Shown here in pieces: positions 1-64,000 of a DNA stretch of 64,000 nt. Position 1 is the first letter of the stretch. Each line of letters starts with the position of its first letter. The notes beneath the pieces were generated by a model. It saw nothing but the letters and a program-made list of their open reading frames with translations, searched no databases and was not told the origin of the DNA. The translations under genes were made by a program, and so were the position numbers. Origin of the DNA: Brucella pseudogrignonensis (lineage in GTDB: Bacteria; Pseudomonadota; Alphaproteobacteria; Rhizobiales; Rhizobiaceae); contig NZ_NNRM01000017.1 of the NCBI RefSeq assembly GCF_002252525.1, positions 434,001 through 498,000 on the forward strand. The letters are read 5' to 3'.

Positions 1-771
1 GCGCAGATCGCACTGAAAGATGCTGAAACCACCCGTCAGCGTATTGCACGGCTGCGCTCCACAAATACCGCAACCGTCGTGCAGGAAGTTGAAGCCGATC
101 TGGCCCTGTCCAATGCCAAGCTCGCTCTTGATGATGCGCAGCTTGCGTTGAGCCGCCGTACCGTGCGCGCGCCAATTACCGGTATTGTCGGTATTCTACC
201 GGTAAACGCTGGAAACTATGTCACTGCACAGACATCCATTGCCCGAATTGATGACCGCTCCAAAGTGCTGATCGACATCTGGGTGCCTGAACGTTTTGCT
301 CCGCAAATCAAGGTCGGCCAGCCGCTTACTGCAGAATCTACCGCTTTTCCGGGCGTAACGGATAAGGGCGAAATCAACGCCGTGGACAACATGCTTGATG
401 AGGCAAGCCGTACGCTGCATGTGCGCGCCGAAATCAACAATGAGCAGGACCGCTTGCGTGCGGGCATGTCATTCTCGGTCACAGTTCTTTTCCCGGGCAA
501 CAGTTATCCTTCTGTTGATCCGCTGGCCATTCAGTGGGGCGCAGATGGATCTTATGTCTGGCGCGTTGAAGAAGGTGTTGCAAAGAAAGTATCCGCGCGC
601 ATCGTGCAGCGTAACTCGACCAATATCCTGATCGATGGCGCCGTTAAAGAAGGCGACATGATCGTTACGCAGGGCGTGCAAACCGTACGCGATGATGCGC
701 CGGTGCGTCTGCAGGACGAGCAGGGGACAGCCCGCATTGATCCCGCCGCCAAAAGCCGCGTTGCAGGGTGA
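1..771 (+). CDS. RND efflux periplasmic adaptor (membrane fusion protein), 5' end missing
   Basis: The reading frame is open from the first base, so the window cuts the N-terminus. What remains holds the end of the alpha-helical hairpin (Ala/Gln-rich, up to about base 150), the second lipoyl half (VRAPITGIVG), the beta-barrel domain and a membrane-proximal domain. Members of this family link an inner-membrane RND pump to an outer-membrane channel in the periplasm. The stop lies nine bases before the GTG start of the pump gene, so the two form an operon. The substrate cannot be told from the sequence. The complete gene should be about 370-400 codons. Confidence 0.9.
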   Translation, partial: AQIALKDAETTRQRIARLRSTNTATVVQEVEADLALSNAKLALDDAQLALSRRTVRAPITGIVGILPVNAGNYVTAQTSIARIDDRSKVLIDIWVPERFAPQIKVGQPLTAESTAFPGVTDKGEINAVDNMLDEASRTLHVRAEINNEQDRLRAGMSFSVTVLFPGNSYPSVDPLAIQWGADGSYVWRVEEGVAKKVSARIVQRNSTNILIDGAVKEGDMIVTQGVQTVRDDAPVRLQDEQGTARIDPAAKSRVAG

Positions 772-780
772 GGATAAAGC

Positions 781-3700
781 GTGAGCAATCCTAATTCGAA
801 ATCCGGAAACAATGGCGGATCGACGGCGCTTTTCATCCGCCGTCCGGTCTTTGCCTTCGTCATCAACGTTCTGATCATTGTCGCGGGTATGGCGGCCTTC
901 ACTGGCGTCGATATTCGTGAATTGCCCGATGTGGATCGTCCTGTCGTTACCATCAGCACCGATTTTAGTGGTGCTTCGGCGGAAACGATCGACCGACAGC
1001 TCACGCAGGTTCTCGAAAACGCGGTCGCCCGCGTATCGGGCGTTAAAACGATTTCTTCGTCTTCGTCTTTCGAGCGCAGCCGTGTCACAGTCGAGTTCAA
1101 CGACGGTGTCGATCTCAATGTCGCTGCCGCCGACATGCGCGACGCGATTTCGCGTGTTGCCAACGACGTACCGGAAGAAGCCGACCCGTCCCGCATCATC
1201 AAAGCCGACTCCAATGCCGATCCGGTAATGCGCCTCGCTGTCACCTCCGACACGATGGCCGTCGACGATATGACGGTGCTGGTGGAAGACCAGATCCAGG
1301 ATGTCCTTTCAGCTGTTCCTGGCGTGGCCGATGTGCAGATCAATGGTGATCGCGACAAGATTTTCCGCATTGATATCAATCAGGCGCGCCTTGCAAGTTA
1401 TGGCCTGACCATTGCGGATCTATCCAGCGCACTGTCTTCCATGGGGCTTGATGCCCCTGCCGGCTCGCTGCGCAGTTCCGATCAGTCAATTGTGGTTCGT
1501 GCAACGGCCAATCTTGAACGGCCTGAGGATTTTGAAAACGTCTATATCAAAGGCCGCACGCAAATCCGCGATGTGGCAACAGTAACGCTTGGTCCGGATG
1601 TGGAAAGCTCCGCTGTTCGCTCCAACGGGAAGACAGCAATCGGCCTGGGTATCGTGCGTCAGGCACAGTCGAATACGCTCGATATTTCCGAAGGCGTTCG
1701 TGCCGCTGTTGCAAATTTGAAGAACACCTTGCCACCGGGTGTGGACGTGACGGTCACCAGTGACGATGCCAGCTTCATCAATGGCGCTATCCATGAGGTC
1801 GAAATCGCGCTGATTGCTTCGGTCATTATCGTGGTCGTGATTATCTTCATGTTTCTGTGGGATATCCGCGCAACGCTTATCCCTGCTCTGGCCATGCCAG
1901 TCGCCCTTATTGGTACGATTGCCGCGATTTATCTGACGGGTTTCTCGGTCAATATTCTCACGCTGCTCGCGCTGGTGCTCGCCACAGGCCTTGTGGTGGA
2001 TGACGCGATTGTCGTGCTCGAAAATATTGTCCGACGACGCAATCAGGGCATGGGGCCGCGTGCAGCAGCTGTGCTTGGCACGCAGGAAGTGTTCTTTGCG
2101 GTTATCGCGACGACATTGACGCTCGTTGCCGTTTTCGTGCCGATTTCCTTCCTGCCGGGGCAGGCGGGTGGTCTGTTCCGAGAATTTGGTTTCGTGCTGG
2201 CGATTGCAATTCTGTTGTCATCGATTGTGGCACTGACGCTCTGTCCGATGCTTGCATCGCGCTTCCTCAAGGAAGGTGCGGAGACTACTGAAGGCGGCGG
2301 TCACGGCCCGAAGTTCCTGCGCCGCATTGGCAGCGGCTTGGCGAATTTTTATCGCCGGAGCCTCCATGCCTGTCTTTCGGCTCCATATATCGTGGTGCTG
2401 GTGGCCGTGCTCTTTGCTGGCGCATCCTATGTCGGTTTCGGTATGCTCAGACAGGAACTGACGCCGACCGAAGATCGTGCTGTAGCGCTTCTTCGCATCA
2501 ACGGTCCGCAAGGCATCAGCGTAGAATATCTTCAGTCGCAGCTCGACAGAATCGAAACCGCTATCCAGCCTTTGCGCGATAGCGGTGAGATCCAGACGAC
2601 TTACGCGATTGCCGGTTCTGGTGGTTCTTCAAACAACGGCTTTGTCGTGCTGACACTTGCACCTTGGAAAGAACGCAGCCGCACGCAGCAGGAAATCATG
2701 GCCGACATCACCGCGCGCGTAAGCGGGATTACAGCGGTCCGCATTTTCACTGCTCAGCCAAATAGCCTTGGTATTCGCGGTGCAGGTAACGGCTTGCAGT
2801 TTGCCGTTCTTGGCAGTGATTACGCCAAGCTTCGTCCAGCGACGGATGCGATTGTTGCAGCGCTCGAAAAAGATCCGCGCTTTGTGCAGCCGCGCCTGTC
2901 AGTCGAACCAACGCAACCGCAGCTTTCCGTCGAAATCAACCGCGAACGCGCGTCCGATCTCGGCATCGATATTACCGGTCTTGCCAATGCAGTTCAGTCT
3001 GTTCTTGATGGTCGCAAGATCGGCTCGGTTTACGTGGGCGACAGAAGCTTTGACGTGAAGCTCGTTTCGACCACCAACCCGATCAACGATCCGACCGATC
3101 TTGAAAACGTCTTCCTCAAGACGACTGACGGTCGCTATGTCCCGATGTCTTCGATAGCAACTGTCGTTGAAAAGGCTGTTCCGCCGCAGTTGAACCGTGA
3201 AGAACGCTTGCGCTCGGTTGCAATCACGACCGACCTTCGCAGCGACTTTGCCTTGGGCGATGCATATGCTGCCGCGTTGCAAATTGCTGCACCACTTCTG
3301 CCGCCCGGCGCGCATATCATTCCATTGGCAGAAGCCTCGACATTGAGCGAAACCTCAACGGGCATTGCACTCGTCTTCGGCTTTGCGATCATCATCATCA
3401 TGCTGGTGCTTGCAGCTCAGTTTGAAAGCTTCATCAGTGCGCTGATCGTTATGGCTACGGTGCCTTTGGGCCTCGGCTGTGCTGTGTTTGCGATGATCCT
3501 CACCGGCACAAGCCTTAACGTCTATAGCCAGATCGGGCTTGTGCTACTGGTCGGCATCATGGCCAAGAACGGTATTCTGATCGTCGAATTTGCCGATCAG
3601 TTGCGCGATAAAGGCATGAATGTTCGTCAGGCCATCGAGGAAGCAGCCAATATCCGACTGCGTCCGGTCTGTATGACGATGATCTGTTCGGTTCTGGGTG

Positions 3701-3921
3701 GTGTGCCGCTTGTATTAGCAAGCGGTGCGGGCGCAGAAGCGCGTGTCGCACTCGGCTGGGTTATCGTTGGCGGTCTTGGTCTTGCAACGATTGCCACGCT
3801 TTTCGTGACGCCAGTTGCTTATCTCCTGCTCGGACGCTTCACCAAGCCAAAGGTTGAAGAAGAAGCACGGCTTGAACGCGAGCTGGTCAGGGCAGTCGCT
3901 TTGGAAGAAAAGCTGAAATAA
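781..3921 (+). CDS. RND efflux pump, inner-membrane permease (HAE1/AcrB-type), 1046 aa
   Basis: Full-length proton-driven RND pump. The N-terminus FIRRPVFAFVINVLI begins transmembrane helix 1, followed by a large periplasmic loop, then a helix cluster with the proton-relay pair in [14 protein letters not shown] near residue 405. A second periplasmic loop and a second six-helix cluster follow, the usual tandem-duplicated RND layout. The start is GTG at 781, just after the adaptor stop. The 1046-residue length is normal for drug/solute RND pumps rather than the shorter lipid-type ones. It pairs with the adaptor upstream; no outer-membrane factor is encoded here, so it probably uses a shared TolC/BepC-type channel. 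It is a paralogue of the bepE pump at 40003 but clearly divergent from it. Confidence 0.95.
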   Translation: MSNPNSKSGNNGGSTALFIRRPVFAFVINVLIIVAGMAAFTGVDIRELPDVDRPVVTISTDFSGASAETIDRQLTQVLENAVARVSGVKTISSSSSFERSRVTVEFNDGVDLNVAAADMRDAISRVANDVPEEADPSRIIKADSNADPVMRLAVTSDTMAVDDMTVLVEDQIQDVLSAVPGVADVQINGDRDKIFRIDINQARLASYGLTIADLSSALSSMGLDAPAGSLRSSDQSIVVRATANLERPEDFENVYIKGRTQIRDVATVTLGPDVESSAVRSNGKTAIGLGIVRQAQSNTLDISEGVRAAVANLKNTLPPGVDVTVTSDDASFINGAIHEVEIALIASVIIVVVIIFMFLWDIRATLIPALAMPVALIGTIAAIYLTGFSVNILTLLALVLATGLVVDDAIVVLENIVRRRNQGMGPRAAAVLGTQEVFFAVIATTLTLVAVFVPISFLPGQAGGLFREFGFVLAIAILLSSIVALTLCPMLASRFLKEGAETTEGGGHGPKFLRRIGSGLANFYRRSLHACLSAPYIVVLVAVLFAGASYVGFGMLRQELTPTEDRAVALLRINGPQGISVEYLQSQLDRIETAIQPLRDSGEIQTTYAIAGSGGSSNNGFVVLTLAPWKERSRTQQEIMADITARVSGITAVRIFTAQPNSLGIRGAGNGLQFAVLGSDYAKLRPATDAIVAALEKDPRFVQPRLSVEPTQPQLSVEINRERASDLGIDITGLANAVQSVLDGRKIGSVYVGDRSFDVKLVSTTNPINDPTDLENVFLKTTDGRYVPMSSIATVVEKAVPPQLNREERLRSVAITTDLRSDFALGDAYAAALQIAAPLLPPGAHIIPLAEASTLSETSTGIALVFGFAIIIIMLVLAAQFESFISALIVMATVPLGLGCAVFAMILTGTSLNVYSQIGLVLLVGIMAKNGILIVEFADQLRDKGMNVRQAIEEAANIRLRPVCMTMICSVLGGVPLVLASGAGAEARVALGWVIVGGLGLATIATLFVTPVAYLLLGRFTKPKVEEEARLERELVRAVALEEKLK

Positions 3922-3922
3922 A

Positions 3923-3966
3923 GCACATCCCGAAAAGTGGGTACCGGTTTTCGGAACGAGATGTGC
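3923..3966. repeat. Dispersed palindromic repeat, short form (copy 1)
   Basis: Imperfect inverted repeat with outer arms GCACAT/ATGTGC, inner arms CCGAAAA/TTTTCGG and a KpnI-like GGTACC centre. It is the first of about a dozen related copies in the window, all between genes. Here it lies directly after the RND pump stop codon and before the terminator. Confidence 0.8.
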
Positions 3967-4010
3967 GGAAAAGGACTAGAGTATTTCTGGATAGAAATAC
4001 TCGGTAAAAC

Positions 4011-4033
4011 CCCGGTCGTGAGACCGGGCTTTT
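4011..4033 (+). terminator. Intrinsic terminator of the RND operon
   Basis: Perfect seven-base stem CCCGGTC/GACCGGG with a four-base loop (gtga), followed by CTTTTC. It is placed 90 bases after the pump stop codon. Confidence 0.75.
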
Positions 4034-4034
4034 C

Positions 4035-4083
4035 AGAGCATAATTCCTTAAACTTGGATCAGTTTAAGGTAAAATTATGCTCT
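4035..4083. repeat. AT-rich inverted repeat
   Basis: Long near-perfect inverted repeat with arms beginning AGAGCATAATT and ending AATTATGCTCT, and inner arms CTTAAACT/AGTTTAAG. It differs from the CCGAAAA family next to it. It may be a second repeat family or a structured RNA end; no function is assigned. Confidence 0.6.
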
Positions 4084-4097
4084 GGATTTAAAGAGAC

Positions 4098-4133
4098 AGA
4101 GCGCCGGTCGTCCAATAGGACGCCCGGCGCTCT
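4098..4133 (-). terminator. Terminator-like hairpin of the pyrimidine operon
   Basis: Strong hairpin with arms AGAGCGCCGG...CCGGCGCTCT and a second stem portion CGTCC/GGACG closed by AATA. It ends 11 bases from the stop codon of the binding-protein gene read on the minus strand. The following T-tract on that strand is short and interrupted, so termination is likely but not certain. Confidence 0.65.
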
Positions 4134-4144
4134 AATTGCCTTGT

Positions 4145-5143
4145 TTACTTCTTCATCGCGTCCGTTACCTTTGCGGACCATGCACCTTCCGGCTTCTTGG
4201 TAATGACAGGATCAGAGCCGCCACCAAGCAAAGTTTCGACGGTGCGGTCGGCAGCAGCTACATCAAGCGTGCCGTCAGAACCGTCAATCAGCTTGGCGAT
4301 TTCCTTCACCATGCGCTCCTGAACTTCCTGTGTCTGCGCACCGGAAGAGTCGTTTTCGAGAATGATCTCGGCGGCTTCATCAGGATGTTCTGACGCATAT
4401 TGCCAACCCTTCATCGAAGCGCGGACAAAGCGGGCAAGCTTGTCGACCATTGCAGGGTCTTCAAGGCTCTTATCGAGCACGTAGAGCCCGTCTTCAAGCG
4501 TAGCGACGCCCTGTTCTTCATAGGGGAACACGACGAGCTGATCCGCCGGAATACCGGCATCGATCACTTGCCAATATTCATTATAGGTCATCGTGGAAAT
4601 ACAGTCGGCCTGCTTCTGGATCAGCGGATCCACGTTAAAGCCCTGCTTGAGCACGGTTACGCCATCCTTGCCGCCTTCGGTCGGGATTTTCAGATGGCTC
4701 ATCCATGACAGGAACGGATATTCATTGCCGCCAAACCAAACGCCAAGCGTGCGGCCCTTGAAGTCTTCCGGCTTGGTGATGTTGGTGTCTTTGCGGCAGG
4801 TCAGCATCATGCCGGATTTCTTGAATGGCTGCGCGATGTTGACGAGCGGAACGCCCTTTTCGCGGGTGGCGAGCGCAGACGGCATCCAGTCCACCACTAC
4901 GTCAGCACCACCACCGGCGATCACCTGAGGGGGAGCCACATCCGGGCCACCCGGCTTGATTTCAACGTCGAGATTTTCGGCTTCATAAAAGCCTTTATCC
5001 TTGGCAACGTAGTAGCCCGCAAACTGCCCCTGTGTCACCCATTTGAGCTGCAAGGTCAGCTTGTCAGCTGCCATTGCCGAGCTGCTCATGAGCGCCAGTG
5101 CCAGTCCGGCTGTTCCAAGGCATAGAGAAATTGCCTTTTTCAT
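4145..5143 (-). CDS. ABC transporter substrate-binding protein, NMT1/THI5-like (pyrimidine-type substrate)
   Basis: Periplasmic binding protein of about 332 residues. The ATG at 5143 is preferred over an upstream in-frame ATG because it follows an AGAGGAG ribosome binding site and begins a clean signal peptide (MKKAISLCLG...SSAMA). The mature part has the NMT1/THI5 fold signature seen in binding proteins for hydroxymethylpyrimidine and related pyrimidines (KLTLQLKWVTQGQFAGYYVA at its start). It is the last gene of an operon with two permeases, an ATPase and two pyrimidine-ring-degrading enzymes. The inferred cargo is therefore uracil, thymine, a dihydropyrimidine or a hydantoin. The exact ligand cannot be read from sequence. 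Confidence 0.88.
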   Translation of the reverse strand: MKKAISLCLGTAGLALALMSSSAMAADKLTLQLKWVTQGQFAGYYVAKDKGFYEAENLDVEIKPGGPDVAPPQVIAGGGADVVVDWMPSALATREKGVPLVNIAQPFKKSGMMLTCRKDTNITKPEDFKGRTLGVWFGGNEYPFLSWMSHLKIPTEGGKDGVTVLKQGFNVDPLIQKQADCISTMTYNEYWQVIDAGIPADQLVVFPYEEQGVATLEDGLYVLDKSLEDPAMVDKLARFVRASMKGWQYASEHPDEAAEIILENDSSGAQTQEVQERMVKEIAKLIDGSDGTLDVAAADRTVETLLGGGSDPVITKKPEGAWSAKVTDAMKK

Positions 5144-5173
5144 CTCAGTTCTCCTCTGGTTCTTTTTTATTGC

Positions 5174-5216
5174 GCGCATTTTGCCCGAAAACCGGTTTCC
5201 ACTTTTCGGAATGCGC
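5174..5216. repeat. Dispersed palindromic repeat, short form (copy 2)
   Basis: Arms GCGCAT/ATGCGC with inner CCCGAAAA and TTTTCGG around an ACCGGTTTCC centre. It lies inside the operon, between the second permease and the binding-protein gene, where the hairpin could affect relative transcript levels. Confidence 0.8.
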
Positions 5217-5256
5217 TTTGGTCCGCCTTATGTTGGCGGATGCCAAATCGTCAGGC

Positions 5257-6117
5257 TTAAGCCCTCCTGTAAGAAGGGTGCCAGAATGTCATTCTGCGCT
5301 CGATCAGCGCGATCAGCCCATACGAGAGCGACCCCGCAAGAGCGGCTACAAAGATTTCGGCCCAGACCATGTCCACATTCATGCGCCCGATTTCCGCGGA
5401 TATACGGAAGCCCATGCCGACAATGGGCGTGCCGAAAAACTCGGCCACAATCGCGCCGATCAGCGCCAATGTGGAGTTGATCTTGAGCGCATTGAAGATG
5501 AAGGGCATGGCCGCTGGCAGTCGCAGCTTGACGAGCGTTTGCCAGTAGTTTGAGCCATAGGTCTGCATCAGATCGCGCTCCATCGAACCACTTGCTGCAA
5601 GTCCCGCAACTGTGTTCACGAGCATCGGGAAGAAGGTCATGATGATGACGACCGCTGCCTTTGACTGCCAGTCGAAGCCAAACCACATCACCATGATGGG
5701 AGCCACGCCGACAATCGGAAGGGCAGCAGCAAGATTGCCAAGCGGCAGCAGGCCTTTGCGCAAGAACGGTATGCGATCAGCGATGATCGCCGTAATGAAA
5801 CCCAGTCCGCACCCCGCGATATAACCGATGATGACGGCCTTCATGAAGGTCTGCTGAAAGTCGGCCCACAGGATCGGAACCGAACTCGTAATCCGCGCCC
5901 ATATGACTGACGGGGCTGGCAAGAGCACCTGCGGCACGGCAAACAATCGAACGGTGACTTCCCAAAGGAGAAGCATCGCTATGCCGAAGAGGGCAGGGAC
6001 GGCAATGTCCAGCAGTTTTTGGGCGTGTGGGTTGCGCGCCTTGAGGCTTGCCACCCAGCCCACAATTGCCCAGGAAACGGCAATCAGCGCGATAATGATT
6101 ATGACGTTCATCATCAT
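5257..6117 (-). CDS. ABC transporter permease, pyrimidine-type importer (second permease)
   Basis: Integral membrane protein of 286 residues with a hydrophobic N-terminus and about six helices. It carries the BPD permease EAA-type loop (ERDLMQTYGSNYWQTLVKLR) that contacts the ATPase. The start is set by an ATGA overlap with the preceding permease gene (ATG 6117-6115, TGA 6116-6114), which argues against a longer in-frame extension. It belongs to the SsuC/TauC-type permeases used with NMT1-like binding proteins, and probably forms a heterodimer with the adjacent permease to import a pyrimidine-type compound. Confidence 0.88.
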   Translation of the reverse strand: MMMNVIIIIALIAVSWAIVGWVASLKARNPHAQKLLDIAVPALFGIAMLLLWEVTVRLFAVPQVLLPAPSVIWARITSSVPILWADFQQTFMKAVIIGYIAGCGLGFITAIIADRIPFLRKGLLPLGNLAAALPIVGVAPIMVMWFGFDWQSKAAVVIIMTFFPMLVNTVAGLAASGSMERDLMQTYGSNYWQTLVKLRLPAAMPFIFNALKINSTLALIGAIVAEFFGTPIVGMGFRISAEIGRMNVDMVWAEIFVAALAGSLSYGLIALIERRMTFWHPSYRRA

Positions 6118-7007
6118 GCAGCCGCCCTTTCTGGTCGCGCACCCATACGTCGGTTGACGATGCGTGCGATCAACCCGACAAGTGCCACAAGCAGCCCCGC
6201 CATGATGGCTGCTGCGATGAGGGCGGCCCATATCTGAACCGTCTGCCCGTAATAAGAACCCGCCAGCAAACGCGCGCCAAGACCTGCAACTGCACCGGTT
6301 GGCAACTCGCCGACGATGGCCCCCACCAGACTGATAGCGACTGCAATCTGCATCGATGTGAACAGGAACGGCATGGCCGCAGGCCAGCGTAGTTTCCAGA
6401 ACACCTGATTGCGAGATGCATTGTAAGTCCGCATCAGATCAAGATGCATCACATCGGGCGAGCGCAGGCCTTTGACCATGCCCACCGCAACGGGGAAGAA
6501 GGAGAGATAGGTCGATATGATTGCCTTTGGCAGCAGGCCCGAAATACCAATCGCATTCAGCACCACAATAATCATCGGTGCGATGGCGAGGATGGGGATT
6601 GTCTGCGAGGTGATGATCCACGGCATCAGGCTTTTGTCCAGCGTGCGCGAATGCACAATACCGACCGCGAGCAACACACCAAGCGCCGATCCCAGCACAA
6701 AACCGAGCAATGTCGATGAGAGCGTCACCCAGCCATGATAGACAAGGCTGCGCTTGGAGCTTGGTTTCACGTCAAAGACGGTTTTCCAGATTTCTTCCGC
6801 GACTTGATGCGGCGCAGGCAGGACCGGGCGATCCTGATGCATCGTATTGGCCGCAATTGTCGAGAAAGAAATCTCGGTTCCGGCCCGCTCTGCCTGATCG
6901 CGCTCAAACGGAGCGTTGAGAAAAACCGCAAGCAGATACCAAAGCCCGATGATCGCCAGCAGAACCGTCGTCACCGGAATGAATTTGTCGCGAAAAAAGG
7001 CTCTCAT
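6114..7007 (-). CDS. ABC transporter permease, pyrimidine-type importer (first permease)
   Basis: 297-residue inner-membrane protein with one N-terminal helix, a periplasmic stretch and a BPD_transp_1 domain. The ATPase-docking loop is around DLMRTYNASRNQVFWKLR. It is translationally coupled to the following permease by a four-base overlap and sits 36 bases after the ATPase gene. Two non-identical permeases suggest a heterodimeric channel. Substrate assignment rests on the neighbouring hydA and amidohydrolase genes. Confidence 0.88.
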   Translation of the reverse strand: MRAFFRDKFIPVTTVLLAIIGLWYLLAVFLNAPFERDQAERAGTEISFSTIAANTMHQDRPVLPAPHQVAEEIWKTVFDVKPSSKRSLVYHGWVTLSSTLLGFVLGSALGVLLAVGIVHSRTLDKSLMPWIITSQTIPILAIAPMIIVVLNAIGISGLLPKAIISTYLSFFPVAVGMVKGLRSPDVMHLDLMRTYNASRNQVFWKLRWPAAMPFLFTSMQIAVAISLVGAIVGELPTGAVAGLGARLLAGSYYGQTVQIWAALIAAAIMAGLLVALVGLIARIVNRRMGARPERAAA

Positions 7008-7043
7008 GTCAGCCCCCTTTCATCTAATTTTTGGCCCCGCTGG

Positions 7044-7895
7044 TTACTCATGAATATGCCCCAGCCGCAGGCCTTCGCGCACACGATGGGCGATTTTGAG
7101 AAACGCTTCCGATTCACGAATATCCAGTGTGCGATCCGGCCCGAGATCACAGTCGATGATTTCATGAATGCGGCCCGGGCGCGGGCTCATCACGACGATC
7201 TTGGTCGAAAGAAAAACGGCTTCCGGGATCGAGTGGGTTACAAAGATGACAGTCTTTTGCGTTGCGGCCCAGAGCTTGAGAAGCTGTTCGTTGAGGTGAT
7301 CGCGAACGATCTCGTCCAGTGCGCCGAACGGCTCGTCCATCAGCAGCATATCCGGATCGAATGACAGCGCACGGGCAATCGATGCCCGCTGCTGCATTCC
7401 ACCGGAAAGCTGCCATGGAAACTTCTTGCCGAAGCCCGAAAGGTTCACCAGTGCAAGGTTCTTTTCGATCCGCGCTTTGCGATCGGCCGCGCTATATCCC
7501 ATCACTTCCAGCGGCAGGCTGATATTGTCTTCAATGGTGCGCCACGGAAACAGTGCCGCCGCCTGAAAGACATAGCCGTAAGAGCGATCAAGCCGCGCCT
7601 GTTCAGGCGTCTTGCCGTTAACGGTTACAGAGCCGGATGTGGGCTGTTCAAGATCAGCCACCACACGCATCAAGGTGGTTTTGCCGCAACCAGACGGACC
7701 AATGAAAGAAACAAACTCGCCACGTTGAATGGCGAGATTGATGTCGGACAGGGCATGAACCGGACCGTCATTGGTTTCAAAAACCAGTGACAGATCCTTG
7801 ATGTCGATCACGGTCTGCGCATTTTTTAAGCCCCTCTCCGGGGCAACGCTGTTTTCCAAATTCATGCGCATTTCCCGAAGCTGAGCTAGAGCCAT
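7044..7895 (-). CDS. ABC transporter ATP-binding protein, pyrimidine-type importer
   Basis: 283-residue ATPase of the SsuB/TauB/ThiZ class. Visible motifs are Walker A GPSGCGKTT, signature LSGGMQQRASIARAL, Walker B LLMDEPFGALDE and the H-loop VTHSI. The gene begins three bases after the hydA stop. The ATG at 7895 has an AGGGGT sequence upstream; an in-frame ATG ten codons later has a weaker site. It powers the two permeases encoded downstream in the same operon. Confidence 0.92.
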   Translation of the reverse strand: MALAQLREMRMNLENSVAPERGLKNAQTVIDIKDLSLVFETNDGPVHALSDINLAIQRGEFVSFIGPSGCGKTTLMRVVADLEQPTSGSVTVNGKTPEQARLDRSYGYVFQAAALFPWRTIEDNISLPLEVMGYSAADRKARIEKNLALVNLSGFGKKFPWQLSGGMQQRASIARALSFDPDMLLMDEPFGALDEIVRDHLNEQLLKLWAATQKTVIFVTHSIPEAVFLSTKIVVMSPRPGRIHEIIDCDLGPDRTLDIRESEAFLKIAHRVREGLRLGHIHE

Positions 7896-7898
7896 GTA

Positions 7899-9368
7899 TC
7901 AGACCCCTATCGGCATATGTTCGGCGCTGCGTTCCACTTTGCGTGGTGCGACGATTTCTTTCCATTGCGACAGAGCCCGGTTGACCGCGCCGTTAGGCTC
8001 GCGTTCAACGAAACGTCCATCACCCGGCTGCGCCGTCACATGCCCCTTGTCGAAGGCAAGACGACCGCGCGAGAATGTCTTTACCGGCAGGCCTTTCAGC
8101 TCAAAACCTTCAAAGACATTGTAATCAATGGAAGAGTGCTGCGTCTTGGCGGAAACCTTCTTGGTCGCCTCCGGGTCCCAGATGATGATATCGGCATCAG
8201 CACCCGGTAGGACCGCACCCTTTCGCGGATAGATGTTGAGGATCTTCGCAATATTGGTTGAGGTGACAGCCACGAACTCATTGGGCGTGAGACGACCGGT
8301 GCGAACTCCACGCGTCCAGAGCACGGGCAGCCGTTCTTCAAGTCCGCCGGTGCCATTCGGAATCTTGGTGAAATTGCCGATGCCATGGCGCTTTTGTTCG
8401 GACGTGAAGGCGCAATGATCGGTTGCAACACATTGCAGACTGCCTGCAGCTAAGCCCGCCCAGAGACTATCCTGATTGACCTTGTCGCGGAATGGCGGCG
8501 ACATCACGCGGCGCGCAGCATAATCCCAATCGCGATTGTGATATTCACTTTCATCGAGCGTCAAATGCTGGATCAGTGGCTCACCATAAACGCGCATCCC
8601 TTTCTGGCGTGCGCGGCGGATTGCTTCATGCGCCTGCTCGCAGGATGTGTGCACCACATAAAGCGGCACACCGGCCTGATCGGCAATCATGATGGCGCGG
8701 TTGGTCGCTTCACCTTCCACTTCCGGCGGGCGTGAATAGGCGTGCGCCTCCGGTCCGTCATTGCCAGCGGCCAGCAGCTTTGCCTGCAATTGCGCAACGA
8801 TGTCGCCGTTTTCCGCATGAACGAGCGGCATGGCGCCGAGCTCAGCGCAGCGCTGGAACGATGCGAACATCTCGTCATCATTGACCATCAACGCGCCCTT
8901 ATAGGCCATAAAGTGCTTGAAGGTGTTGATGCCGCGCTTCACCACTTCCGGCATTTCATTGAAAGCGCGTTCGCTCCAGCCGGTGATCGCCATATGGAAA
9001 GAATAGTCGGTGCGGGCCTTGCCTGCCTTCTGGAACCATTCCTGCAACGCGTCGAGTAGATTGCCTTCCGGTCCGGGCAGCACGAAATCCACAACCATCG
9101 TCGTGCCGCCTGCAAGCGCTGCAGCGGTGCCGGTGTCGAAATCGTCGGATGAATAGGTGCCCATGAAGGGCATCTGCAAATGCGTATGCGGATCGATGCC
9201 GCCGGGCATGATGTAACAGCCCGAAGCGTCGATGGTTTCATCGCCGGTCAGATTATCGCCCACGGCAACAATCTTCTCGCCTTCGATGAGAACGTCGGCT
9301 TTAAAGGTGCGGTCTGCCGTAATGACGGTGCCGCCTTTGATAACCTTACTTGCCCCAGAACTAACCAT
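7899..9368 (-). CDS. hydA: Dihydropyrimidinase (D-hydantoinase), step 2 of reductive pyrimidine degradation
   Basis: 489-residue cyclic amidohydrolase that opens 5,6-dihydrouracil or dihydrothymine to the N-carbamoyl-beta-amino acid; many homologues also act on hydantoins. The binuclear metal centre is visible: HTH at residues 61-63 (GGIDPHTHLQM) and a lysine at 157 (AYKG) in the place of the carbamylated bridging Lys. Length is typical of the family. The start follows an AAGGGGAA ribosome binding site. It is the second gene of the RutR-linked operon, after the carbamoyl amidohydrolase, and precedes the transporter genes. PreA/PreT, which make its substrate, are encoded at 26795-29619. Confidence 0.95.
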   Translation of the reverse strand: MVSSGASKVIKGGTVITADRTFKADVLIEGEKIVAVGDNLTGDETIDASGCYIMPGGIDPHTHLQMPFMGTYSSDDFDTGTAAALAGGTTMVVDFVLPGPEGNLLDALQEWFQKAGKARTDYSFHMAITGWSERAFNEMPEVVKRGINTFKHFMAYKGALMVNDDEMFASFQRCAELGAMPLVHAENGDIVAQLQAKLLAAGNDGPEAHAYSRPPEVEGEATNRAIMIADQAGVPLYVVHTSCEQAHEAIRRARQKGMRVYGEPLIQHLTLDESEYHNRDWDYAARRVMSPPFRDKVNQDSLWAGLAAGSLQCVATDHCAFTSEQKRHGIGNFTKIPNGTGGLEERLPVLWTRGVRTGRLTPNEFVAVTSTNIAKILNIYPRKGAVLPGADADIIIWDPEATKKVSAKTQHSSIDYNVFEGFELKGLPVKTFSRGRLAFDKGHVTAQPGDGRFVEREPNGAVNRALSQWKEIVAPRKVERSAEHMPIGV

Positions 9369-9428
9369 GTTCGCGTTCCCCTTTTTGGTTTTGTTTCGAA
9401 CATTAAGCAGTATTGGATCGGCTGAAAA

Positions 9429-10691
9429 CTAACTTACAATTTCAGCAGTCTCCAATACGGCATGAAGAAGCACATCAGCGCCAGCCGATGCCCATTCTTT
9501 GGAAATATCTTCGTCTTCGTTGTGGCTGAGACCATCCACGCATGGACACATGACCATGGCGGTAGGCGCTACACGATTGATCCAGCAGGCGTCGTGACCG
9601 GCGCCTGAAACGATGTTGCGATGGCTATAACCAAGCCGTTCGGCTGCATTGCGAATAGCCGTGACGCAGCCCTCGTCGAACGTGACGGGATCGAAATGTC
9701 CGGCCACTTCGATTTCAATGCCGATGCCAAGTTCTTCGGCGATTTTTGGCGCTTCAGTTTCAAATCGCGCTTTCATGGCATCGAGGGTTTTTTGATCCGG
9801 CGAACGGAAATCGACGGTGAAAACGATCTGGCCTGGAAGCACATTGCGTGAGTTTGGCGAGACTTCAATATGGCCCACGCCGCCAACAGCATCAGGCTGA
9901 TGCGACATGGCGATCTCGTTGACGAGCTGCAGCATCTTGCCCAGCCCTACGCTTGCATTCTTGCGCATCTTCATAGGCGTCGAGCCAGTATGCGCTTCCT
10001 TTCCGGTTAATGTTACCTGCAACCACCACAGTCCCTGACCATGGGTGACAACGCCAATGTCCTTGTTCTCAATCTCAAGAATCGGGCCTTGTTCGATGTG
10101 CAGCTCAAACATCGAATGAATTTTGCGCTTGCCGACCGGTTCGTCGCCCTTCCAGCCAATACGCTCCAGCTCATCAATGAATTTCTTGCCTTTGGCGTCG
10201 GTGCGTTCATAGGCCCAATCCTGCTCATGCACACCGGCGAAAACGCCGGAAGCGAGCATTGCAGGTGCAAAACGCGTGCCTTCTTCATTGGTCCAATTGA
10301 CCACGACGATAGGGCGCTTTGTCTTGATATTGGTGTCGTTCAATGTGCGCATGACTTCAAGTCCGCCAAGCACACCGAGCACGCCATCATATTTGCCGCC
10401 TGTCGGCTGCGTGTCGAGATGGCTGCCCATGTAAACCGGATCAGCATCCGCATCTTCGCCGGGGCGAAGGAAGAACATATTGCCCATCGTGTCGACGGTC
10501 ATCGACAATCCGGCTTTTTCACACCACGACTGGAAAAGCTGGCGGCCTTCGCTGTCTTCATCGGTCAGCGTCTGGCGGTTATTGCCGCCACGAATACCAG
10601 GGCCAATTTTGGCCATATCCATCAAGCTGTCCCATAGCCGATCACCATCGACCTTGAGATTGCTGAAACTGGGATTGCTGCTGAGCGCCAT
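9429..10691 (-). CDS. Zn-dependent N-carbamoyl-beta-alanine amidohydrolase (beta-ureidopropionase type, M20 fold)
   Basis: 420-residue M20-family amidase. Metal-binding motifs are visible: GSHLDTQPTGGKYDG, NEEGTRF, ELHIEQGP and the C-terminal GAGHDACWI. In this context it should hydrolyse the ring-opened product of dihydropyrimidinase to beta-alanine (or beta-aminoisobutyrate), CO2 and ammonia. Close relatives include allantoate amidohydrolase and L-carbamoylases, but no ureide genes are nearby. The ATG at 10691 is chosen because GGAGG lies nine bases upstream; an in-frame GTG five codons earlier overlaps that site. It is the first gene of the operon, facing rutR across a shared control region. 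Confidence 0.92.
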   Translation of the reverse strand: MALSSNPSFSNLKVDGDRLWDSLMDMAKIGPGIRGGNNRQTLTDEDSEGRQLFQSWCEKAGLSMTVDTMGNMFFLRPGEDADADPVYMGSHLDTQPTGGKYDGVLGVLGGLEVMRTLNDTNIKTKRPIVVVNWTNEEGTRFAPAMLASGVFAGVHEQDWAYERTDAKGKKFIDELERIGWKGDEPVGKRKIHSMFELHIEQGPILEIENKDIGVVTHGQGLWWLQVTLTGKEAHTGSTPMKMRKNASVGLGKMLQLVNEIAMSHQPDAVGGVGHIEVSPNSRNVLPGQIVFTVDFRSPDQKTLDAMKARFETEAPKIAEELGIGIEIEVAGHFDPVTFDEGCVTAIRNAAERLGYSHRNIVSGAGHDACWINRVAPTAMVMCPCVDGLSHNEDEDISKEWASAGADVLLHAVLETAEIVS

Positions 10692-10813
10692 ATGCTCTGC
10701 CTCCACATTTCAAGCATGCATAAGCTGTGGCATTGCTGCCAGCGCTTCGCATGTTATGTTGTTCCCGCGACCCGGCTCTTTGGCCTCAATCTTCTTGCAG
10801 TATTTGCAAAAAC

Positions 10814-10829
10814 TTGACTAGTTGGTCAA
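10814..10829. promoter_or_regulatory. RutR-type operator over divergent -35 boxes
   Basis: The sequence TTGACTAGTTGGTCAA matches the E. coli RutR box (TTGACCA-N2-TGGTCAA) at all but one position and has the exact spacing. It sits 73 bases before the rutR start and 123 bases before the amidohydrolase start. Its left half doubles as a -35 (TTGACT) for rutR and its right half as a -35 (TTGACC) reading leftward, with CAAATA about 17 bases on. Binding here would block both directions, fitting autoregulation and repression released by pyrimidine. Confidence 0.8.
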
Positions 10830-10901
10830 AATGCAGGCTAGAAGAGCGTTCGACAACGGTCAAGCGGTTTTAAGAAATTTTGCTTCGTCAGAAGGTGTTA
10901 A

Positions 10902-11582
10902 ATGGTCACAGATGCGACAGCTCCCGCCGAAGCAGGTGCAAACGAGAAAGCGGAAGGTGCGACGCGCATTCAGGCGATCAACCGCAGGCTTATTCTGGAT
11001 GCAGCGCTTGATGTCTTTTCCGCCTATGGCTTTCGTGGTTCGACAGTCGATCAGATCGCCGAAAAGGCAGGCATGTCGAAGCCAAACCTGCTTTATTATT
11101 TTCCGCGCAAGCAGAATATCTATGTGACGGTTCTTGAAGAGACACTCACAGAATGGCTTGGCCCGTTTGAGAGCATCAACCCGCAAGGTGATCCGCTTGA
11201 GGAGTTGCGAAACTATATCGCGCAGAAGCTCGAGCTTTCGGCCAAACGGCCAGAAGCATCGCGGCTATTTGCCAATGAAATTCTACATGGCGCACCGGCA
11301 ATTACCGAATTTCTGAAAGGTCATTTGAAAGATCTGGTTGATGAAAAAGCGCGGGTCATTCATCGCTGGATTGAGGAGAAGCGCATTGCGCCGATTGATC
11401 CCTATCACCTGATTTTCACGATCTGGGCGGTGACGCAGCATTATTCCGACTTCTCGGTTCAGGTCGCAGCCATACTTGGCAAACGCACGGAAGAACCGGA
11501 TTTTTACGAGCAGACAGCGCGCTCCATTGCGGCAATCATTCTTGACGGTGTGCGTGTTCGCGACGATGTTTCGTCATCATGA
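10902..11582 (+). CDS. rutR: TetR-family pyrimidine-responsive repressor RutR
   Basis: 226 residues, with an N-terminal TetR helix-turn-helix (about 31-72; STVDQIAEKAGMSKPNLLYYFP) and the RutR-type C-terminal ligand domain. Recalled E. coli RutR shares long stretches: NLLYYFP, ASRLF.NE/EM, AP.IDP.HLIF.IWA.TQHY. In E. coli, uracil or thymine releases RutR from DNA and it controls rut and carAB. Here it is divergent from a reductive uracil-degradation operon with a matching operator in between, so its target pathway differs from the E. coli Rut monooxygenase route. Its stop overlaps the start of the Nudix gene (ATGA). Confidence 0.93.
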   Translation: MVTDATAPAEAGANEKAEGATRIQAINRRLILDAALDVFSAYGFRGSTVDQIAEKAGMSKPNLLYYFPRKQNIYVTVLEETLTEWLGPFESINPQGDPLEELRNYIAQKLELSAKRPEASRLFANEILHGAPAITEFLKGHLKDLVDEKARVIHRWIEEKRIAPIDPYHLIFTIWAVTQHYSDFSVQVAAILGKRTEEPDFYEQTARSIAAIILDGVRVRDDVSSS

Positions 11583-11977
11583 AAACGATTCTTATTGCAG
11601 CAGCCATTGTCCGTGATGAAGCGGGCCGTTTCCTCCTCGTGCGCAAGCGCGGCAGCGAGATTTTTTTCCAGCCCGGTGGCAAGATTGATGCAGGCGAAGC
11701 GCCTGAAATAGCCCTAATCCGCGAGATCGAAGAAGAGCTTGGCATTCGCATTGACGAAAGCCAGTTAAGCTATGCTGCGAAAATGTCAGCGCCTGCAGCC
11801 AACGAACTTGATTCCACAGTTGAAGCCGAGCTGTTTCATCTCACCCTGAAAGAAGGGCAGGTGCCTGCCGCTTCCAGTGAGATTGAAGAACTGATCTGGC
11901 TCAAGGCTGGTGATCAAAGCCGCCCCGTTGCCCTGCTTTCGCAGAGCATTCAGGCGCGGTTTTCGGATGCAGTTTAA
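11579..11977 (+). CDS. Nudix hydrolase coupled to rutR
   Basis: 132 residues with a complete Nudix box at about 38-60 ([20 protein letters not shown], then ELGI), so the Mg-pyrophosphohydrolase site is intact. Family members cleave nucleoside diphosphates linked to another group, including oxidised or non-canonical NTPs. It overlaps rutR by four bases and is surely co-transcribed and coupled to it, so a role in pyrimidine nucleotide clean-up is plausible but unproven. Its 3' end overlaps the convergent sugar-type ATPase gene by four bases. Confidence 0.85.
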
Positions 11978-13047
11978 GCGCTCTCGACGCGATTTCCTTC
12001 GCCATCGAACAGATGGAGATGCTGTGCCGGGAAGCTTACCTGAACAGAACCCTGCGCATGAAGCGCATCGCGATCCAGCGTGAAAATCTTGAACGGCAAT
12101 CCGTGCAGGCTGAGATGCAGGATAATGCCGAAGCCAGTCGGCTCGACCAGATCGACATCAGCCGTCAGGTCTGCTGAATTCTCGATATGCACATGCTCTG
12201 GACGAATGCCAAGCGTGGCGTTCGCGCCATCCTTGAGTTTTACCGGCTGCGGCAGCGCGATGAGCGTGCCGTCCTTGAGTTTCAGACGCGGGCCACCATC
12301 CTTTTCAAGATAGGTAACATCGAGAAAATTCATGGCGGGTGAGCCGATGAAACCTGCCACGAAGAGATTGGCCGGGCGGTCATAAAGCTCCAGTGGAGAG
12401 CCGACCTGCTGCACCACACCACCATGCATGGCGACGATACGGTCGGCCAGAGTCATGGCTTCGATCTGGTCATGTGTCACATAGATGGATGTGGCTTTCA
12501 GCTCACCATGCAGCTTCTTGATTTCAGCACGCATCTGCTCGCGCAGGCGGGCGTCGAGGTTGGAAAGTGGCTCGTCAAAGAGGAAGGCCTTGGGCTGACG
12601 CACAATGGCGCGGCCCATGGCAACACGTTGACGCTGGCCGCCTGAAAGCGCCTTCGGGCGACGTTCCAGCAAAGGATCTAGCCCAAGTTTGGCGGCGGTC
12701 GATTTGATGGCGCTTGCAATCTTTTCTTTAGGCGTTTTGCGCAGCCGCATACTGTAGCTCATATTGTCGGCGACACTCATATGCGGGTAGAGCGCATAGG
12801 ACTGAAACACCATAGCAATATCGCGGTCTTTGGGTGCCAGTTCATTGACGCGCTTGCCACTGATTTGCACCTGGCCGGCGGTGATGTCTTCAAGGCCAGC
12901 AATCATGCGCAGCAATGTGGATTTGCCACAGCCTGACGGGCCGACCAGCACAATGAATTCGCCATCTTTGATCTCAAGATCAACGCCGTGCAGAACAGCA
13001 TGTTCGCCATAGCTTTTGCGGACTGACTGAATATCGATGGAAGCCAT
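11974..13047 (-). CDS. Carbohydrate-type ABC importer ATPase (UgpC/MalK class), module 1
   Basis: 357 residues. Walker [12 protein letters not shown], signature [15 protein letters not shown], Walker [13 protein letters not shown] and the H-loop THDQIEAMT are all present. A C-terminal TOBE/OB-fold region of about 120 residues follows, typical of MalK-like ATPases. It is the last gene of a minus-strand operon (GntR, PLP enzyme, binding protein, two permeases, ATPase). The class normally energises uptake of sugars, polyols or glycerophosphodiesters. Confidence 0.92.
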
Positions 13048-13061
13048 AGGGAAAAATCCTT

Positions 13062-13895
13062 TCAGCCTTTGACCGCGCCAGCCGTGAGGCCCTGCACGAG
13101 ATATCGTTGAATGAGGAAGAAGAAGAGACAGGCCGGGATCAGCGCGAGCACGCCCGCTGCCATCATCTGTCCGAAATCGACCGAGAATTTTGAGACGAAG
13201 CTCAAAAGCCCGACCGGGAACGTGGCTGAATCATTGCCGGAAATCAGCATCAGCGCGAACAGAAGCTCGCTCCACGCTGCGGTGAAAACAAAGCCTAGCG
13301 TTGCTGCAATACCGGGCAGAGTCAGCGGCAGAATGATCTGGCGGAAAGCCATGAACTGCGTTGCGCCGTCGATCTTGGCGGCTTCTTCGAGATCCTTCGG
13401 AATGCCGTCGAAGAACGATTGCATCAGGAAGGTGGCAAAAGGCACATTGAATGCCGAATAGACGATGATAAGGCCGATCAGGCTATTGGTGAGACCGAGC
13501 GGTGCCATGATCTTGTAGATTGGCGCGATCAGCATCACGAGCGGAAACATCTGCGTCAGTAGCATCAGCGCCACAATCCAGTATTTGGCGCGGAAGTTGA
13601 AACGTGACAGCGCATAGCCGGAGAGCGATGCCAGCAGCGTAACAATAATGGCAGTTGAGCCGGACACGATCAGGCTGTTGCGGAAAAACAGCGGAAATGA
13701 GCTGTTATTCAACACATGGCTGAAGTGATCGAACGTCATACGCGATGGCCATAGCCGCACGCCTTCGCTGTAAAGCAGATCATTGGGTGTGACGGAAACC
13801 TTCACCAGCCAGAAAATCGGAAACAGTGCAAACAGAACGAATAGCAGAATGGCAATGCGATGCGCGCCAACAAGGAGGATTTTACGGTTGGTCAT
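13062..13895 (-). CDS. Carbohydrate-type ABC permease (MalG class), module 1
   Basis: 277-residue membrane protein with about six helices and the EAA loop [20 protein letters not shown], diagnostic of CUT1-family sugar permeases. It lies 14 bases before the ATPase gene and four bases after the partner permease. The C-terminal [14 protein letters not shown] motif is the usual end of MalG-type proteins. Confidence 0.92.
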
Positions 13896-13899
13896 GGCC

Positions 13900-14856
13900 T
13901 CAATCCTTGTTCAGAAGCGTCTGGCGCAACAGCACGATGAGCATCGAATAGACCATCAGCAGCACAAGCAAGACCATCGCAATCGCCGAGGCATAACCGA
14001 AATCAAGCCGTTTGAAGGCCTGCGTGAAAATATAGCTGGCGACGATCTGGGTCCGGTCGGCAGGACCGCCGCCGGTCATCACGACAATCAGATCGGCACT
14101 GTTGGCAATCCAGACGGTGCGCAGCAAAATGGTGATAGCCATGGTTGGCGCAAGGTAGGGAAGCGTGATTGAGAGAAAACGCTGGAAGGGGCCAGCACCA
14201 TCGATCGCTGCTGCTTCATAAAGGTCGCGCGGGATAGCCTGCAAGGCGGCCAGCATGGTGATGGCAAAGAACGGAATACCCCACCACACACCGGCGGTAA
14301 TGATGCCCCACATGGCCAGATTAGGGTCGGACAGGATGTTGTCTGGTGCGCTCAGAATACCGATTGCATGTAGCCAATGCGGCAGCGGGCCGATAACCGG
14401 ATTAAAAAGCCATGCAAAGTTAAGACCTGTGAGGAAAGTCGGCACAGCCCATGGCAGGAAGATCAACGCCTGTGCCAGCCCACGTCCGGCGAATGGCTTG
14501 TCGAGCAACAGGGCGAGAATAAGCCCGAACACGAATTGCAGCAGCACCGAGCAACCGGTCCACCAGAGTGTATTTTTTAAGGAACGATAGAAAGCCTGAT
14601 CGGTCGCAAGTTCGCGGAAATGATCAAGCCCCACATAGCCACCCGAAAACGGGTTGAGCAACTGAATGTCGCGAAAGGCATAGGAGACGCCGAGGATCAG
14701 CGGAACCAGCATGACGGCGCCGATGAGGATCAGTGCGGGGGCACTGTAGAGATAAGGTTCGGAGGCGTGCGCAAGTCGCTGCAGAAAACTGCGGCGATCC
14801 TGCTTTTGCACGTTGTTGCGCACCGGGGCCTTTATGGAAGCGGTGTCGTTCATCAT
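13900..14856 (-). CDS. Carbohydrate-type ABC permease (MalF class), module 1
   Basis: 318-residue permease with a cytosolic N-terminus, about six membrane helices and the EAA loop RDLYEAAAIDGAGPFQRFLS. Two adjacent ATG codons occur at the start (14856 and 14853) behind a GAAGGGA site; the second has better spacing, but the difference is one residue. It forms a heterodimer with the next gene product. Confidence 0.92.
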   Translation of the reverse strand: MMNDTASIKAPVRNNVQKQDRRSFLQRLAHASEPYLYSAPALILIGAVMLVPLILGVSYAFRDIQLLNPFSGGYVGLDHFRELATDQAFYRSLKNTLWWTGCSVLLQFVFGLILALLLDKPFAGRGLAQALIFLPWAVPTFLTGLNFAWLFNPVIGPLPHWLHAIGILSAPDNILSDPNLAMWGIITAGVWWGIPFFAITMLAALQAIPRDLYEAAAIDGAGPFQRFLSITLPYLAPTMAITILLRTVWIANSADLIVVMTGGGPADRTQIVASYIFTQAFKRLDFGYASAIAMVLLVLLMVYSMLIVLLRQTLLNKD

Positions 14857-14886
14857 TTTTCCCTTCGCGGGGCTGCATCATTCGCT

Positions 14887-14915
14887 TTGCAGGCGTGGCT
14901 GTTCCACGCCTGCAA
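14887..14915 (-). other. Intercistronic hairpin after the binding-protein gene
   Basis: Perfect 12-base arms TTGCAGGCGTGG/CCACGCCTGCAA with a five-base loop. It lies between the binding-protein stop and the first permease start on the minus strand and lacks a T-tract. Such hairpins commonly protect the upstream binding-protein mRNA so that it accumulates above the permeases; here that is inferred from position only. Confidence 0.7.
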
Positions 14916-14928
14916 GCTGTTCATGTTG

Positions 14929-16188
14929 CTATTGCTTTGAAAGGTGCTTCTGCTGTGCCTTGGTCAGATATTCTGCCCACTGGTCGGCCAGCTGATCTGG
15001 CGTGATGTCGCCGAGAAGCGCTTCCTGCGAGGTCTTGATGACGAGCGAATCCTTGAAGAATGCAAATTCTTCCAGATAGGTCGGCATGACGGTTGGAACG
15101 ACGTTCTTGTCAGCCAGTTCATCGAACCAGCCCTTGAACTGCTCGCCGCTATAGAACGGATCGTTCTGAGCGGATTTGAGAACCGGCAAGGCACCGGTGC
15201 GCTTGTTCCATTCGATGTTGCCTTCCGGGCCTTCAAGCATCGAGATCAGCTTCCAGGAGAGGTCCTTGTTCTGGCTGCCGCTCATCATCGACCAGCCGGC
15301 AAAGCCGATGGTTGGGAAGGTTTTGCCAGCCGGGCCCTTTGGCATGATGGCAACGCCGAAATCTTCCGGCTTCATGCGTTCGGCAATGGCGATCAGCGCA
15401 TCCGGATCTTGGTTGAGGAAGGCACAGGTGCCGCTATAGAAACCGGCGACGGTTTCGTTGAAGCCCCAGTTGACGCTGTCCTTCGGTGCAAGGCCGTTCT
15501 TGTAGAGATCGACCATCCAGGTGATGCCCTTTTTCCAACCTTCGCTGTTCATGGTCGAGGTGCCGTCTTCGTTGAAGAACTTATTGTCACCGGCCATGGA
15601 TGCAGCAAAAATCACCCAGCCATTGAGGCCGCCGGGGCCACCACGCATACAGAACCCGGACTTGCCGGGAAGAGCGGCAATCTTCTTGGAGGCTTCGACA
15701 AATTCGTCCATCGTCTTCGGTGGCTCGGACACACCAGCCTCAGACAGCAGCTTCTTGTTGTAGAACATGGCGTTCAGATAGAAGCCGTAAGGCAGCGTAT
15801 AGGCTGTGTTCTTGACGCTGCGGCCAAGTTCAAGCGCGCGCTCGGTCAGGTCTGGTGTGGTTTCCCACTTTTCAAGATATGGCTCGAGGCTTTCCAGCAT
15901 CCCGTTATTGGCATAGAGCGAAACCCAGGTGTCGGGCATTTCCATGACGTCAGGAATTTCACCAGCCGAAACCATGGTTGCGAATTTCTGGAAGGATTCG
16001 CCCCATGGCAGCGAGATGATCTCGACCTTGGTGCCCGGATTGGCTGCCTCAAACTTGGCAACGATGGATTCAAGCGTCTTAGTGCGCTCCGGGCTGGTGA
16101 TGACTTCAACAAGCTTCAGAGTGGTATCGGCAAGTGCCGTACCGCTCAAAAGCATGGTTGCGAATGCGGCTGCTATTAGTTTTTTCAT
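14929..16188 (-). CDS. Extracellular sugar-type solute-binding protein, module 1
   Basis: 419 residues with a classical Sec signal peptide ending near residue 20 (MKKLIAAAFATMLLSGTALA). The mature chain belongs to the family 1 extracellular solute-binding proteins (MalE/UgpB fold), with KFEAANPGTKVEI early and DVMEMPDTWVSLYANNGML in the first lobe. It should deliver a carbohydrate-like ligand to the two permeases downstream. No residue pattern identifies the ligand; the linked transsulfuration-type enzyme hints at an unusual, perhaps sulfur- or amino-bearing, compound. Confidence 0.9.
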   Translation of the reverse strand: MKKLIAAAFATMLLSGTALADTTLKLVEVITSPERTKTLESIVAKFEAANPGTKVEIISLPWGESFQKFATMVSAGEIPDVMEMPDTWVSLYANNGMLESLEPYLEKWETTPDLTERALELGRSVKNTAYTLPYGFYLNAMFYNKKLLSEAGVSEPPKTMDEFVEASKKIAALPGKSGFCMRGGPGGLNGWVIFAASMAGDNKFFNEDGTSTMNSEGWKKGITWMVDLYKNGLAPKDSVNWGFNETVAGFYSGTCAFLNQDPDALIAIAERMKPEDFGVAIMPKGPAGKTFPTIGFAGWSMMSGSQNKDLSWKLISMLEGPEGNIEWNKRTGALPVLKSAQNDPFYSGEQFKGWFDELADKNVVPTVMPTYLEEFAFFKDSLVIKTSQEALLGDITPDQLADQWAEYLTKAQQKHLSKQ

Positions 16189-16223
16189 TGCAGTTCCCCT
16201 TATTGCTCCTCACTAGATTTTCG

Positions 16224-17393
16224 TTATTCGGTCGATGCTGTGAGCGCTCCTTCAATATCCCGCCACAGCGCTTCCGTTCCTTCCAGTCCGACATGCAGGC
16301 GCACGGAGCGCGGGTCGATGCCGAACGTATGTGCTGAATTTGGCTGTGCTTTCTGCTGCAGCACGACTTCGCCTGGCACGATCAGGCTTTCATGTCCGCC
16401 CCAGCTCACGCCGAGCTTGAACAGATCGAGATGATTGCAGAATTCGCGAATGTTCACGCCTTCCCGGAAGATGACCGAGAACAGACCGGACGTACCCTTG
16501 AGGCCCGCAGGCAGACGATTGGCAAGTGCCGGGTGGCAGACGGTCTCAACCACATCCAGCGCCTGAAGACGCTTTGCAATTTCCAGTGCCGAAGCCTCAT
16601 GCGCCTTCATGCGCGTCGGCAAGGTGCGCATACCACGCACCAGAAGCCACGCATCAAATGGTGAAAGCTTGCCGCCGAGATATGGATAGGTTTCTGCACG
16701 GATTGCATTGATCAGCTCTTTCGAGCCGGTCACGACGCCGGCCACGACATCGCTATGGCCGCCAAGATATTTCGATGCCGAATGCACGACAAGATCAACG
16801 CCAAGCGACAGCGGGCGCTGGAAGATCGGGCTGGCCCAGCTGTTATCGATGATGCTCAACACGCCATGCTGCTTGGCAATGGTTGCCAAGGCACCGACAT
16901 CATGGGCTTCCATGACCCAGCTCGTCGGGCTTTCCATATAGAAGAGCTTTGCACCGGGCAGGGCTTTTGCAACCGCTTCCTCGTCGCGGCCATCGACGTA
17001 GTCTACCTGCACCTGCATGCGCTTCATAATGGTGCCGAACAGGCGGAACGCATCTGGATAGACATGGCGCACGGCAACAATGCGATCACCCGGCTTAACA
17101 AATGCCAGAACACTTGAGGAGATCGCAGCCATGCCGCTGGCAAACCCCAGCGCGTCTTCGCCGCCTTCAAGTTTCGCCAGCATTTCTTCAAATGCTCGCA
17201 CGGTCGGGTTCAGGCCGCGCGTATAGATCGGGCGAACCTTTTCGCCGCGATAGGAGGCGACCATGTCGTCATAGCTTGGGAAGGTGAAAAGCGAAGTCTG
17301 CACGATGGGTGGAACCACGGCGTCGTATGCATTGCCTTCATCATGGGCAACCGTAAGCGCTGCGAAATCCAGCGGATCCATCCCGTCGGTCAT
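16224..17393 (-). CDS. Cys/Met-metabolism PLP enzyme (cystathionine lyase/synthase family), module 1
   Basis: 389-residue fold-type I PLP enzyme. The Schiff-base lysine lies in VVHSASKYLGGHSDVVAG; the PLP-phosphate loop FASGMAAISSSV and the aspartate in SIIDNSWASP are present. Family members perform beta- or gamma-elimination or replacement on cystathionine, homocysteine or related amino acids. The start overlaps the GntR stop by four bases, so it is translationally coupled to the regulator. Partnership with a sugar-type ABC importer is unusual for this family. The precise reaction cannot be chosen between beta-lyase, gamma-lyase and gamma-synthase from what is visible. Confidence 0.88.
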   Translation of the reverse strand: MTDGMDPLDFAALTVAHDEGNAYDAVVPPIVQTSLFTFPSYDDMVASYRGEKVRPIYTRGLNPTVRAFEEMLAKLEGGEDALGFASGMAAISSSVLAFVKPGDRIVAVRHVYPDAFRLFGTIMKRMQVQVDYVDGRDEEAVAKALPGAKLFYMESPTSWVMEAHDVGALATIAKQHGVLSIIDNSWASPIFQRPLSLGVDLVVHSASKYLGGHSDVVAGVVTGSKELINAIRAETYPYLGGKLSPFDAWLLVRGMRTLPTRMKAHEASALEIAKRLQALDVVETVCHPALANRLPAGLKGTSGLFSVIFREGVNIREFCNHLDLFKLGVSWGGHESLIVPGEVVLQQKAQPNSAHTFGIDPRSVRLHVGLEGTEALWRDIEGALTASTE

Positions 17394-18106
17394 TTGGACA
17401 TTTCCTTGATGTCTTCCTCGACTATGTCGAGGATCTTGAGTGTTTCCTGCCGAGCGGCTTCAGGGTCCTGAGCCAGGATGGCGTTAAAGAGCGTGCGGTG
17501 GAACGGAAAGGTTCGCCGCGCGAAGTCGATCCGCTCGAACGGATGATCCCAGAAGTGCAAGAAGGCTTCGCGCATCTGTTCGAGCAATTGTCTGAAAAGC
17601 GGATTATGGGTCGCGTCGTAAATGGCCAGGTGAAACGCCAGATCTTCCGGGCCAGACGTGCCTTCCGCGATATGAACGCGCTCCATCTCATTGAGATTGC
17701 GTTCGATGATGACGAGGTCTTCAGCCGTGCGTTTGCGGGCGGCGACCATGCTGGCTTCGGCTTCGATGCCACGGCGTACTTCAAGCGATTGCAGTAAAGC
17801 ATCACGCAATTGCGCAGGATCGAATGAAAGCGGCATATGAATGGTTGCCGCCGAAACGGGCTTTAGCAGATAGGTGCCGCTGCCTTTACGGGCTTCGATC
17901 ACACCCAGCGCCTGAAAGTGTCGGATTGCTTCGCGAATGGTGGAGCGCCCCACGGCCAGCGCGGTCATCAATTCACGTTCGGCGGGAAGGCGATCTCCGG
18001 CCTGAAGCTGAGCGGTCTGGATATAGGTTGCGAGCGCATCCGTTACCTGCCGGGCGCGATCCATCGGCGGTAGTGGTGCAATCTGCAGCAGCCTGCGATC
18101 TTTCAT
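17390..18106 (-). CDS. GntR-family regulator (FadR/FCD type), module 1
   Basis: 238 residues: N-terminal winged HTH (RLPAERELMTALAVGRSTIR, about residues 35-60) and a C-terminal all-helical FCD domain that usually binds an organic-acid or sugar-acid effector through a metal. ATG 18106 is preferred to an in-frame GTG five codons upstream because a GGAGATGGCGGA stretch lies immediately before it. It heads the operon with the PLP enzyme and ABC genes and probably represses it from the palindrome-like site at 18224-18235. Confidence 0.88.
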   Translation of the reverse strand: MKDRRLLQIAPLPPMDRARQVTDALATYIQTAQLQAGDRLPAERELMTALAVGRSTIREAIRHFQALGVIEARKGSGTYLLKPVSAATIHMPLSFDPAQLRDALLQSLEVRRGIEAEASMVAARKRTAEDLVIIERNLNEMERVHIAEGTSGPEDLAFHLAIYDATHNPLFRQLLEQMREAFLHFWDHPFERIDFARRTFPFHRTLFNAILAQDPEAARQETLKILDIVEEDIKEMSK

Positions 18107-18223
18107 TCCGCCATCTCCCACTGGCTTCGTGCATCGGAATTTGCGGCATTGCTCTGAAACTTCATTTTTCAGGCATGCGGCAGTTCGAATGACGTCAGGC
18201 CGTATCTCTTATTGGTTCTAAAA

Positions 18224-18269
18224 TTGGTCTGACATCATACTAATATCGACGGGAAATCGGCGTTGTCAA
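18224..18269 (-). promoter_or_regulatory. Promoter and candidate GntR operator for module 1
   Basis: Read leftward: -35 TTGACA (18269-18264), an 18-base spacer and -10 TATTAG (18245-18240). Just downstream is ATGTCAGACCAA (18235-18224), which is close to the FadR-family half-site pattern TGGTCTGACCA. A second ATTGGT lies 13 bases further on. The arrangement fits repression of the GntR-PLP-ABC operon by its own first gene product. Confidence 0.55.
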
Positions 18270-18470
18270 GCGGGTGATGATTAAGGCTTTTACGGGATAG
18301 TGGTCGGGGTTGTTGAATTATCCTATTGATATTAAATGAATAATTTCTGCACTCTCCTGCTTTTATGCCCAGGTAAATGATCTATTTGTGCGTGAATATG
18401 CTGTTTGCATGTGTATGCTTTTCCGATTGCGCTTCGGCAAACTTGCTCCTATCAATCGCGGGAAGAGGCA
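18270..18470. other. AT-rich spacer without a recognisable gene
   Basis: About 200 bases between the module 1 promoter and the paired repeats. The base composition is clearly more AT-rich than the flanking genes. I see only very short open frames and no ribosome binding site or hairpin worth naming. It presumably contains the upstream part of the aldo/keto reductase promoter. Confidence 0.5.
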
Positions 18471-18566
18471 ACGCGTCCCAAAAATTGCGAAGCAGTTTTT
18501 GGATAAGGCGCGCTGAAAAAGGCGGCGCGTCCCAAAAAGTGTGAAACGGTTTTTGGATAAGACGCG
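18471..18566. repeat. Two direct copies of the palindromic repeat (copies 3 and 4)
   Basis: Two units, about 18471-18512 and 18525-18566, repeat with a 54-base period. Each has the form GCGTCCCAAAAA...TTTTTGGATAAG(G/A)CGCG, a variant of the CCGAAAA family with CCCAAAA arms. They lie just upstream of the aldo/keto reductase gene, so transcription into that gene must cross or start within them. The 54-base spacing is the same as in the triple array at 62453. Confidence 0.75.
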
Positions 18567-18614
18567 GTGAAGATGGAGTACGGCACGTTGCGTGCTGTGA
18601 TTGAGGAGATACCC

Positions 18615-19643
18615 ATGCATCTGAAGGCATCCGAGAAGCGGACGCTTGGCCGCACTGGTCTGACGGTAACCGCGCTTGGTCTGGGAACGGCACCTTTGGG
18701 CGGGCTTTATGCGCCTGTTTCGCGTGCTGACGCAGACGCATTGCTGGAAGCTGGTTGGGACAGCGGTATTCGCTATTTCGACAGCGCACCGATGTATGGC
18801 TATGGCCGTTGCGAACATTTGCTTGGCGATATGCTGCGCGAAAAAAGCGAACGTGCGGTTGTCTCCACCAAGGTCGGACGCCTGATGACCAATGAGCGCG
18901 CTGGTCGCACTTTGCCGCCAGCGCCGCCAAAGAATCCACTCGATTCGGGCTGGCATAATGGCCTCAATTTCCGTGAGGTCTTTGACTATAGCTATGACGG
19001 CGTCATGCGCAGCTTCGATGACAGCCAACAGCGTCTGGGCTTTCCTGAAATTGATCTTCTCTATGTTCACGACATTGGCCGCGTGACCCATGCCGACAGA
19101 CACGAGTTTCACTGGAACGCGCTGACCAAGGGCGGTGGTTTCCGTGCGCTGACTGAGTTGCGCGCGGCAGGCAATATCAAGGGCTTCGGTCTTGGTGTGA
19201 ATGAATGGCAGATCATTCGCGATGCGCTTGAAGAGGCTGATCTTGATTGCTCGCTGTTGGCCGGGCGTTATTCGCTGCTCGATCAGGTGTCGGAAAAAGA
19301 ATTTCTGCCGCTGGCGCAAAAGCGTGGCATGGCGCTGGTGATTGCTGGTGTGTTCAACTCCGGCATTCTGGCCGCGCCACGCGGCGGCGAACAGAAGTTC
19401 GATTATGCCGACGCGCCTGCTGAAATCATTGCTCGCACCAATCGCCTGCATGATATTTGCGATGAGTATCGTGTGCCGCTCGCCGCTGCTGCTATGCAAT
19501 TCCCGATGATGCATGAGGCCGTCAGCTCCATTCTGATCGGTGTGCGTTCGCCAGAACAGATCAGGCAGAATGTCGTCTGGTTCGAGCAGTCGATTCCGCA
19601 CGAATTCTGGACGAAGCTTCGCTCGGAAGGTCTCATTTCCTAA
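18615..19643 (+). CDS. Aldo/keto reductase (D-threo-aldose/L-fucose dehydrogenase-like), module 2
   Basis: 342-residue NAD(P)-linked TIM-barrel oxidoreductase. The catalytic tetrad is visible: Asp and Tyr in YFDSAPMYGYG, Lys in STKVGRL, His in YVHDIGR. The closest recalled relatives oxidise aldoses such as L-fucose, D-arabinose or galactose to lactones, or oxidise pyridoxal. The start at 18615 follows GAGGAG with six bases of spacing; an in-frame ATG 48 bases upstream lies in the repeat and lacks a site. The kinase gene begins two bases after its stop. Confidence 0.9.
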   Translation: MHLKASEKRTLGRTGLTVTALGLGTAPLGGLYAPVSRADADALLEAGWDSGIRYFDSAPMYGYGRCEHLLGDMLREKSERAVVSTKVGRLMTNERAGRTLPPAPPKNPLDSGWHNGLNFREVFDYSYDGVMRSFDDSQQRLGFPEIDLLYVHDIGRVTHADRHEFHWNALTKGGGFRALTELRAAGNIKGFGLGVNEWQIIRDALEEADLDCSLLAGRYSLLDQVSEKEFLPLAQKRGMALVIAGVFNSGILAAPRGGEQKFDYADAPAEIIARTNRLHDICDEYRVPLAAAAMQFPMMHEAVSSILIGVRSPEQIRQNVVWFEQSIPHEFWTKLRSEGLIS

Positions 19644-19645
19644 TC

Positions 19646-20566
19646 ATGACTTCCAAAATTCTCTGCGTTGGTGCCCTCACCATGGACACCATTCTCCGCC
19701 TTGATGAGCTCCCACACGCGGCAGGCAAATATCTGCCGCGTGAAGCGGTCGAAATCGCAGCTGGCATGGCTTCAAGTGCAGCGGCTGCGATTGCCCGGCT
19801 CGGTGGCAACGTGGCGCTCTGGGCTTCTGCGGGGATTGATTCAGTAGGCGACCGCGCTGTCGCAGAGCTTTCAGCCGAAGGCATCGATTGCGCTTATATC
19901 CGGCGGCTGGAAGGCGCGCGCACTGCATTTTCTTCGATCCTCGTCGATGCGAATGGCGAACGCATTATCGTGCCGTTTTATGATCGCAGGCTTGCAAGTC
20001 CGTCTGATCCGGTGCCGCCGATTGCAGCGGGAACCTATGCGGCTGTTATGACCGATGTACGCTGGCCGTGGGCTGCTGAAACAGCACTAAGTGCTGCGCG
20101 CGATGCAGGTATTCCGGCCATTCTGGATGCCGATACCGCACCCGTCGAACTGTTGGAAACGCTGTTACCACTTGCAACTCATATTGTTGCATCGGAACCA
20201 GCCGCAATCAGCGTCACGGGCACGACGGACTTGCGTGAATGTGTCCGTATTCTCAGCAATCGCTATGATGTTTTCACATCTGTCACGGCTGGCGCAGATG
20301 GCTGCTATTGGGCGGAAGGTGCTGGCAAGCCTGTTTCCCATGTGGCGGGTTTCAAAGTCGATGCTGTGGATACGCTCGCTGCGGGCGACGTTTTCCACGG
20401 TGCTTTTGCGCATGGTCTTGTTGAGGGCAAGGGGATGACTGACATCATCCGCTTTGCCAATGCCGCTGCGGCCATCAAATGCGCGCGCTTTGGTGGACGT
20501 GCCGGTTCTCCAAGCCAGGATGAAGTTGTTTCCTTCATCGAAACCGGTATTGTTCCAGCCCGATAA
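19646..20566 (+). CDS. PfkB-family sugar kinase, module 2 (resembles YihV branch)
   Basis: 306 residues with the PfkB signature near the C-terminus (DTLAAGDVFHGAF; Asp is the catalytic base) and an N-terminal substrate lid (GKYLPREAVEIAAGMASSAA). Against recalled E. coli YihV (sulfofructose kinase) it shares several blocks: GERIII-like beta strand, DVRW, SEP, FKVD.VDT, CARFGGRAG versus CTRPGGRAG. That suggests the same sub-branch, not the same substrate. It is co-transcribed with the aldo/keto reductase and precedes a DapA-type aldolase, so a dehydrogenase-kinase-aldolase route for an unusual sugar is plausible. Confidence 0.88.
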   Translation: MTSKILCVGALTMDTILRLDELPHAAGKYLPREAVEIAAGMASSAAAAIARLGGNVALWASAGIDSVGDRAVAELSAEGIDCAYIRRLEGARTAFSSILVDANGERIIVPFYDRRLASPSDPVPPIAAGTYAAVMTDVRWPWAAETALSAARDAGIPAILDADTAPVELLETLLPLATHIVASEPAAISVTGTTDLRECVRILSNRYDVFTSVTAGADGCYWAEGAGKPVSHVAGFKVDAVDTLAAGDVFHGAFAHGLVEGKGMTDIIRFANAAAAIKCARFGGRAGSPSQDEVVSFIETGIVPAR

Positions 20567-20728
20567 GCTGGGTTTCAATCGTAGACCTTCCTCATCCTGA
20601 GCCGGTGTGAAGTGCTGCCTGAAAGGGTGAGGGCAGCGCATGCCGGCGTTCTGGGCCGAGCCAAACTTACCGAACTCCGAGTTCTCCCACGCTCTCCCAA
20701 AATCATCCGAATGCACACTGAACACGAA

Positions 20729-20757
20729 TTGACTCTTTACTAACATGTTAGTATGTG
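20729..20757 (+). promoter_or_regulatory. Promoter with embedded perfect 16-bp palindrome (operator)
   Basis: -35 TTGACT (20729-20734), a 17-base spacer and -10 TATGTG (20752-20757). The perfect palindrome TACTAACATGTTAGTA (20738-20753) fills the spacer. A repressor bound there would exclude RNA polymerase. The likely binder is the GntR regulator encoded at 21727, two genes down. The promoter would drive the aldolase, GntR and ABC genes as a unit separate from the reductase-kinase pair. Confidence 0.65.
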
Positions 20758-20791
20758 CAAACTTAAAGTTCAAACTTGGGAGGAGCCAGTT

Positions 20792-21694
20792 TTGGCACAT
20801 AATCATTCTGGGCAGGAGCGCTTCGGGCTCTCTGCAGCGCTTACCACGCCATTCGATGCTGATGGCAAAATCGATGTCAGCCGGGCGCTGAAACATGCTC
20901 GCGCGCGCCTCGATAATGGCTGCTCAAGCGTCACCTTGTTTGGCACCACCGGCGAAGGTTCGTCGATTGCCGATGCTGAACGCGCTGCTCTTCTCGATGC
21001 ATTTATCGCAGGCGGCTTCCCTGCTTCCAACATTGTTGTCGGCGTCATGGAAAATTCGGTTGCCGATGCTGTCCTTCAGTCGGCCGATGCGCTGCGTCGC
21101 GGTTGCAAGGCCATTCTTCTGGCTCCGCCTTCCTATTTCAAAAACCTCTCAGACGAGGGTCTGTTCAACTGGTTCTCGTCTGTCTTCAAAGGTTTGGGCG
21201 AAGATGCGCGCAGCATCATTCTCTACAATATTCCATCGGTGACAGCGGTTGAATTGTCGGTCGATCTCATCAGTCGTCTTCGTGCAGCTTTTGGCGGCAT
21301 CATCACCGGCGTGAAGGATTCTTCCGGCACCTGGGCCTATACGGAAAAGCTGCTTGCAGCCCACAAAGATATTGCGATCCTTATCGGCGATGAACGTGAT
21401 CTTGCTGCCGGTGTACGGCTTGGTGGACAGGGTGCGATTTCAGGCATGGCCAATCTGTTCCCGGATCGTCTTTTGCGCATGGTCAATGACGGTCAGGATG
21501 ATGCTGAACTCGTCGGTGCCGTGCAGCAGCTGCTGAACTAACCGGTAACGCCTGCGGTCAAGGCCATGGTTGCGCGTCATACGGGTGACAAGGAATGGCG
21601 TCGCGTGCGCGCACCGCTGATTTCACTCAATGACGCGGATTTCGATGCAATTGGTAGTGTATTCGACCGTTTGCATCTGGCAAAAGCGGCCTAA
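20792..21694 (+). pseudogene. DapA-superfamily (DHDPS/NAL-like) aldolase interrupted by an in-frame TAA
   Basis: The frame encodes a class I Schiff-base aldolase/lyase: GTTGEGSS loop, tyrosine in ILYNIPSVT, and Schiff-base lysine in GVKDSSGTW. Translation from TTG 20792 (GGGAGGAG six bases before it) stops at TAA 21539-21541 after 249 residues. The same frame then continues without a break for 50 more sensible codons (starting PVTPAVKAM) to the natural stop at 21692-21694, giving the usual family length of about 300. A single substitution, for example from TAT, TAC or CAA, explains it. The shortened protein keeps the catalytic residues but loses the C-terminal helices. A sequencing error cannot be excluded. 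Confidence 0.85.
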
Positions 21695-21726
21695 TCGCGG
21701 CATAAGCCTCGATAACAAAAAAGGGA

Positions 21727-22395
21727 ATGGCTTTGGTGGACGATCACAACGAACCGGTAAAATTGCGGGATAAGGCTTATCAGAGCTTCACCCAGCATTT
21801 GCTGGCGCGTGATTTTCATCCGGGTCAGTTCGTTTCGCAGCGCCAGCTCGTCACCATGACGGGCTTGCCGCTGGGTGCGATCCGCGAACTGATCCCGCGT
21901 CTTGAAGCGGAAGGTCTAATCAAGACCGTGCCGCAGCGCGGGCTCCAGATCGCGCATATCGATCTTAATCTGATCCGTGAAGCGTTTCAGTTTCGCCTTT
22001 TCATCGAAAAAGAGTCGATCGCGATTTTCTGCCAGTCGGCTTCCGATGAATTGCTGCGCTCGCTGCGTGCTGCCCATGAAGATACGCTCAACCGCGCGAT
22101 GAGCGAAGGTGAAACGCCGGAGCTTGAAGAGCAGGCACAGAATATCGACTGGAGCATGCATGATACGATTGTCGGCTCACTCGATAATGAAATTATCTGG
22201 CGTGCCTATCAGACCAATACGATCAAGATGCGTCTGATCAATCAGGAGCGCTTCCGCATCACCGGGCGCGTTATCCCGGTCATGCAGGAACATCTTTCTG
22301 TGCTGAGTGCAATCGAAACCCGAGACCCGCAGACCGCCATGGATGCCATCGCCGTTCACATCAATAATGCACGGAAGCTGGCTTTGCAGATTTAA
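21727..22395 (+). CDS. GntR-family regulator (FCD type), module 2
   Basis: 222 residues: winged HTH in the first 70 (QFVSQRQLVTMTGLPLGAIR) and a helical FCD ligand domain. It is embedded between the aldolase and the ABC genes and is probably the local repressor using the palindrome at 20738-20753. The ATG at 21727 has GGGA directly adjoining it; the GTG at 21736 has better spacing, so the true start may be three codons later. Confidence 0.87.
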   Translation: MALVDDHNEPVKLRDKAYQSFTQHLLARDFHPGQFVSQRQLVTMTGLPLGAIRELIPRLEAEGLIKTVPQRGLQIAHIDLNLIREAFQFRLFIEKESIAIFCQSASDELLRSLRAAHEDTLNRAMSEGETPELEEQAQNIDWSMHDTIVGSLDNEIIWRAYQTNTIKMRLINQERFRITGRVIPVMQEHLSVLSAIETRDPQTAMDAIAVHINNARKLALQI

Positions 22396-22472
22396 CAACC
22401 GAGGCCGGGCAAGAGGAGTTGCCGGGTTGAAGGAATCAATGGGCCAGGAAGGCCTAAGGGGAGGAGCATGTA

Positions 22473-23807
22473 ATGAATCTATTACGTCCAACACGTCGCC
22501 AGTTTTTGGCAGGCACAGCGGCTATTGCCGCCACAGGTGTAACAGGCATCAGCCCATCTTTCGCGCAGTCGGGTGTCGACTGGAAGAAATATGCGGGCAC
22601 AACGCTCGAAGTTAATCTCATCAAAAGTCCGCGCGGTGAAATCCTTCAGAAATATCAAAAGGAATTCGAAGAGCTGACTGGCATCAAGGTTAATTCCGAA
22701 CAGATGCCAGAACAGCAGCAGCGCCAGAAGGCCGTGATCGAGCTGACTTCGGGTCGTCCGAGCTTCGACGTCATCCATATCAGCTATCACGTTCAGAAGC
22801 GCCAGTTTGAAAAGGGCGGCTGGCTTGCCGATCTCAATCCGTTCCTGAAAGACCCGACGCTGACCGATGCGTCGCTCACCGAAGATGATTTCGCAAGTGC
22901 TGGCCTAACCTTCGCCAAGGATGCCAATGGCCGCTTCGGCGCACTGCCGTTCTCGGTCGATTACTGGATCATCTACTGGAACAAGGAACTCTTTGCCGCC
23001 AAGGGCATCGAATTCCCGAAAACCTTCGAAGAGCTGGTTGCAGCGGCAGAAGCGCTTACCGATCCATCGACAAATACATATGGTTTCGTCGCGCGCGGCA
23101 TGAAGAATGCCAATGCTCCGGTCTATACCAGCCTTCTGCTCGGCTATGGCAAGCAGTCGGTTGATGCGGACGGCAACCTGCAGACGGATTCGGCTGAAGG
23201 TATTGAAGCCGCCAAGCTCTATCAGCGTCTGATGACCAAATCAGCACCTCCCGGTGTTGCAGGCTTCAACTGGGCTGAATGCCAGTCGAACTTCCTGCAG
23301 GGCCGCGTTGGCATGTGGCTCGACGGTATCGGCTTTGCGCCGCCACTCGAAGACCCGAACAAGTCCCGCGTTGTCGGCAAGGTTGGTTATGGCGTTATGC
23401 CAGCAGGCCCGAATGCACAGGCAGCGCCAACGACAGGTGATGGCATCGGCGTGACCGAAGCCTCGAAGAACAAGGAAGCCGCATATCTTTACTGCCAGTG
23501 GGCCATTTCCAAGGAAATGGGTGCTCGCCTGTTGCAGTCGGGATCGGGCGTTCCGTTCCGCAAGTCGATCATCGACGATGCAGATGTGCGTAAGGGTGTC
23601 ACCATGCCGGAAGGCTGGGTCGAAGCTCTCTCGAAATCTGCACCAATCAGCCAGCTCTGCCTGCCGGTCATCGTGCCTGTCACGGAATTCCGCGACATTA
23701 TCGGTGTTGGCCTCACCAATCTTCTCAATGGTGCAGACGCAGAAGCTGAAATGAAACGCGCGACGGAAGAATTCCGTCCGGTCCTCGCACGGAGCGAAGG
23801 AAAATGA
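22473..23807 (+). CDS. Sugar-type solute-binding protein with Tat-like signal, module 2
   Basis: 444 residues. The N-terminus carries a twin-arginine pattern (TRRQFLAG, residues 7-14) followed by a mildly hydrophobic stretch ending SPSFAQ, so export by Tat is likely. The mature chain is a family 1 extracellular binding protein (SGRPSFDVIHISYHVQK, later GRVGMWLDG). Tat export of a sugar-binding protein suggests folding before export, sometimes with a ligand or cofactor. It overlaps the first permease by four bases. Confidence 0.9.
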   Translation: MNLLRPTRRQFLAGTAAIAATGVTGISPSFAQSGVDWKKYAGTTLEVNLIKSPRGEILQKYQKEFEELTGIKVNSEQMPEQQQRQKAVIELTSGRPSFDVIHISYHVQKRQFEKGGWLADLNPFLKDPTLTDASLTEDDFASAGLTFAKDANGRFGALPFSVDYWIIYWNKELFAAKGIEFPKTFEELVAAAEALTDPSTNTYGFVARGMKNANAPVYTSLLLGYGKQSVDADGNLQTDSAEGIEAAKLYQRLMTKSAPPGVAGFNWAECQSNFLQGRVGMWLDGIGFAPPLEDPNKSRVVGKVGYGVMPAGPNAQAAPTTGDGIGVTEASKNKEAAYLYCQWAISKEMGARLLQSGSGVPFRKSIIDDADVRKGVTMPEGWVEALSKSAPISQLCLPVIVPVTEFRDIIGVGLTNLLNGADAEAEMKRATEEFRPVLARSEGK

Positions 23808-24742
23808 CATCTGCCGCCCCGATAGGAGCAAAAACGGGAGCTGCTGCCAAAGCAGCTTCCTCCACCAAGACGGCCACAAACCGTCTGCGGCCAAGTTACT
23901 GGCCGTTTGTTCTTCCTGCCTTGATCACTGTCGGGGCGGTGATCGTCTTCCCATGGGTGTTTACACTCTGGATGAGTACCAACCAGTGGCAGCTTGGCGG
24001 CGAGCAGAGCTTTGTCGGTTTTGACAATTATCTGCGTCTTGCGACCGATATGCGCTTCTGGGAATCCATGTGGCACACGGTTGTTTACACGGTTCTGTCC
24101 GTCGTGGCCCCGATGATATTGGGTACGATTGCAGCGCTGGTGTTTGACAGCAAACTGCCCATGCGCGGGCTGCTGCGCGGTATCTTCGTCATGCCAATGA
24201 TGGCAACACCGGTGGCGGTCGCGCTGGTTTGGACGATGATGTATCACCCACAGCTGGGTGTGCTGAACTATCTCCTGTCGCTGATCGGCATTCCGCCGCA
24301 GGAATGGATCTTCAATCAGAGCACGGTTATCCCGTCGCTGGTAGCTGTTGAAACCTGGCAGTGGACGCCGCTGGTCATGCTGATCGTGCTGGGTGGCCTT
24401 GCATCCATGCCGCGCGATCCGTTTGAAAGCGCGGAAATTGATGGCGCCAATGGCTGGCAGAAATTCCGTTACATCACGCTTCCGATGATCCTGCCATTTA
24501 TCATGGTTGCCGTTATCATCCGCTCGATTGATGCGCTGAAAAGCTTCGACATCATCTTTGCAATGACGCAAGGCGGTCCAGGAACGGCATCGGAAACCAT
24601 CAATATCTATCTCTATAATGTGGCGTTTTCTTACTATGACATTGGTTACGGCTCGGCGATTGCTGTGGTGTTCTTTGTTGTCATTATCGCCATGTCGATG
24701 ATCCTTCTGGCGCTGCGCCAGCGGACCAAGTGGAACAGCTGA
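23804..24742 (+). CDS. Carbohydrate-type ABC permease (MalF class), module 2
   Basis: 312 residues: an Ala/Lys-rich cytosolic start, then six predicted helices and the EAA loop RDPFESAEIDGANGWQKFRY. It starts within the binding-protein stop (ATGA). It pairs with the permease beginning nine bases after its stop. Confidence 0.92.
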   Translation: MTSAAPIGAKTGAAAKAASSTKTATNRLRPSYWPFVLPALITVGAVIVFPWVFTLWMSTNQWQLGGEQSFVGFDNYLRLATDMRFWESMWHTVVYTVLSVVAPMILGTIAALVFDSKLPMRGLLRGIFVMPMMATPVAVALVWTMMYHPQLGVLNYLLSLIGIPPQEWIFNQSTVIPSLVAVETWQWTPLVMLIVLGGLASMPRDPFESAEIDGANGWQKFRYITLPMILPFIMVAVIIRSIDALKSFDIIFAMTQGGPGTASETINIYLYNVAFSYYDIGYGSAIAVVFFVVIIAMSMILLALRQRTKWNS

Positions 24743-24751
24743 GGACAGGTC

Positions 24752-25570
24752 ATGGCAAGCAAGTCTATTCTTTCAAAGCTTGGCACGGCACTCGTGGTGT
24801 TCGTCATCGTGTCGCCTGCAATCTTCTTCTTCGTCTGGATGCTGTCGCTTTCCTTGAAATATGAAATCGACAATGGCGCTTATCCGCCCATCCTGATCCC
24901 TGACCGCATAGCATGGTCAAACTATACCGGGATTTTCGAAACCAATGACTTCCTGCTCTATTTCTGGAACAGTCTTCTGGTCACAGGAACCGCGACCCTG
25001 CTGGCATTGATTGTCGGCGTTCCGGCAGGCTACGGCATTGCGCGACTGCGTGCCAACAAGTCGGCAATCGTCATCATGATTGCGCGTATGACACCGGGCC
25101 TGTCTTATCTGATCCCGCTGTTCCTGTTGTTCCAGACGCTGGGTCTTCTCGGCACGCTCTGGCCGCAGATCATCATTCATCTGGTCGTCACCGTTCCAAT
25201 CGTGATCTGGATCATGATCGGCTATTTCGAGACAACACCGATGGAGCTTGAAGAAGCAGCCATTATCGATGGTGCTTCCTCGTGGCAGGTGTTCATGAAG
25301 GTGGCACTCCCGATCGCCAAGCCCGGCGTTGTGGTGTCGCTCATCCTCGCGGTGATCTTCTCGTGGAACAATTTCGTTTTCGGCATCGTGCTTGCAAGTC
25401 GCGAGACACGCACCCTGCCGGTCGCAGTTTACAACATGCTGTCCTTTGAACAGGTCAGCTGGGGTCCGCTTGCAGCTGCAGCCCTTGTGGTCACATTGCC
25501 GGTCCTGTTGCTAACCGTTTTCGCACAGCGCCAGATCGTTGCAGGTCTGACAGCAGGCGCCGTCAAATAA
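24752..25570 (+). CDS. Carbohydrate-type ABC permease (MalG class), module 2
   Basis: 272 residues with six predicted helices and the EAA loop MELEEAAIIDGASSWQVFMK. It ends with the MalG-type tail [11 protein letters not shown]. It follows the partner permease closely and precedes the ATPase by 15 bases. Confidence 0.92.
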   Translation: MASKSILSKLGTALVVFVIVSPAIFFFVWMLSLSLKYEIDNGAYPPILIPDRIAWSNYTGIFETNDFLLYFWNSLLVTGTATLLALIVGVPAGYGIARLRANKSAIVIMIARMTPGLSYLIPLFLLFQTLGLLGTLWPQIIIHLVVTVPIVIWIMIGYFETTPMELEEAAIIDGASSWQVFMKVALPIAKPGVVVSLILAVIFSWNNFVFGIVLASRETRTLPVAVYNMLSFEQVSWGPLAAAALVVTLPVLLLTVFAQRQIVAGLTAGAVK

Positions 25571-25585
25571 GAGTTGAGGTTCAAG

Positions 25586-26644
25586 ATGGCATCTGTATCC
25601 ATCCGAAATGCAATCAAGAAATATGGCAATGTCGGCGTTCTGCATGGCGTGTCGGTTAATATCGAAGACGGCGAATTTGTCGTTCTGGTTGGCCCGTCGG
25701 GCTGCGGAAAATCCACGCTCCTGCGCATGATCGCAGGGCTTGAGGAAATCAGCGATGGTGAAATCGCCATTGGTCCGCGTGTGGTAAATGACCTGCGCGC
25801 CAAGGAACGCGATATCGCCATGGTGTTCCAGAATTATGCGCTCTATCCGCATATGACGGTTGCCGACAATATGGGCTTCGCGCTCATGCTGAAAAACGCA
25901 CCGAAGGAAGAACGCGACAGCCGTGTTAATCGCGCGGCGGAAATCCTCGGCCTCAACAAGCTGCTCGACCGCTTTCCACGCCAGCTTTCCGGCGGTCAGC
26001 GTCAGCGTGTGGCTATGGGCCGTGCGATTGTTCGCGATCCGCAGGTGTTTCTGTTTGACGAACCGCTGTCCAATCTCGATGCCAAGCTGCGCGTGCAGAT
26101 GCGTGGCGAGATCAAGGGACTGCATCAGCGTTTGAAGACCACCACGATTTATGTGACCCACGATCAGATCGAAGCCATGACCATGGCAGACAAGATCGTC
26201 GTCATGCGCGATGGTCTGGTGGAGCAGATCGGTGCGCCGCTCGATCTCTATGATCGTCCGGCCAATATGTTTGTCGCGGGCTTTATCGGCTCACCATCGA
26301 TGAACTTCGTCAATGGCAAGATCGAAGAAGGTTCGTTTGTGGCAGATGGCGGCTTCCGTATGCCGCTTCCTGAAGGCGATTATGCAAGTCTTTCGGGCAA
26401 GGCTGTTTATGGTATGCGCCCTGAGCATATGAAGATAGCCGATAACGGCGTACCGGTCACAGTCGAGATCGTTGAGCCGACTGGTTCGGAAATCATGGTC
26501 ATGGGCAAGCTCGGCGACCAGCCAGTCACCTGCCTGTTCCGTGAACGCCTGACCGTGCGTCCGGGTGATGTGCTGACCATCGCGGTTGATCCGGCAACGA
26601 GCCATGTGTTTGAGCCGGAAAAAGGCATGCGCGTTAGTCGCTAA
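25586..26644 (+). CDS. Carbohydrate-type ABC importer ATPase (UgpC/MalK class), module 2
   Basis: 352 residues with Walker [12 protein letters not shown], signature [15 protein letters not shown], Walker [14 protein letters not shown]-loop THDQIEAMT and a C-terminal TOBE domain. ATG 25586 is preferred to one four codons upstream because GAGG lies at the right distance. It is the last gene of module 2 and is followed by a strong terminator. It closely resembles the module 1 ATPase, so the two modules belong to one transporter family. Confidence 0.92.
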
Positions 26645-26665
26645 ATCATCTGTCAGCAATGAAAA

Positions 26666-26692
26666 ACGCCGGGGTTTTCCCCGGCGTTTTTG
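26666..26692. terminator. Intrinsic terminator after module 2
   Basis: Perfect ten-base arms AACGCCGGGG/CCCCGGCGTT with a TTTT loop and a run of T on the plus strand. The A-run before the stem makes it usable from the minus strand too, so it may also end the preT-preA transcript. Confidence 0.85.
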
Positions 26693-26705
26693 ATATTTGT
26701 TTTAC

Positions 26706-26793
26706 GCGCATCTTATCTGATCGGAGCGGGAACAGAAATTAGTCCAGTGGACTAATTTCCCCGCGTAGGCGGTTCCCACTTTTCGGGATGCGC
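26706..26793 (-). repeat. Composite palindromic repeat, long form (copy 5)
   Basis: Read on the minus strand it begins GCGCATCCCGAAAAGTGGGA and ends GATAAGATGCGC, exactly the ends of the short repeat. The middle is replaced by about 45 bases holding the perfect palindrome AAATTAGTCCA-c-TGGACTAATTT. It lies between the module 2 terminator and preA and ends one base before the preA stop codon. A second long copy is at 47959-48050. Confidence 0.78.
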
Positions 26794-26794
26794 T

Positions 26795-28105
26795 CTATTC
26801 AGCAGCTTCTTTTACAGCCATCGGGTTATTCGGATGGGTTGTCCAGTTGGCATATTGTGCCGGGATCGGTGCCTTGGTGCGCGGATCGAAATCGCCGATC
26901 TGCTCCATGGTGATGCAATCCTCGACCGGGCAGACATTGACGCAAAGATTGCAGCCAACGCATTCCTCATCGATCACCTCAAAGTGCCGCGCACCATTCA
27001 CCAGATTGGTGATTGCCTGATGTGAGGTGTCTTCGCAGGCAATATGGCAACGACCGCACTTGATGCAGGAATCCTGATCAATCCGTGCCTTGGTGACATA
27101 ATTGAGGTTGAGATACTGCCAGTCACTCACATGCCCCACGGCCATGCCGCGGAAATCATCAAGCGTCTGATAGCCTTTGCTGTCCATCCAGTCGGAAAGA
27201 CCGTCGATCATTTCCTCAACGACCTTGAAACCATAGGTCATTGCAGCAGTACAGACCTGAACGGTGCCGCAGCCGAGCGCGATAAATTCAGCAGCATCGC
27301 GCCATGTGGTAATACCGCCAATGCCTGAAATCGGCAGGCCATAGGTTTCAGGATCGCGTGCAATTTCCGCCACCATGTTCAGCGCAATCGGCTTGACCGC
27401 CGGTCCGCAATAACCGCCGTGGCTGCCGCGACCGTCAATGGACGGAACCGGCGACATGCTGTCGAGATCGACCGACACAATGGAATTGATCGTGTTGATC
27501 AGCGATACAGCATCGGTGCCATTGGCCTTTGCGCCGCGTGCAGGTTTGCGGATATCGGTGATGTTTGGTGTCAGCTTGGTGATCACCGGCATACGACTAT
27601 ATTGCTTGCACCATTTCACAACCATGCCGACATATTCCGGCACCTGACCGACGGCCGCACCCATGCCGCGTTCGCTCATGCCGTGCGGACAACCGAAGTT
27701 CAGTTCGATGCCGTCAGCGCCGGTTTCTTCCACCAGTGGCAGAATGGCTTTCCATGCTTCTTCTTCGCACGGCACCATGATCGATGCGATCAATGCGCGG
27801 TCGGGCCAACGCATCTTCACTTCTTTCATTTCACGAAGGTTCACTTCGAGCGGGCGGTCGGTGATCAGCTCGATATTGTTAAGACCAAGCAGACGCCGGT
27901 CAGCGCCATGGATAGCGCCATAGCGCGGACCATTAACATTGACCACCGGCGGGCCTTCGGAACCCAACGTTTTCCAGACCACGCCACCCCAACCAGCCTT
28001 GAAAGCACGCTCGACATTGTAAGCTTTGTCAGTCGGCGGAGCCGAAGCCAGCCAGAACGGGTTTGGCGACTTGATGCCGAGGAAGTTCGTTGAAAGATCA
28101 GCCAT
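26795..28105 (-). CDS. preA: NAD-dependent dihydropyrimidine dehydrogenase, catalytic subunit PreA
   Basis: 436 residues. The N-terminal two thirds is a class 1 dihydroorotate-dehydrogenase-like FMN barrel (ELNFGCPHGMSERGMG carries the conserved Asn and Cys regions). The C-terminus has two [4Fe-4S] ferredoxin motifs: CIKCGRCHIAC at 347-357 and CVGCNLCVNVCP at 382-393. With PreT it reduces uracil or thymine to the dihydro form, step 1 of the pathway completed by hydA and the amidohydrolase at 7899-10691. The gene starts 11 bases after preT ends. Confidence 0.95.
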   Translation of the reverse strand: MADLSTNFLGIKSPNPFWLASAPPTDKAYNVERAFKAGWGGVVWKTLGSEGPPVVNVNGPRYGAIHGADRRLLGLNNIELITDRPLEVNLREMKEVKMRWPDRALIASIMVPCEEEAWKAILPLVEETGADGIELNFGCPHGMSERGMGAAVGQVPEYVGMVVKWCKQYSRMPVITKLTPNITDIRKPARGAKANGTDAVSLINTINSIVSVDLDSMSPVPSIDGRGSHGGYCGPAVKPIALNMVAEIARDPETYGLPISGIGGITTWRDAAEFIALGCGTVQVCTAAMTYGFKVVEEMIDGLSDWMDSKGYQTLDDFRGMAVGHVSDWQYLNLNYVTKARIDQDSCIKCGRCHIACEDTSHQAITNLVNGARHFEVIDEECVGCNLCVNVCPVEDCITMEQIGDFDPRTKAPIPAQYANWTTHPNNPMAVKEAAE

Positions 28106-28116
28106 GTTTACTCTCC

Positions 28117-29619
28117 TCAGCCCTGTTCCTGGCCCAAAGGCACACTGCGGTCACGATGAGTAGACGGAGTTGGCGCATGAAGCGCGCCGCCCGACAGCAC
28201 CGCATCGGCAAAGCCTTCAATCGCTTCGGGACGTTTCGTCAGCGTCGCATGGATGGATTCAGCGGCAACCTTGCCGTCTTCCACCGATGCAACGGTCAGA
28301 TCCTGTCCACCTGCAACGCAGTCGCCCCCCGCCCAAATGCCCTCAACGGATGTGCGACGTTCATCATCGACGCTAATGCGTCCTTTGGAGAGTCCGATGC
28401 CTGAACCTGCAATTGGCTCTGGTTCAAACTTCTGACCGATTGCCTTGAAAACCTGATCGGCTTCAAGAATGAGATATTCGCCGGTGCCGGAAAGCTTGCC
28501 GCTATCGGCATTGGTATATTCGAATACTACGGCATTGACGGTGCCGTCGTCGCTCCGCTCAAGTGCATGTGGCTGCAACCAGTGACGGATCACCACGCCG
28601 TGGATCTGCGCCAATTCCTGTTCATAGGCGCTGGCATTCATGCTTTCCTGACCGCGACGATAAACGATGGTCACGTTTTCAGCACCGAGCTTCTTGGTCT
28701 GGATGGCAACGTCCACTGCGGTCATGCCGCCACCGATAACCACAACATGACGGCCAACAGGCAGAGACGCGAGGTCTTTTGCCTGACGTAGATTGGCGAT
28801 GTAATCAACGGCATCGATCACGTTGGGCGCGTCTTCGCCAACAAGTCCCAGATCATTCACGCCGGGCATTCCCATGCCGAGGAACACCGCATCATAGCCC
28901 GCTTTTAAGGCTTCAATCGTGATGTCCTGACCGAGTGTCTGGTTATACTCGATATTGATCGCGCCGATTTTCAGCACGAATTCCAGTTCGCGCTGGGCAA
29001 AATTATTGACCGTCTTATAGGCGGCAATACCATATTCATTAAGACCGCCGCCCTTGGGGCGCGCTTCAAAAATCGTCACCCTAGACCCAAGCATCGCAAG
29101 GCGGTGCGCCGCAGAAAGGCCCGCTGGACCTGCGCCAACAATGGCGATGTGCTTGCCGGTATCAGGTGCGCGCTTGAATGGGTGATTGCCGGTTTCCATC
29201 AAAACATCGGTGGCATAACGCTGCAATTCACCAATCTTGACCGGCTTACCTTCCGAAGTTTCGCGAACACACACTTCTTCGCACAGCGTTTCGGTCGGGC
29301 AAACGCGGGCGCACATGCCACCCAGAATGTTTTCTGAAAGAATGGTCTTTGCCGCACCAATTGCATTGCCGGTATTGATCTGGCGAATGAAACGCGGAAT
29401 GTCGATGCTGGTAGGACATGCATTCATGCAAGGCGCATCATAGCAATAATAGCAGCGGTCGGATTCAACGAGGGCTTCATGCTTGTTGAGCGGCGGATGC
29501 AGATCATCGAAAACATGCGCATAATCGGCCTTTTCCAGCCGCGAGCCATGGATATCAGGCCCGTTTGCGTGTCCCGGATTATCAATTGCATCAATAGGTG
29601 AATTCTCTGCTGATCTCAT
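28117..29619 (-). CDS. preT: Dihydropyrimidine dehydrogenase, FAD/NAD subunit PreT
   Basis: 500 residues from ATG 29619. It has an N-terminal Fe-S domain (CYYCYDAPCMNACP, then CARVCPTETLCEEVC), then FAD- and NAD(P)-binding Rossmann motifs (IVGAGPAGLSAAHRLA and VIGGGMTAVDVA) and a C-terminal GGDCVAGG segment. This is the GltD/DPYD-N layout that passes electrons from NADH to PreA. The start at 29619 has GGGAG at nine-base spacing; upstream in-frame ATGs at 29628 and 29670 overlap or lack that site. A RutR-like site lies about 140 bases upstream. Confidence 0.94.
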   Translation of the reverse strand: MRSAENSPIDAIDNPGHANGPDIHGSRLEKADYAHVFDDLHPPLNKHEALVESDRCYYCYDAPCMNACPTSIDIPRFIRQINTGNAIGAAKTILSENILGGMCARVCPTETLCEEVCVRETSEGKPVKIGELQRYATDVLMETGNHPFKRAPDTGKHIAIVGAGPAGLSAAHRLAMLGSRVTIFEARPKGGGLNEYGIAAYKTVNNFAQRELEFVLKIGAINIEYNQTLGQDITIEALKAGYDAVFLGMGMPGVNDLGLVGEDAPNVIDAVDYIANLRQAKDLASLPVGRHVVVIGGGMTAVDVAIQTKKLGAENVTIVYRRGQESMNASAYEQELAQIHGVVIRHWLQPHALERSDDGTVNAVVFEYTNADSGKLSGTGEYLILEADQVFKAIGQKFEPEPIAGSGIGLSKGRISVDDERRTSVEGIWAGGDCVAGGQDLTVASVEDGKVAAESIHATLTKRPEAIEGFADAVLSGGALHAPTPSTHRDRSVPLGQEQG

Positions 29620-29757
29620 CGATCGCATCTCCCATTTTTGCTTGTTAAGGCGCGGGTTCCCTTTGCGCACCTTGAACTCTGTTCCGGGCTGCGATCTTTA
29701 TCGTCGCGTGATGCCCGTTAATGACAGGATGACAGATTTTTACGGAAGGTCAAATTT

Positions 29758-29773
29758 TTTATCATCTGGTCAA
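29758..29773. promoter_or_regulatory. Second RutR-type operator, upstream of preT-preA
   Basis: The sequence TTTATCATCTGGTCAA matches the RutR box TTGACCA-N2-TGGTCAA at 12 of 14 defined positions, with an intact right half and correct spacing. An extra half-site GGTCAA lies at 29748-29753. It stands between the divergent-facing end of the DMT gene terminator and preT. It links the detached dehydrogenase genes to the regulator at 10902. Confidence 0.6.
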
Positions 29774-29803
29774 TTTATGACTTTTAGGCACCACAAATGT
29801 AGA

Positions 29804-29833
29804 AAAGGCCCGGCTTTGGAAGCACGGGCCTTT
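29804..29833 (-). terminator. Terminator of the DMT transporter gene
   Basis: Arms AAAGGCCCG/CGGGCCTTT with a 12-base loop, followed by TTTTC on the minus strand. It is 23 bases past the transporter stop codon. Confidence 0.7.
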
Positions 29834-29855
29834 GTAACTTGATGGGAGCATAAAA

Positions 29856-30800
29856 TCAGATTGTCTCTGACTTGATAATATTGTTGTCAGAGGTTTCGTC
29901 TGTCTCAGCGCCCGGGAAAGCTTCAGCTTCTTTAGGAAGGGCAGGGCGTGAGCTTAGCACCAGCGCACAGCCAGCAATGATGACGGCCGCTCCGACAAAC
30001 TGGATGATGGAGAGCTGTTCTTTCAGGAAAACCGCGCCCACCAGAACCGCAATCACGGTGACTGCAAATTCTACGCTAATGGCTTTTGTTGGTCCGACGT
30101 TTCCGACCAGTCTGAAATAAAGCACATAGGTGAGGGCGCTCATCACGCAGGCCGAAATCAGCAGGTAGATGAAGTCAACAAGTCCCGGCATAGCTGGTAC
30201 AGGGATGGCAACGATCAGTGGCAAAGTCAGGATGCCGCCAAAGACGAATGCGCCAATGGTGGTTTCCCATGAGCCAGTGGTTGAAAGGCGACGGCTTGCA
30301 TAATTGCTGCCGAAAGCTGCCGAGAAGCAGGAGAAAAGTACAGCCACACAGCCCATGATAAATTCAGGCGTAACCGCAACTGCCGGGAAGCCGACCAGAA
30401 GCACGATGCCCGTCACACCGAGCAGCAGACCGATCAGGCCGCGTGATGTAATGCGCTCAAGCCCCCAGAGCTGGCTGATGACCATCGAAAAAAGCGGAAT
30501 GGATGCAACGCAGATCGCGGCCATCGCCGTTCCAATGAGTGGTGTTCCGTAGGAAAGGCCGATCAGCTGGCCCGCAACGGTGGTTGCACCAACAACGGCA
30601 AAGGGTTTCCATCCAGCGTGAAAATCAAGCTTGCGCCCGGAAAGTTTGGCGATTGCAAACAGTGTTCCTGCGGCAATGAAGGAGCGGAAGGCAACGGCGC
30701 CCACCCAGCCGAAGGCCTCGACCACGCGCAGCACCACGAGGAACGATAGCCCCCATGCAATGGCTAGGAAAATATAGGTCGCGGTGTCTCTGGGTTTCAT
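29856..30800 (-). CDS. DMT-superfamily transporter (EamA/RhaT type)
   Basis: 314 residues with ten predicted membrane helices arranged as two EamA repeats, and a short acidic C-terminal tail. Typical members export amino acids or other small metabolites. No neighbour specifies the cargo. It is monocistronic, with its own terminator, and is transcribed in the same direction as the coxG-like gene 100 bases upstream. Confidence 0.85.
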   Translation of the reverse strand: MKPRDTATYIFLAIAWGLSFLVVLRVVEAFGWVGAVAFRSFIAAGTLFAIAKLSGRKLDFHAGWKPFAVVGATTVAGQLIGLSYGTPLIGTAMAAICVASIPLFSMVISQLWGLERITSRGLIGLLLGVTGIVLLVGFPAVAVTPEFIMGCVAVLFSCFSAAFGSNYASRRLSTTGSWETTIGAFVFGGILTLPLIVAIPVPAMPGLVDFIYLLISACVMSALTYVLYFRLVGNVGPTKAISVEFAVTVIAVLVGAVFLKEQLSIIQFVGAAVIIAGCALVLSSRPALPKEAEAFPGAETDETSDNNIIKSETI

Positions 30801-30900
30801 GCCGATAGGCCTTCATCATGCTGCTGGATTATCGACTACCTCATAGGGACGAAAAGCAAAAACGCTTTCCCATCTATTCTCATACCATCTTGGAATGAAA

Positions 30901-31374
30901 TTATGCCGTTTTTGCAGCGGCATTTTGTGCCGCTTTTTGTGCCGCCGCAGCACCGATATTGGCAAAGAAGCGATCCGCAATCTTGCGGGCGACCGAACCG
31001 AGCAGTTTCGACCCAAGTTGTGCGATCTTGCCACCAGCATCGCCACGGATCACGTAGCTCAGGATCGTGTCATTGCCATCTTCAGTCAGAGTCACGTCGG
31101 TGTCGCCATGCGCAAAGCCGGCAATAGAGCCTTCACCGCGCCCGGAGATCGTATAGGAGGCAGGCGGGTTCATGTTGGAGAGTTCAAGCATTCCATGGAA
31201 ACGCACTTTGATCACACCGAGGCTGACTTTCAGCGCGGCTCGAATTTCTGTTTCAGACAGACGTTCCAGATCTTCGCAGCCGGGAATGCAGTTTTTTAGC
31301 GTATCGATGTCGTTGAGTGCGTCCCAGACGGCCTGCCGGGGTGCGCTAATTCTCTCTTCTCCGACGAGGTCCAT
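30901..31374 (-). CDS. CoxG-like SRPBCC protein
   Basis: 157 residues of the carbon-monoxide-dehydrogenase subunit G family (SRPBCC/START fold): PRQAVWDALNDIDTLKNCIP near the start, NPPASYTISGRGEG in the middle and an Ala/Lys-rich tail. In CO-oxidising bacteria CoxG anchors the dehydrogenase to the membrane, but no coxLMS genes are here. It is therefore a stand-alone member of unknown partner, as is common in this order. Confidence 0.82.
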   Translation of the reverse strand: MDLVGEERISAPRQAVWDALNDIDTLKNCIPGCEDLERLSETEIRAALKVSLGVIKVRFHGMLELSNMNPPASYTISGRGEGSIAGFAHGDTDVTLTEDGNDTILSYVIRGDAGGKIAQLGSKLLGSVARKIADRFFANIGAAAAQKAAQNAAAKTA

Positions 31375-31528
31375 GCTTTGACTAAACTCCTGATCAACCT
31401 AAATTGATGCATATGCATATATGGAACCACATCAAAAGGAAAATTTCTGTAATTTAACGGATGCATTTCTCGAATAAACTGCTTAATTATCCGCAATTAA
31501 ATCGATTTGATTGACTGGGAGTACCATC

Positions 31529-33178
31529 ATGGCAAGAGACACGGCGAAGCTTGAAGCAACGGTCGCAAAGCTGAAGAAACATTGGGCGGAATCTGCACCA
31601 AAAGACATGCGTGCCGCATTCAAAGCCGATCCGGGCCGTTTTGAGCGTTATTCGCTGTCGCTTCATGATCTGCTGTTCGACTGGTCGAAGGCCCGCGTCA
31701 ATGATGAGACGGTTGCACTTCTGACCGAACTTGCAAAGGCGGCTGATGTTGAAGGCCGTCGCGCTGCAATGTTTGCAGGTGAGCACATCAACAACACCGA
31801 AGATCGCGCTGTTCTGCATGTGGCCCTTCGCGACACCACGTCGAAAGAAGTGCTGGTCGATGGCCACAACGTCCTGCCGGACGTGAAGGAAGTGCTCGAC
31901 CGTATGGCTGCCTTCTCCGATGGCATCCGCTCCGGCTCCATCAAGGGTGCGACAGGCAAGAAGATCACCGATATCGTCAATATCGGGATCGGCGGTTCCG
32001 ATCTCGGCCCGGTCATGGCGACGATTGCGCTTTCGCCTTACCATGATGGCCCACGCGCACATTATGTGTCGAACATCGATGGCGCGCATATTGCCGACAC
32101 GCTCAATGTGCTTGATCCGGCAACGACACTCATCATCGTAGCGTCGAAGACCTTCACCACCATCGAAACCATGACCAACGCGCAGACCGCGCGCAAATGG
32201 ATTGCGGATGCTCTGGGTGAAGATGCCGTTGGTGCACATTTTGCTGCCGTCTCGACCGCGCTTGATAAGGTTGCCGCATTCGGTATCGGCGAAGAGCGCG
32301 TCTTTGGTTTCTGGGATTGGGTCGGCGGTCGTTATTCGGTCTGGTCGGCGATTGGCCTGCCAGTGATGATCGCTATTGGTGCAGATAATTTCCGCAAGTT
32401 CCTTGCTGGCGCACATTCGATGGACGTGCATTTCCGTGATGCGCCGCTGGAAAAGAACCTGCCAATCTGGCTCGGCCTTATCGGCTATTGGCACCGCGCT
32501 ATCTGCGATTATTCCAGCCGCGCAGTCATCCCTTATGATCAGCGTTTGGCGCGTGTTCCAGCCTATCTCCAGCAGCTCGACATGGAATCGAACGGCAAGA
32601 GCGTGACGGTTGACGGCAAGCCGGTTTCCGGCCCAACGGGTCCGGTTGTCTGGGGTGAGCCTGGTACGAATGGCCAGCACGCTTTCTTCCAGCTGCTGCA
32701 TCAGGGCACCGACACCATTCCGCTCGAATTCATCGTTGCGGCAAAGGGCCATGAAAAGCATCTTGATCATCAGCACGAAATGTTGCTCGCCAACTGCCTT
32801 GCGCAGTCGGAAGCCTTGATGAAGGGCCGTACGCTCGATGAAGCCCGCGCGCAGCTCCAGTCTAAGAAGCTGCCCGAAGCGGAAGTCGAACGCATTGCAC
32901 CGCATCGCGTGTTCTCCGGTAACCGTCCGTCGCTCACCCTTGTTCACGACAAGCTGGATCCGTTTGCATTCGGTCGCCTGATCGCTCTTTACGAACATCG
33001 CGTGTTCGTGGAAGCGCAGATTTTCGGCATCAATGCGTTTGACCAGTGGGGCGTGGAACTTGGCAAGGAACTCGCAACCGAGCTTCTTCCGGTTGTTTCG
33101 GGTGCCGAATCTGCTGAAGGCAAAGACGCTTCGACAGTGGGCCTCGTTGCCCATTTGCATGCACGCCGCAAAGCCTGA
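31529..33178 (+). CDS. pgi: Glucose-6-phosphate isomerase
   Basis: 549 residues. It interconverts glucose 6-phosphate and fructose 6-phosphate in the cytosol. Family landmarks are visible: GIGGSDLGP (phosphate binding), [14 protein letters not shown] (signature 1) and the catalytic Glu/His/Lys regions [15 protein letters not shown] and [10 protein letters not shown]. The ATG at 31529 follows TGGGAG at seven bases; a TTG six codons upstream is less likely. It is monocistronic with a strong terminator. Confidence 0.97.
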
Positions 33179-33202
33179 TATTACAAACAGGTGGATAAGG
33201 AT

Positions 33203-33233
33203 AAAGCCGGGTTTCACACCCGGCTTTTTTTCC
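33203..33233 (+). terminator. Intrinsic terminator of pgi
   Basis: Ten-base arms AAAGCCGGGT/ACCCGGCTTT, a five-base loop and a run of T. It lies 25 bases after the pgi stop. Confidence 0.85.
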
Positions 33234-33271
33234 GTCTAGGTATGAAGTGCTGAATGAAAATGGGAACTGAA

Positions 33272-34333
33272 ATGAAGACCGAGATTATCGAGTTTGCCGG
33301 CGATGTACCGGGTAACGCCATTGAACTGCGTGTGCTGCGCTTTGCAGGCAAAGACAGCGATGCACCGACCGCCTATCTGCAATCGTCGCTGCATGGCGGT
33401 GAATTACCGGGACAGGCTGCTCTGCATTTTCTCGTTCCGATGCTGAAAAAAGCATCTGAAGAAGGCCGCATTCTCGGCAATATCACGGTTATCCCACAGG
33501 CAAATCCGATTGGCTCGAACCAGTGGCAGGCACATCAGCATCTGGGCCGTTTCGAGTTTTTCTCGGCGGTTAATTTCAATCGCGCTTTCCCGCTGCTGCC
33601 GGATTTCGACACGTCTGAATTGCCCGGCCCGGACGCGCCGGTAGCGCTTGCACAGCGTCTGAAAAGCACACTTCTGAAGCTTGCTCTCGAAAATGACATT
33701 GTGCTCGATCTTCATTGCGATGATGAAAGCGAAAACTACGTCTATATCGCCAAGGAATTTGTGGAAGACATGAAGGATCTGGCCGTGGCACTCGGCTCGA
33801 CCGCGATCCTCGCATGGGACACGACAGCGGATGCAGCTTTTGAGGAAGCCTGCGCGCATCCTGTTCTGCAATTGCCTGCCGATAAGCGCAACATGAAGCG
33901 CCGCGCCGTCACTACGGTTGAATTCCGGGGCTTAAGCGATGTCTATGCTGACATGGGCAAAGGTGATGCCGAAGGCCTTTACAAGTTCCTCGTCCATCGT
34001 GGTGTCATTGTCGACGAAAGCGTAAAGCTCGATCTCGACTACAAGGGCCTCATCACGCCGCTTGAAAATGTAGAGATGCTGCGCGCGCCGGAAGGCGGTA
34101 TGGTGCTTTATCATGTGGTTCCGGGCGATGTGGTGGAGGCGGGTGCAAAGCTTGTGACCGTCGTGACCCGTCCGGGTGAACCGGAAGGCGACATTACGCT
34201 GACCGCGCCGCAGGCAGGCCGTATTCTCACGCGCCGGACACTGCGTTATGTCCGCCGTGGTGACGATTTGCTGAAACTGCTCGGCTCAAAGCCTTCGGCA
34301 GTCAAGAAACGTTCCGGTGCGTTAGAGGCATGA
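33272..34333 (+). CDS. Succinylglutamate desuccinylase/aspartoacylase-family zinc deacylase
   Basis: 353 residues from ATG 33272, which has GGGA seven bases before it; an in-frame ATG at 33254 would add six residues. M14-like carboxypeptidase fold with the zinc ligands HGGE (SSLHGGELPG) and DLHCDDES. The C-terminal third has a beta-rich biotinyl/lipoyl-like extension (APEGGMVLYHVVPGDVVEAG). Members remove acyl groups from amino acids or other amines; the substrate is not evident. The HAD phosphatase gene starts inside its stop (ATGA), so the two are coupled. Confidence 0.85.
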   Translation: MKTEIIEFAGDVPGNAIELRVLRFAGKDSDAPTAYLQSSLHGGELPGQAALHFLVPMLKKASEEGRILGNITVIPQANPIGSNQWQAHQHLGRFEFFSAVNFNRAFPLLPDFDTSELPGPDAPVALAQRLKSTLLKLALENDIVLDLHCDDESENYVYIAKEFVEDMKDLAVALGSTAILAWDTTADAAFEEACAHPVLQLPADKRNMKRRAVTTVEFRGLSDVYADMGKGDAEGLYKFLVHRGVIVDESVKLDLDYKGLITPLENVEMLRAPEGGMVLYHVVPGDVVEAGAKLVTVVTRPGEPEGDITLTAPQAGRILTRRTLRYVRRGDDLLKLLGSKPSAVKKRSGALEA

Positions 34334-35058
34334 GTGCATCCCTTTCCTCCGAAAAGTTGAAATCAATCCGTGCCATCCTGTTCGATAAGGATGGCACATT
34401 GATCGATTTTGACCGCACATGGTTTACCGTGTCGTGGAACCTCGCGCAGCGCACCGCCAATGGCGATGAGCATCGTGCACGCTCGCTGCTCGACGCTGGC
34501 GGTTATGACTGGGAAGCATCGCGTTTTCGCGCCAATTCGGTGATTGCTGCCGGTACGGTCGAAGACATCGTTCAGCTCTGGCACCCGGATATTGACGAGG
34601 CTGGTTTCAAAGCCAAGATCGCTGAGTTTGACAGTTATACGGTTGCTGAAGGTGCGCGTTCTGCGGTTGCAATTGAAGGCTTGAAGGAAACCTTGGAAAC
34701 CCTTCGTGAAATGGGTTTTGTCCTTGGCATTGCGACTAACGATTCAGAAGCGGGCGCCCATGCCACAGCCAAGGCGCTGGGGATCGACCATTTGTTTGAT
34801 GTCGTGATCGGCTATGACACGGCAGAGCGCCCAAAGCCATTTGCAGACCCATTGCTCTATTTTGCGAAAAAAGTGGGCCTTGAACCGGGCGCAATCGCCA
34901 TGGTCGGCGATAATCTGCACGATCTAGAAACGGCACATGCTGCAAAAGCTGGTCTTGGTGTTGGCGTTCTGTCCGGCAACAGCCCACGCGAAGCGCTTGA
35001 GCCTCACGCCGATGTGGTGCTTGATTCCATCGCTGATCTGCCAGCTTTGTTCAAATGA
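34330..35058 (+). CDS. HAD-superfamily phosphatase (phosphoglycolate phosphatase-like)
   Basis: 242 residues. The HAD motifs are complete: motif I DKDGTLIDFD, motif II IATND, motif III lysine in ERPKPFADP and motif IV MVGDNLHDLE. An alpha-helical cap (C1) lies between motifs I and II, as in Gph-type enzymes. It overlaps the deacylase gene by four bases. Its last 55 bases overlap the convergent alpha/beta hydrolase gene. Confidence 0.88.
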   Translation: MSASLSSEKLKSIRAILFDKDGTLIDFDRTWFTVSWNLAQRTANGDEHRARSLLDAGGYDWEASRFRANSVIAAGTVEDIVQLWHPDIDEAGFKAKIAEFDSYTVAEGARSAVAIEGLKETLETLREMGFVLGIATNDSEAGAHATAKALGIDHLFDVVIGYDTAERPKPFADPLLYFAKKVGLEPGAIAMVGDNLHDLETAHAAKAGLGVGVLSGNSPREALEPHADVVLDSIADLPALFK

Positions 35059-35912
35059 TCCTGGCTGGATGGTAAAACGCCATCCAGCAGCCATTCTGTC
35101 ATTTCCGGCCAAAGACTTTGAGAAAATCGCGAGCGGAAAAAGCCGAGATGACCGATTGGCTGGCCGCCAGTGTCGGCTGGTGAATACCAGCGCTGCTCAA
35201 TCGGCGCGCTGATATGATAGCTTAAAAAGTGATTGACGGCGCGCCGCGTTCCCCATTGATCATCTTCCAGTCCGACTGCAAGAACAGGCATTTTGACCTT
35301 GGCCAAAAGCTCAGCTGCGCCAAGCTGCGGATCGTCAAAGAAATAGTTCTTCATCCGGCACCACCGCGCCCAATCGCGGAATACCGATCCGGGGATTGGC
35401 TCGCCATTCATCCAGCGTGGCATATTAGGTGTGAGGTAGGAGACAGGCACGCCAACGATATTCATGCGTGGCCAGACCCATTTATCGTCCAGAAGATGCA
35501 CTGCACCCGACATGGTTGCCACCATGCCATAACGTGAGAAACCGCTGGAACAATCAGAAATGCCCAATGCCTGTCCGCCAAACGATTGGCCGATGCCAAC
35601 CGTCTCATGTCCTGGCGCAACTGCCTGCAAACAGCGGAGTGCGGCAGGAAAATCCTTAACGGCCCAATCCTTGAAACGGATTTCGGGTACTGCTTTGCGG
35701 GCACGGCGGGAAGCGGCGACGCCACGATAATCGTAAGTTAGAACCGCGCGCGCACCGTTGGCGATGAGGTGCTTGGCAAAGGCGGAATAAAAGCCTTGCG
35801 GCACGGCGGTTGCCGATGAAATCAGCACAAGGGGCTTTCTGCCTTCGCCATGGAACAGCTGCCCACAAAGTGGGAAGCCGTCGCTGGCTTCAAAGGTGAC
35901 TTCTTCAATCAT
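35004..35912 (-). CDS. Alpha/beta hydrolase
   Basis: 302 residues starting at ATG 35912 (AAGGGA upstream). The nucleophile elbow is GQSFGG (GxSxG) near residue 110, and an oxyanion-type ISSATAVPQG lies earlier. It resembles the COG4757-type serine aminopeptidase-like hydrolases. The 3' end runs 55 bases into the end of the opposing HAD gene. It is 82 bases downstream of fadD on the same strand and could be a lipid- or ester-processing partner, but this is only inference. Confidence 0.82.
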   Translation of the reverse strand: MIEEVTFEASDGFPLCGQLFHGEGRKPLVLISSATAVPQGFYSAFAKHLIANGARAVLTYDYRGVAASRRARKAVPEIRFKDWAVKDFPAALRCLQAVAPGHETVGIGQSFGGQALGISDCSSGFSRYGMVATMSGAVHLLDDKWVWPRMNIVGVPVSYLTPNMPRWMNGEPIPGSVFRDWARWCRMKNYFFDDPQLGAAELLAKVKMPVLAVGLEDDQWGTRRAVNHFLSYHISAPIEQRWYSPADTGGQPIGHLGFFRSRFSQSLWPEMTEWLLDGVLPSSQDHLNKAGRSAMESSTTSA

Positions 35913-35945
35913 CGGCCCATTCCCTTTGACACAATGCTCTGCCGT

Positions 35946-35967
35946 CTGCGGCTCAGTAGAGCCGCAG
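35946..35967. other. Hairpin between fadD and the alpha/beta hydrolase gene
   Basis: Perfect nine-base arms CTGCGGCTC/GAGCCGCAG with a four-base loop. It has no clear T-tract on the minus strand, so it may be a processing or attenuation structure rather than a full terminator. Confidence 0.5.
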
Positions 35968-35994
35968 TTTGTCATCCTTAATGATTGAGACTGT

Positions 35995-37734
35995 TTAGTC
36001 TCTAAGTTCACGACGCAGGATTTTGCCGACATTGGTTTTCGGCAGTGCGTCACGGAATTCGACTTCGCGCGGACGCTTATAGTTGGTGAGGCGCTGGGCG
36101 CAGAAGGACTTCACATCTTCCTCCGTCAGGTTAGGATCGCGGCGCACCACGTAGAGCTTCACGACTTCACCTGAATGTTCGTTTGGAATGCCGACGGCTG
36201 CCGATTCCACGATACCGGGATGTTCCGCAGCCACTTCCTCGATTTCATTCGGATAGACGTTGAAGCCGGAAACGAGGATCATGTCCTTCTTGCGGTCAAC
36301 GATCTTGGTGAAGCCGTTTTCGTCCATGAAGCCCATATCGCCGGTACGGAAGAAACCGTCTGGCATGATAGCGCGGGAAGTTTCATCGGGGCGGTTCCAG
36401 TAGCCGAGCATGACCTGAGGGCCACGCACACAAATCTCGCCCACTTCCCCAAGCGGCTGATCCTTGCCGTCATCATCACGAATGACAATATCGGTCGATG
36501 GCATCGGAAGACCGATGGTCCCGCTAAACTCGGTCGCATCAAGTGCATTGGCTGACGCAACAGGCGAGGTTTCGGAAAGGCCATAGCCTTCCGTTATGTG
36601 ACAACCGGTCATTTGCTGCCAGCGTTCAGCCACAGGGCGTTGCACCGCCATACCGCCACCCAGTGTGAGAATAAGCGGTTTGAAATTCAACGCTTTGAAT
36701 TCATCATTGTTCATCAGGGCATTAAACAGGGTGTTGAGGCCCGGAAAAATATGGAACGGATATTTCTGCAGTTCTTTGACGAATGCAGGAATATCGCGCG
36801 GGTTGGGAATGAGGATATTGCGCGCGCCAAGCTTCATGCCGATCATCGCGTTCACGGTCAGCGCGAAGATATGATAGAGCGGCAATGCGCAAACGAAGTT
36901 GAGTTCCTTCGGTTTGCCCTTGTTCTGGAAGGCTACATCCATCCAGAGCTGCATCTGCTCAACATTGGCGAGAATATTGGTGTGGCTGAGCATTGCGCCT
37001 TTGGAAATGCCTGTGGTGCCGCCGGTATATTGCAGGAAGGCGAGGTCGGAGTTGCCGACCGGAACCGGGTTGAAGGATTTGCCGCGCCCCTGCGTCAACG
37101 CATCCTTGAAGCGCACATGGCCCGGAATATTCCATGCTGGCACCAGCTTCTTTACCTTGCGCACCACCAGATTGATGATGTGGCCTTTAAAGCCATGCAT
37201 ATCACCCATCGTGGCAACAATAATGTTCGGTACATGGATGGAAGCCAGTGATTTTTGAACTGTCGCTGCGAAGTTTTCGAGCACGACCAAAGCTTTTGCA
37301 CCAGAGTCGTTTAGCTGATGCTGAAGCTCGCGCGGTGTATAAAGCGGGTTGACGTTGACGACGACCAGACCGGCACGAAGAATTGCCGAGATAGTAATCG
37401 GATACTGCAGAATATTTGGCATCATGACGGCGACGCGATCACCCTTGACCAATCCACGCGACTGAAGCCAGGCAGCAAGCCCGCGCGAGTTTTCGTCCAG
37501 ATCCTTATAGGATAGATCCTTGCCCATGCAGGTGAATGCTGGCCTGTCTGCAAATTGACGGCACGCATTGGAGATCATGTCGCCAATTGAAGTGGCTTTG
37601 CTCAGATCAATCTCATGCGGAACGCTTTTCGGATAGGATTTCAGCCAAATCTTATCCAGTGCAGGTGATGCTTCAGCTGCAGTGCCCACTGCTGAGCTCG
37701 ACGTGGTTTTGGTTTCTGTTGCCTTTTTTACCAT
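35995..37734 (-). CDS. fadD: Long-chain fatty acid-CoA ligase
   Basis: 579 residues. It activates fatty acids through an acyl-AMP intermediate. The P-loop-like AMP motif is YTGGTTGISKGAMLSH, the adenylate motif is EGYGLSETSP, and the C-terminal domain has TGDMGFMDENGF, DRKKDMI and a final catalytic lysine region (LPKTNVGKILRREL). The ATG at 37734 is preferred because GGGGAGAAGG directly precedes it; a much longer in-frame extension lacks family character. An LiuR/PsrA-like palindrome lies upstream. Confidence 0.94.
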   Translation of the reverse strand: MVKKATETKTTSSSAVGTAAEASPALDKIWLKSYPKSVPHEIDLSKATSIGDMISNACRQFADRPAFTCMGKDLSYKDLDENSRGLAAWLQSRGLVKGDRVAVMMPNILQYPITISAILRAGLVVVNVNPLYTPRELQHQLNDSGAKALVVLENFAATVQKSLASIHVPNIIVATMGDMHGFKGHIINLVVRKVKKLVPAWNIPGHVRFKDALTQGRGKSFNPVPVGNSDLAFLQYTGGTTGISKGAMLSHTNILANVEQMQLWMDVAFQNKGKPKELNFVCALPLYHIFALTVNAMIGMKLGARNILIPNPRDIPAFVKELQKYPFHIFPGLNTLFNALMNNDEFKALNFKPLILTLGGGMAVQRPVAERWQQMTGCHITEGYGLSETSPVASANALDATEFSGTIGLPMPSTDIVIRDDDGKDQPLGEVGEICVRGPQVMLGYWNRPDETSRAIMPDGFFRTGDMGFMDENGFTKIVDRKKDMILVSGFNVYPNEIEEVAAEHPGIVESAAVGIPNEHSGEVVKLYVVRRDPNLTEEDVKSFCAQRLTNYKRPREVEFRDALPKTNVGKILRRELRD

Positions 37735-37877
37735 GCCTTCTCCCCGGATTGCTCCGTCCGTTGTTTGAGCAGCAAGCCCGCCACCCTTCTCCCAATGATG
37801 CCAGATCCTCAATAAAGGAAAGGCACGCTCCTCAAAAATTAATGTGGTCGACTTTCGTCGTAATCGCAAGAGTTACA

Positions 37878-37893
37878 TTGACGTAAGCGTAAA
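37878..37893. promoter_or_regulatory. Candidate operator upstream of fadD
   Basis: TTGACGTAAGCGTAAA is an imperfect palindrome with arms TTGACG/CGTAAA. It recalls the sites of MerR-type LiuR regulators that control branched-chain amino acid and fatty acid degradation. It lies about 145 bases from the fadD start. The rest of the 250-base gap holds a GAGAGAACGTCTCTC hairpin at about 37902-37917 and nothing else recognisable. Confidence 0.35.
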
Positions 37894-37984
37894 TTAAAAT
37901 TTGAGAGAACGTCTCTCCCAATAATTACGGAGAGGGGATCACGATGCGGTGAGGCAATGTCTATTGGAGATACAAAGTGCAGCT

Positions 37985-38614
37985 TTACGCGACAGGAACC
38001 GGTTCGCGGCGCATGGATTTCATCATGGTTTTGATGGCTTTTCCGCCATCGCTGACCAGATCGAACCCGCGTTCACTTCTGAGCCATTCATTGAGCAGGC
38101 CACCCAACACGGCGAGCAGGATTTGCGCGGCTGAAAGGGAAGTCCATTCGCTGGAAAGCTCTCCGCGTCGTTCTGCAACTTCGAGCAATCCTGTAAAAAG
38201 CGAAAGCACATTCGCGCGGGCTTCTTTTAGATGCTCAACAAGCGGAGCGATCTCGCCGACATATTCACAACGTTGGTGGATGATAGTGAATAGATTCTGC
38301 TGCCGCTCATTGGTGATGAACAGTTCAAGTGCTGTTAGGATCGACTGTTCAAGAACATAAAGAGGATTGGGATGGTCACAGGCCGCCGCCTGTAGCATAA
38401 TCTCTTCATGTGGGAAGCGAGTGCGGTTGATTAGCGCTTGAAAAATGTCGAGCTTGTCGTGAAAATGGAAGTAGATCGCACCGCGTGTCACACCAGCATG
38501 ACCCGCAATCTCCATCAGAGTAGATTGCGTTAAACCGCGTTCCAGAAAGACATGCTCGGCGGCCGTCAGAATAGCATCACGGGTTTCCGCGGCCTCGGCT
38601 TTGGTCCTGCGCAT
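37985..38614 (-). CDS. bepR: TetR-family repressor of the bepDE efflux operon
   Basis: 209 residues: an N-terminal TetR HTH (STLMEIAGHAGVTRGAIYFHF) and the AcrR/TtgR-type C-terminal ligand domain. It is divergent from an RND adaptor and pump pair, the layout of the Brucella suis bepR-bepDE locus. It should bind the inverted repeat at 38747-38764 and be released by toxic hydrophobic compounds or bile salts. The name is assigned from arrangement and family. Confidence 0.85.
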   Translation of the reverse strand: MRRTKAEAAETRDAILTAAEHVFLERGLTQSTLMEIAGHAGVTRGAIYFHFHDKLDIFQALINRTRFPHEEIMLQAAACDHPNPLYVLEQSILTALELFITNERQQNLFTIIHQRCEYVGEIAPLVEHLKEARANVLSLFTGLLEVAERRGELSSEWTSLSAAQILLAVLGGLLNEWLRSERGFDLVSDGGKAIKTMMKSMRREPVPVA

Positions 38615-38717
38615 TCGGGTTCTTTCGATATTCCAAGGTGAATAAAAACCCCAAAGCCGTCTCGGGATTTTACTTCACAATTGGGATAAATCATTCGTGA
38701 TATGTAACATTAGGTGA

Positions 38718-38764
38718 TTGACTATAACACGGTAATTCGTATTTACAAACATTCGTGTATGTTT
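38718..38764 (+). promoter_or_regulatory. bepDE promoter and candidate BepR operator
   Basis: -35 TTGACT (38718-38723) and -10 TATTTA (38740-38745) with a 16-base spacer. The inverted repeat AAACAT-N6-ATGTTT (38747-38764) follows directly, where the transcript should begin. The position is right for repression by the divergently encoded TetR protein. Confidence 0.55.
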
Positions 38765-38803
38765 ATTCGGCCGCACCGTGCGACATCAAGGGCAACTCCC
38801 ATT

Positions 38804-40006
38804 ATGACCATGAACCGTTCTATTCGGCTTTTTGCGGCAGGAGCCGCATTTTTCATTATTGCAGGACAGTCTGCCTATGCGCAGGCGCCAGGAGGGGCTA
38901 CGCCACCACCTCCGCCGGTCACTGTTACAGAACTCAAGGCGCAGAACGTTTCAGTCCCTTATGAATATGCCGCTCGCGTGAGCGCATATCGTGATGTTCA
39001 GGTGCGTGCTCGCGTTGGCGGCATTCTTTTGCATCGCAACTTTATTGAAGGCACGGAAGTCAAAGCTGGCGACGTGCTTTTCGAGATCGATCCGGCACCA
39101 TATGAGGCTGAAGCTGCTCGCGCACAGGCGCAGGTTGCGCAGGCTGAGGCTACCTATCAGCAGTCGATCCGCGATGCGGAACGGGCCGAGCAGCTCGTTC
39201 AGCAGAAGGTGCAGAGCACAGCCGTCCGTGATACTGCCCTGGCGACGCGAGACCTTAACAAGGCTGCAGTTGCGGCTGCCAAGGCGCAGTTGCGCACGGC
39301 AGAACTGAACCTGAGCTATACCAAGGTTACGGCGCCTATCAGCGGCATCACCAGTCTCGAACAGGTTTCCGAAGGCAGTCTGATCGGTACGGATGCTTCG
39401 TCGAGCCTGCTGACATCGATCACCCAGATCAATCCGGTTTACGTCAACTTCTCCTTCACGGACTCGGAAGCTGCGGAAATCCGCAAGCTGCGTGAAGCAC
39501 GCGGAGCGACGGGACAGGATGCGGATCGTCTACGCATCCGGATTCTGTTTGGTGACGGTGATGCCTATGACCATGAAGGCACCATCGACTTCACATCCTC
39601 GTCGCTCGATACGGAAACCGGAACGCTTGGCGCCCGTGCTGTCGTTGACAATCCTGATCAGCGCTTGATCCCAGGTCAGTTTGTTCGCGCATCGATCCTT
39701 GGCGTAACCATCGACAACGCAATTCTGGTTCCAAAAGCGGCTCTGATGCAAAGCCCGCAAGGCCAGTTCGTCTATGTTGTGAACAAGGAAAACGTTGCGG
39801 AAGTTCGGCCAGTTACGGTTTCCCGCGAACTGACGGATGCATGGCTCGTCAGCAAAGGCGTTCAGGCTGGCGACCGTATCATCACCGAAGGTGTGATCAA
39901 GGCGGCCCCAGGCAAAACGGTTCAGCCGGTTGAAGCTTCAGCTGAGAAGGCTGCAAGCGAAGCTGGAGCAGAGGCCGGAAAAGAACAGGCGGCAGACAAG
40001 CAATGA
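38804..40006 (+). CDS. bepD: RND efflux adaptor (BepD-like)
   Basis: About 400 residues from ATG 38804 (a second ATG two codons on is equally possible). A Sec signal peptide ends AQSAYAQ-like without a lipobox cysteine, so it is probably anchored only by partners. It has the lipoyl halves ([14 protein letters not shown] and [11 protein letters not shown]), a long alpha hairpin rich in Ala/Gln, a beta barrel and an Ala/Glu-rich tail. It is coupled to the pump gene by an ATGA overlap. In Brucella, BepDE with BepC exports bile salts, dyes and drugs. Confidence 0.9.
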
Positions 40007-43000
40007 ATAGATTCTTCGTCGACCGTCCGGTTTTCGCGGCGGTCATCTCCATCATCATTGTGCTGGCAGGCCTCATTGCGATGCGGATCCTGCCTGTCGC
40101 GCAATATCCCGAGCTGACGCCGCCCCAGGTTGTCGTCAGCGCGACCTATCCGGGCGCAAGTGCTGAAACGGTCACGCAAACCGTTGCGGCACCGCTTGAG
40201 CAGCAGATCAATGGCGTCGAGAACATGCTTTATATGCAGTCCTCGAGCCTTGGCAGCGGCACCATGCAGCTGACCGTGACCTTTGCTCTGGGCACCGATC
40301 CGGATCAGGCAACGATCAACGTCAACAACCGTGTTCAGCGTGCAACTTCGTCTCTGCCGCAGGAAGTGCAGCGTCTCGGCGTGACCGTCGATAAGCGCTC
40401 CAGCACCATTCTCGGCATGGTGGCGATGTTCTCCACCACGGATCGCTATGACCGTACCTATGTTGGTAACTACGCGCTTTTGAACGTCATCGACGACCTC
40501 AAGCGCCTTACTGGTGTGGGCGATGTTCAGCTTCTCGGCAACATCGATTATTCGATGCGCGTCTGGCTGCGTCCGGACAAGCTTGCACAGTATAATCTGA
40601 CACCAACCGATGTTCAGACGGCAATTCAGGAACAGAACGCACAGTTTGCGGCAGGTCGCTTTGGCGATCAGCCTGATCCGCAGGCAGGGCCGTTTACTTA
40701 CACGGCAACAACGCAAGGCCGTTTGCCGGACGCATCAGCGTTCGAAAACATCATTCTTCGTTCCGACAAGAATGCTGCAACGCTGCGTCTTAAGGACGTT
40801 GCCCGTGTGGAACTGGGTACAGAAAGCTATCTGGTAGATAGCGCCCTCAACGGCACTCCGGCTGTTCCGATTGCGATTTATCTGCAGCCGGGCGCCAACG
40901 CGCTCAACACGATGGAGCTTATTCAGAGCCGCATGGCGGAGCTGAAAACAAGCTTCCCTGAAGGTATCGACTATTCGGTTCCATTCGATACGACCAAGTT
41001 CATTAAGGTCTCTGTCGAGGAAGTGATCCATACTTTCATCGAGGCTATCATCCTCGTTGTTCTGGTGGTCTTCATCTTCCTTCAGAACTGGCGTGCAACG
41101 CTTATTCCAGTCATCGCGGTTCCGATCTCGATTATCGGTACATTCGCAGGCATGTATGTGCTTGGCTTCTCCATCAACCTGCTGACATTGTTCGGTCTGG
41201 TTCTGGCGATCGGTATCGTCGTGGACGACGCCATCGTGGTGTTGGAAAACGTCGAACGCATTATGACGACCGAGAAACTGCCGCCACGCGAAGCTGCCAT
41301 CAAGGCAATGAGCGAAGTGACAGGGCCGGTAATTGCGATTGTTCTGGTGCTCTGCGCCGTGTTCATTCCGGTCGCTTTCATGGGCGGTCTGGTCGGCGAA
41401 ATGTATAAGCAGTTCGCTGTTACGATTGCGATTTCGGTGACGATCTCCGGTATCGTGGCTTTGACGCTGACGCCCGCACTCTGCGCGCTGATCCTGAAGC
41501 CCGGCCATCATGAGCCGATGCTGCCATTTCGTATCTTCAACCGCTTCTTCGACAGTTTGACGCGCGGTTATACCAACGGCGTGCGCTTCTTCCTGAAACG
41601 CGCTGCTATTGGCTTGCTGATTTTTGCAGGTCTGTTGGGCGGTACATATTATCTCTTTGAGAAAGTACCGGGATCGCTTCTGCCAGACGAAGATCAGGGC
41701 TTCCTGTTCAGTGTGGCCATCCTGCCGCCAGCGGCATCGCTGGAGCGCACAAGTGCGGTTCTTCATGAGGCCAGCGAAAATATTCGTAAGCATCCCGCGG
41801 TAGAAAGCGTGTTTGAAGTCTCCGGCTTCGACCTGCTCTCGGGTGGTCTTAAGACCAGTGCCGGTACGATGTTCATCATGCTCAAGGACTGGAAAGAACG
41901 CACGACGCCGGATCTCGACGCGCGCAATCTGCCCGGTGCAATCATGGGTATGAATGCGGGCATTCAGGATGGTCTGGTTCTGGCATTCAACCCACCTCCG
42001 ATCATGGGTCTCAGCACGACCGGCGGTTTCGAACTTTACGTGCAGGATCGTACGGGTGGCGGTGTTGAATCGCTGACTAATGCGACCAAGCTTCTGACAG
42101 ATGCCGCGGCCAAGCGCCCGGAACTGACGGGTGTGCGCACAACGTTTGATCCGAACGTGCCGCAGTATGATATCCAGCTTGACCGTGAAAAAGCCAAGGC
42201 GATGGGCGTGCCGATCAATTCGGTCTTCACCGCCATGCAGGCGACCTTCGGTAGCGTTTACGTCAACGACTTTACGCTTTATGGCCGCAACTATCAGGTC
42301 AATCTGCAGTCGGAAGCCGAGTTCCGCCGCGACCCGAGCGATTTGAAGCATGTGTTTGTGCGCGCCGATTCTGGCAGCATGATCCCGCTGAGCGCGCTGG
42401 TAACGGTCAAGCGCGTTGTTGGCCCTGATCAGCTTGAACGTTTCAACGCGTTTAATGCGGCTAAGGTCACGGGTAATCCGGCACCGGGTTACACGTCGGG
42501 TGACTCGATCAAGGCGATGCAGGAAGTGGCTGCTGAAGTGCTCCCGCAGGGCTATCAGATTGCCTGGACTGGCTCCGCCTATCAGGAAGTCACGACAAGC
42601 GGCAGCGGTAGTCAGGCTATGATCTTCGGCTTGCTCATGGTGTTCCTGATCCTTGCCGCCCAGTATGAACGCTGGAGCCTGCCACTGGCAGTCATTACCG
42701 CTGTGCCTTTTGCGATCTTCGGTGCATTGCTGGCAACTGATCTGCGTGGTCTGACCAACGACGTCTACTTCCAGATCGGTCTGGTGACGCTCATAGGTCT
42801 CGCGGCAAAGAACGCGATTCTGATCGTGGAATTTGCAGTGTTGCAACGCGAAGAGGGTAAGTCAGCCATCGAAGCTGCTGCTGAGGCTGCTCGCCTGCGC
42901 TTCCGTCCGATTGTGATGACGTCACTGGCGTTCATCCTTGGTGTGGTCCCGCTGGCAATCAGCTCTGGTGCAGGTTCGGCAAGCCGTCACTCGATCGGTA

Positions 43001-43176
43001 CCGGCGTTATCGGTGGTATGTTGGCTGCGACCTTCATCGCGACCTTCTTCATTCCGATGTTCTATAGCCTGATCGCACGCAAGCCGCCTAAAAAGCGTCC
43101 TGATGATGTAGCTGGAGCGCCAGCGCCTGTGCAGCAGCAGGCAGCACATGGCGACGAGAGCGGTGCGACGCACTAA
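40003..43176 (+). CDS. bepE: RND multidrug efflux pump (BepE-like, AcrB class), 1057 aa
   Basis: Typical AcrB-size RND pump. The N-terminus [20 protein letters not shown] starts helix 1; the proton-relay aspartates are in [13 protein letters not shown]. The conserved [10 protein letters not shown] segment lies near the end, and the hydrophilic tail has Pro/Gln-rich residues. The HAE1 family signatures and length agree with multidrug pumps that take up amphiphiles from the periplasm and outer leaflet. It ends just before paired terminators. Confidence 0.95.
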
Positions 43177-43186
43177 AAGTGATCAG

Positions 43187-43258
43187 CCCCGGCATATTCC
43201 TACGGATGTGCCGGGGTTAGAGAATAAGAAAAAGCCCCGCTCTCAAGCGGGGCTTTTT
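43187..43258 (+). terminator. Tandem terminator hairpins after bepE
   Basis: The first hairpin has arms CCCCGGCA/TGCCGGGG (43187-43216). The second has arms AAAGCCCCGC/GCGGGGCTTT (43231-43256) with a TTTTT tail and is a strong intrinsic terminator. The 190 bases after it up to the small gene hold nothing I recognise. Confidence 0.85.
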
Positions 43259-43445
43259 GTTGAATGCCGTAAGGCGCCAACGGAGCATCTGATGACTCAA
43301 GCGCATCCTATGGCCCATCATTATTTGGAAGCTTATGTGCGAAGTCTACCAAGCGCTATCCGCACCTGTTCGCTACGCTTCGTCAAAATCCATCGCCATC
43401 TACAGGCTCGTGACCGACAATCTATCTCGGGATCACCTGACTTTC

Positions 43446-43610
43446 TTAGAAATGCGTCATTATGCTTTGAGCAATCGCCCAAAGGATAATTGCTGCAGGA
43501 ACAGTCAGGCACGCCAGAAAAATCCCAAAGAACACATAGGTTGCTTCATTCGGCGACCGCTGGGTCTGTGCAGGAGACTTGTGCCAATGAGTGCTGATGC
43601 CTTGGTACAT
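43446..43610 (-). CDS. Small single-pass membrane protein, 54 aa
   Basis: ATG 43610 follows an excellent Shine-Dalgarno run (GGAGGA about seven bases away, preceded by another GAGGAG). The product starts MYQGISTHWHKSPAQTQRSP, then has one hydrophobic helix at about residues 24-49 (YVFFGIFLACLTVPAAIILW), and ends MTHF. The cytosolic or periplasmic head is polar and His/Gln-rich. I do not recognise the family. It resembles the small subunits or accessory peptides of respiratory and transport complexes in size only. A strong ribosome site and clean helix argue that it is real. Confidence 0.65.
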   Translation of the reverse strand: MYQGISTHWHKSPAQTQRSPNEATYVFFGIFLACLTVPAAIILWAIAQSIMTHF

Positions 43611-43991
43611 GTATAATTCCTCCTTCTCCTCGATTTTGATTATCGATTAAAAGAAGAATTCTTCAAGAACAAATAAACATATGGATTTATTGGGAAAATG
43701 TGATATAAGGCGATACGAAATTACATAATAAGACGCGATTTAGCGCTTTAATTTCCTGAAAATCCAATTCAATATTTTGATTTCAAATAATTTTACTTAT
43801 GTACTGTAAGTATCGAATGGTCGGAAATTTCAATAATCACTGAAAATTCGCGGTGCTGCGTTCCCGTTGGTGCGACAAAATGGCACGAAATTCTGCGGCG
43901 TGCGTCGGTCAAAGAGTTGGCATGAACGGGCGTAACCCGCCGAACAGATGATTCTGTCACGCGATTCATGCGCAGCTGTTGCAGGTCTTAA
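43611..43991. other. AT-rich gap
   Basis: About 380 bases between the small membrane protein gene and the binding-protein gene. The first 25 bases hold the Shine-Dalgarno of the small gene. GAAGAATTCTTC at 43653-43664 is a perfect 12-base palindrome that could be an operator. The remainder is unusually AT-rich with no open frame worth calling. Confidence 0.5.
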
Positions 43992-44837
43992 TCAATAGAA
44001 GCTGGTTGGGAAGTAGCGCAGATAGAGCTCTGTGAGTTTGCCCTGCTGCTGTAATGACTGCAACGCACTGTTAAAAGCGATTGCCAGAGCAGCATTCTTT
44101 TGAGCGACAGCAATTGTCAGACCTGAGCCAAGATATTGCGGTGCCAGATATGGCCCGTCTGTGAAGACGCAGCAATCATGAGCCTGATCACTTTCAAGCC
44201 AGAATGACAGCGACATGCCGTCATCAAAAGCAGCGGTGATCTCACCTTTTTGCAGTGAAGCTAAGAGAGCAGCTCGGTCGGGAAATGATTTGGCAACGGC
44301 TTGTGGAAAATATGCTTTTAAAAGCTGTTCATGCGCAGAGCCTGCTACAACGCCAATGTCTTTGCCGCGTGTTGAAATCGCCGCAGGTTCGGAAAAGCTA
44401 TTTGCTTTTTTGGTTATGAAGCGTGCGGGAAAGCGCATATAGGCGCGGGTGAAAACGAATTTCTGCCGGCTTTGCGCATTGACACTCAAGCCTGCGATGA
44501 TTGCTTCCGCTTCACCACTTTCCAGCTTGGCTTCAAGTTCATTCCAGGGAACAGCCTCGATCTGGCATATGTCGCTCAATCCCATCTGACTGCAGAGCGT
44601 TTTCGCAAGGTCAATATTGTAGCCTGAAAGTTGTCCGGCTTCGTTAAGTGCATTGAAGGGCGGGAAATCGAGCGTCGTCACGAAGCGCAGCCGATTAAGT
44701 CCCTGAAGGGATGGCAAGGCCAGCCTTTCCTTCTGGTTGAAGAAGTCAGGTGCCTTGGGCGCGGGCTGGGCGCCGACGGAGATGCTGCTGGCAAGCCAGC
44801 AAGTTGCAACCGCTATGCTCAAAAGGTGCCGTTTCAT
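43992..44837 (-). CDS. Amino-acid-type periplasmic solute-binding protein (family 3)
   Basis: 281 residues with a Sec signal peptide (ending ISVGAQ). The mature protein has the SBP_bac_3 fold: LDFPPFNALNEAGQLSGYNI near the start, then AIIAGLSVNAQSRQKFVFTRAY. The family binds polar amino acids or opines. No permease or ATPase is adjacent, so it is an orphan that may serve a distant transporter or act in sensing. It lies in AT-rich DNA on both sides. Confidence 0.85.
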   Translation of the reverse strand: MKRHLLSIAVATCWLASSISVGAQPAPKAPDFFNQKERLALPSLQGLNRLRFVTTLDFPPFNALNEAGQLSGYNIDLAKTLCSQMGLSDICQIEAVPWNELEAKLESGEAEAIIAGLSVNAQSRQKFVFTRAYMRFPARFITKKANSFSEPAAISTRGKDIGVVAGSAHEQLLKAYFPQAVAKSFPDRAALLASLQKGEITAAFDDGMSLSFWLESDQAHDCCVFTDGPYLAPQYLGSGLTIAVAQKNAALAIAFNSALQSLQQQGKLTELYLRYFPTSFY

Positions 44838-45119
44838 TGGAGCCTTGTGTAAGCAATATCTGATAATTTCACGTTAATAGAGCCTATGTGGAAAACTATG
44901 CAATGAATTTGAATGGGTTGGCATTAATTTGACCGTAAAGATCCTGAATATAGTTATATTTAAATAATTCTGTTTCAATTTAAAATAGAATGAAATAAAT
45001 ATCTATATAGAGGGGTTATTTTCTAAATACATAATTTAGTTAAATAAATAATCCTCATCAAGCATTATAATAAATATTAGTGAAAAATAAAAATAGTCCA
45101 TTAGTAGTGCGGGGGTACT
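44838..45119. other. AT-rich gap upstream of the glycosyltransferase
   Basis: 282 bases of about 70 percent AT. Apart from GCGGGGG just before the glycosyltransferase ATG I see no gene, strong hairpin or clear -35/-10 pair. The composition is unlike most intergenic DNA in the window. Confidence 0.5.
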
Positions 45120-47015
45120 ATGAGTAACGGATCGATTGCTTCCGATCTGGGGATATGCACGGCCATATCTGCCAGATTGGAGCGACGCGGTGTGTCGCGT
45201 GATTGCCTGACGAAAGCCTATGAAGCATCCATCATCAACGGGACAAGCTTTTGCGCCGAAATTTCGCATCAGCGGGGTGTTTCAGAGACGTTGTTGTTTG
45301 AAGCAATAGCCGACTATCTCGAATTGACATTCACAGAGGAGGTCCTCTCGTCACGCGTCTTTGTTACGGGTGAAGAGACATCGGCGATTTTTACGGAGCC
45401 GGGACAATTGACGGTGCTCGGAAAGGACGGCACTTCCTATCTTTATCTCGCCCCGACTGAAAGTCGTATTGCAAAACTGCGCGACCATATTCAGCAAACA
45501 CCAGAACTGCGGGAGCGGATTAGGATTTCCACACCGTCGGTCATCAAGAAGATCCTTCGCCAGCGCCATCAGAAGGATTTGATCGCGCGGGCGCATGGAA
45601 TGACACCACAGCTGTTTTCAGCAGCCCGGGTCCTTGAAACGCCACAGGCTTTCATCATTGCAATGGGGCTTTATGCGTTTATTGCAAGTTTCGTGAATTG
45701 GCCGTCAAAAACTATTCTATTCCTGCACGTCTGTCTGACATTGTTCTTTTTCGGCTGTGTACTCATCCGCCTCTTCGCAGCGGTTTCAAGCCGTCGTCTG
45801 CGTTTTCCAGAAATCGTGCCGTTTAATCGATGCGACTTGCCGGTCTACTCTGTTCTGGTGCCGCTCTATCGTGAACAAGCAGTTGTGGGGCAACTAATTG
45901 CTTCGCTGGAGAGGCTTAACTGGCCGCGCAGCAAACTCGATATCAAACTTGTCTGCGAGAGAGACGATTTTGATACCATCGGGGAAATCAGGGCGAGGGC
46001 TCTTCCATCAAATTATGAGCTGGTTCTCGTTCCAACAGGCGGTCCGCGCACCAAGCCGAAGGCGTTGAACTATGCGCTTCAATTTGCACGCGGCGAAATC
46101 ATAGCCGTCTTTGATGCAGAGGATCGTCCTCATCCAGATCAGCTCCTTGAGGCATGGCAGGCGTTTCAGCGGGGTGGCGATCAGCTTGCTTGCGTTCAGG
46201 CGCCTTTGATTATCGGAAACTTCCGGCAAAACCTGCTCACGCGTATGTTTGCATTTGAATATGCCACGCTGTTCCGTGGGTTGTTGCCATGGCTTGCTTC
46301 CCAAGGATTGGTTATCCCACTGGGCGGCACATCCAATCACTTCCGCCGTTCATGCCTTGACCAGGTTGGTGGGTGGGACGCCTATAATGTCACCGAGGAT
46401 GCCGATCTTGGAATGCGGCTCGCTCGCTTTGGTTACGGTATCGATGTTATCACTCGGGGCACCGTCGAAGACGCGCCGGTTGACTACTCGGTCTGGCATA
46501 AGCAGCGTACGCGCTGGATCAAAGGCTGGATGCAGACATGGCTCGTTCATGGACGTAATCCATATGCCACCTGGCGCGAGCTTGGCTGGTGGCGCTTCGT
46601 CGTCAACCAGATTTACACCTTGGGTATTATTGGTTCGGCGCTTCTGCATCCATTCATGCTGGTGACCGTGCTGGTTCTTGCGGGGTTTATGCTGTTTGGC
46701 CCTCTCGATTCCCAAAACCAGTGGCTGTTGCGCATTGATATGATCAATATCATGCTGGCCTACCTGAGTTTCTATGTGCTTGGGTCGAAGACTATGGAGC
46801 CGACGGAATTAGGCGGTTATGCCTATATTCTCGCCATCCCAGCCTATTGGGTCTTGATCTCAGTTTCGGCATGGCGAGCTCTGTGGCAGCTGGTGTGGAA
46901 GCCGCATCTCTGGGAGAAAACACCACACCAGCCAAGCACGTTCTATTTGCCGGAATCGGATGCCGCCGGTGTTTTGGAAGCAAGAAACTCAGCGCCTCGT
47001 CCGATAATGGATTGA
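45120..47015 (+). CDS. Membrane glycosyltransferase (GT2) with N-terminal GspE-like domain
   Basis: 631 residues. The first 140 resemble the N-terminal domain of type II secretion ATPases (MshEN/GSPII_E_N-like), not a transferase. Then come two helices (about 180-225), a GT-A domain with [11 protein letters not shown] (about 330), the acceptor-site acid TEDADLG (about 424) and QRTRWIKGW (QxxRW, about 461), then about four C-terminal helices. These motifs mark a processive-type beta-glycan synthase related to cellulose and curdlan synthases. The MshEN-like domain may sense c-di-GMP in other proteins, so ligand control is conceivable. Its last 73 bases overlap ppk2 on the other strand. Confidence 0.88.
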
Positions 47016-47902
47016 TCTTCCGGGCCGATGGCTTCGAGATCACGCCCTTCATAAGGCAAACTCAGGAGAATGCGCCGGATTGCAGCCAATCTGGCGCGTC
47101 TCTTATCGTTGGATCGAATAATCGTCCATGGCGCGTAACCGCTATCTGTGCGCTCAAGCATGACATGCAGCGCTTTGGAATAGTCATCCCAGCGTGAAAT
47201 ACCCGCAACATCCATCGGTGAGAATTTCCAGCTTTTCAGTGGGCTGTGGCGGCGCTCATGGAAACGCTTGAGCTGCATTTCCTGTCCGATATCCAGCCAG
47301 AACTTGAACAGGTGGATACCTTCGGTGACGATCATCCGCTCGAAATCAGGCGTTTCCGTCAGAAACGTTTCAAGTTGCTCGGGCGTACAGAACTGCATGA
47401 CGCGCTCAACACCTGCACGGTTATACCAGGAACGGTCGAAGGTGACGAATTCACCCGACGTGGGGAAGAGCTGCACGTAGCGCTGAAAATACCATTGACC
47501 GCGCTCGGTTTCAGTGGGCTTTGGCAAGGCGACATTGCGCGCAGTTCTGGGGTTCATGAACTGCCGGATGGTGAAGATTGTTCCACCTTTGCCAGCAGCA
47601 TCCCGCCCTTCAAAGACGCTGATTACCCGTCCACCGGTACTTTGCAGCCAGTATTGCATTTTGACGAGCTCGATTTGAAGCCGCTCCAGCGTTTCCTCAT
47701 AATCCTTCGATTTCATTTTATCAGGATAAGGATATCCGCCAGATTGCAGAGCCTGGTCATCAATCCAGTCCGGAAGCTTGGGATCGTTGATATCGAACTT
47801 GTGGGTGTCGCCTTCGATTTTGATCTTCAGAGGCTTGTCGCCGGATTTTGAATTGTCTTTTTCCGCTTTCTTTTTGTTAGCTGTCTTTGAACTGTCACCC
47901 AC
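46943..47902 (-). CDS. ppk2: Polyphosphate kinase 2
   Basis: 319 residues. It transfers phosphate between polyphosphate and nucleoside diphosphates. Walker A is [10 protein letters not shown] (about 98-107), and the Walker B region is [14 protein letters not shown] (about 155). Length and a single PPK2 domain indicate class I, the type usually favouring NDP phosphorylation. The GTG at 47902 is chosen because AAGGAG lies six bases before it; an in-frame GTG ten codons upstream would place that site inside the gene. It is convergent with and overlapped by the glycosyltransferase gene. Confidence 0.92.
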
Positions 47903-47958
47903 GGCAAGCTCCTTTGGTTTATATAAAGGCACGTTTACGCAGTGCCCGCCGAACCTAG

Positions 47959-48050
47959 TGCATGCCGCAGAAATTGGGAAACCGTCTTCGCGGGGAAATC
48001 AGTTTACTGGGCTGATTTCTAATCCCGCTACGATCCGATAACGACATGCG
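47959..48050 (+). repeat. Composite palindromic repeat, long form (second copy)
   Basis: Same architecture as 26706-26793 in opposite orientation. The start is TGCATGCCG...GGGAAACCG, then cgcgggg, the palindromic core AAATCAGTTTACTGGGCTGATTT, an AATCCCGCTACGATCC stretch, and the end GATAACGACATGCG. It is more diverged than the first copy, but the order of modules is identical. It lies upstream of ppk2, where its promoter should be. Confidence 0.7.
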
Positions 48051-48065
48051 AAAGAACAAGGACTT

Positions 48066-48106
48066 AAAGCGCATCATTTGGAAATGATAAAATGCGATAC
48101 GCTTTA
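48066..48106. repeat. Imperfect inverted repeat upstream of phoR
   Basis: Arms AAAGCGCATCATTT and AAATGATAAAATGCG with an outer GCTTT. It is related in its ends (GCGCAT/ATGCG) to the dispersed family, but the CCGAAAA core is lacking. Confidence 0.5.
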
Positions 48107-48219
48107 ATGCATGATATGGGCTGTTTATAAGCCGCGTAAAGGATCGTTGACCCGCTTTCGGGACAATTACATGCGTAAGGTAAATGGCTTGCGCGCTGTC
48201 TGAATTGAGAGATTTGAGA

Positions 48220-49509
48220 ATGAGTGAAAGCAGCAACCAACCTTCTCCCGGTTCCGAGCCAGAGGAAACCCTCTTTGCTCCGCTTCTCAGGGTCAAGGGT
48301 GTGCTTATTGCCAGCCTGGTGTTGGTGGTTTGCATCATGGTGCTGGAGTTGCCCTTGTGGTTTCGCATCCTTTTGATGGTTCTGGTCGTCGTTGGCGCCA
48401 TCTGGGTCGCAAGCGCCACGCGCGATGACCCTGTTGAGGAAAAGCTGCAGGATGAACATCCCGTCAATGAAATGGCTGGTGTTTCCGGTGAGCGGCTTGC
48501 CGATCTTCTGACCGATCCGATGATTGTATTTGATCAGCGTGGAACTGTGCTCTTCGCAAATGCTGCAGCGCTCAGTGCCTTCCAGTCACTTGAAAAAGAT
48601 ACAGGTCTTTATCTGCGGTTTCGTGCTCCGGAAATGCACGCACTTATTCAAGGCGTGATTGCTGACGGTGAGCCGCGCAGCATAGACTATTTCGAGCGTG
48701 TGCCGATTGACCGCTGGTATAAGGCGATGGTGAAGGCTCTAAGGGATGCATCGGGCAAACCGGAACTTTTCGTTCTTCTGTTCCGCGATCAAAGTGAAAC
48801 ACGTCGCATCGACCGTATGCGTTCGGACTTTATCGCTAATGCCAGTCACGAGTTGCGTACGCCGCTTGCCTCATTGCTTGGGTTCATCGAGACGCTGCAA
48901 GGCCCGGCACGCAATGATGCAGGCGCACGCGAGCGGTTTCTGGGTATCATGCAGAAACAGGCCGAGCGCATGTCGCGTTTGATTGACGATCTGCTTTCTC
49001 TCTCACGTTTGGAAATGCGCGCGCATTTGGCGGTGAGCGAATGTGTGGATATGACCGCTGTGCTCAACCACGTAGCCGACACACTGACACCTCTCGCCGC
49101 GGGTCTTGATGTCGTCATTGAGCGACACTTCCCGGATCATCCGGTCAATGTGACTGGCACCAGAGATGAACTTATCCAGGTTTTCCAGAACCTCGTTGAA
49201 AATGCCTGTAAATATGGGCAGGGCGGCAAACGTATCATTCTAAGCCTGGACGAAGAGAGCAGCGAAAACGCCTCGGAAGTCGTAGCCTCGGTGCAGGATT
49301 TCGGTCCGGGCATTGCTGCCGAGCATCTCCCGCGTCTGACCGAACGCTTTTACCGCATCGATGTCGAAACAAGCCGTGCTCAAAAGGGAACAGGTCTGGG
49401 ACTTGCTATCGTCAAGCACATCCTCGCTCGCCATCGCGCCCGCCTTGTTGTACGCTCGCAGCTTGGCGAAGGTTCTACCTTTATGGTCCGTCTGCCCAAG
49501 CGGGCGTAG
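48220..49509 (+). CDS. phoR: PhoR-type sensor histidine kinase
   Basis: 429 residues from ATG 48220. There are two membrane helices at about 26-43 and 48-64, a PAS domain (about 90-190), HisKA with the phospho-accepting His 210 (ASHELRTPLASLLG) and a HATPase with N box NLVENACKYG, G1 DFGPGI and G2 GTGLGLAIV. The short periplasmic loop and PAS match PhoR, which in this group senses phosphate through the Pst system. No pst, phoU or phoB genes follow: the next gene is gcrA on the other strand. The name is therefore by family only. The adjacent ppk2 is thematically related to phosphate. Confidence 0.85.
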   Translation: MSESSNQPSPGSEPEETLFAPLLRVKGVLIASLVLVVCIMVLELPLWFRILLMVLVVVGAIWVASATRDDPVEEKLQDEHPVNEMAGVSGERLADLLTDPMIVFDQRGTVLFANAAALSAFQSLEKDTGLYLRFRAPEMHALIQGVIADGEPRSIDYFERVPIDRWYKAMVKALRDASGKPELFVLLFRDQSETRRIDRMRSDFIANASHELRTPLASLLGFIETLQGPARNDAGARERFLGIMQKQAERMSRLIDDLLSLSRLEMRAHLAVSECVDMTAVLNHVADTLTPLAAGLDVVIERHFPDHPVNVTGTRDELIQVFQNLVENACKYGQGGKRIILSLDEESSENASEVVASVQDFGPGIAAEHLPRLTERFYRIDVETSRAQKGTGLGLAIVKHILARHRARLVVRSQLGEGSTFMVRLPKRA

Positions 49510-49532
49510 GCAGATCATCCATGCTTCTTATA

Positions 49533-49576
49533 GCATTTCCAGCAAAAGTGCGAAGCGGTTTTGCGTCGGATAATGC
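49533..49576. repeat. Dispersed palindromic repeat, GCATTTCC subtype (copy a)
   Basis: Form GCATTTCCAGCAAAAGTG... with GAAGCGGTTTTGCGTCGGA and end ATAATGC. The centre and length match the CCGAAAA family, but the arms are GCAAAA/TTTTGC and the ends GCATTTCC/GGATAATGC. A second copy is at 58824. Confidence 0.75.
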
Positions 49577-49589
49577 GTAAAAACAAATA

Positions 49590-49635
49590 GTTACAGCGGT
49601 TCCAACGATTCTTTCTTAACTGGAACCGCTGTAAC
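49590..49635. repeat. Perfect 15-base inverted repeat
   Basis: Arms GTTACAGCGGTTCCA and TGGAACCGCTGTAAC are exact reverse complements around a 16-base AT-rich loop. It lies between phoR and gcrA, just ahead of their shared terminator. It could be another repeat type or a regulator site; it is not a terminator by itself. Confidence 0.7.
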
Positions 49636-49676
49636 GGACAGTTGGGAGCCGCCTTGAGGAGAGAGAGAGCAAAGAA

Positions 49677-49711
49677 AAACCCCGGAGCGGAAACGCTGCC
49701 GGGGTTTAAAT
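49677..49711. terminator. Bidirectional terminator between phoR and gcrA
   Basis: Arms AAACCCCGG/CCGGGGTTT extended by AGCG/CGCT and capped by a GAAA tetraloop. A and T runs on both sides make it usable by both convergent genes. Confidence 0.8.
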
Positions 49712-49734
49712 TTATTGGACGCTGGTAAAGGAGA

Positions 49735-50289
49735 TTAGCGCGCGCGACGACGTTCCGCCGTCGGCTGGAAAGCCAGCTTCGAATGATAGCTGCAATATGG
49801 GCTGGATTCACCGGATTCACTGCCGCAGAAGTGGAAATCTTCATTGAGTGGATCGCCGATCGGCCACTTGCAGGTGCGCTCGCTGAGCTGCAGAAGTGTC
49901 AGCTTGCGGGAAATTGGAACAACGACGTCCGACGCTGGGCGTACGACGCGTTCTGTTACGGCATCTGCAACATATTCCATCTGAAGCGCAGTTGCACCGA
50001 CGGTCTGCGTGACAGTTGCTGTGCGAATGGTTGTGGTCGCCTGTGGGCGGCTTGCACCATTGCTATGGGTGGTTGCTGCAGGACGCGGGGTCGCTGCAAC
50101 GGTATTTACTTTTTTACTGCGTGGTGCTGCGGTCGTGGTCTTGCCACGACCCGAAAGCTTCAGGCGGTGCACTTTACCGATCACTGCATTGCGGCTGACG
50201 CCACCAAGCTGCGCTGCGATCTGGCTTGCACTCAAGCCTTCGTTCCATAATTTCTTTAGCAGTTCGACGCGCTCATCTGTCCAGTTCAT
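49735..50289 (-). CDS. gcrA: GcrA cell-cycle regulator
   Basis: 184 residues. The N-terminal HTH NWTDERVELLKKLWNEGLSA and the IAAQLGGVSRNAVIGKVHRL segment are diagnostic of GcrA, the alphaproteobacterial sigma70 cofactor that prefers CcrM-methylated GANTC promoters. The C-terminal CKWPIGDP...FHFCG...YCSYH motif is also present. ATG 50289 is the family start; GGAG lies upstream. Linker residues are Ala/Thr/Lys-rich. Four GANTC sites lie in the upstream region. Confidence 0.95.
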   Translation of the reverse strand: MNWTDERVELLKKLWNEGLSASQIAAQLGGVSRNAVIGKVHRLKLSGRGKTTTAAPRSKKVNTVAATPRPAATTHSNGASRPQATTTIRTATVTQTVGATALQMEYVADAVTERVVRPASDVVVPISRKLTLLQLSERTCKWPIGDPLNEDFHFCGSESGESSPYCSYHSKLAFQPTAERRRAR

Positions 50290-50321
50290 CGCCCTGGGCT
50301 CCAATCAGTTTTCGTTATCCG

Positions 50322-50524
50322 GAATCCACCAGCGTCCCCGGATTGCTCCAGGCACAAACACTATATCTATCCGGGTGACTAGGTCCGCCGTACGAAATGT
50401 AGTTTTTTACTTTAAATAGAAACTACAATACCGAACGACTCCATGACAAGGGATAGCCTTGCCAGGCGGATTCCATTTTTATGGTTTTCCCCAACTTGGG
50501 TGCTAAAGACGGTTTTTCTGAGTC
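50322..50524 (-). promoter_or_regulatory. Cluster of four GANTC methylation sites upstream of gcrA
   Basis: GAATC 50322-50326, GACTC 50437-50441, GATTC 50469-50473 and GAGTC 50520-50524. By chance about one is expected in this length. In Caulobacter, CcrM methylation of GANTC couples promoter activity to replication, and GcrA acts at such sites. The spacing here suggests replication-linked control of gcrA, perhaps by itself. Nothing else obvious lies between 50525 and 50719 apart from low-quality open frames. Confidence 0.55.
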
Positions 50525-50719
50525 AGCTACGCGTATTTCGCGGGTGCATTTCAGAGGGATTTCCCGTCGGGGAAGACATCTGGCGTCTATATATCGACCC
50601 GATCGGAAAAATGCCACCCCTGCAACCGCATAGGTGCCATCTTAATCCCGCTCTTTATAATGTGAGCTTCCCGCATGAACTCATGCATAAAGATGCATGA
50701 TTATCCGGGTGGGCTTTGA

Positions 50720-50748
50720 TTGACATTTTTTTTGCGAGCGCCAATATA
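50720..50748 (+). promoter_or_regulatory. Promoter of the argD leader
   Basis: -35 TTGACA (50720-50725) perfectly matches consensus, followed by a T-rich 17-base spacer and -10 AATATA (50743-50748). The transcript would start near 50755, giving a leader of roughly 190 bases before argD. Confidence 0.65.
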
Positions 50749-50767
50749 CGCGCGGGATTAAATATTG

Positions 50768-50790
50768 CCGCCCTGAGGGCGGTTTTTTAT
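50768..50790 (+). terminator. Early hairpin with T-tract in the argD leader
   Basis: Stem CCGCCC/GGGCGG, a three-base loop, then TTTTTTAT. By form it is an intrinsic terminator, but it begins only about a dozen bases after the predicted transcript start. It may protect the 5' end or act as an attenuator rather than ending another gene, since no plus-strand gene lies before it. Confidence 0.55.
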
Positions 50791-50806
50791 TTCCGCCGGG
50801 AGGACC

Positions 50807-50920
50807 ATGCAAAGACATGTGATCCCCGAACCCGCCAGTGAACGATTGCGTTCATGTGCGGGACATCAACACAATGGGAAACGCTGCCTGACCGGCCCTA
50901 GCCGGAGGCGCTGCATTTAA
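50807..50920 (+). CDS. Arginine-rich 37-codon leader peptide (candidate) before argD
   Basis: ATG 50807 has GGGAGGA ending two bases upstream, a very strong though tightly spaced ribosome site. The frame runs 37 codons (MQRHVIPEPASERLRSCAG at the start, ending GPSRRRCI) to TAA 50918-50920, 24 bases before argD. Seven residues are Arg, and codons 33-35 are consecutive Arg (CGG AGG CGC). They lie on the 3' arm of the hairpin 50886-50909. This is the layout of a ribosome-stalling sensor of arginine or its precursor. No family is recognised with certainty. Confidence 0.5.
   Translation: MQRHVIPEPASERLRSCAGHQHNGKRCLTGPSRRRCI
50831..50909 (+). ncRNA. Structured leader RNA elements within the argD leader
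   Basis: Hairpin 1: CCCGC (50831-50835) pairs with GCGGG (50858-50862) around an inner stem TGAACG/CGTTCA. Hairpin 2: GCCT/AGGC (50886-50909) enclosing a perfect CCGGC-CCTA-GCCGG. Both lie inside the leader reading frame, so translation would open them. It may belong to one of the alphaproteobacterial amino-acid or polyamine leader motifs (such as those described for speF or serC), but I cannot confirm which. Confidence 0.45.
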
Positions 50921-50944
50921 AAGGCTAATGGAGGCCTGACTGCA

Positions 50945-52156
50945 ATGACCGACGTTACGACTGTGCAACCGCTCTACGACACTTACAATCGTGCGGCTCT
51001 GCGCTTCGAGCGAGGTGAGGGCATCTGGCTTATTACCGAAGGCGGCGACCGTTATCTCGATTTCGCAGCTGGCATCGCGGTTAACTCGCTGGGCCACTCC
51101 CATCCGCATCTGGTTAATACGCTTAAAGAGCAGGCTGACAAGCTCTGGCACCTGTCGAACCTCTATGAAGTTCCTGGTCAGGAAAAGCTTGGCAAGCGTC
51201 TCGTAGATGCGACTTTTGCAGACAAGGTATTCTTTACCAATTCCGGTGCTGAAGCGCTGGAATGCGCGATCAAGACTGCGCGCCGCTATCATTATGTAAA
51301 CGGCAATCCTGAGCGCTTCCGCGTCATCACCTTTGAAGGCGCGTTCCACGGCCGTACGCTGGCAACGATCGCTGCTGGCGGTCAGGCTAAGTATCTCGAA
51401 GGTTTCGGTCCGAAGGTCGAGGGCTTCGATCAGGTTCCATTCGGCGATGAAGCGGCGCTGCGTGCCGCAATCACCGAAGAAACTGCGGCAATTCTGCTTG
51501 AGCCTGTGCAGGGCGAGGGCGGTCTGCGCGGGTTCCCTGAAGAATTCATGCGTCTTCTGCGCAAGATCTGCGACGACAAGGGTCTTCTTCTGATCCTCGA
51601 TGAAGTGCAGACCGGCGTTGGCCGTACCGGCAAGCTTTTCGCCCATGAATGGTCGGGTATCACGCCAGACATCATGGCAGTCGCAAAGGGTATAGGCGGT
51701 GGCTTCCCAATGGGCGCTTGCCTTGCAACAGCAGAAGCTGCCAAGGGCATGGTGGCCGGCGTTCACGGCACGACCTATGGCGGCAACCCGCTTGCTATGG
51801 CTGTTGGCAATGCCGTGCTTGATGTCGTGCTTGCTGACGGCTTCCTTGAAAACGTGCAGGAAACTGCGCTGACCATGAAGCAGGGCCTTGCCTCGATCAT
51901 CGATCGTTTTCCGAACGTTATTTCGGAAGTACGCGGTCGCGGCCTGTTGATGGGCATCAAGTGCGTGGGTCCTAACGTGAACCTCATTCAGGCTTTGCGT
52001 GATGAGCATCTGCTCAGCGTTGGCGCTGGCGACAATGTCGTTCGTATCCTGCCTCCGCTGGTTACGACGCCTGAAGAGGCCCGTGAAGCACTGGCACGGA
52101 TTGAAGCGGCCGTTGAACGGCTTTCCGTCGCAAATCCGATCAGCAAGACGGCATAA
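50945..52156 (+). CDS. argD: Acetylornithine aminotransferase
   Basis: 403 residues. Class III PLP aminotransferase making N-acetylornithine from N-acetylglutamate semialdehyde in arginine synthesis; homologues also serve lysine synthesis. The PLP lysine is K248 ([14 protein letters not shown]). The Asp that holds the ring nitrogen is in [14 protein letters not shown], and [14 protein letters not shown] binds the phosphate. GGAGGC precedes the ATG. argF follows five bases after its stop. Confidence 0.95.
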
Positions 52157-52160
52157 AATC

Positions 52161-53084
52161 ATGGCGAACAACGGTATCAAGCACTTCATCGATTTATCGA
52201 CAGTTCCATCATCGGAACTGCGTGTCATCATGGAAGACGCCAAAGCCCGCAAAGCACGTCTGAAGGCTGGCGAGATCGAAAAGCCTTTCGCCGGCAAGGT
52301 TCTGGCGATGATTTTCGAAAAGCCGTCCACCCGTACCCGCGTGTCGTTTGACGTCGGTATGCGTCAGCTCGGCGGTGAGACGATCATGCTCACGGGGTCG
52401 GAGATGCAGCTCGGTCGCAGCGAGACGATTGCGGACACCGCCAAGGTGCTTTCGCGCTATGTTGACGCGATCATGATCCGCACGACATCGCATGATCGTA
52501 TGCTGGAATTGGCTGAATACGCGACTGTTCCAGTGATTAATGCACTGACCGACGACACACACCCTTGTCAGATCATGGCTGACGTTCTTACATATGAGGA
52601 ACATCGCGGCTCGATCAAAGGCAAGACCTTTGCCTGGATGGGGGACGGTAACAACGTCCTGCATTCGCTTGTGGAAGCTGCGGCGCGTTTTGATTTCAAC
52701 GTCAATATCGCAACGCCGGAAGGCAGTGAGCCGAAGCAGCAATATATCGATTGGGCAAAGGCAAACGGCGCGAAAATCCTGTCCACAGTAGACCCGGACA
52801 AGGCAGTGAACGGTGCAGATTGCATCGTCACAGACACCTGGGTTTCGATGGGGCAGGAAGATCACGCTCGCGGCCATAATGTTTTCATGCCTTATCAGGT
52901 CAATGCGCATCTGATGGCTAAAGCTGACCCGAAGGCGCTTTTCATGCACTGCCTACCCGCACATCGCGGCGAGGAAGTGACCGACGAAGTGATCGACGGC
53001 CCGCAATCGGTCGTATTCGATGAAGCTGAAAACAGGCTCCACGCCCAGAAGGCCATTCTGGCTTGGTGCCTGCAAGGAGCATAA
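52161..53084 (+). CDS. argF: Ornithine carbamoyltransferase
   Basis: 307 residues. It makes citrulline from ornithine and carbamoyl phosphate. The carbamoyl-phosphate loop is STRTR (56-60, [12 protein letters not shown]). [21 protein letters not shown] and the ornithine-site [11 protein letters not shown] are all present. The ATG at 52161 gives the family length; in-frame upstream codons lie within argD. It is an operon with argD, and hslO starts one base after its stop. Confidence 0.95.
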
Positions 53085-53085
53085 T

Positions 53086-54108
53086 TTGGCTGACAAGACC
53101 AGCATTGAGCATAACGAAGAAGAAGTCGTTCAGATCGACCTGAATAACTTCGACTTCGCGGGCGATGACGCCGTTGTGCCCTTCCAGGTGGAAGGGCTCG
53201 ACGTGCGCGGTCGCGCCGTTCAGTTGGGTGCAAGCATCGACGCTATTCTCAAGCGTCACAATTATCCGGAAACAGTCGCACGCCTGCTGGCGGAAGCGAC
53301 TGTGCTCACGGTTCTGCTTGGCACGTCTCTGAAATTCGAAGGCAAGTTCATCTTCCAGACCCAGTCCGACGGACCTGTCGATATGCTGGTCGTGGATTTC
53401 CGCACACCACGTTCGGTGCGTGCCTACGCACGTTTTGATGCCGAGCGCGTCGCGGAAGCGGTGAGCGCAGGCAAAACACGTCCGGAAGAACTGCTTGGCC
53501 GTGGCACGCTTGCTTTTACGGTTGACCAGGGTTCCCACACGCAGCGCTATCAGGGCATTGTGGCTCTCGATGGATCGACGCTGGAAGAGATCGCACGCAC
53601 CTACTTCCGCCAGTCGGAGCAGATTGCAACCGATATGAAGCTAAGCGTTGCAAAGCTCGTTGAGCGCGGCAGCGACGGCAAACTCGTCGAACGTTGGCGC
53701 GCCGGTGGCTTGATGATCCAGTTCTTGCCGGAATCCGAAATTCGTTCACGCATGCCGGACCTTCCGGGTGGCGATGGCGACGAAAACACAGTTGTTCTCG
53801 ACCTTGAAGACGACGGCTGGGATGAAGCGCGCTCGCTGGTCGGCACGATTGAAAGCTCGGAACTGACCGACCCGCAGGTTGGCTCGGAGCGTCTGCTTTA
53901 TCGTCTGTTCCATGAGCGTGGCGTTCGCATCTATGAGGCGATCCGGGTTATCGATGATTGCGCCTGTTCGCGCGAGAAGATCGAAGGCGTCTTTTCAAAC
54001 TTCTCGGCTGAAGAAATTCAGGATAGCGTGGAGGATGGCAAGATTTCGGTTACGTGCGAATTCTGCTCCAAAACCTATGAGTTTGATCCTGCACAGTTTG
54101 CGAAATAA
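53086..54108 (+). CDS. hslO: Redox-regulated chaperone Hsp33
   Basis: 340 residues with the C-terminal zinc-binding cysteines that switch the chaperone on under oxidation: CAC (292-294) and CEFC (324-327). The start is TTG 53086, with AAGGAG seven bases upstream, inside the tail of the argF transcript. Other in-frame starts lie inside argF. This family protects unfolded proteins in the cytosol during oxidative stress; the arg operon setting is positional. Confidence 0.93.
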   Translation: MADKTSIEHNEEEVVQIDLNNFDFAGDDAVVPFQVEGLDVRGRAVQLGASIDAILKRHNYPETVARLLAEATVLTVLLGTSLKFEGKFIFQTQSDGPVDMLVVDFRTPRSVRAYARFDAERVAEAVSAGKTRPEELLGRGTLAFTVDQGSHTQRYQGIVALDGSTLEEIARTYFRQSEQIATDMKLSVAKLVERGSDGKLVERWRAGGLMIQFLPESEIRSRMPDLPGGDGDENTVVLDLEDDGWDEARSLVGTIESSELTDPQVGSERLLYRLFHERGVRIYEAIRVIDDCACSREKIEGVFSNFSAEEIQDSVEDGKISVTCEFCSKTYEFDPAQFAK

Positions 54109-54112
54109 ATAA

Positions 54113-54156
54113 GCGCATCCCGAAAAAGCGCGATGCGGTTTTCGGGATAAGCGAGA
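54113..54156. repeat. Dispersed palindromic repeat, short form
   Basis: GCGCATCCCGAAAAAGCG ... CGGTTTTCGGGATAAGCGAG. It lies between the hslO stop and its terminator. Confidence 0.8.
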
Positions 54157-54160
54157 CATG

Positions 54161-54191
54161 AAAAAGGCGCTTCAAAAGAAGCGCCTTTTTT
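54161..54191. terminator. Bidirectional terminator between hslO and apaG
   Basis: AAAAAGGCGCTTC / GAAGCGCCTTTTT with an AAAA loop. The last T bases overlap the apaG stop codon (54190-54192), so both convergent genes share it. Confidence 0.85.
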
Positions 54192-54582
54192 AGTTCAGCG
54201 TGCGGCGGGCTTCTGGAATATCCAGCGAGAAAGCCGGAATATCGACTTCAAAGGCATTCCCGTCGGAAGCTTGCATTTGATATCGCCCAACCATGACACC
54301 GGATGTCGTGCTCAAGGGGCAGCCTGAAGAGTATTGATAAGAGTCGCCGGGATTAAGCGTCGGCTGTTCGCCGATAACGCCTGCGCCCTGTACTTCTTCA
54401 ATATGGCCATTGCCGTCTGTGATCTGCCAGTAACGCGAGCGCAACTGTACAGTCTGAGATGAATTGTTGGCGATTGTGATCCGGTAGCCCCAGACATAGC
54501 GGTTGTCGTCTGGCTCGGACTGGTCTTCGAGATAAAACGGTTCAGCCGTTACTTCGATACCCCGCGTTACCGCTTTGTACAT
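54190..54582 (-). CDS. apaG: ApaG family protein
   Basis: 130 residues, the normal length. The fibronectin-like beta-sandwich signature is visible: [45 protein letters not shown] and GVMVGRYQM. ApaG is linked with diadenosine tetraphosphate and Co2+ resistance in enterics, but its molecular job is unclear. ATG 54582 is the family start; longer in-frame extensions lack similarity. Confidence 0.92.
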
Positions 54583-54755
54583 ACGCACCCGCCTTTGAAT
54601 CGCATCAAGTCTACTTGTCTCACCTATCGCTAAAGTTGCGCGGGAGGTCAACGAGTTGATGCCGACAAATGCAGCGCAATTGCCGAAATGTTCCGGCAAT
54701 TGCGTCGTTTATGCATCGTTTTGCGGTCGAAAGCTGCAAAATTAGTCGATTTTTG

Positions 54756-55949
54756 TTATCGAGCGGCAGCTAGCGCTTCCAGCACATCCTCAACCAGATC
54801 ATCCTGATCTTCGAGACCAACAGAGATACGCAGCATACCGTCAGAAATACCGAGTTCCGCGCGGGCTTCGTCCGTGAGGCTCTGATGCGTAGTTGTGGCG
54901 GGGTGAGTGATGATGCTCTTTGCATCGCCCAGATTGTTGGAAATGCTGAAGACCCGCAGCGCATTTTCAAACTTGAACGCAGCTTCCTTGCCGCCTTCGA
55001 GTTCCAGCGCGATCAGCGTCGAGCCGCCGGTCATCTGCTTGGCGATGATATCGGCTTGTGGGTGATCAGCGCGGCCCGGATAAATGACCTGTTTCACACC
55101 TGCCTGACCGGCAAGCGCATCGGCAACGGCTGTAGCCGACTGTGTCTGCTGACGCACGCGAACGCCGAGCGTTTCGAGGCCTTTGAGCATGATCCATGCA
55201 TTAAATGGGCTCATACCCGGGCCGGTATGACGGAAGTAAGGCTGGAGAACTTCTTCAGTCCACTCCTGATCGGAAAGAATGATCCCGCCAAGACAACGGC
55301 CCTGACCATCAATATGCTTGGTGGTCGAATAGACGACGATATGCGCGCCGAGCTCCAGTGGCTTCTGGTAAAGCGGCGTCGCAAACACGTTGTCAACGAT
55401 CAGCTTTGCGCCGATTTCATTGGCAATGTCTGCGACAGCAGCAATGTCGATCACTTCGAGCGTCGGGTTCGACGGGCTTTCGAGCAACATCACTTTGGTG
55501 TTCGGACGAACAGCTGCTTTCCAGTTTTCAATCTTTGAGCCGTCGATGATCGAAAACTCAACGCCATAGCGCGGCAGCAGCGTTTCAATAATGTAACGCG
55601 ACGACCCAAAGACGGCGCGTGCGCAGATGACGTGTTCTCCAGCCTGTACCTGACAGAGAATGGAGGCGGCGACCGCCGCCATACCGGAGGTGAAGGCGCG
55701 CGCATCTTCGGCACCTTCAAGCGCACACATGCGCTTTTCAAACATGTCTGTGGTTGGGTTGGCATAACGCGAATAGATGAAACCCGGGTCTTCGCCTGTG
55801 AATCGCGCTTCAGCGGCTTCTGCTGTCGGGTAAAGAAAGCCCTGCGTCAGATAGAGGGCTTCGGACAACTCTGCAAAGCCCGAACGCAGCGATCCTGCAT
55901 GAACGAGCTGAGTTGCCGGGCGTAACTTACGGGTAGTCTTATTCGTCAT
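54756..55949 (-). CDS. metZ: O-succinylhomoserine sulfhydrylase
   Basis: 397 residues. Fold-type I PLP enzyme forming homocysteine directly from O-succinylhomoserine and sulfide. The PLP lysine is in VVYSTTKHIDGQGRCLGG, and the phosphate loop is FTSGMAAVAAS. ATG 55949 is chosen by the family N-terminus (TNKTTRKLRPATQLVHAG). It lies downstream of a SAM-II riboswitch and terminator, which supports a methionine pathway role. It is a relative of the PLP enzyme at 16224. Confidence 0.94.
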   Translation of the reverse strand: MTNKTTRKLRPATQLVHAGSLRSGFAELSEALYLTQGFLYPTAEAAEARFTGEDPGFIYSRYANPTTDMFEKRMCALEGAEDARAFTSGMAAVAASILCQVQAGEHVICARAVFGSSRYIIETLLPRYGVEFSIIDGSKIENWKAAVRPNTKVMLLESPSNPTLEVIDIAAVADIANEIGAKLIVDNVFATPLYQKPLELGAHIVVYSTTKHIDGQGRCLGGIILSDQEWTEEVLQPYFRHTGPGMSPFNAWIMLKGLETLGVRVRQQTQSATAVADALAGQAGVKQVIYPGRADHPQADIIAKQMTGGSTLIALELEGGKEAAFKFENALRVFSISNNLGDAKSIITHPATTTHQSLTDEARAELGISDGMLRISVGLEDQDDLVEDVLEALAAAR

Positions 55950-56007
55950 TTTTTTCCAACCTGTCGAAAGCTGGTCGGCCGGGGCCTGGAAATGCCTCGG
56001 CGGCCAA

Positions 56008-56043
56008 TAAAAAACCGGCCTCGCGAACACGCAAAAGGCCGGT
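56008..56043 (-). terminator. Riboswitch-controlled intrinsic terminator before metZ
   Basis: On the minus strand the arms ACCGGCCT/AGGCCGGT enclose a 14-base loop and are followed by TTTTTTATT. It begins about eight bases after the SAM-II pseudoknot, so SAM binding could promote termination. Confidence 0.8.
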
Positions 56044-56050
56044 AACGAAC

Positions 56051-56112
56051 CGCGGCCTTATTTTAGCGAATTCTTTAACGTGGCTGCAAGCCGGCCGGCC
56101 AAATCACCACGG
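56051..56112 (-). promoter_or_regulatory. SAM-II riboswitch
   Basis: Read leftward: CCGTGGTGATTTGGCCGG, then CTTGCAGCCACGTTAAAG, GCTAAAA and AAGGCCGCGG. GTGG pairs with CCAC, the conserved GATTT and TTAAA strands are in place, and GCTAAA with GGCC forms the pseudoknot. This is the alphaproteobacterial metA/metZ class. A promoter lies just upstream: -35 TTGACG (56150-56145) and -10 TAAGGA (56127-56122). The 160 bases from there to dcd hold nothing else clear. Confidence 0.9.
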
Positions 56113-56313
56113 AACACTTTTTCCTTATGCCTCTTGGGCAGGGTCGTCAATGCTTGGAAGGTCAGTTTTCAGGAAAAGAGCTGCCGGTGAAAGGTGCTTG
56201 GCCTCTGATTCCTGCGGAAAACCCCGAAACCAAGGGCTTTGAGGGTTGGCATCGGTGCTTAGAGCGGTCAATGGTCTTAGACCAATTTTAAGTAATTCAC
56301 GGAGTTCAGTGGT

Positions 56314-57405
56314 ATGACACAGAGGGAAGCAGGAATTCTGGCAGATGCGGATATTGCCGCGCTGTTTGAAAGCGGTTTGCTCAAATCTGCGCGTCCATTG
56401 GATGCCGATCAGATTCAGCCTGCAAGTCTCGACCTGCGATTGGGTGTGAAAGCCTATCGTGTGCGCGCATCCTTCATGCCCGGTCCGGGAACGCCGGTTA
56501 TCGACAAGCTGGAACGTCTCAAGCTTCACGAGATCGATTTGACCGCAGGCGCGGTGCTTGAAACCGGCTGCGTCTATATCGTGCCATTGCTTGAAAGCTT
56601 GTCGCTTTCGCCGGAATTGTCTGCTTCCGCTAACCCGAAAAGCTCGACGGGCCGCCTTGATATTTTCACCCGCGTTATCGCCGATGGTGCGCAGGAGTTC
56701 GACAAGGTGCCTGCTGGCTATAATGGCCCGCTTTATCTCGAAGTCAGCCCACGTACTTTCCCGATTGTTGCACGCACTGGCTCGCGCTTGTCGCAAATCC
56801 GTTTTCGACAGGGACGTGCCCAGCTGACTGAAGCAGAACTTGCAACATTGCATCAGAACGAAACGTTGGTGGCTGCAGAACAGCCAAATATCTCTGGCGG
56901 CGGCATCGCGCTGTCAGTTGATCTGTCGGGTGATAAGGACAAGCTGATCGGCTATCGCGGAAAGCATCACACAGCTGTTGTCGATGTCGATAAGCGAGCT
57001 GCCAATGACGTTCTCGACTTCTGGGAGCCGATCTATGATCGTGGGTCGCGTGAACTGGTGCTCGACCCGGATGAGTTTTACATCCTCGTTTCGCGCGAAG
57101 CGGTGCATGTGCCGCCGCTTTTCGCAGCGGAAATGACGCCTTTCGACCCGCTGGTCGGTGAATTCCGTGTGCATTATGCAGGCTTCTTTGATCCGGGCTT
57201 CGGTCACACCGCTGCTGGTGGAACGGGAAGCCGTGCGGTTCTGGAAGTGCGCAGTCATGAAGTCCCGTTCATTCTCGAACATGGCCAGATTGTCGGCCGT
57301 CTTGTTTATGAGCATATGTTGAATCGCCCGAAAGCGCTCTATGGCATCGATCTGGGATCGAACTATCAGGCGCAGCAACTTAAGCTCTCCAAGCATTTCA
57401 GGTGA
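56314..57405 (+). CDS. dcd: 2'-deoxycytidine 5'-triphosphate deaminase, long alphaproteobacterial form
   Basis: 363 residues, roughly twice the enteric enzyme, with two related beta-barrel halves. Half 1 has DQIQPASLDLRLG, PKSSTGRLDIF and a GYNGPLYLEVSP strand; half 2 has ELVLDPDEFYILVS and FDPGFGHTAAGGTGSRAVLE. It makes dUTP from dCTP for thymidylate synthesis. The long form is typical of Rhizobiales. ATG 56314 follows ACGGAG at suitable distance. Confidence 0.9.
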   Translation: MTQREAGILADADIAALFESGLLKSARPLDADQIQPASLDLRLGVKAYRVRASFMPGPGTPVIDKLERLKLHEIDLTAGAVLETGCVYIVPLLESLSLSPELSASANPKSSTGRLDIFTRVIADGAQEFDKVPAGYNGPLYLEVSPRTFPIVARTGSRLSQIRFRQGRAQLTEAELATLHQNETLVAAEQPNISGGGIALSVDLSGDKDKLIGYRGKHHTAVVDVDKRAANDVLDFWEPIYDRGSRELVLDPDEFYILVSREAVHVPPLFAAEMTPFDPLVGEFRVHYAGFFDPGFGHTAAGGTGSRAVLEVRSHEVPFILEHGQIVGRLVYEHMLNRPKALYGIDLGSNYQAQQLKLSKHFR

Positions 57406-57461
57406 TTGCGTTCTTCCTGATCCCGTTCGTATAAAGTGGGATGTGGTGGAGGACTGCTTAG

Positions 57462-58460
57462 GTGAGAAATGGGAAGGATGAGGTTCGGGAAATCATAACG
57501 GATGTGCCATCGCGCCGTCTGTCCGTGGGCATCGTTGCGTTGCCCGGTTTTACGCTGACGGCCCTCAGCCTGTTTCTCGACCCATTTCGCCTTGCAGCCG
57601 ATGATCGTGATAAAAGCCGCCAGATCCGGTGTGCCTGGAAAATCTGCACATTGTCGGGCGATCCGGTCACATCCAGTTCCGGTATGGTGATTGAACCGAC
57701 AGCACCCATCGGTGAGCTGGATGAGTGCGATTATGTGGCAGTTGTCGGCGGTTTGCTTGCGCAGTACCGCCCACGTCAACAGGCTTTGATTGACCTTATC
57801 AAACGCGCCGATAAGCGCGGCAAGACCGTTGTGGGCCTTTGCACAGCAGCCTTTCTGCTGGCTGAGGGCGGCTTGCTTGATGACCGAAACTGTTGTGTCA
57901 GCTGGTTCCATCGTGATGATTTTCTCGATCTTTTCGATGGCCATACCGCTGATACGACAAGCCTTTTTCATCGCAGCGGACGTCACTATACCTGTGCGGG
58001 TGGCCTGGGCGCGGCATCGCTTTCACTTTCGATCATCCAGAATGAAATCTCCGAGGAGTTGGCCCGTAAAAGCGCGTCCATTTTGATGATCCCTTATGAA
58101 CTGGTGCGTTCTGAACAGCCGGCATTAAGCTTCAATGGCGTTCGTTCGCCGATGATCCGTAAGGCAATCCGCATTTTTGAGGAAACGCTTGAAGAGCCGG
58201 TGCAGATGATCGATGTGGCACGCAAGCTCGGCATTTCGGTGCGTCAGATGGAGCGCGGTTTTCGCATGGCCGTGGGGCGCACGGCTTTTGAGGTGCGTGA
58301 AGAATTGCGCGTTAAAAAGGCGCGGGAGCTGCTGTCCGAAACCGGGCTATCTTTGCTGGAAGTGGCAGTCGCCAGCGGCTTTACGGATACGCGCAGTATG
58401 AACCGCTCTTTTGTTCGCCAAAAGCAGAAGCCACCACGGGATTATCGCAAAGAACGCTGA
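57462..58460 (+). CDS. GlxA-family transcriptional regulator (DJ-1/PfpI plus AraC)
   Basis: 332 residues. The N-terminal half is a DJ-1/PfpI-like sensor domain with the elbow cysteine in VGLCTAAFLLAEGGLL. The C-terminal half is an AraC DNA-binding domain with two HTH motifs (IDVARKLGISVRQMERGFR and LLEVAVASGFTDTRSMNRSF). Relatives sense quaternary amines or amino acids (GbdR, CdhR, ArgR of Pseudomonas). The GTG at 57462 has GGAGGA at eight bases. The target is unknown and no obvious catabolic genes adjoin. Confidence 0.88.
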   Translation: MRNGKDEVREIITDVPSRRLSVGIVALPGFTLTALSLFLDPFRLAADDRDKSRQIRCAWKICTLSGDPVTSSSGMVIEPTAPIGELDECDYVAVVGGLLAQYRPRQQALIDLIKRADKRGKTVVGLCTAAFLLAEGGLLDDRNCCVSWFHRDDFLDLFDGHTADTTSLFHRSGRHYTCAGGLGAASLSLSIIQNEISEELARKSASILMIPYELVRSEQPALSFNGVRSPMIRKAIRIFEETLEEPVQMIDVARKLGISVRQMERGFRMAVGRTAFEVREELRVKKARELLSETGLSLLEVAVASGFTDTRSMNRSFVRQKQKPPRDYRKER

Positions 58461-58552
58461 ATCTATGAGCTTACTTGCGAATCCCGCGCCGACAACCTAT
58501 TTTCCGCGGCGAAACTGCCACTTTGGCAGGCGACCAAATACTGGAGATTTGC

Positions 58553-58819
58553 ATGTCTGATGGTGTAAACCGTTTTCTTGGCGATACGCCTGCACGCGTG
58601 CTGATCAAGCTTGTGCTGATCTCGCTGGTGGTTGGCGTGGTGATGAGCGCGTTCCACTGGACGCCTTATGATATCCTCTATGGCATCCGTGATTTTGTTC
58701 TGCGTCTTTGGAACATGGGCTTCTCTGCCATTGCAGGTTTTGCCGATTATCTCATCCTCGGTGCGGCCGTCGTCATTCCTGCCTTTATTTTGCTCCGTAT
58801 CCTGAGCTACCGGAAATAA
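58553..58819 (+). CDS. Small inner-membrane protein (DUF6460-like)
   Basis: 88 residues with two predicted helices, at about 17-36 and 60-80, separated by a short loop (HWTPYDILYGIRDFVLRLWN). ATG 58553 follows CTGGAG at seven bases. The family is widespread in Rhizobiales but without an assigned function. It lies between a regulator and a secreted CAP protein. Confidence 0.7.
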   Translation: MSDGVNRFLGDTPARVLIKLVLISLVVGVVMSAFHWTPYDILYGIRDFVLRLWNMGFSAIAGFADYLILGAAVVIPAFILLRILSYRK

Positions 58820-58823
58820 TCAG

Positions 58824-58869
58824 AGCATTTCCTGCGAAAGTGCGAAGCGGTTTTGCGTAGGAAAATGCT
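58824..58869. repeat. Dispersed palindromic repeat, GCATTTCC subtype (copy b)
   Basis: AGCATTTCCTGCGAAAGTG ... GAAGCGGTTTTGCGTAGG and end AAATGCT. It is very similar to 49533-49576 and starts four bases after the stop codon upstream. Confidence 0.78.
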
Positions 58870-58896
58870 TAGTAAAAAGCCTTTCGGAAGCGGGAA

Positions 58897-59379
58897 ATGC
58901 AAAACAACGACACCTTTAACCTTACCCGGCGGGGGGTTCTGATCCTCGCCGGTGGCGCTCTGGCTTTCGCGGCTTTGCCCGCGGGTTTTGCAGACGCTGC
59001 AGCAGACGTTGACCCGACAGAGCTCTTCAATCAGATCCGCAAGTCCAACGGTCTGCCGCTTATGGCAACCAACGGCAAGCTTGAGCAGGCAGCGCTTTAT
59101 CAGGCACGTCGTATGGCGAGCCATGGCAAGATCGGCCACTCGGTCGGCTGGGGCAATGGGTTTGTTTCGCGGCTCAAACAGGCTGGCATTCGTGGCCCTG
59201 CGGCGGAAAATGTTGCCGCTGGACAGCCAAACACACAGGCCGTTTTTGATGCCTGGATGAAATCACCAGGGCATCGCAAGAATATGCTTGATCCGACCTT
59301 CGAGCATTATGGCCTTGCATGGGCGACGCCTGAAAACAATCCGCGTCGCCTATACTGGGCGATGATGCTCGGCCTCTGA
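58897..59379 (+). CDS. Exported CAP-domain (SCP/PR1) protein
   Basis: 160 residues with a twin-arginine-like start (LTRRGVLILAGGALAF) and Ala-rich cleavage region. The CAP core is clear: ARRMASHGKIGHSVG (first His), AAENVAAG and WMKSPGHRKNML (second His). It should act in the periplasm or outside. Bacterial CAP proteins have been linked to sporulation coats, adhesion or lipid binding, but function here is unknown. Confidence 0.87.
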   Translation: MQNNDTFNLTRRGVLILAGGALAFAALPAGFADAAADVDPTELFNQIRKSNGLPLMATNGKLEQAALYQARRMASHGKIGHSVGWGNGFVSRLKQAGIRGPAAENVAAGQPNTQAVFDAWMKSPGHRKNMLDPTFEHYGLAWATPENNPRRLYWAMMLGL

Positions 59380-59516
59380 ATATTGTTGAACGCGCTCCTG
59401 ACATAAGGCTGTCAGGGCTGCGACAATACGGTGGCCGAATTCACTGTCGTTTTGAATGATTCCAGAATAGAGCTTACCGATATTGCGACCGATATTCGAG
59501 GAAAGCCAGGGATCAG

Positions 59517-60866
59517 ATGCTGCACGATCAGAGCATTGTTTCCAGACCATTTGAAGTGACCCATCGCATGGTGATGATGATCGCCGTGCCGATGACACTC
59601 GCCGCCGTCACTACGCCCTTGCTTGGGCTGGTGGATATGGGTGTGGTCGGTCAGATGGGGCAGGCCGAATTGATTGGTGGCCTCGCTATTGGCGCACTGG
59701 TTTTCGATTTTCTGCTGACCATGTTCAGCTTTCTGCGCTCCGGAACCACCGGGCTTGTCGCACAGGCGATGGGGGCAGGCGACAAGGCAGAAGAACAGGC
59801 AATCTTCTGGCGGGCTATCATTATAGCGATTGCTGCTGGCTTGCTGATGATACTGAGCCTGCCGCTCGTGCTAACCGTTGCGTCTGATTTCATTCACCCG
59901 ACACCTGCCACTCAGGAAGCGATGGTGACTTATGTGTCAATCCGGATGCTTTCGGCACCGGTGGCGCTTATTAATTATTCCGTACTGGGTCTGCTGCTCG
60001 GACGGGGGCAGGGTATTCTGGGCCTCAGCCTTCAGGTGCTAATTAACGGTATCAATATTATTCTCTGCATTGTGCTCGGGCTGGAACTTGGCTGGGGTGT
60101 GGCCGGTGTTGCATGGGCCACGGTGACGGGCGAAACTGTTGCGGCAATCATTGGCCTCACGCTTGTTGCGCGCCACTTCAATCGCTCGACAGGACGCAGG
60201 CCTGATTGGGCGCGCATCTTTCAGAAAGAAGGTCTTGTGCGGATGGTCGCGCTTAACCGCGACATCATGATCCGCTCCATTCTGCTTTTGACTGCCTTTG
60301 CATTCTTCACCCGCGCGGGTTCAGAGCTCGGTCCGGTGACGCTGGCGGCAAACGCGGTTTTGATGAATTTCTTCCTCGTCTGCGGTTTCTTTCTCGATGG
60401 TATGGCCGCCGCAGTGGAACAGATCGTAGGCCGCTCGGTCGGGGCGCGCTATAGCCCGGCATTTGTTCGCGGTGCGAAACTTACCTTCGTTTGGGGGCTG
60501 GTCATGGCCAGCTTGATTGCATTCACTTTGCTGGTGTTTGGTGATGCGATTATCGACCTTCTGTCGAAGGCTTCCGATGTGCGCGATGAGGCGATCAAAT
60601 ATCTGCCATGGGCGGCATTAACCGGGCTCACCGGCCTGCTCGCATTCCATATGGACGGCGTTTACATCGGCGCAACATGGTCGCGCGATATGCGCAACAT
60701 GATGTTCTTCTCGCTGATATTCTTTTTGGCTGTGCTTTATGCAGTAAAGCCCGTGATGGGAAATCACGGGCTTTGGCTGGCAATCAATCTGTTCCTATCG
60801 ATCCGCGGCATCACGCTTCTGGCGTTGCTGCCGCGCAGATACAGAACAGAGTTTTTTAAAGCATGA
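59517..60866 (+). CDS. MATE-family efflux transporter (DinF-like)
   Basis: 449 residues with 12 predicted helices and the MATE repeats (VPMTLAAVTTPLLGLVDMGV near the start; NAVLMNFFLVCGFFLDGMAA in the second half). Members export cationic drugs or organic acids using Na+ or H+. The DinF branch is often near SOS genes, but none is visible here. The stop codon lies inside a dispersed repeat. Confidence 0.9.
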   Translation: MLHDQSIVSRPFEVTHRMVMMIAVPMTLAAVTTPLLGLVDMGVVGQMGQAELIGGLAIGALVFDFLLTMFSFLRSGTTGLVAQAMGAGDKAEEQAIFWRAIIIAIAAGLLMILSLPLVLTVASDFIHPTPATQEAMVTYVSIRMLSAPVALINYSVLGLLLGRGQGILGLSLQVLINGINIILCIVLGLELGWGVAGVAWATVTGETVAAIIGLTLVARHFNRSTGRRPDWARIFQKEGLVRMVALNRDIMIRSILLLTAFAFFTRAGSELGPVTLAANAVLMNFFLVCGFFLDGMAAAVEQIVGRSVGARYSPAFVRGAKLTFVWGLVMASLIAFTLLVFGDAIIDLLSKASDVRDEAIKYLPWAALTGLTGLLAFHMDGVYIGATWSRDMRNMMFFSLIFFLAVLYAVKPVMGNHGLWLAINLFLSIRGITLLALLPRRYRTEFFKA

Positions 60867-60906
60867 CCCCGAAGAGTGGGAACCGGTTTTCGGGATAAGA
60901 TCATGC
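60861..60906. repeat. Dispersed palindromic repeat overlapping the MATE stop codon
   Basis: Arms GCATGA/TCATGC at the ends, inner CCCCGAAGAG/ACCGGTTTTCGGGATAAG. The first six bases encode the last Ala and the TGA of the MATE gene, so insertion or recombination of this element defined the protein end. It also separates the MATE gene from convergent pyrD. Confidence 0.78.
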
Positions 60907-60917
60907 TCAGGAGAAGT

Positions 60918-62012
60918 TTAGTCAGGCAGACGGCGCGCGGCCCACTCCTTTGTGTCGCGGTCGCGCAGATTGGAAATGCTTGCCACGCCTTCGGTTTTGA
61001 CGGCGTCTGAAAGTCCGCGCACGATTTCGGATGCGAGACCAGGACCTCGATAGATCATGCCGGTGTAAAGCTGGATGAGATCAGCACCCGCCTTGATTTT
61101 CGTAAGGGCGGTTTCAGCACTGTCGATACCGCCAACGCCGATCAGCGGCATGTCAGCGCCGACCCGCTCGCGCATACGTGCCAGAATAATCGTCGAACGC
61201 TCAAATAGCGGTGCGCCCGAAAGGCCACCTGTTTCTTCGCGGTTCTCTGTGCTGTTCAGACCGTTGCGCGAAAGCGTTGTGTTGGAAACAATAATACCGT
61301 CGAGCTTCTGCTCAAGCGCTTCTGCAGCAATATCGTCGAGTTCTTCGTTGCTCAGATCAGGCGCGATCTTGAGGAAAACCGGACGCTTCAGCGTGCACAT
61401 CTTGCCTTCTTCATCGCGGGCAGCAAGCACACGCGAGAGCAGCTCGCGCAGCGCATCGCGGGATTGCAAATTGCGCAGGCCCGGCGTGTTGGGCGAAGAG
61501 ATGTTGACGGTGAAATATCGTGCCAGCTGATAGAACTTGCGAATACCGGCTACATAATCGCCGATACGGTCTTCAGCATCCTTGTTGGCACCGATATTGA
61601 CGCCGACAATACCGCTCTTTCCAGCGCGCTGCGAAAGGCGCTTGAACGCTGCATCGTGGCCTTCATTGTTGAAGCCAAGACGATTGATCACAGCACGATC
61701 ATCCACCAGACGGAAAATACGCGGACGCGGATTGCCGCTCTGCGGACGCGGCGTGATGGTGCCTACTTCGGTAAATCCGAAGCCGATCTTCAAGAGTGCA
61801 TCAGGAACTTCGGCATTCTTGTCGTAACCGGCTGCCATGCCCACGGGATTTGGAAACTGTAGACCTGCAATCTTAACCGAAAGTGCCGGGTCATGTGGAC
61901 GGCTGCAGGTGACAATGCCAGTTTTCAGCCCTGCGATGGACAGACCATGCGCTTGCTCGGCGTCGAACGTAAACAATGCACGTCGCCCAAAAAGTTCAAA
62001 AAGCCCGCTCAT
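60918..62012 (-). CDS. pyrD: Dihydroorotate dehydrogenase (quinone), class 2
   Basis: 364 residues. Membrane-associated FMN enzyme of de novo pyrimidine synthesis. It has the N-terminal extension typical of class 2, GMAAGYDKNAEVP (FMN), the catalytic-base Ser region VNISSPNTPGLRNLQ and VGGIDSAE (phosphate binding). It is coupled by ATGA to the DUF952 gene upstream. Confidence 0.95.
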   Translation of the reverse strand: MSGLFELFGRRALFTFDAEQAHGLSIAGLKTGIVTCSRPHDPALSVKIAGLQFPNPVGMAAGYDKNAEVPDALLKIGFGFTEVGTITPRPQSGNPRPRIFRLVDDRAVINRLGFNNEGHDAAFKRLSQRAGKSGIVGVNIGANKDAEDRIGDYVAGIRKFYQLARYFTVNISSPNTPGLRNLQSRDALRELLSRVLAARDEEGKMCTLKRPVFLKIAPDLSNEELDDIAAEALEQKLDGIIVSNTTLSRNGLNSTENREETGGLSGAPLFERSTIILARMRERVGADMPLIGVGGIDSAETALTKIKAGADLIQLYTGMIYRGPGLASEIVRGLSDAVKTEGVASISNLRDRDTKEWAARRLPD

Positions 62013-62362
62013 TTGTCCTCAAGCTCCGGGAAGATGTGGAGACCATCTTTGTCGAGCAGCAATGGCTCGACCTTAACCACTGCCGATAGTGGCAGCATTG
62101 CATAAAGATGCGGAAACAGCGCCCCGCCGCGCGAGGTTTCAAATTTCAGCGCATCGCCCAAGGCGGCTGTATCTACGCTTACCAGCAGCAGATCCGTTTG
62201 CCCGGCAAAATGTTTGGCGGCTGTTTCGCGCACCTGTTCACTGGTGGAGAAATGGATATAGCCATCGGCAATATCAACGGGTGCCCCGGTAAAATTGCCA
62301 GCCTCTTCTGCCTGCGCCCAGAGATCGCGCGGGGCGATCTTGTAGATGGTCGTTTTGGTCAT
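62009..62362 (-). CDS. DUF952 family protein
   Basis: 117 residues. Motifs GYIHFSTSEQVRETAAKHFA and FPHLYAMLPLSAVV are those of the DUF952 family, which has a glutathione-S-transferase-like or ADP-ribosylation-like small fold and no assigned role. Coupling to pyrD is seen in many Rhizobiales, so a link to nucleotide metabolism is possible. Confidence 0.82.
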   Translation of the reverse strand: MTKTTIYKIAPRDLWAQAEEAGNFTGAPVDIADGYIHFSTSEQVRETAAKHFAGQTDLLLVSVDTAALGDALKFETSRGGALFPHLYAMLPLSAVVKVEPLLLDKDGLHIFPELEDK

Positions 62363-62452
62363 GGCGGCTCTCTAGCCCGAATTTATCAGAAAATCAAAGC
62401 ATGACTTGTTCGTTTTTCGCGCATAGCTCCCATATGATGGGGGTAGGCTCAA

Positions 62453-62603
62453 GCGCATCCCGAAAAGTGCAAAGCAGTTTTTGGATAAGATGCGCGAAGA
62501 AATAGAGTGCATCCCGAAAAGTGCAAAGCGGTTTTTGGATAAGATGCGCGAAGAAATAGAGTGCATCCCGAAAAGTGTGAAGCGGCTTTCGGACGGGATG
62601 CGC
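62453..62603. repeat. Three tandem copies of the palindromic repeat, 54-base period
   Basis: Units at 62453-62495, 62507-62549 and 62561-62603, each (G/A)TGCATCCCGAAAAGTG or GCGCATCCCG..., with GATAAGATGCGC ends, joined by GAAGAAATAGA linkers. The first two are nearly identical; the third has a different 3' half (GGCTTTCGGACGGGATGCGC). The last unit ends 28 bases before the following gene. Confidence 0.85.
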
Positions 62604-62631
62604 TTAAACAGGCTATTAGGGAGACAGAACC

Positions 62632-63081
62632 ATGTCTGGCAAAAACATGCCGTTGTTTCGCACACTCGCCACGGTTTCACTTCTTGGGACCGGCTTTATT
62701 GCCAGCAGTGCTTATGCGCAGGAAAATGGCCGCTATCGCCTTGAAGGCACGGAAACCGGCTATGTGCGGCTCGATACGCGAACGGGTGCGCTTTCAGTCT
62801 GCAATGAGCATCAGGGGCAGCTTGTCTGCAAGATGGCAACCGAAGACCGCGAGGCTTATGAGAACGACATTTCCGATCTGCAGGACCGCGTGAAAAGGCT
62901 TGAGGATAAGCTTGCAGCAGTTCAGTCGGGTGCTGCATCTGCTATGCCGTCAAAGCTGCCGTCCGATGCAGAGTTCGAACAGTCGCTTGGTTATATGGAA
63001 CGCTTCATGCGCCGCTTCATGGATGTCGCAAAGAGTTTTGACAGTGAGCCTGAGAAGCCGGCGAATGGTGAACAACAGTAG
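62632..63081 (+). CDS. Periplasmic coiled-coil protein of unknown function
   Basis: 149 residues with a Sec signal peptide (ending SSAYAQ). A short conserved block follows (RYRLEGTETGYVRLDTRTG, CNEHQGQLVCKMA), then a predicted coiled coil DISDLQDRVKRLEDKLAAVQ and a tail with MERFMRRFMDV. Two cysteines in the block could form a disulfide. I do not recognise a function. The ribosome site GGGAGA precedes the ATG by about nine bases. Its promoter must lie in or before the repeat array. Confidence 0.75.
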   Translation: MSGKNMPLFRTLATVSLLGTGFIASSAYAQENGRYRLEGTETGYVRLDTRTGALSVCNEHQGQLVCKMATEDREAYENDISDLQDRVKRLEDKLAAVQSGAASAMPSKLPSDAEFEQSLGYMERFMRRFMDVAKSFDSEPEKPANGEQQ

Positions 63082-63186
63082 GCCTGTCGTTATTTAGTAG
63101 TGCTTGCGTGTTTTGCCTGAAAATGCTTGCCTTCCCTAGTCTACTTTACCAATAAAGGGGGGGTGGCAGGGGAGGAAAGTCCGGCA

Positions 63187-64000
63187 ATGCAGGGCTGGGG
63201 AATTATAGGCGTCGCATTTCTGTATCTGTTGATGCTGTTTGCGGTGGCAAGCATCGGTGACAGACGTGCTGCGCGCTGGAGTAGTGTCCCGCGTCCCTAT
63301 ATTTACGCACTCAGTCTTGCCGTTTACTGCACTTCGTGGACCTTCTTCGGCTCGGTCGGTTTATCAGCCCAGCGCGGGCTTGAGTTCTTAGGCATCTATA
63401 TCGGGCCTATTCTGGTTTTCACGCTTGGCAATCGTCTGCTGCGTCATATTGTGCGGCTTGCAAAGGCTGAGCATATCACTTCCATCGCCGATTTTCTGGC
63501 AGCGCGCTATGGCAAGAGCTTTGGTGTGGCGTCGCTGGCAACCTGTATCGCAGCGGTAGGGTCCATTCCTTATATCGCGCTACAGCTCAAAGCTGTTTCC
63601 GGCAGTGTCGGTCTGGTGATGGAGCATTACGGCTCTGCCTTCGATCCTTCGTCCTTTGTGTTTGGCGATATTTCGCTGCCTGTGGCAGCGGTTCTGGCGG
63701 TCTTTGCGATCCTGTTCGGTACGCGCCATACGGATGCAACAGAGCACCAGAATGGGCTTATTCTGGCGGTTGCGCTCGAATCAGTGATCAAACTCTCCGC
63801 ATTCCTTGCTGTGGGACTAGCCTGCACTTTCTTCGTGTTTGGGTCGCCCGGTGAACTGATAGAGAAGATCTCGCAATCGCCCGCAGCACTTGATGCATTT
63901 CACTACGAAACATCCATCGGCACATGGATTGTGCATACGATGCTGAGTGCTGCGGCCATCATCATGCTGCCGCGACAGTTTCATGTAACGGTCGTGGAAA
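63187..64000 (+). CDS. Sodium:solute symporter-type sensor kinase (CbrA-like), 3' end missing
   Basis: The frame is open from ATG 63187 to the window end (271 codons). It starts MQGWGIIGVAFLYLLMLFAV with a helix, followed by YALSLAVYCTSWTFFGSVGL and KAEHITSIADFLAARYGKS, a SLC5/PutP transporter core. In Brucellaceae and many proteobacteria this N-terminus belongs to large proteins that continue into PAS, HisKA and HATPase domains. The kinase part is outside the window and so inferred. A GGGGAGGAAAG site precedes the ATG by about 11 bases. Confidence 0.8.
   Translation, partial: MQGWGIIGVAFLYLLMLFAVASIGDRRAARWSSVPRPYIYALSLAVYCTSWTFFGSVGLSAQRGLEFLGIYIGPILVFTLGNRLLRHIVRLAKAEHITSIADFLAARYGKSFGVASLATCIAAVGSIPYIALQLKAVSGSVGLVMEHYGSAFDPSSFVFGDISLPVAAVLAVFAILFGTRHTDATEHQNGLILAVALESVIKLSAFLAVGLACTFFVFGSPGELIEKISQSPAALDAFHYETSIGTWIVHTMLSAAAIIMLPRQFHVTVVE

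What the first reader, a model, noticed from the sequence alone, without database searches (positions are those of the whole stretch)
50720..50944. Arginine-rich leader frame and hairpins before argD-argF: candidate arginine-sensing attenuator
A consensus promoter starts a leader of about 190 bases. It contains a 37-codon frame with an ideal GGGAGGA site and seven Arg codons. Three of these are consecutive (CGG AGG CGC, 50903-50911) and occupy the 3' arm of a GC-rich hairpin (50886-50909), 24 bases before argD. Another hairpin (50831-50862) and a hairpin with T-tract (50768-50790) lie in the same leader. This fits control by ribosome stalling at Arg codons, or on the nascent peptide, comparable in principle to the enteric SpeFL or trp/his leaders.
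Basis: partly seen in the sequence, partly recalled or inferred. Interest (0 to 1): 0.78.

Follow-up and report, generated by a model that had tools for sequence, protein, structure and literature searches.

The report
Terminator at argD's transcription start
The proposed arginine-sensing mini-peptide is not conserved, but the same leader holds something more widespread: where transcription of the arginine gene argD should begin there is a stop signal for RNA polymerase, kept in most sampled members of a bacterial order in which the usual arginine repressor was not found.

Summary
The described features exist, but the Arg-rich 37-codon frame is not a conserved leader peptide. It is recognisable and intact in 3 of 35 same-genus genomes, and single-base deletions break it in two relatives whose leaders are 91-94% identical.

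What is conserved is a promoter (TTGACA, 50720) followed at once by an intrinsic-terminator hairpin and T-tract (50767-50788). TTGAC followed 25-60 nt later by such a hairpin precedes argD in 78 of 80 named loci, against 12 of 697 other TTGAC sites there. It precedes argD in 53 of 65 order-level genomes, against argG 0/29, carA 1/30 and argB 0/30. Outside the order it is rarer (14 of 53). In most named loci the hairpin begins at about the predicted +1 to +6. In a Mesorhizobium the leader is little more than terminator plus ribosome site, so argD should need read-through. ArgR was found in 0 of 61 order genomes.

Best reading: a start-site transcription attenuator of argD without leader peptide or visible antiterminator. 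The signal is unknown and no transcript data were available. Rivals: a 5'-end stabilising hairpin, or a tiny RNA.

The parts
50720..50725 (+). -35 element TTGACA of the argD promoter
   Evidence: Invariant TTGA in alignment A1; TTGAC at a fixed distance from the hairpin in relatives
50742..50748 (+). -10 element (CAATAT/AATATA, 17-nt spacer), inferred
   Evidence: Aligned with AATAGT/GATAGT/GATATT of relatives; no start-site mapping was available
50754..50757 (+). predicted transcription start, inferred from promoter spacing
   Evidence: Spacing only; not shown
50767..50783 (+). intrinsic-terminator hairpin GCCGCCC-TGA-GGGCGGT
   Evidence: the corresponding hairpin found before argD in 35 of 35 genus, 78 of 80 named, and 53 of 65 order loci
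50783..50792 (+). T-tract of the terminator (TTTTTTATTT)
   Evidence: At least 5 T of 8 after the hairpin chosen without looking at T: 35 of 35 genus, 73 of 74 named, 48 of 48 order loci
50807..50920 (+). 37-codon Arg-containing frame claimed as leader peptide; not supported
   Evidence: Intact and recognisable in L001, L002, L004 only, of 35
50930..50934 (+). Shine-Dalgarno of argD, inside the octamer TGGAGGCC
   Evidence: Octamer invariant in 26 aligned argD starts of this genus and neighbouring genera
50945..52156 (+). argD, class-III aminotransferase
   Evidence: PF00202, E 3.4e-116; 95% identical to the argD-like gene of Brucella rhizosphaerae; the name argD rests on context and recalled knowledge
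49735..50304 (-). gcrA, divergent neighbour, which rules out an upstream co-directional gene end for the terminator
   Evidence: PF07750, E 2e-64; divergent in 35/35 genus, 80/80 named, 26/29 order and 11/29 class loci

Best explanation
The element is a start-site transcription attenuator of argD and probably of the argF-like gene behind it. A sigma-70-type promoter fires into an intrinsic terminator that begins within the first bases of the transcript (about +13 in the window, about +1 to +6 in most relatives). RNA polymerase either stops after roughly 25-45 nt or reads through, and only read-through makes argD mRNA, which then carries the hairpin at its 5' end. There is no leader peptide and no visible antiterminator RNA, because almost no RNA precedes the hairpin. 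Read-through must therefore be set by the polymerase, by a bound factor that may recognise the conserved GCCGCC/GGCGGC stem, or by the choice of start site. Shown: the arrangement and its conservation. Inferred: the start site, that termination really occurs, and that it is regulated.
For: TTGAC followed 25-60 nt later by a terminator-like hairpin: 78 of 80 named argD loci against 12 of 697 other TTGAC sites in those loci, and 1 of 123 in the window, which is this one. Against dinucleotide shuffles, using the last TTGAC at least 60 nt before the gene: named 74 of 78 (2.1 expected), genus 35 of 35 (0.5), order outside the window's family 48 of 57 (1.0). Control genes of the same order: argG 0/29, carA 1/30, argB 0/30; any terminator-like hairpin in the 330 nt upstream: argG 3/29, carA 2/30, argB 0/30, argD 56/65. 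The T-tract is present even when hairpins are chosen without looking at T. Stem core GCCGCC..GGCGG[C/T] plus T-tail in 68 of 79 named argD loci, against 0 of 68 other strong terminators there (rule not identical, many of the 68 are homologous copies). A covariance model of the module finds one match per genome at E <= 0.0011 in 71 of 111 family genomes; the 12 fetched top hits all lie before argD. gcrA is divergent upstream, so the hairpin ends no upstream gene there. In L111 (Mesorhizobium) only 33 nt separate hairpin and ATG, leaving no room for a second promoter. No ArgR in 0 of 61 order and 0 of 58 class genomes.
Against: No transcript, start-site or read-through data. A terminator this close to the start may work poorly (recalled, not tested). 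The stem is nearly invariant within the family, so covariation is weak: one two-sided change in 36 sequences, 12 of 500 shuffles as high. 12 of 65 order genomes fail the strict rule (in several a hairpin is visible by eye without TTGAC). Outside the order only 14 of 53 have it (one of the 53, L153, belongs to the order). 20 of 111 family genomes had no model match at E <= 0.5. No conserved element other than promoter and hairpin is seen order-wide, so nothing names the regulator or ties it to arginine.
Confidence: 0.5

Rival explanations
1. The hairpin is a 5'-terminal stem-loop that protects argD mRNA from decay (ompA-like, recalled), and its likeness to a terminator is incidental.
For: In most relatives the stem begins at or next to the predicted first nucleotide, where such protectors sit.
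Against: A stabiliser does not need the T-tract, yet it is present in 73 of 74 named and 48 of 48 order loci with hairpins chosen without looking at T. In the window and most of its genus the stem starts 45-48 nt after the -35, not at the 5' end.
Confidence: 0.2
2. The promoter and terminator make a tiny RNA of about 25-45 nt that acts in trans; argD read-through is a side effect.
For: Promoter plus terminator form a closed short unit; short attenuated leaders with effects in trans are reported for greA (passage in PMC2965389).
Against: Between -10 and stem the sequence is not conserved order-wide, and the module stays tied to argD: 12 of 12 checked hits.
Confidence: 0.1
3. The inverted repeat is a DNA operator overlapping the start site, read by a repressor.
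For: It overlaps the start region and its arms are conserved in sequence.
Against: Arm spacing varies from 3 to 16 nt (Phyllobacterium 13-16, L035 15) and its distance from the promoter shifts by more than 10 nt, unlike a protein site; the T-tract is unexplained.
Confidence: 0.08
4. The terminator shields argD from stray upstream transcription, and argD has its own promoter downstream of it.
For: The window leader is long enough (162 nt after the hairpin) to hold another promoter.
Against: In L111 only 33 nt lie between hairpin and ATG, and a promoter sits directly before the hairpin throughout.
Confidence: 0.07
5. Ribosome stalling on the Arg-rich leader frame regulates argD.
For: The frame exists, with seven Arg codons, three in a row.
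Against: Frame kept in 3 of 35 genus genomes; frameshifts in close relatives; chance frames are common; the terminator lies upstream of it.
Confidence: 0.02

Closest known systems
rimP-leader (Naville and Gautheret 2010, PMC2965389; passages seen)
   Same: A short conserved 5' terminator before a gene, sequence conserved in the stem, no visible antiterminator, and a distance to the gene that varies (4-130 nt there)
   Different: Another gene (rimP-nusA-infB) and another stem motif (GGGc..gCCC; here GCCGCC..GGCGGC). The main text names neither argD nor rhizobia; its supplementary lists could not be read
AlpA / phage Q processive antitermination (PMC9371919; abstract and passages seen)
   Same: A promoter with an intrinsic terminator downstream that polymerase must pass to express the genes
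   Different: Those need a factor-binding element between -35 and -10 and a -10-like pause element; no spacer element is conserved order-wide here and no such factor was sought
trp/his-type leader-peptide attenuators
   Same: Amino-acid biosynthesis gene and a terminator in its leader
   Different: No conserved peptide; the terminator precedes the frame; nothing precedes the hairpin that could act as antiterminator
SpeFL / speF leader
   Same: Arg codons in a short frame, superficially
   Different: No Rfam match; frame not conserved

Membership tests
Leader-peptide (trp/his-type) attenuators | conserved leader frame with regulatory codons | tested here: not met
   3 of 35 same-genus genomes keep the frame
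Leader-peptide (trp/his-type) attenuators | terminator downstream of the frame, with an alternative antiterminator | tested here: not met
   Terminator 50767-50788 lies upstream of the frame 50807-50920
speF / other Rfam leaders | match to the family model | tested here: not met
   3 matches at E <= 5, all implausible and below gathering scores: mir-23, TarB, snoZ112
5' intrinsic-terminator attenuators without antiterminator (rimP-leader-like) | terminator hairpin with T-tract between promoter and gene, conserved among relatives | tested here: met
   78 of 80 named and 53 of 65 order loci; controls
5' intrinsic-terminator attenuators without antiterminator (rimP-leader-like) | conserved stem sequence | tested here: met
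   A1; 68 of 79 named loci
5' intrinsic-terminator attenuators without antiterminator (rimP-leader-like) | premature termination and read-through in the cell | not testable with these tools
   No transcript data
rimP-leader itself | upstream of rimP, with a GGGc..gCCC stem | tested here: not met
   Upstream of argD, stem GCCGCC
AlpA/Q antitermination | conserved element between -35 and -10 | tested here: inconclusive
   Spacer not conserved in 50 order loci; partly (GAAA) in 78 family loci, which are related sequences
AlpA/Q antitermination | antiterminator protein | not tested
   No search made
ArgR regulon | ArgR in the genome | tested here: not met
   PF01316: 0 of 61 order and 0 of 58 class genomes; rings in 9 of 14 control genomes
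5'-terminal mRNA stabilisers | stem at the transcript's very 5' end | tested here: inconclusive
   Spacing fits in most named loci but not in the window or most of its genus; start sites not mapped

The most novel reading that the evidence does not exclude
An order-wide attenuator that works at the moment of transcription initiation. The terminator occupies the first transcribed bases, so small shifts in start site, or a factor reading the GCCGCC/GGCGGC stem as it leaves the polymerase, decide between a tiny abortive RNA and argD mRNA. It would stand in for the missing ArgR in these bacteria.
Probability: 0.2. Interest if true: 0.85.

Novelty: new variant of a known kind. Interest (0 to 1): 0.58.

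Why it matters
If true, an essential step of arginine synthesis in rhizobia, agrobacteria and their kin is gated by a terminator placed on the transcription start. That would test how close to its promoter an intrinsic terminator can work, and how bacteria without ArgR control arginine genes. It also shows that an attractive Arg-rich leader frame can be a bystander of an unrelated conserved element.

Tried and rejected
Leader peptide: rejected. Rfam families: none credible. Pfam on the frame: none.

Loose pattern search for TTGAC..GCCGCC..GGCGG in 151 family genomes: uninformative, since the reversed-pattern control gave similar numbers. DNA similarity search with the module in 297 family genomes: 15 matched at E <= 0.01, and outside the genus these were short fragments of 22-28 bases, so whole-module DNA similarity does not reach beyond the genus. 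In one search the longer query (50700-51060) matched 35 of 60 genomes, all of the window's genus, and 0 of the 25 others.

Other copies of the module: ten weaker model hits were fetched. Two lie before argD (L297, L298); L294, L295 and L296 look like gene-end terminators and L293 like chance; L300 shows only a 27%-identity aminotransferase match that does not lie downstream of the hit; L299, L301 and L302 were not followed.

A spacer-embedded operator: not conserved order-wide. A Shine-Dalgarno hairpin at 50920-50940: too short to judge.

Literature: searches in an open-licence library found no description of this argD element; listings, abstracts and passages only were seen. Supplementary start-site tables (for example of PMC3616915) could not be opened.

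Rows dropped: L107 had no hairpin under the finder's rule and is missing (n 79 before other filters); loci without TTGAC at least 60 nt upstream were left out; one argG locus with a short upstream stretch was left out. L153, a member of the order, sits in the class set.

Full report
Setting. Between gcrA (49735-50304, minus strand, PF07750) and argD (50945-52156, PF00202) lies the leader in question. An argF-like frame follows argD (recalled from sequence motifs, not searched). The class and order labels of the G genomes are the tool's kinship labels; that the order is Hyphomicrobiales (Rhizobiales) follows from the named loci and recalled taxonomy.

The observation. The promoter-like TTGACA, the T-tailed hairpin, the 37-codon frame with seven Arg codons and the two further hairpins are in the sequence. 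The -10 is only moderate, the strict scan did not report this promoter, and the frame's Shine-Dalgarno lies only 3 nt from its ATG. Frames of this sort are common in shuffles of the leader: 287 of 1000 hold a closed frame of 25 codons or more, 86 of 1000 one with at least 5 Arg and an Arg pair.

The frame fails. In 35 same-genus genomes, the window's own included, my rule frames intact, but 5 of these (L010, L019, L021, L024, L025) encode unrelated peptides reached through many indels. Only L001 (the window's own genome), L002 (identical over the matched stretch) and L004 keep the peptide. L003 and L005, with leaders 94% and 91% identical, are broken by two and three single-base deletions. L035 has 62 nt and L015 90 nt between hairpin and gene. 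Selection does not hold this frame.

What is held. Upstream of argD, relatives share TTGACA, a -10 about 17 nt on, and then a GC-rich hairpin with a T-tract. Dinucleotide shuffles give 2.1 where 74 of 78 are seen, 0.5 where 35 of 35 are seen (genus), 1.0 where 48 of 57 are seen (order outside the window's family) and 0.9 where 13 of 46 are seen (class set). When the best hairpin is chosen without looking at T, at least 5 T of 8 follow it in 73 of 74 named, 35 of 35 genus, 48 of 48 order and 12 of 24 class loci.

Controls and reach. In the order sample 53 of 65 argD upstreams pass (3 of the 65 are from the window's family). Upstreams of argG, carA and argB from the same order give 0 of 29, 1 of 30 and 0 of 30; for any terminator-like hairpin within 330 nt the figures are 3/29, 2/30 and 0/30, against 56/65 for argD. 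TTGAC itself is present in 26 of 30 carA but only 8 of 29 argG and 7 of 30 argB upstreams. Outside the order 14 of 53 pass, so the feature is mainly one of this order. The twelve fetched top hits all lie before argD.

Geometry. From the first T of TTGACA to the stem, the distance is 34-40 nt in 69 of the 74 passing named loci, which places the stem at about -1 to +6 of the predicted transcript. In the genus it is 45-48 nt in 32 of 35, and 47 in the window, about +13. Start sites are predicted from spacing only. In L111 (Mesorhizobium) the hairpin is 2460-2476, the T run 2477-2482 and the ATG 2510: the leader is hairpin, T-tract and ribosome site, with no room for a leader frame or a second promoter. 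gcrA is divergent in 35/35 genus, 80/80 named, 26/29 order and 11/29 class loci, and the same divergence is stated for S. meliloti in PMC3616915 (passage), so the hairpin does not end an upstream gene there.

Sequence of the stem. Loops vary from 3 to 16 nt, which speaks for an RNA hairpin rather than a DNA operator. Within the family the stem is almost invariant, GCCGCC/GGCGGC, so covariation is weak: one compensatory pair in 36 sequences, reached by 12 of 500 shuffles. At order level stems differ more (16 distinct first-six-base arms among 53), but those hairpins were picked for pairing, so this is description, not a test. The core with T-tail is found before argD in 33/35 genus, 68/79 named, 32/62 order and 4/52 class loci, and in 0 of 68 other strong terminators of the named loci (many homologous copies, slightly different rule). 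Gene-end terminators with this core do occur elsewhere in the window's genome (L294, L295).

Mechanism. A terminator between promoter and gene, kept for that position, makes attenuation the simplest reading, and argD must be made by read-through wherever no other promoter fits. Because almost nothing is transcribed before the stem, classical antiterminators, riboswitches and leader peptides have no room; that leaves the polymerase's own pausing factors, a factor reading the stem, or choice of start site. The rimP-leader (PMC2965389, passages) is the nearest described case: conserved terminator stem, no antiterminator, a protein proposed. AlpA/Q antitermination (PMC9371919, passages) shows that a promoter-loaded factor can carry polymerase past such a terminator, but no promoter element other than -35 and -10 is conserved order-wide here. 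ArgR, the usual arginine repressor, was found in 0 of 61 order and 0 of 58 class genomes, as PMC5343134 says of non-gamma classes (passage). A link to arginine is therefore plausible but unshown.

Verdict. I hold the start-site attenuator at 0.5, chiefly for want of transcript data.

Noticed in passing
window 50929-50936: Octamer TGGAGGCC around the argD Shine-Dalgarno is invariant in 26 aligned starts of this genus and neighbouring genera; it could form a 3-5 bp hairpin with GGC/GGG upstream.
   Followed up: partly
window 50882-50914: A second GC hairpin just before the argD ribosome site recurs, in varied form, in many same-genus genomes (by eye) but not in the wider family.
   Followed up: no
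window 50634-50661: The strict promoter scan reports GTGCCA-16-TATAAT here; a transcript from it would end at the same terminator.
   Followed up: no
window 50683-50698: Two ATGCAT repeats 10 nt apart upstream of the argD promoter, retained in several same-genus genomes (by eye).
   Followed up: no
L013, argD leader: The leader holds near-identical tandem copies of a stretch of roughly 45 nt between terminator and argD.
   Followed up: no
L029, argD around residue 96: The tblastn alignment of argD splits in two pieces, perhaps a frame break or an assembly error.
   Followed up: no
class loci such as L257, L267, L268, L274: Outside the order many argD promoters read TTGACA..GATACT followed by a C-rich stretch and a T run, without the hairpin.
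   Followed up: no
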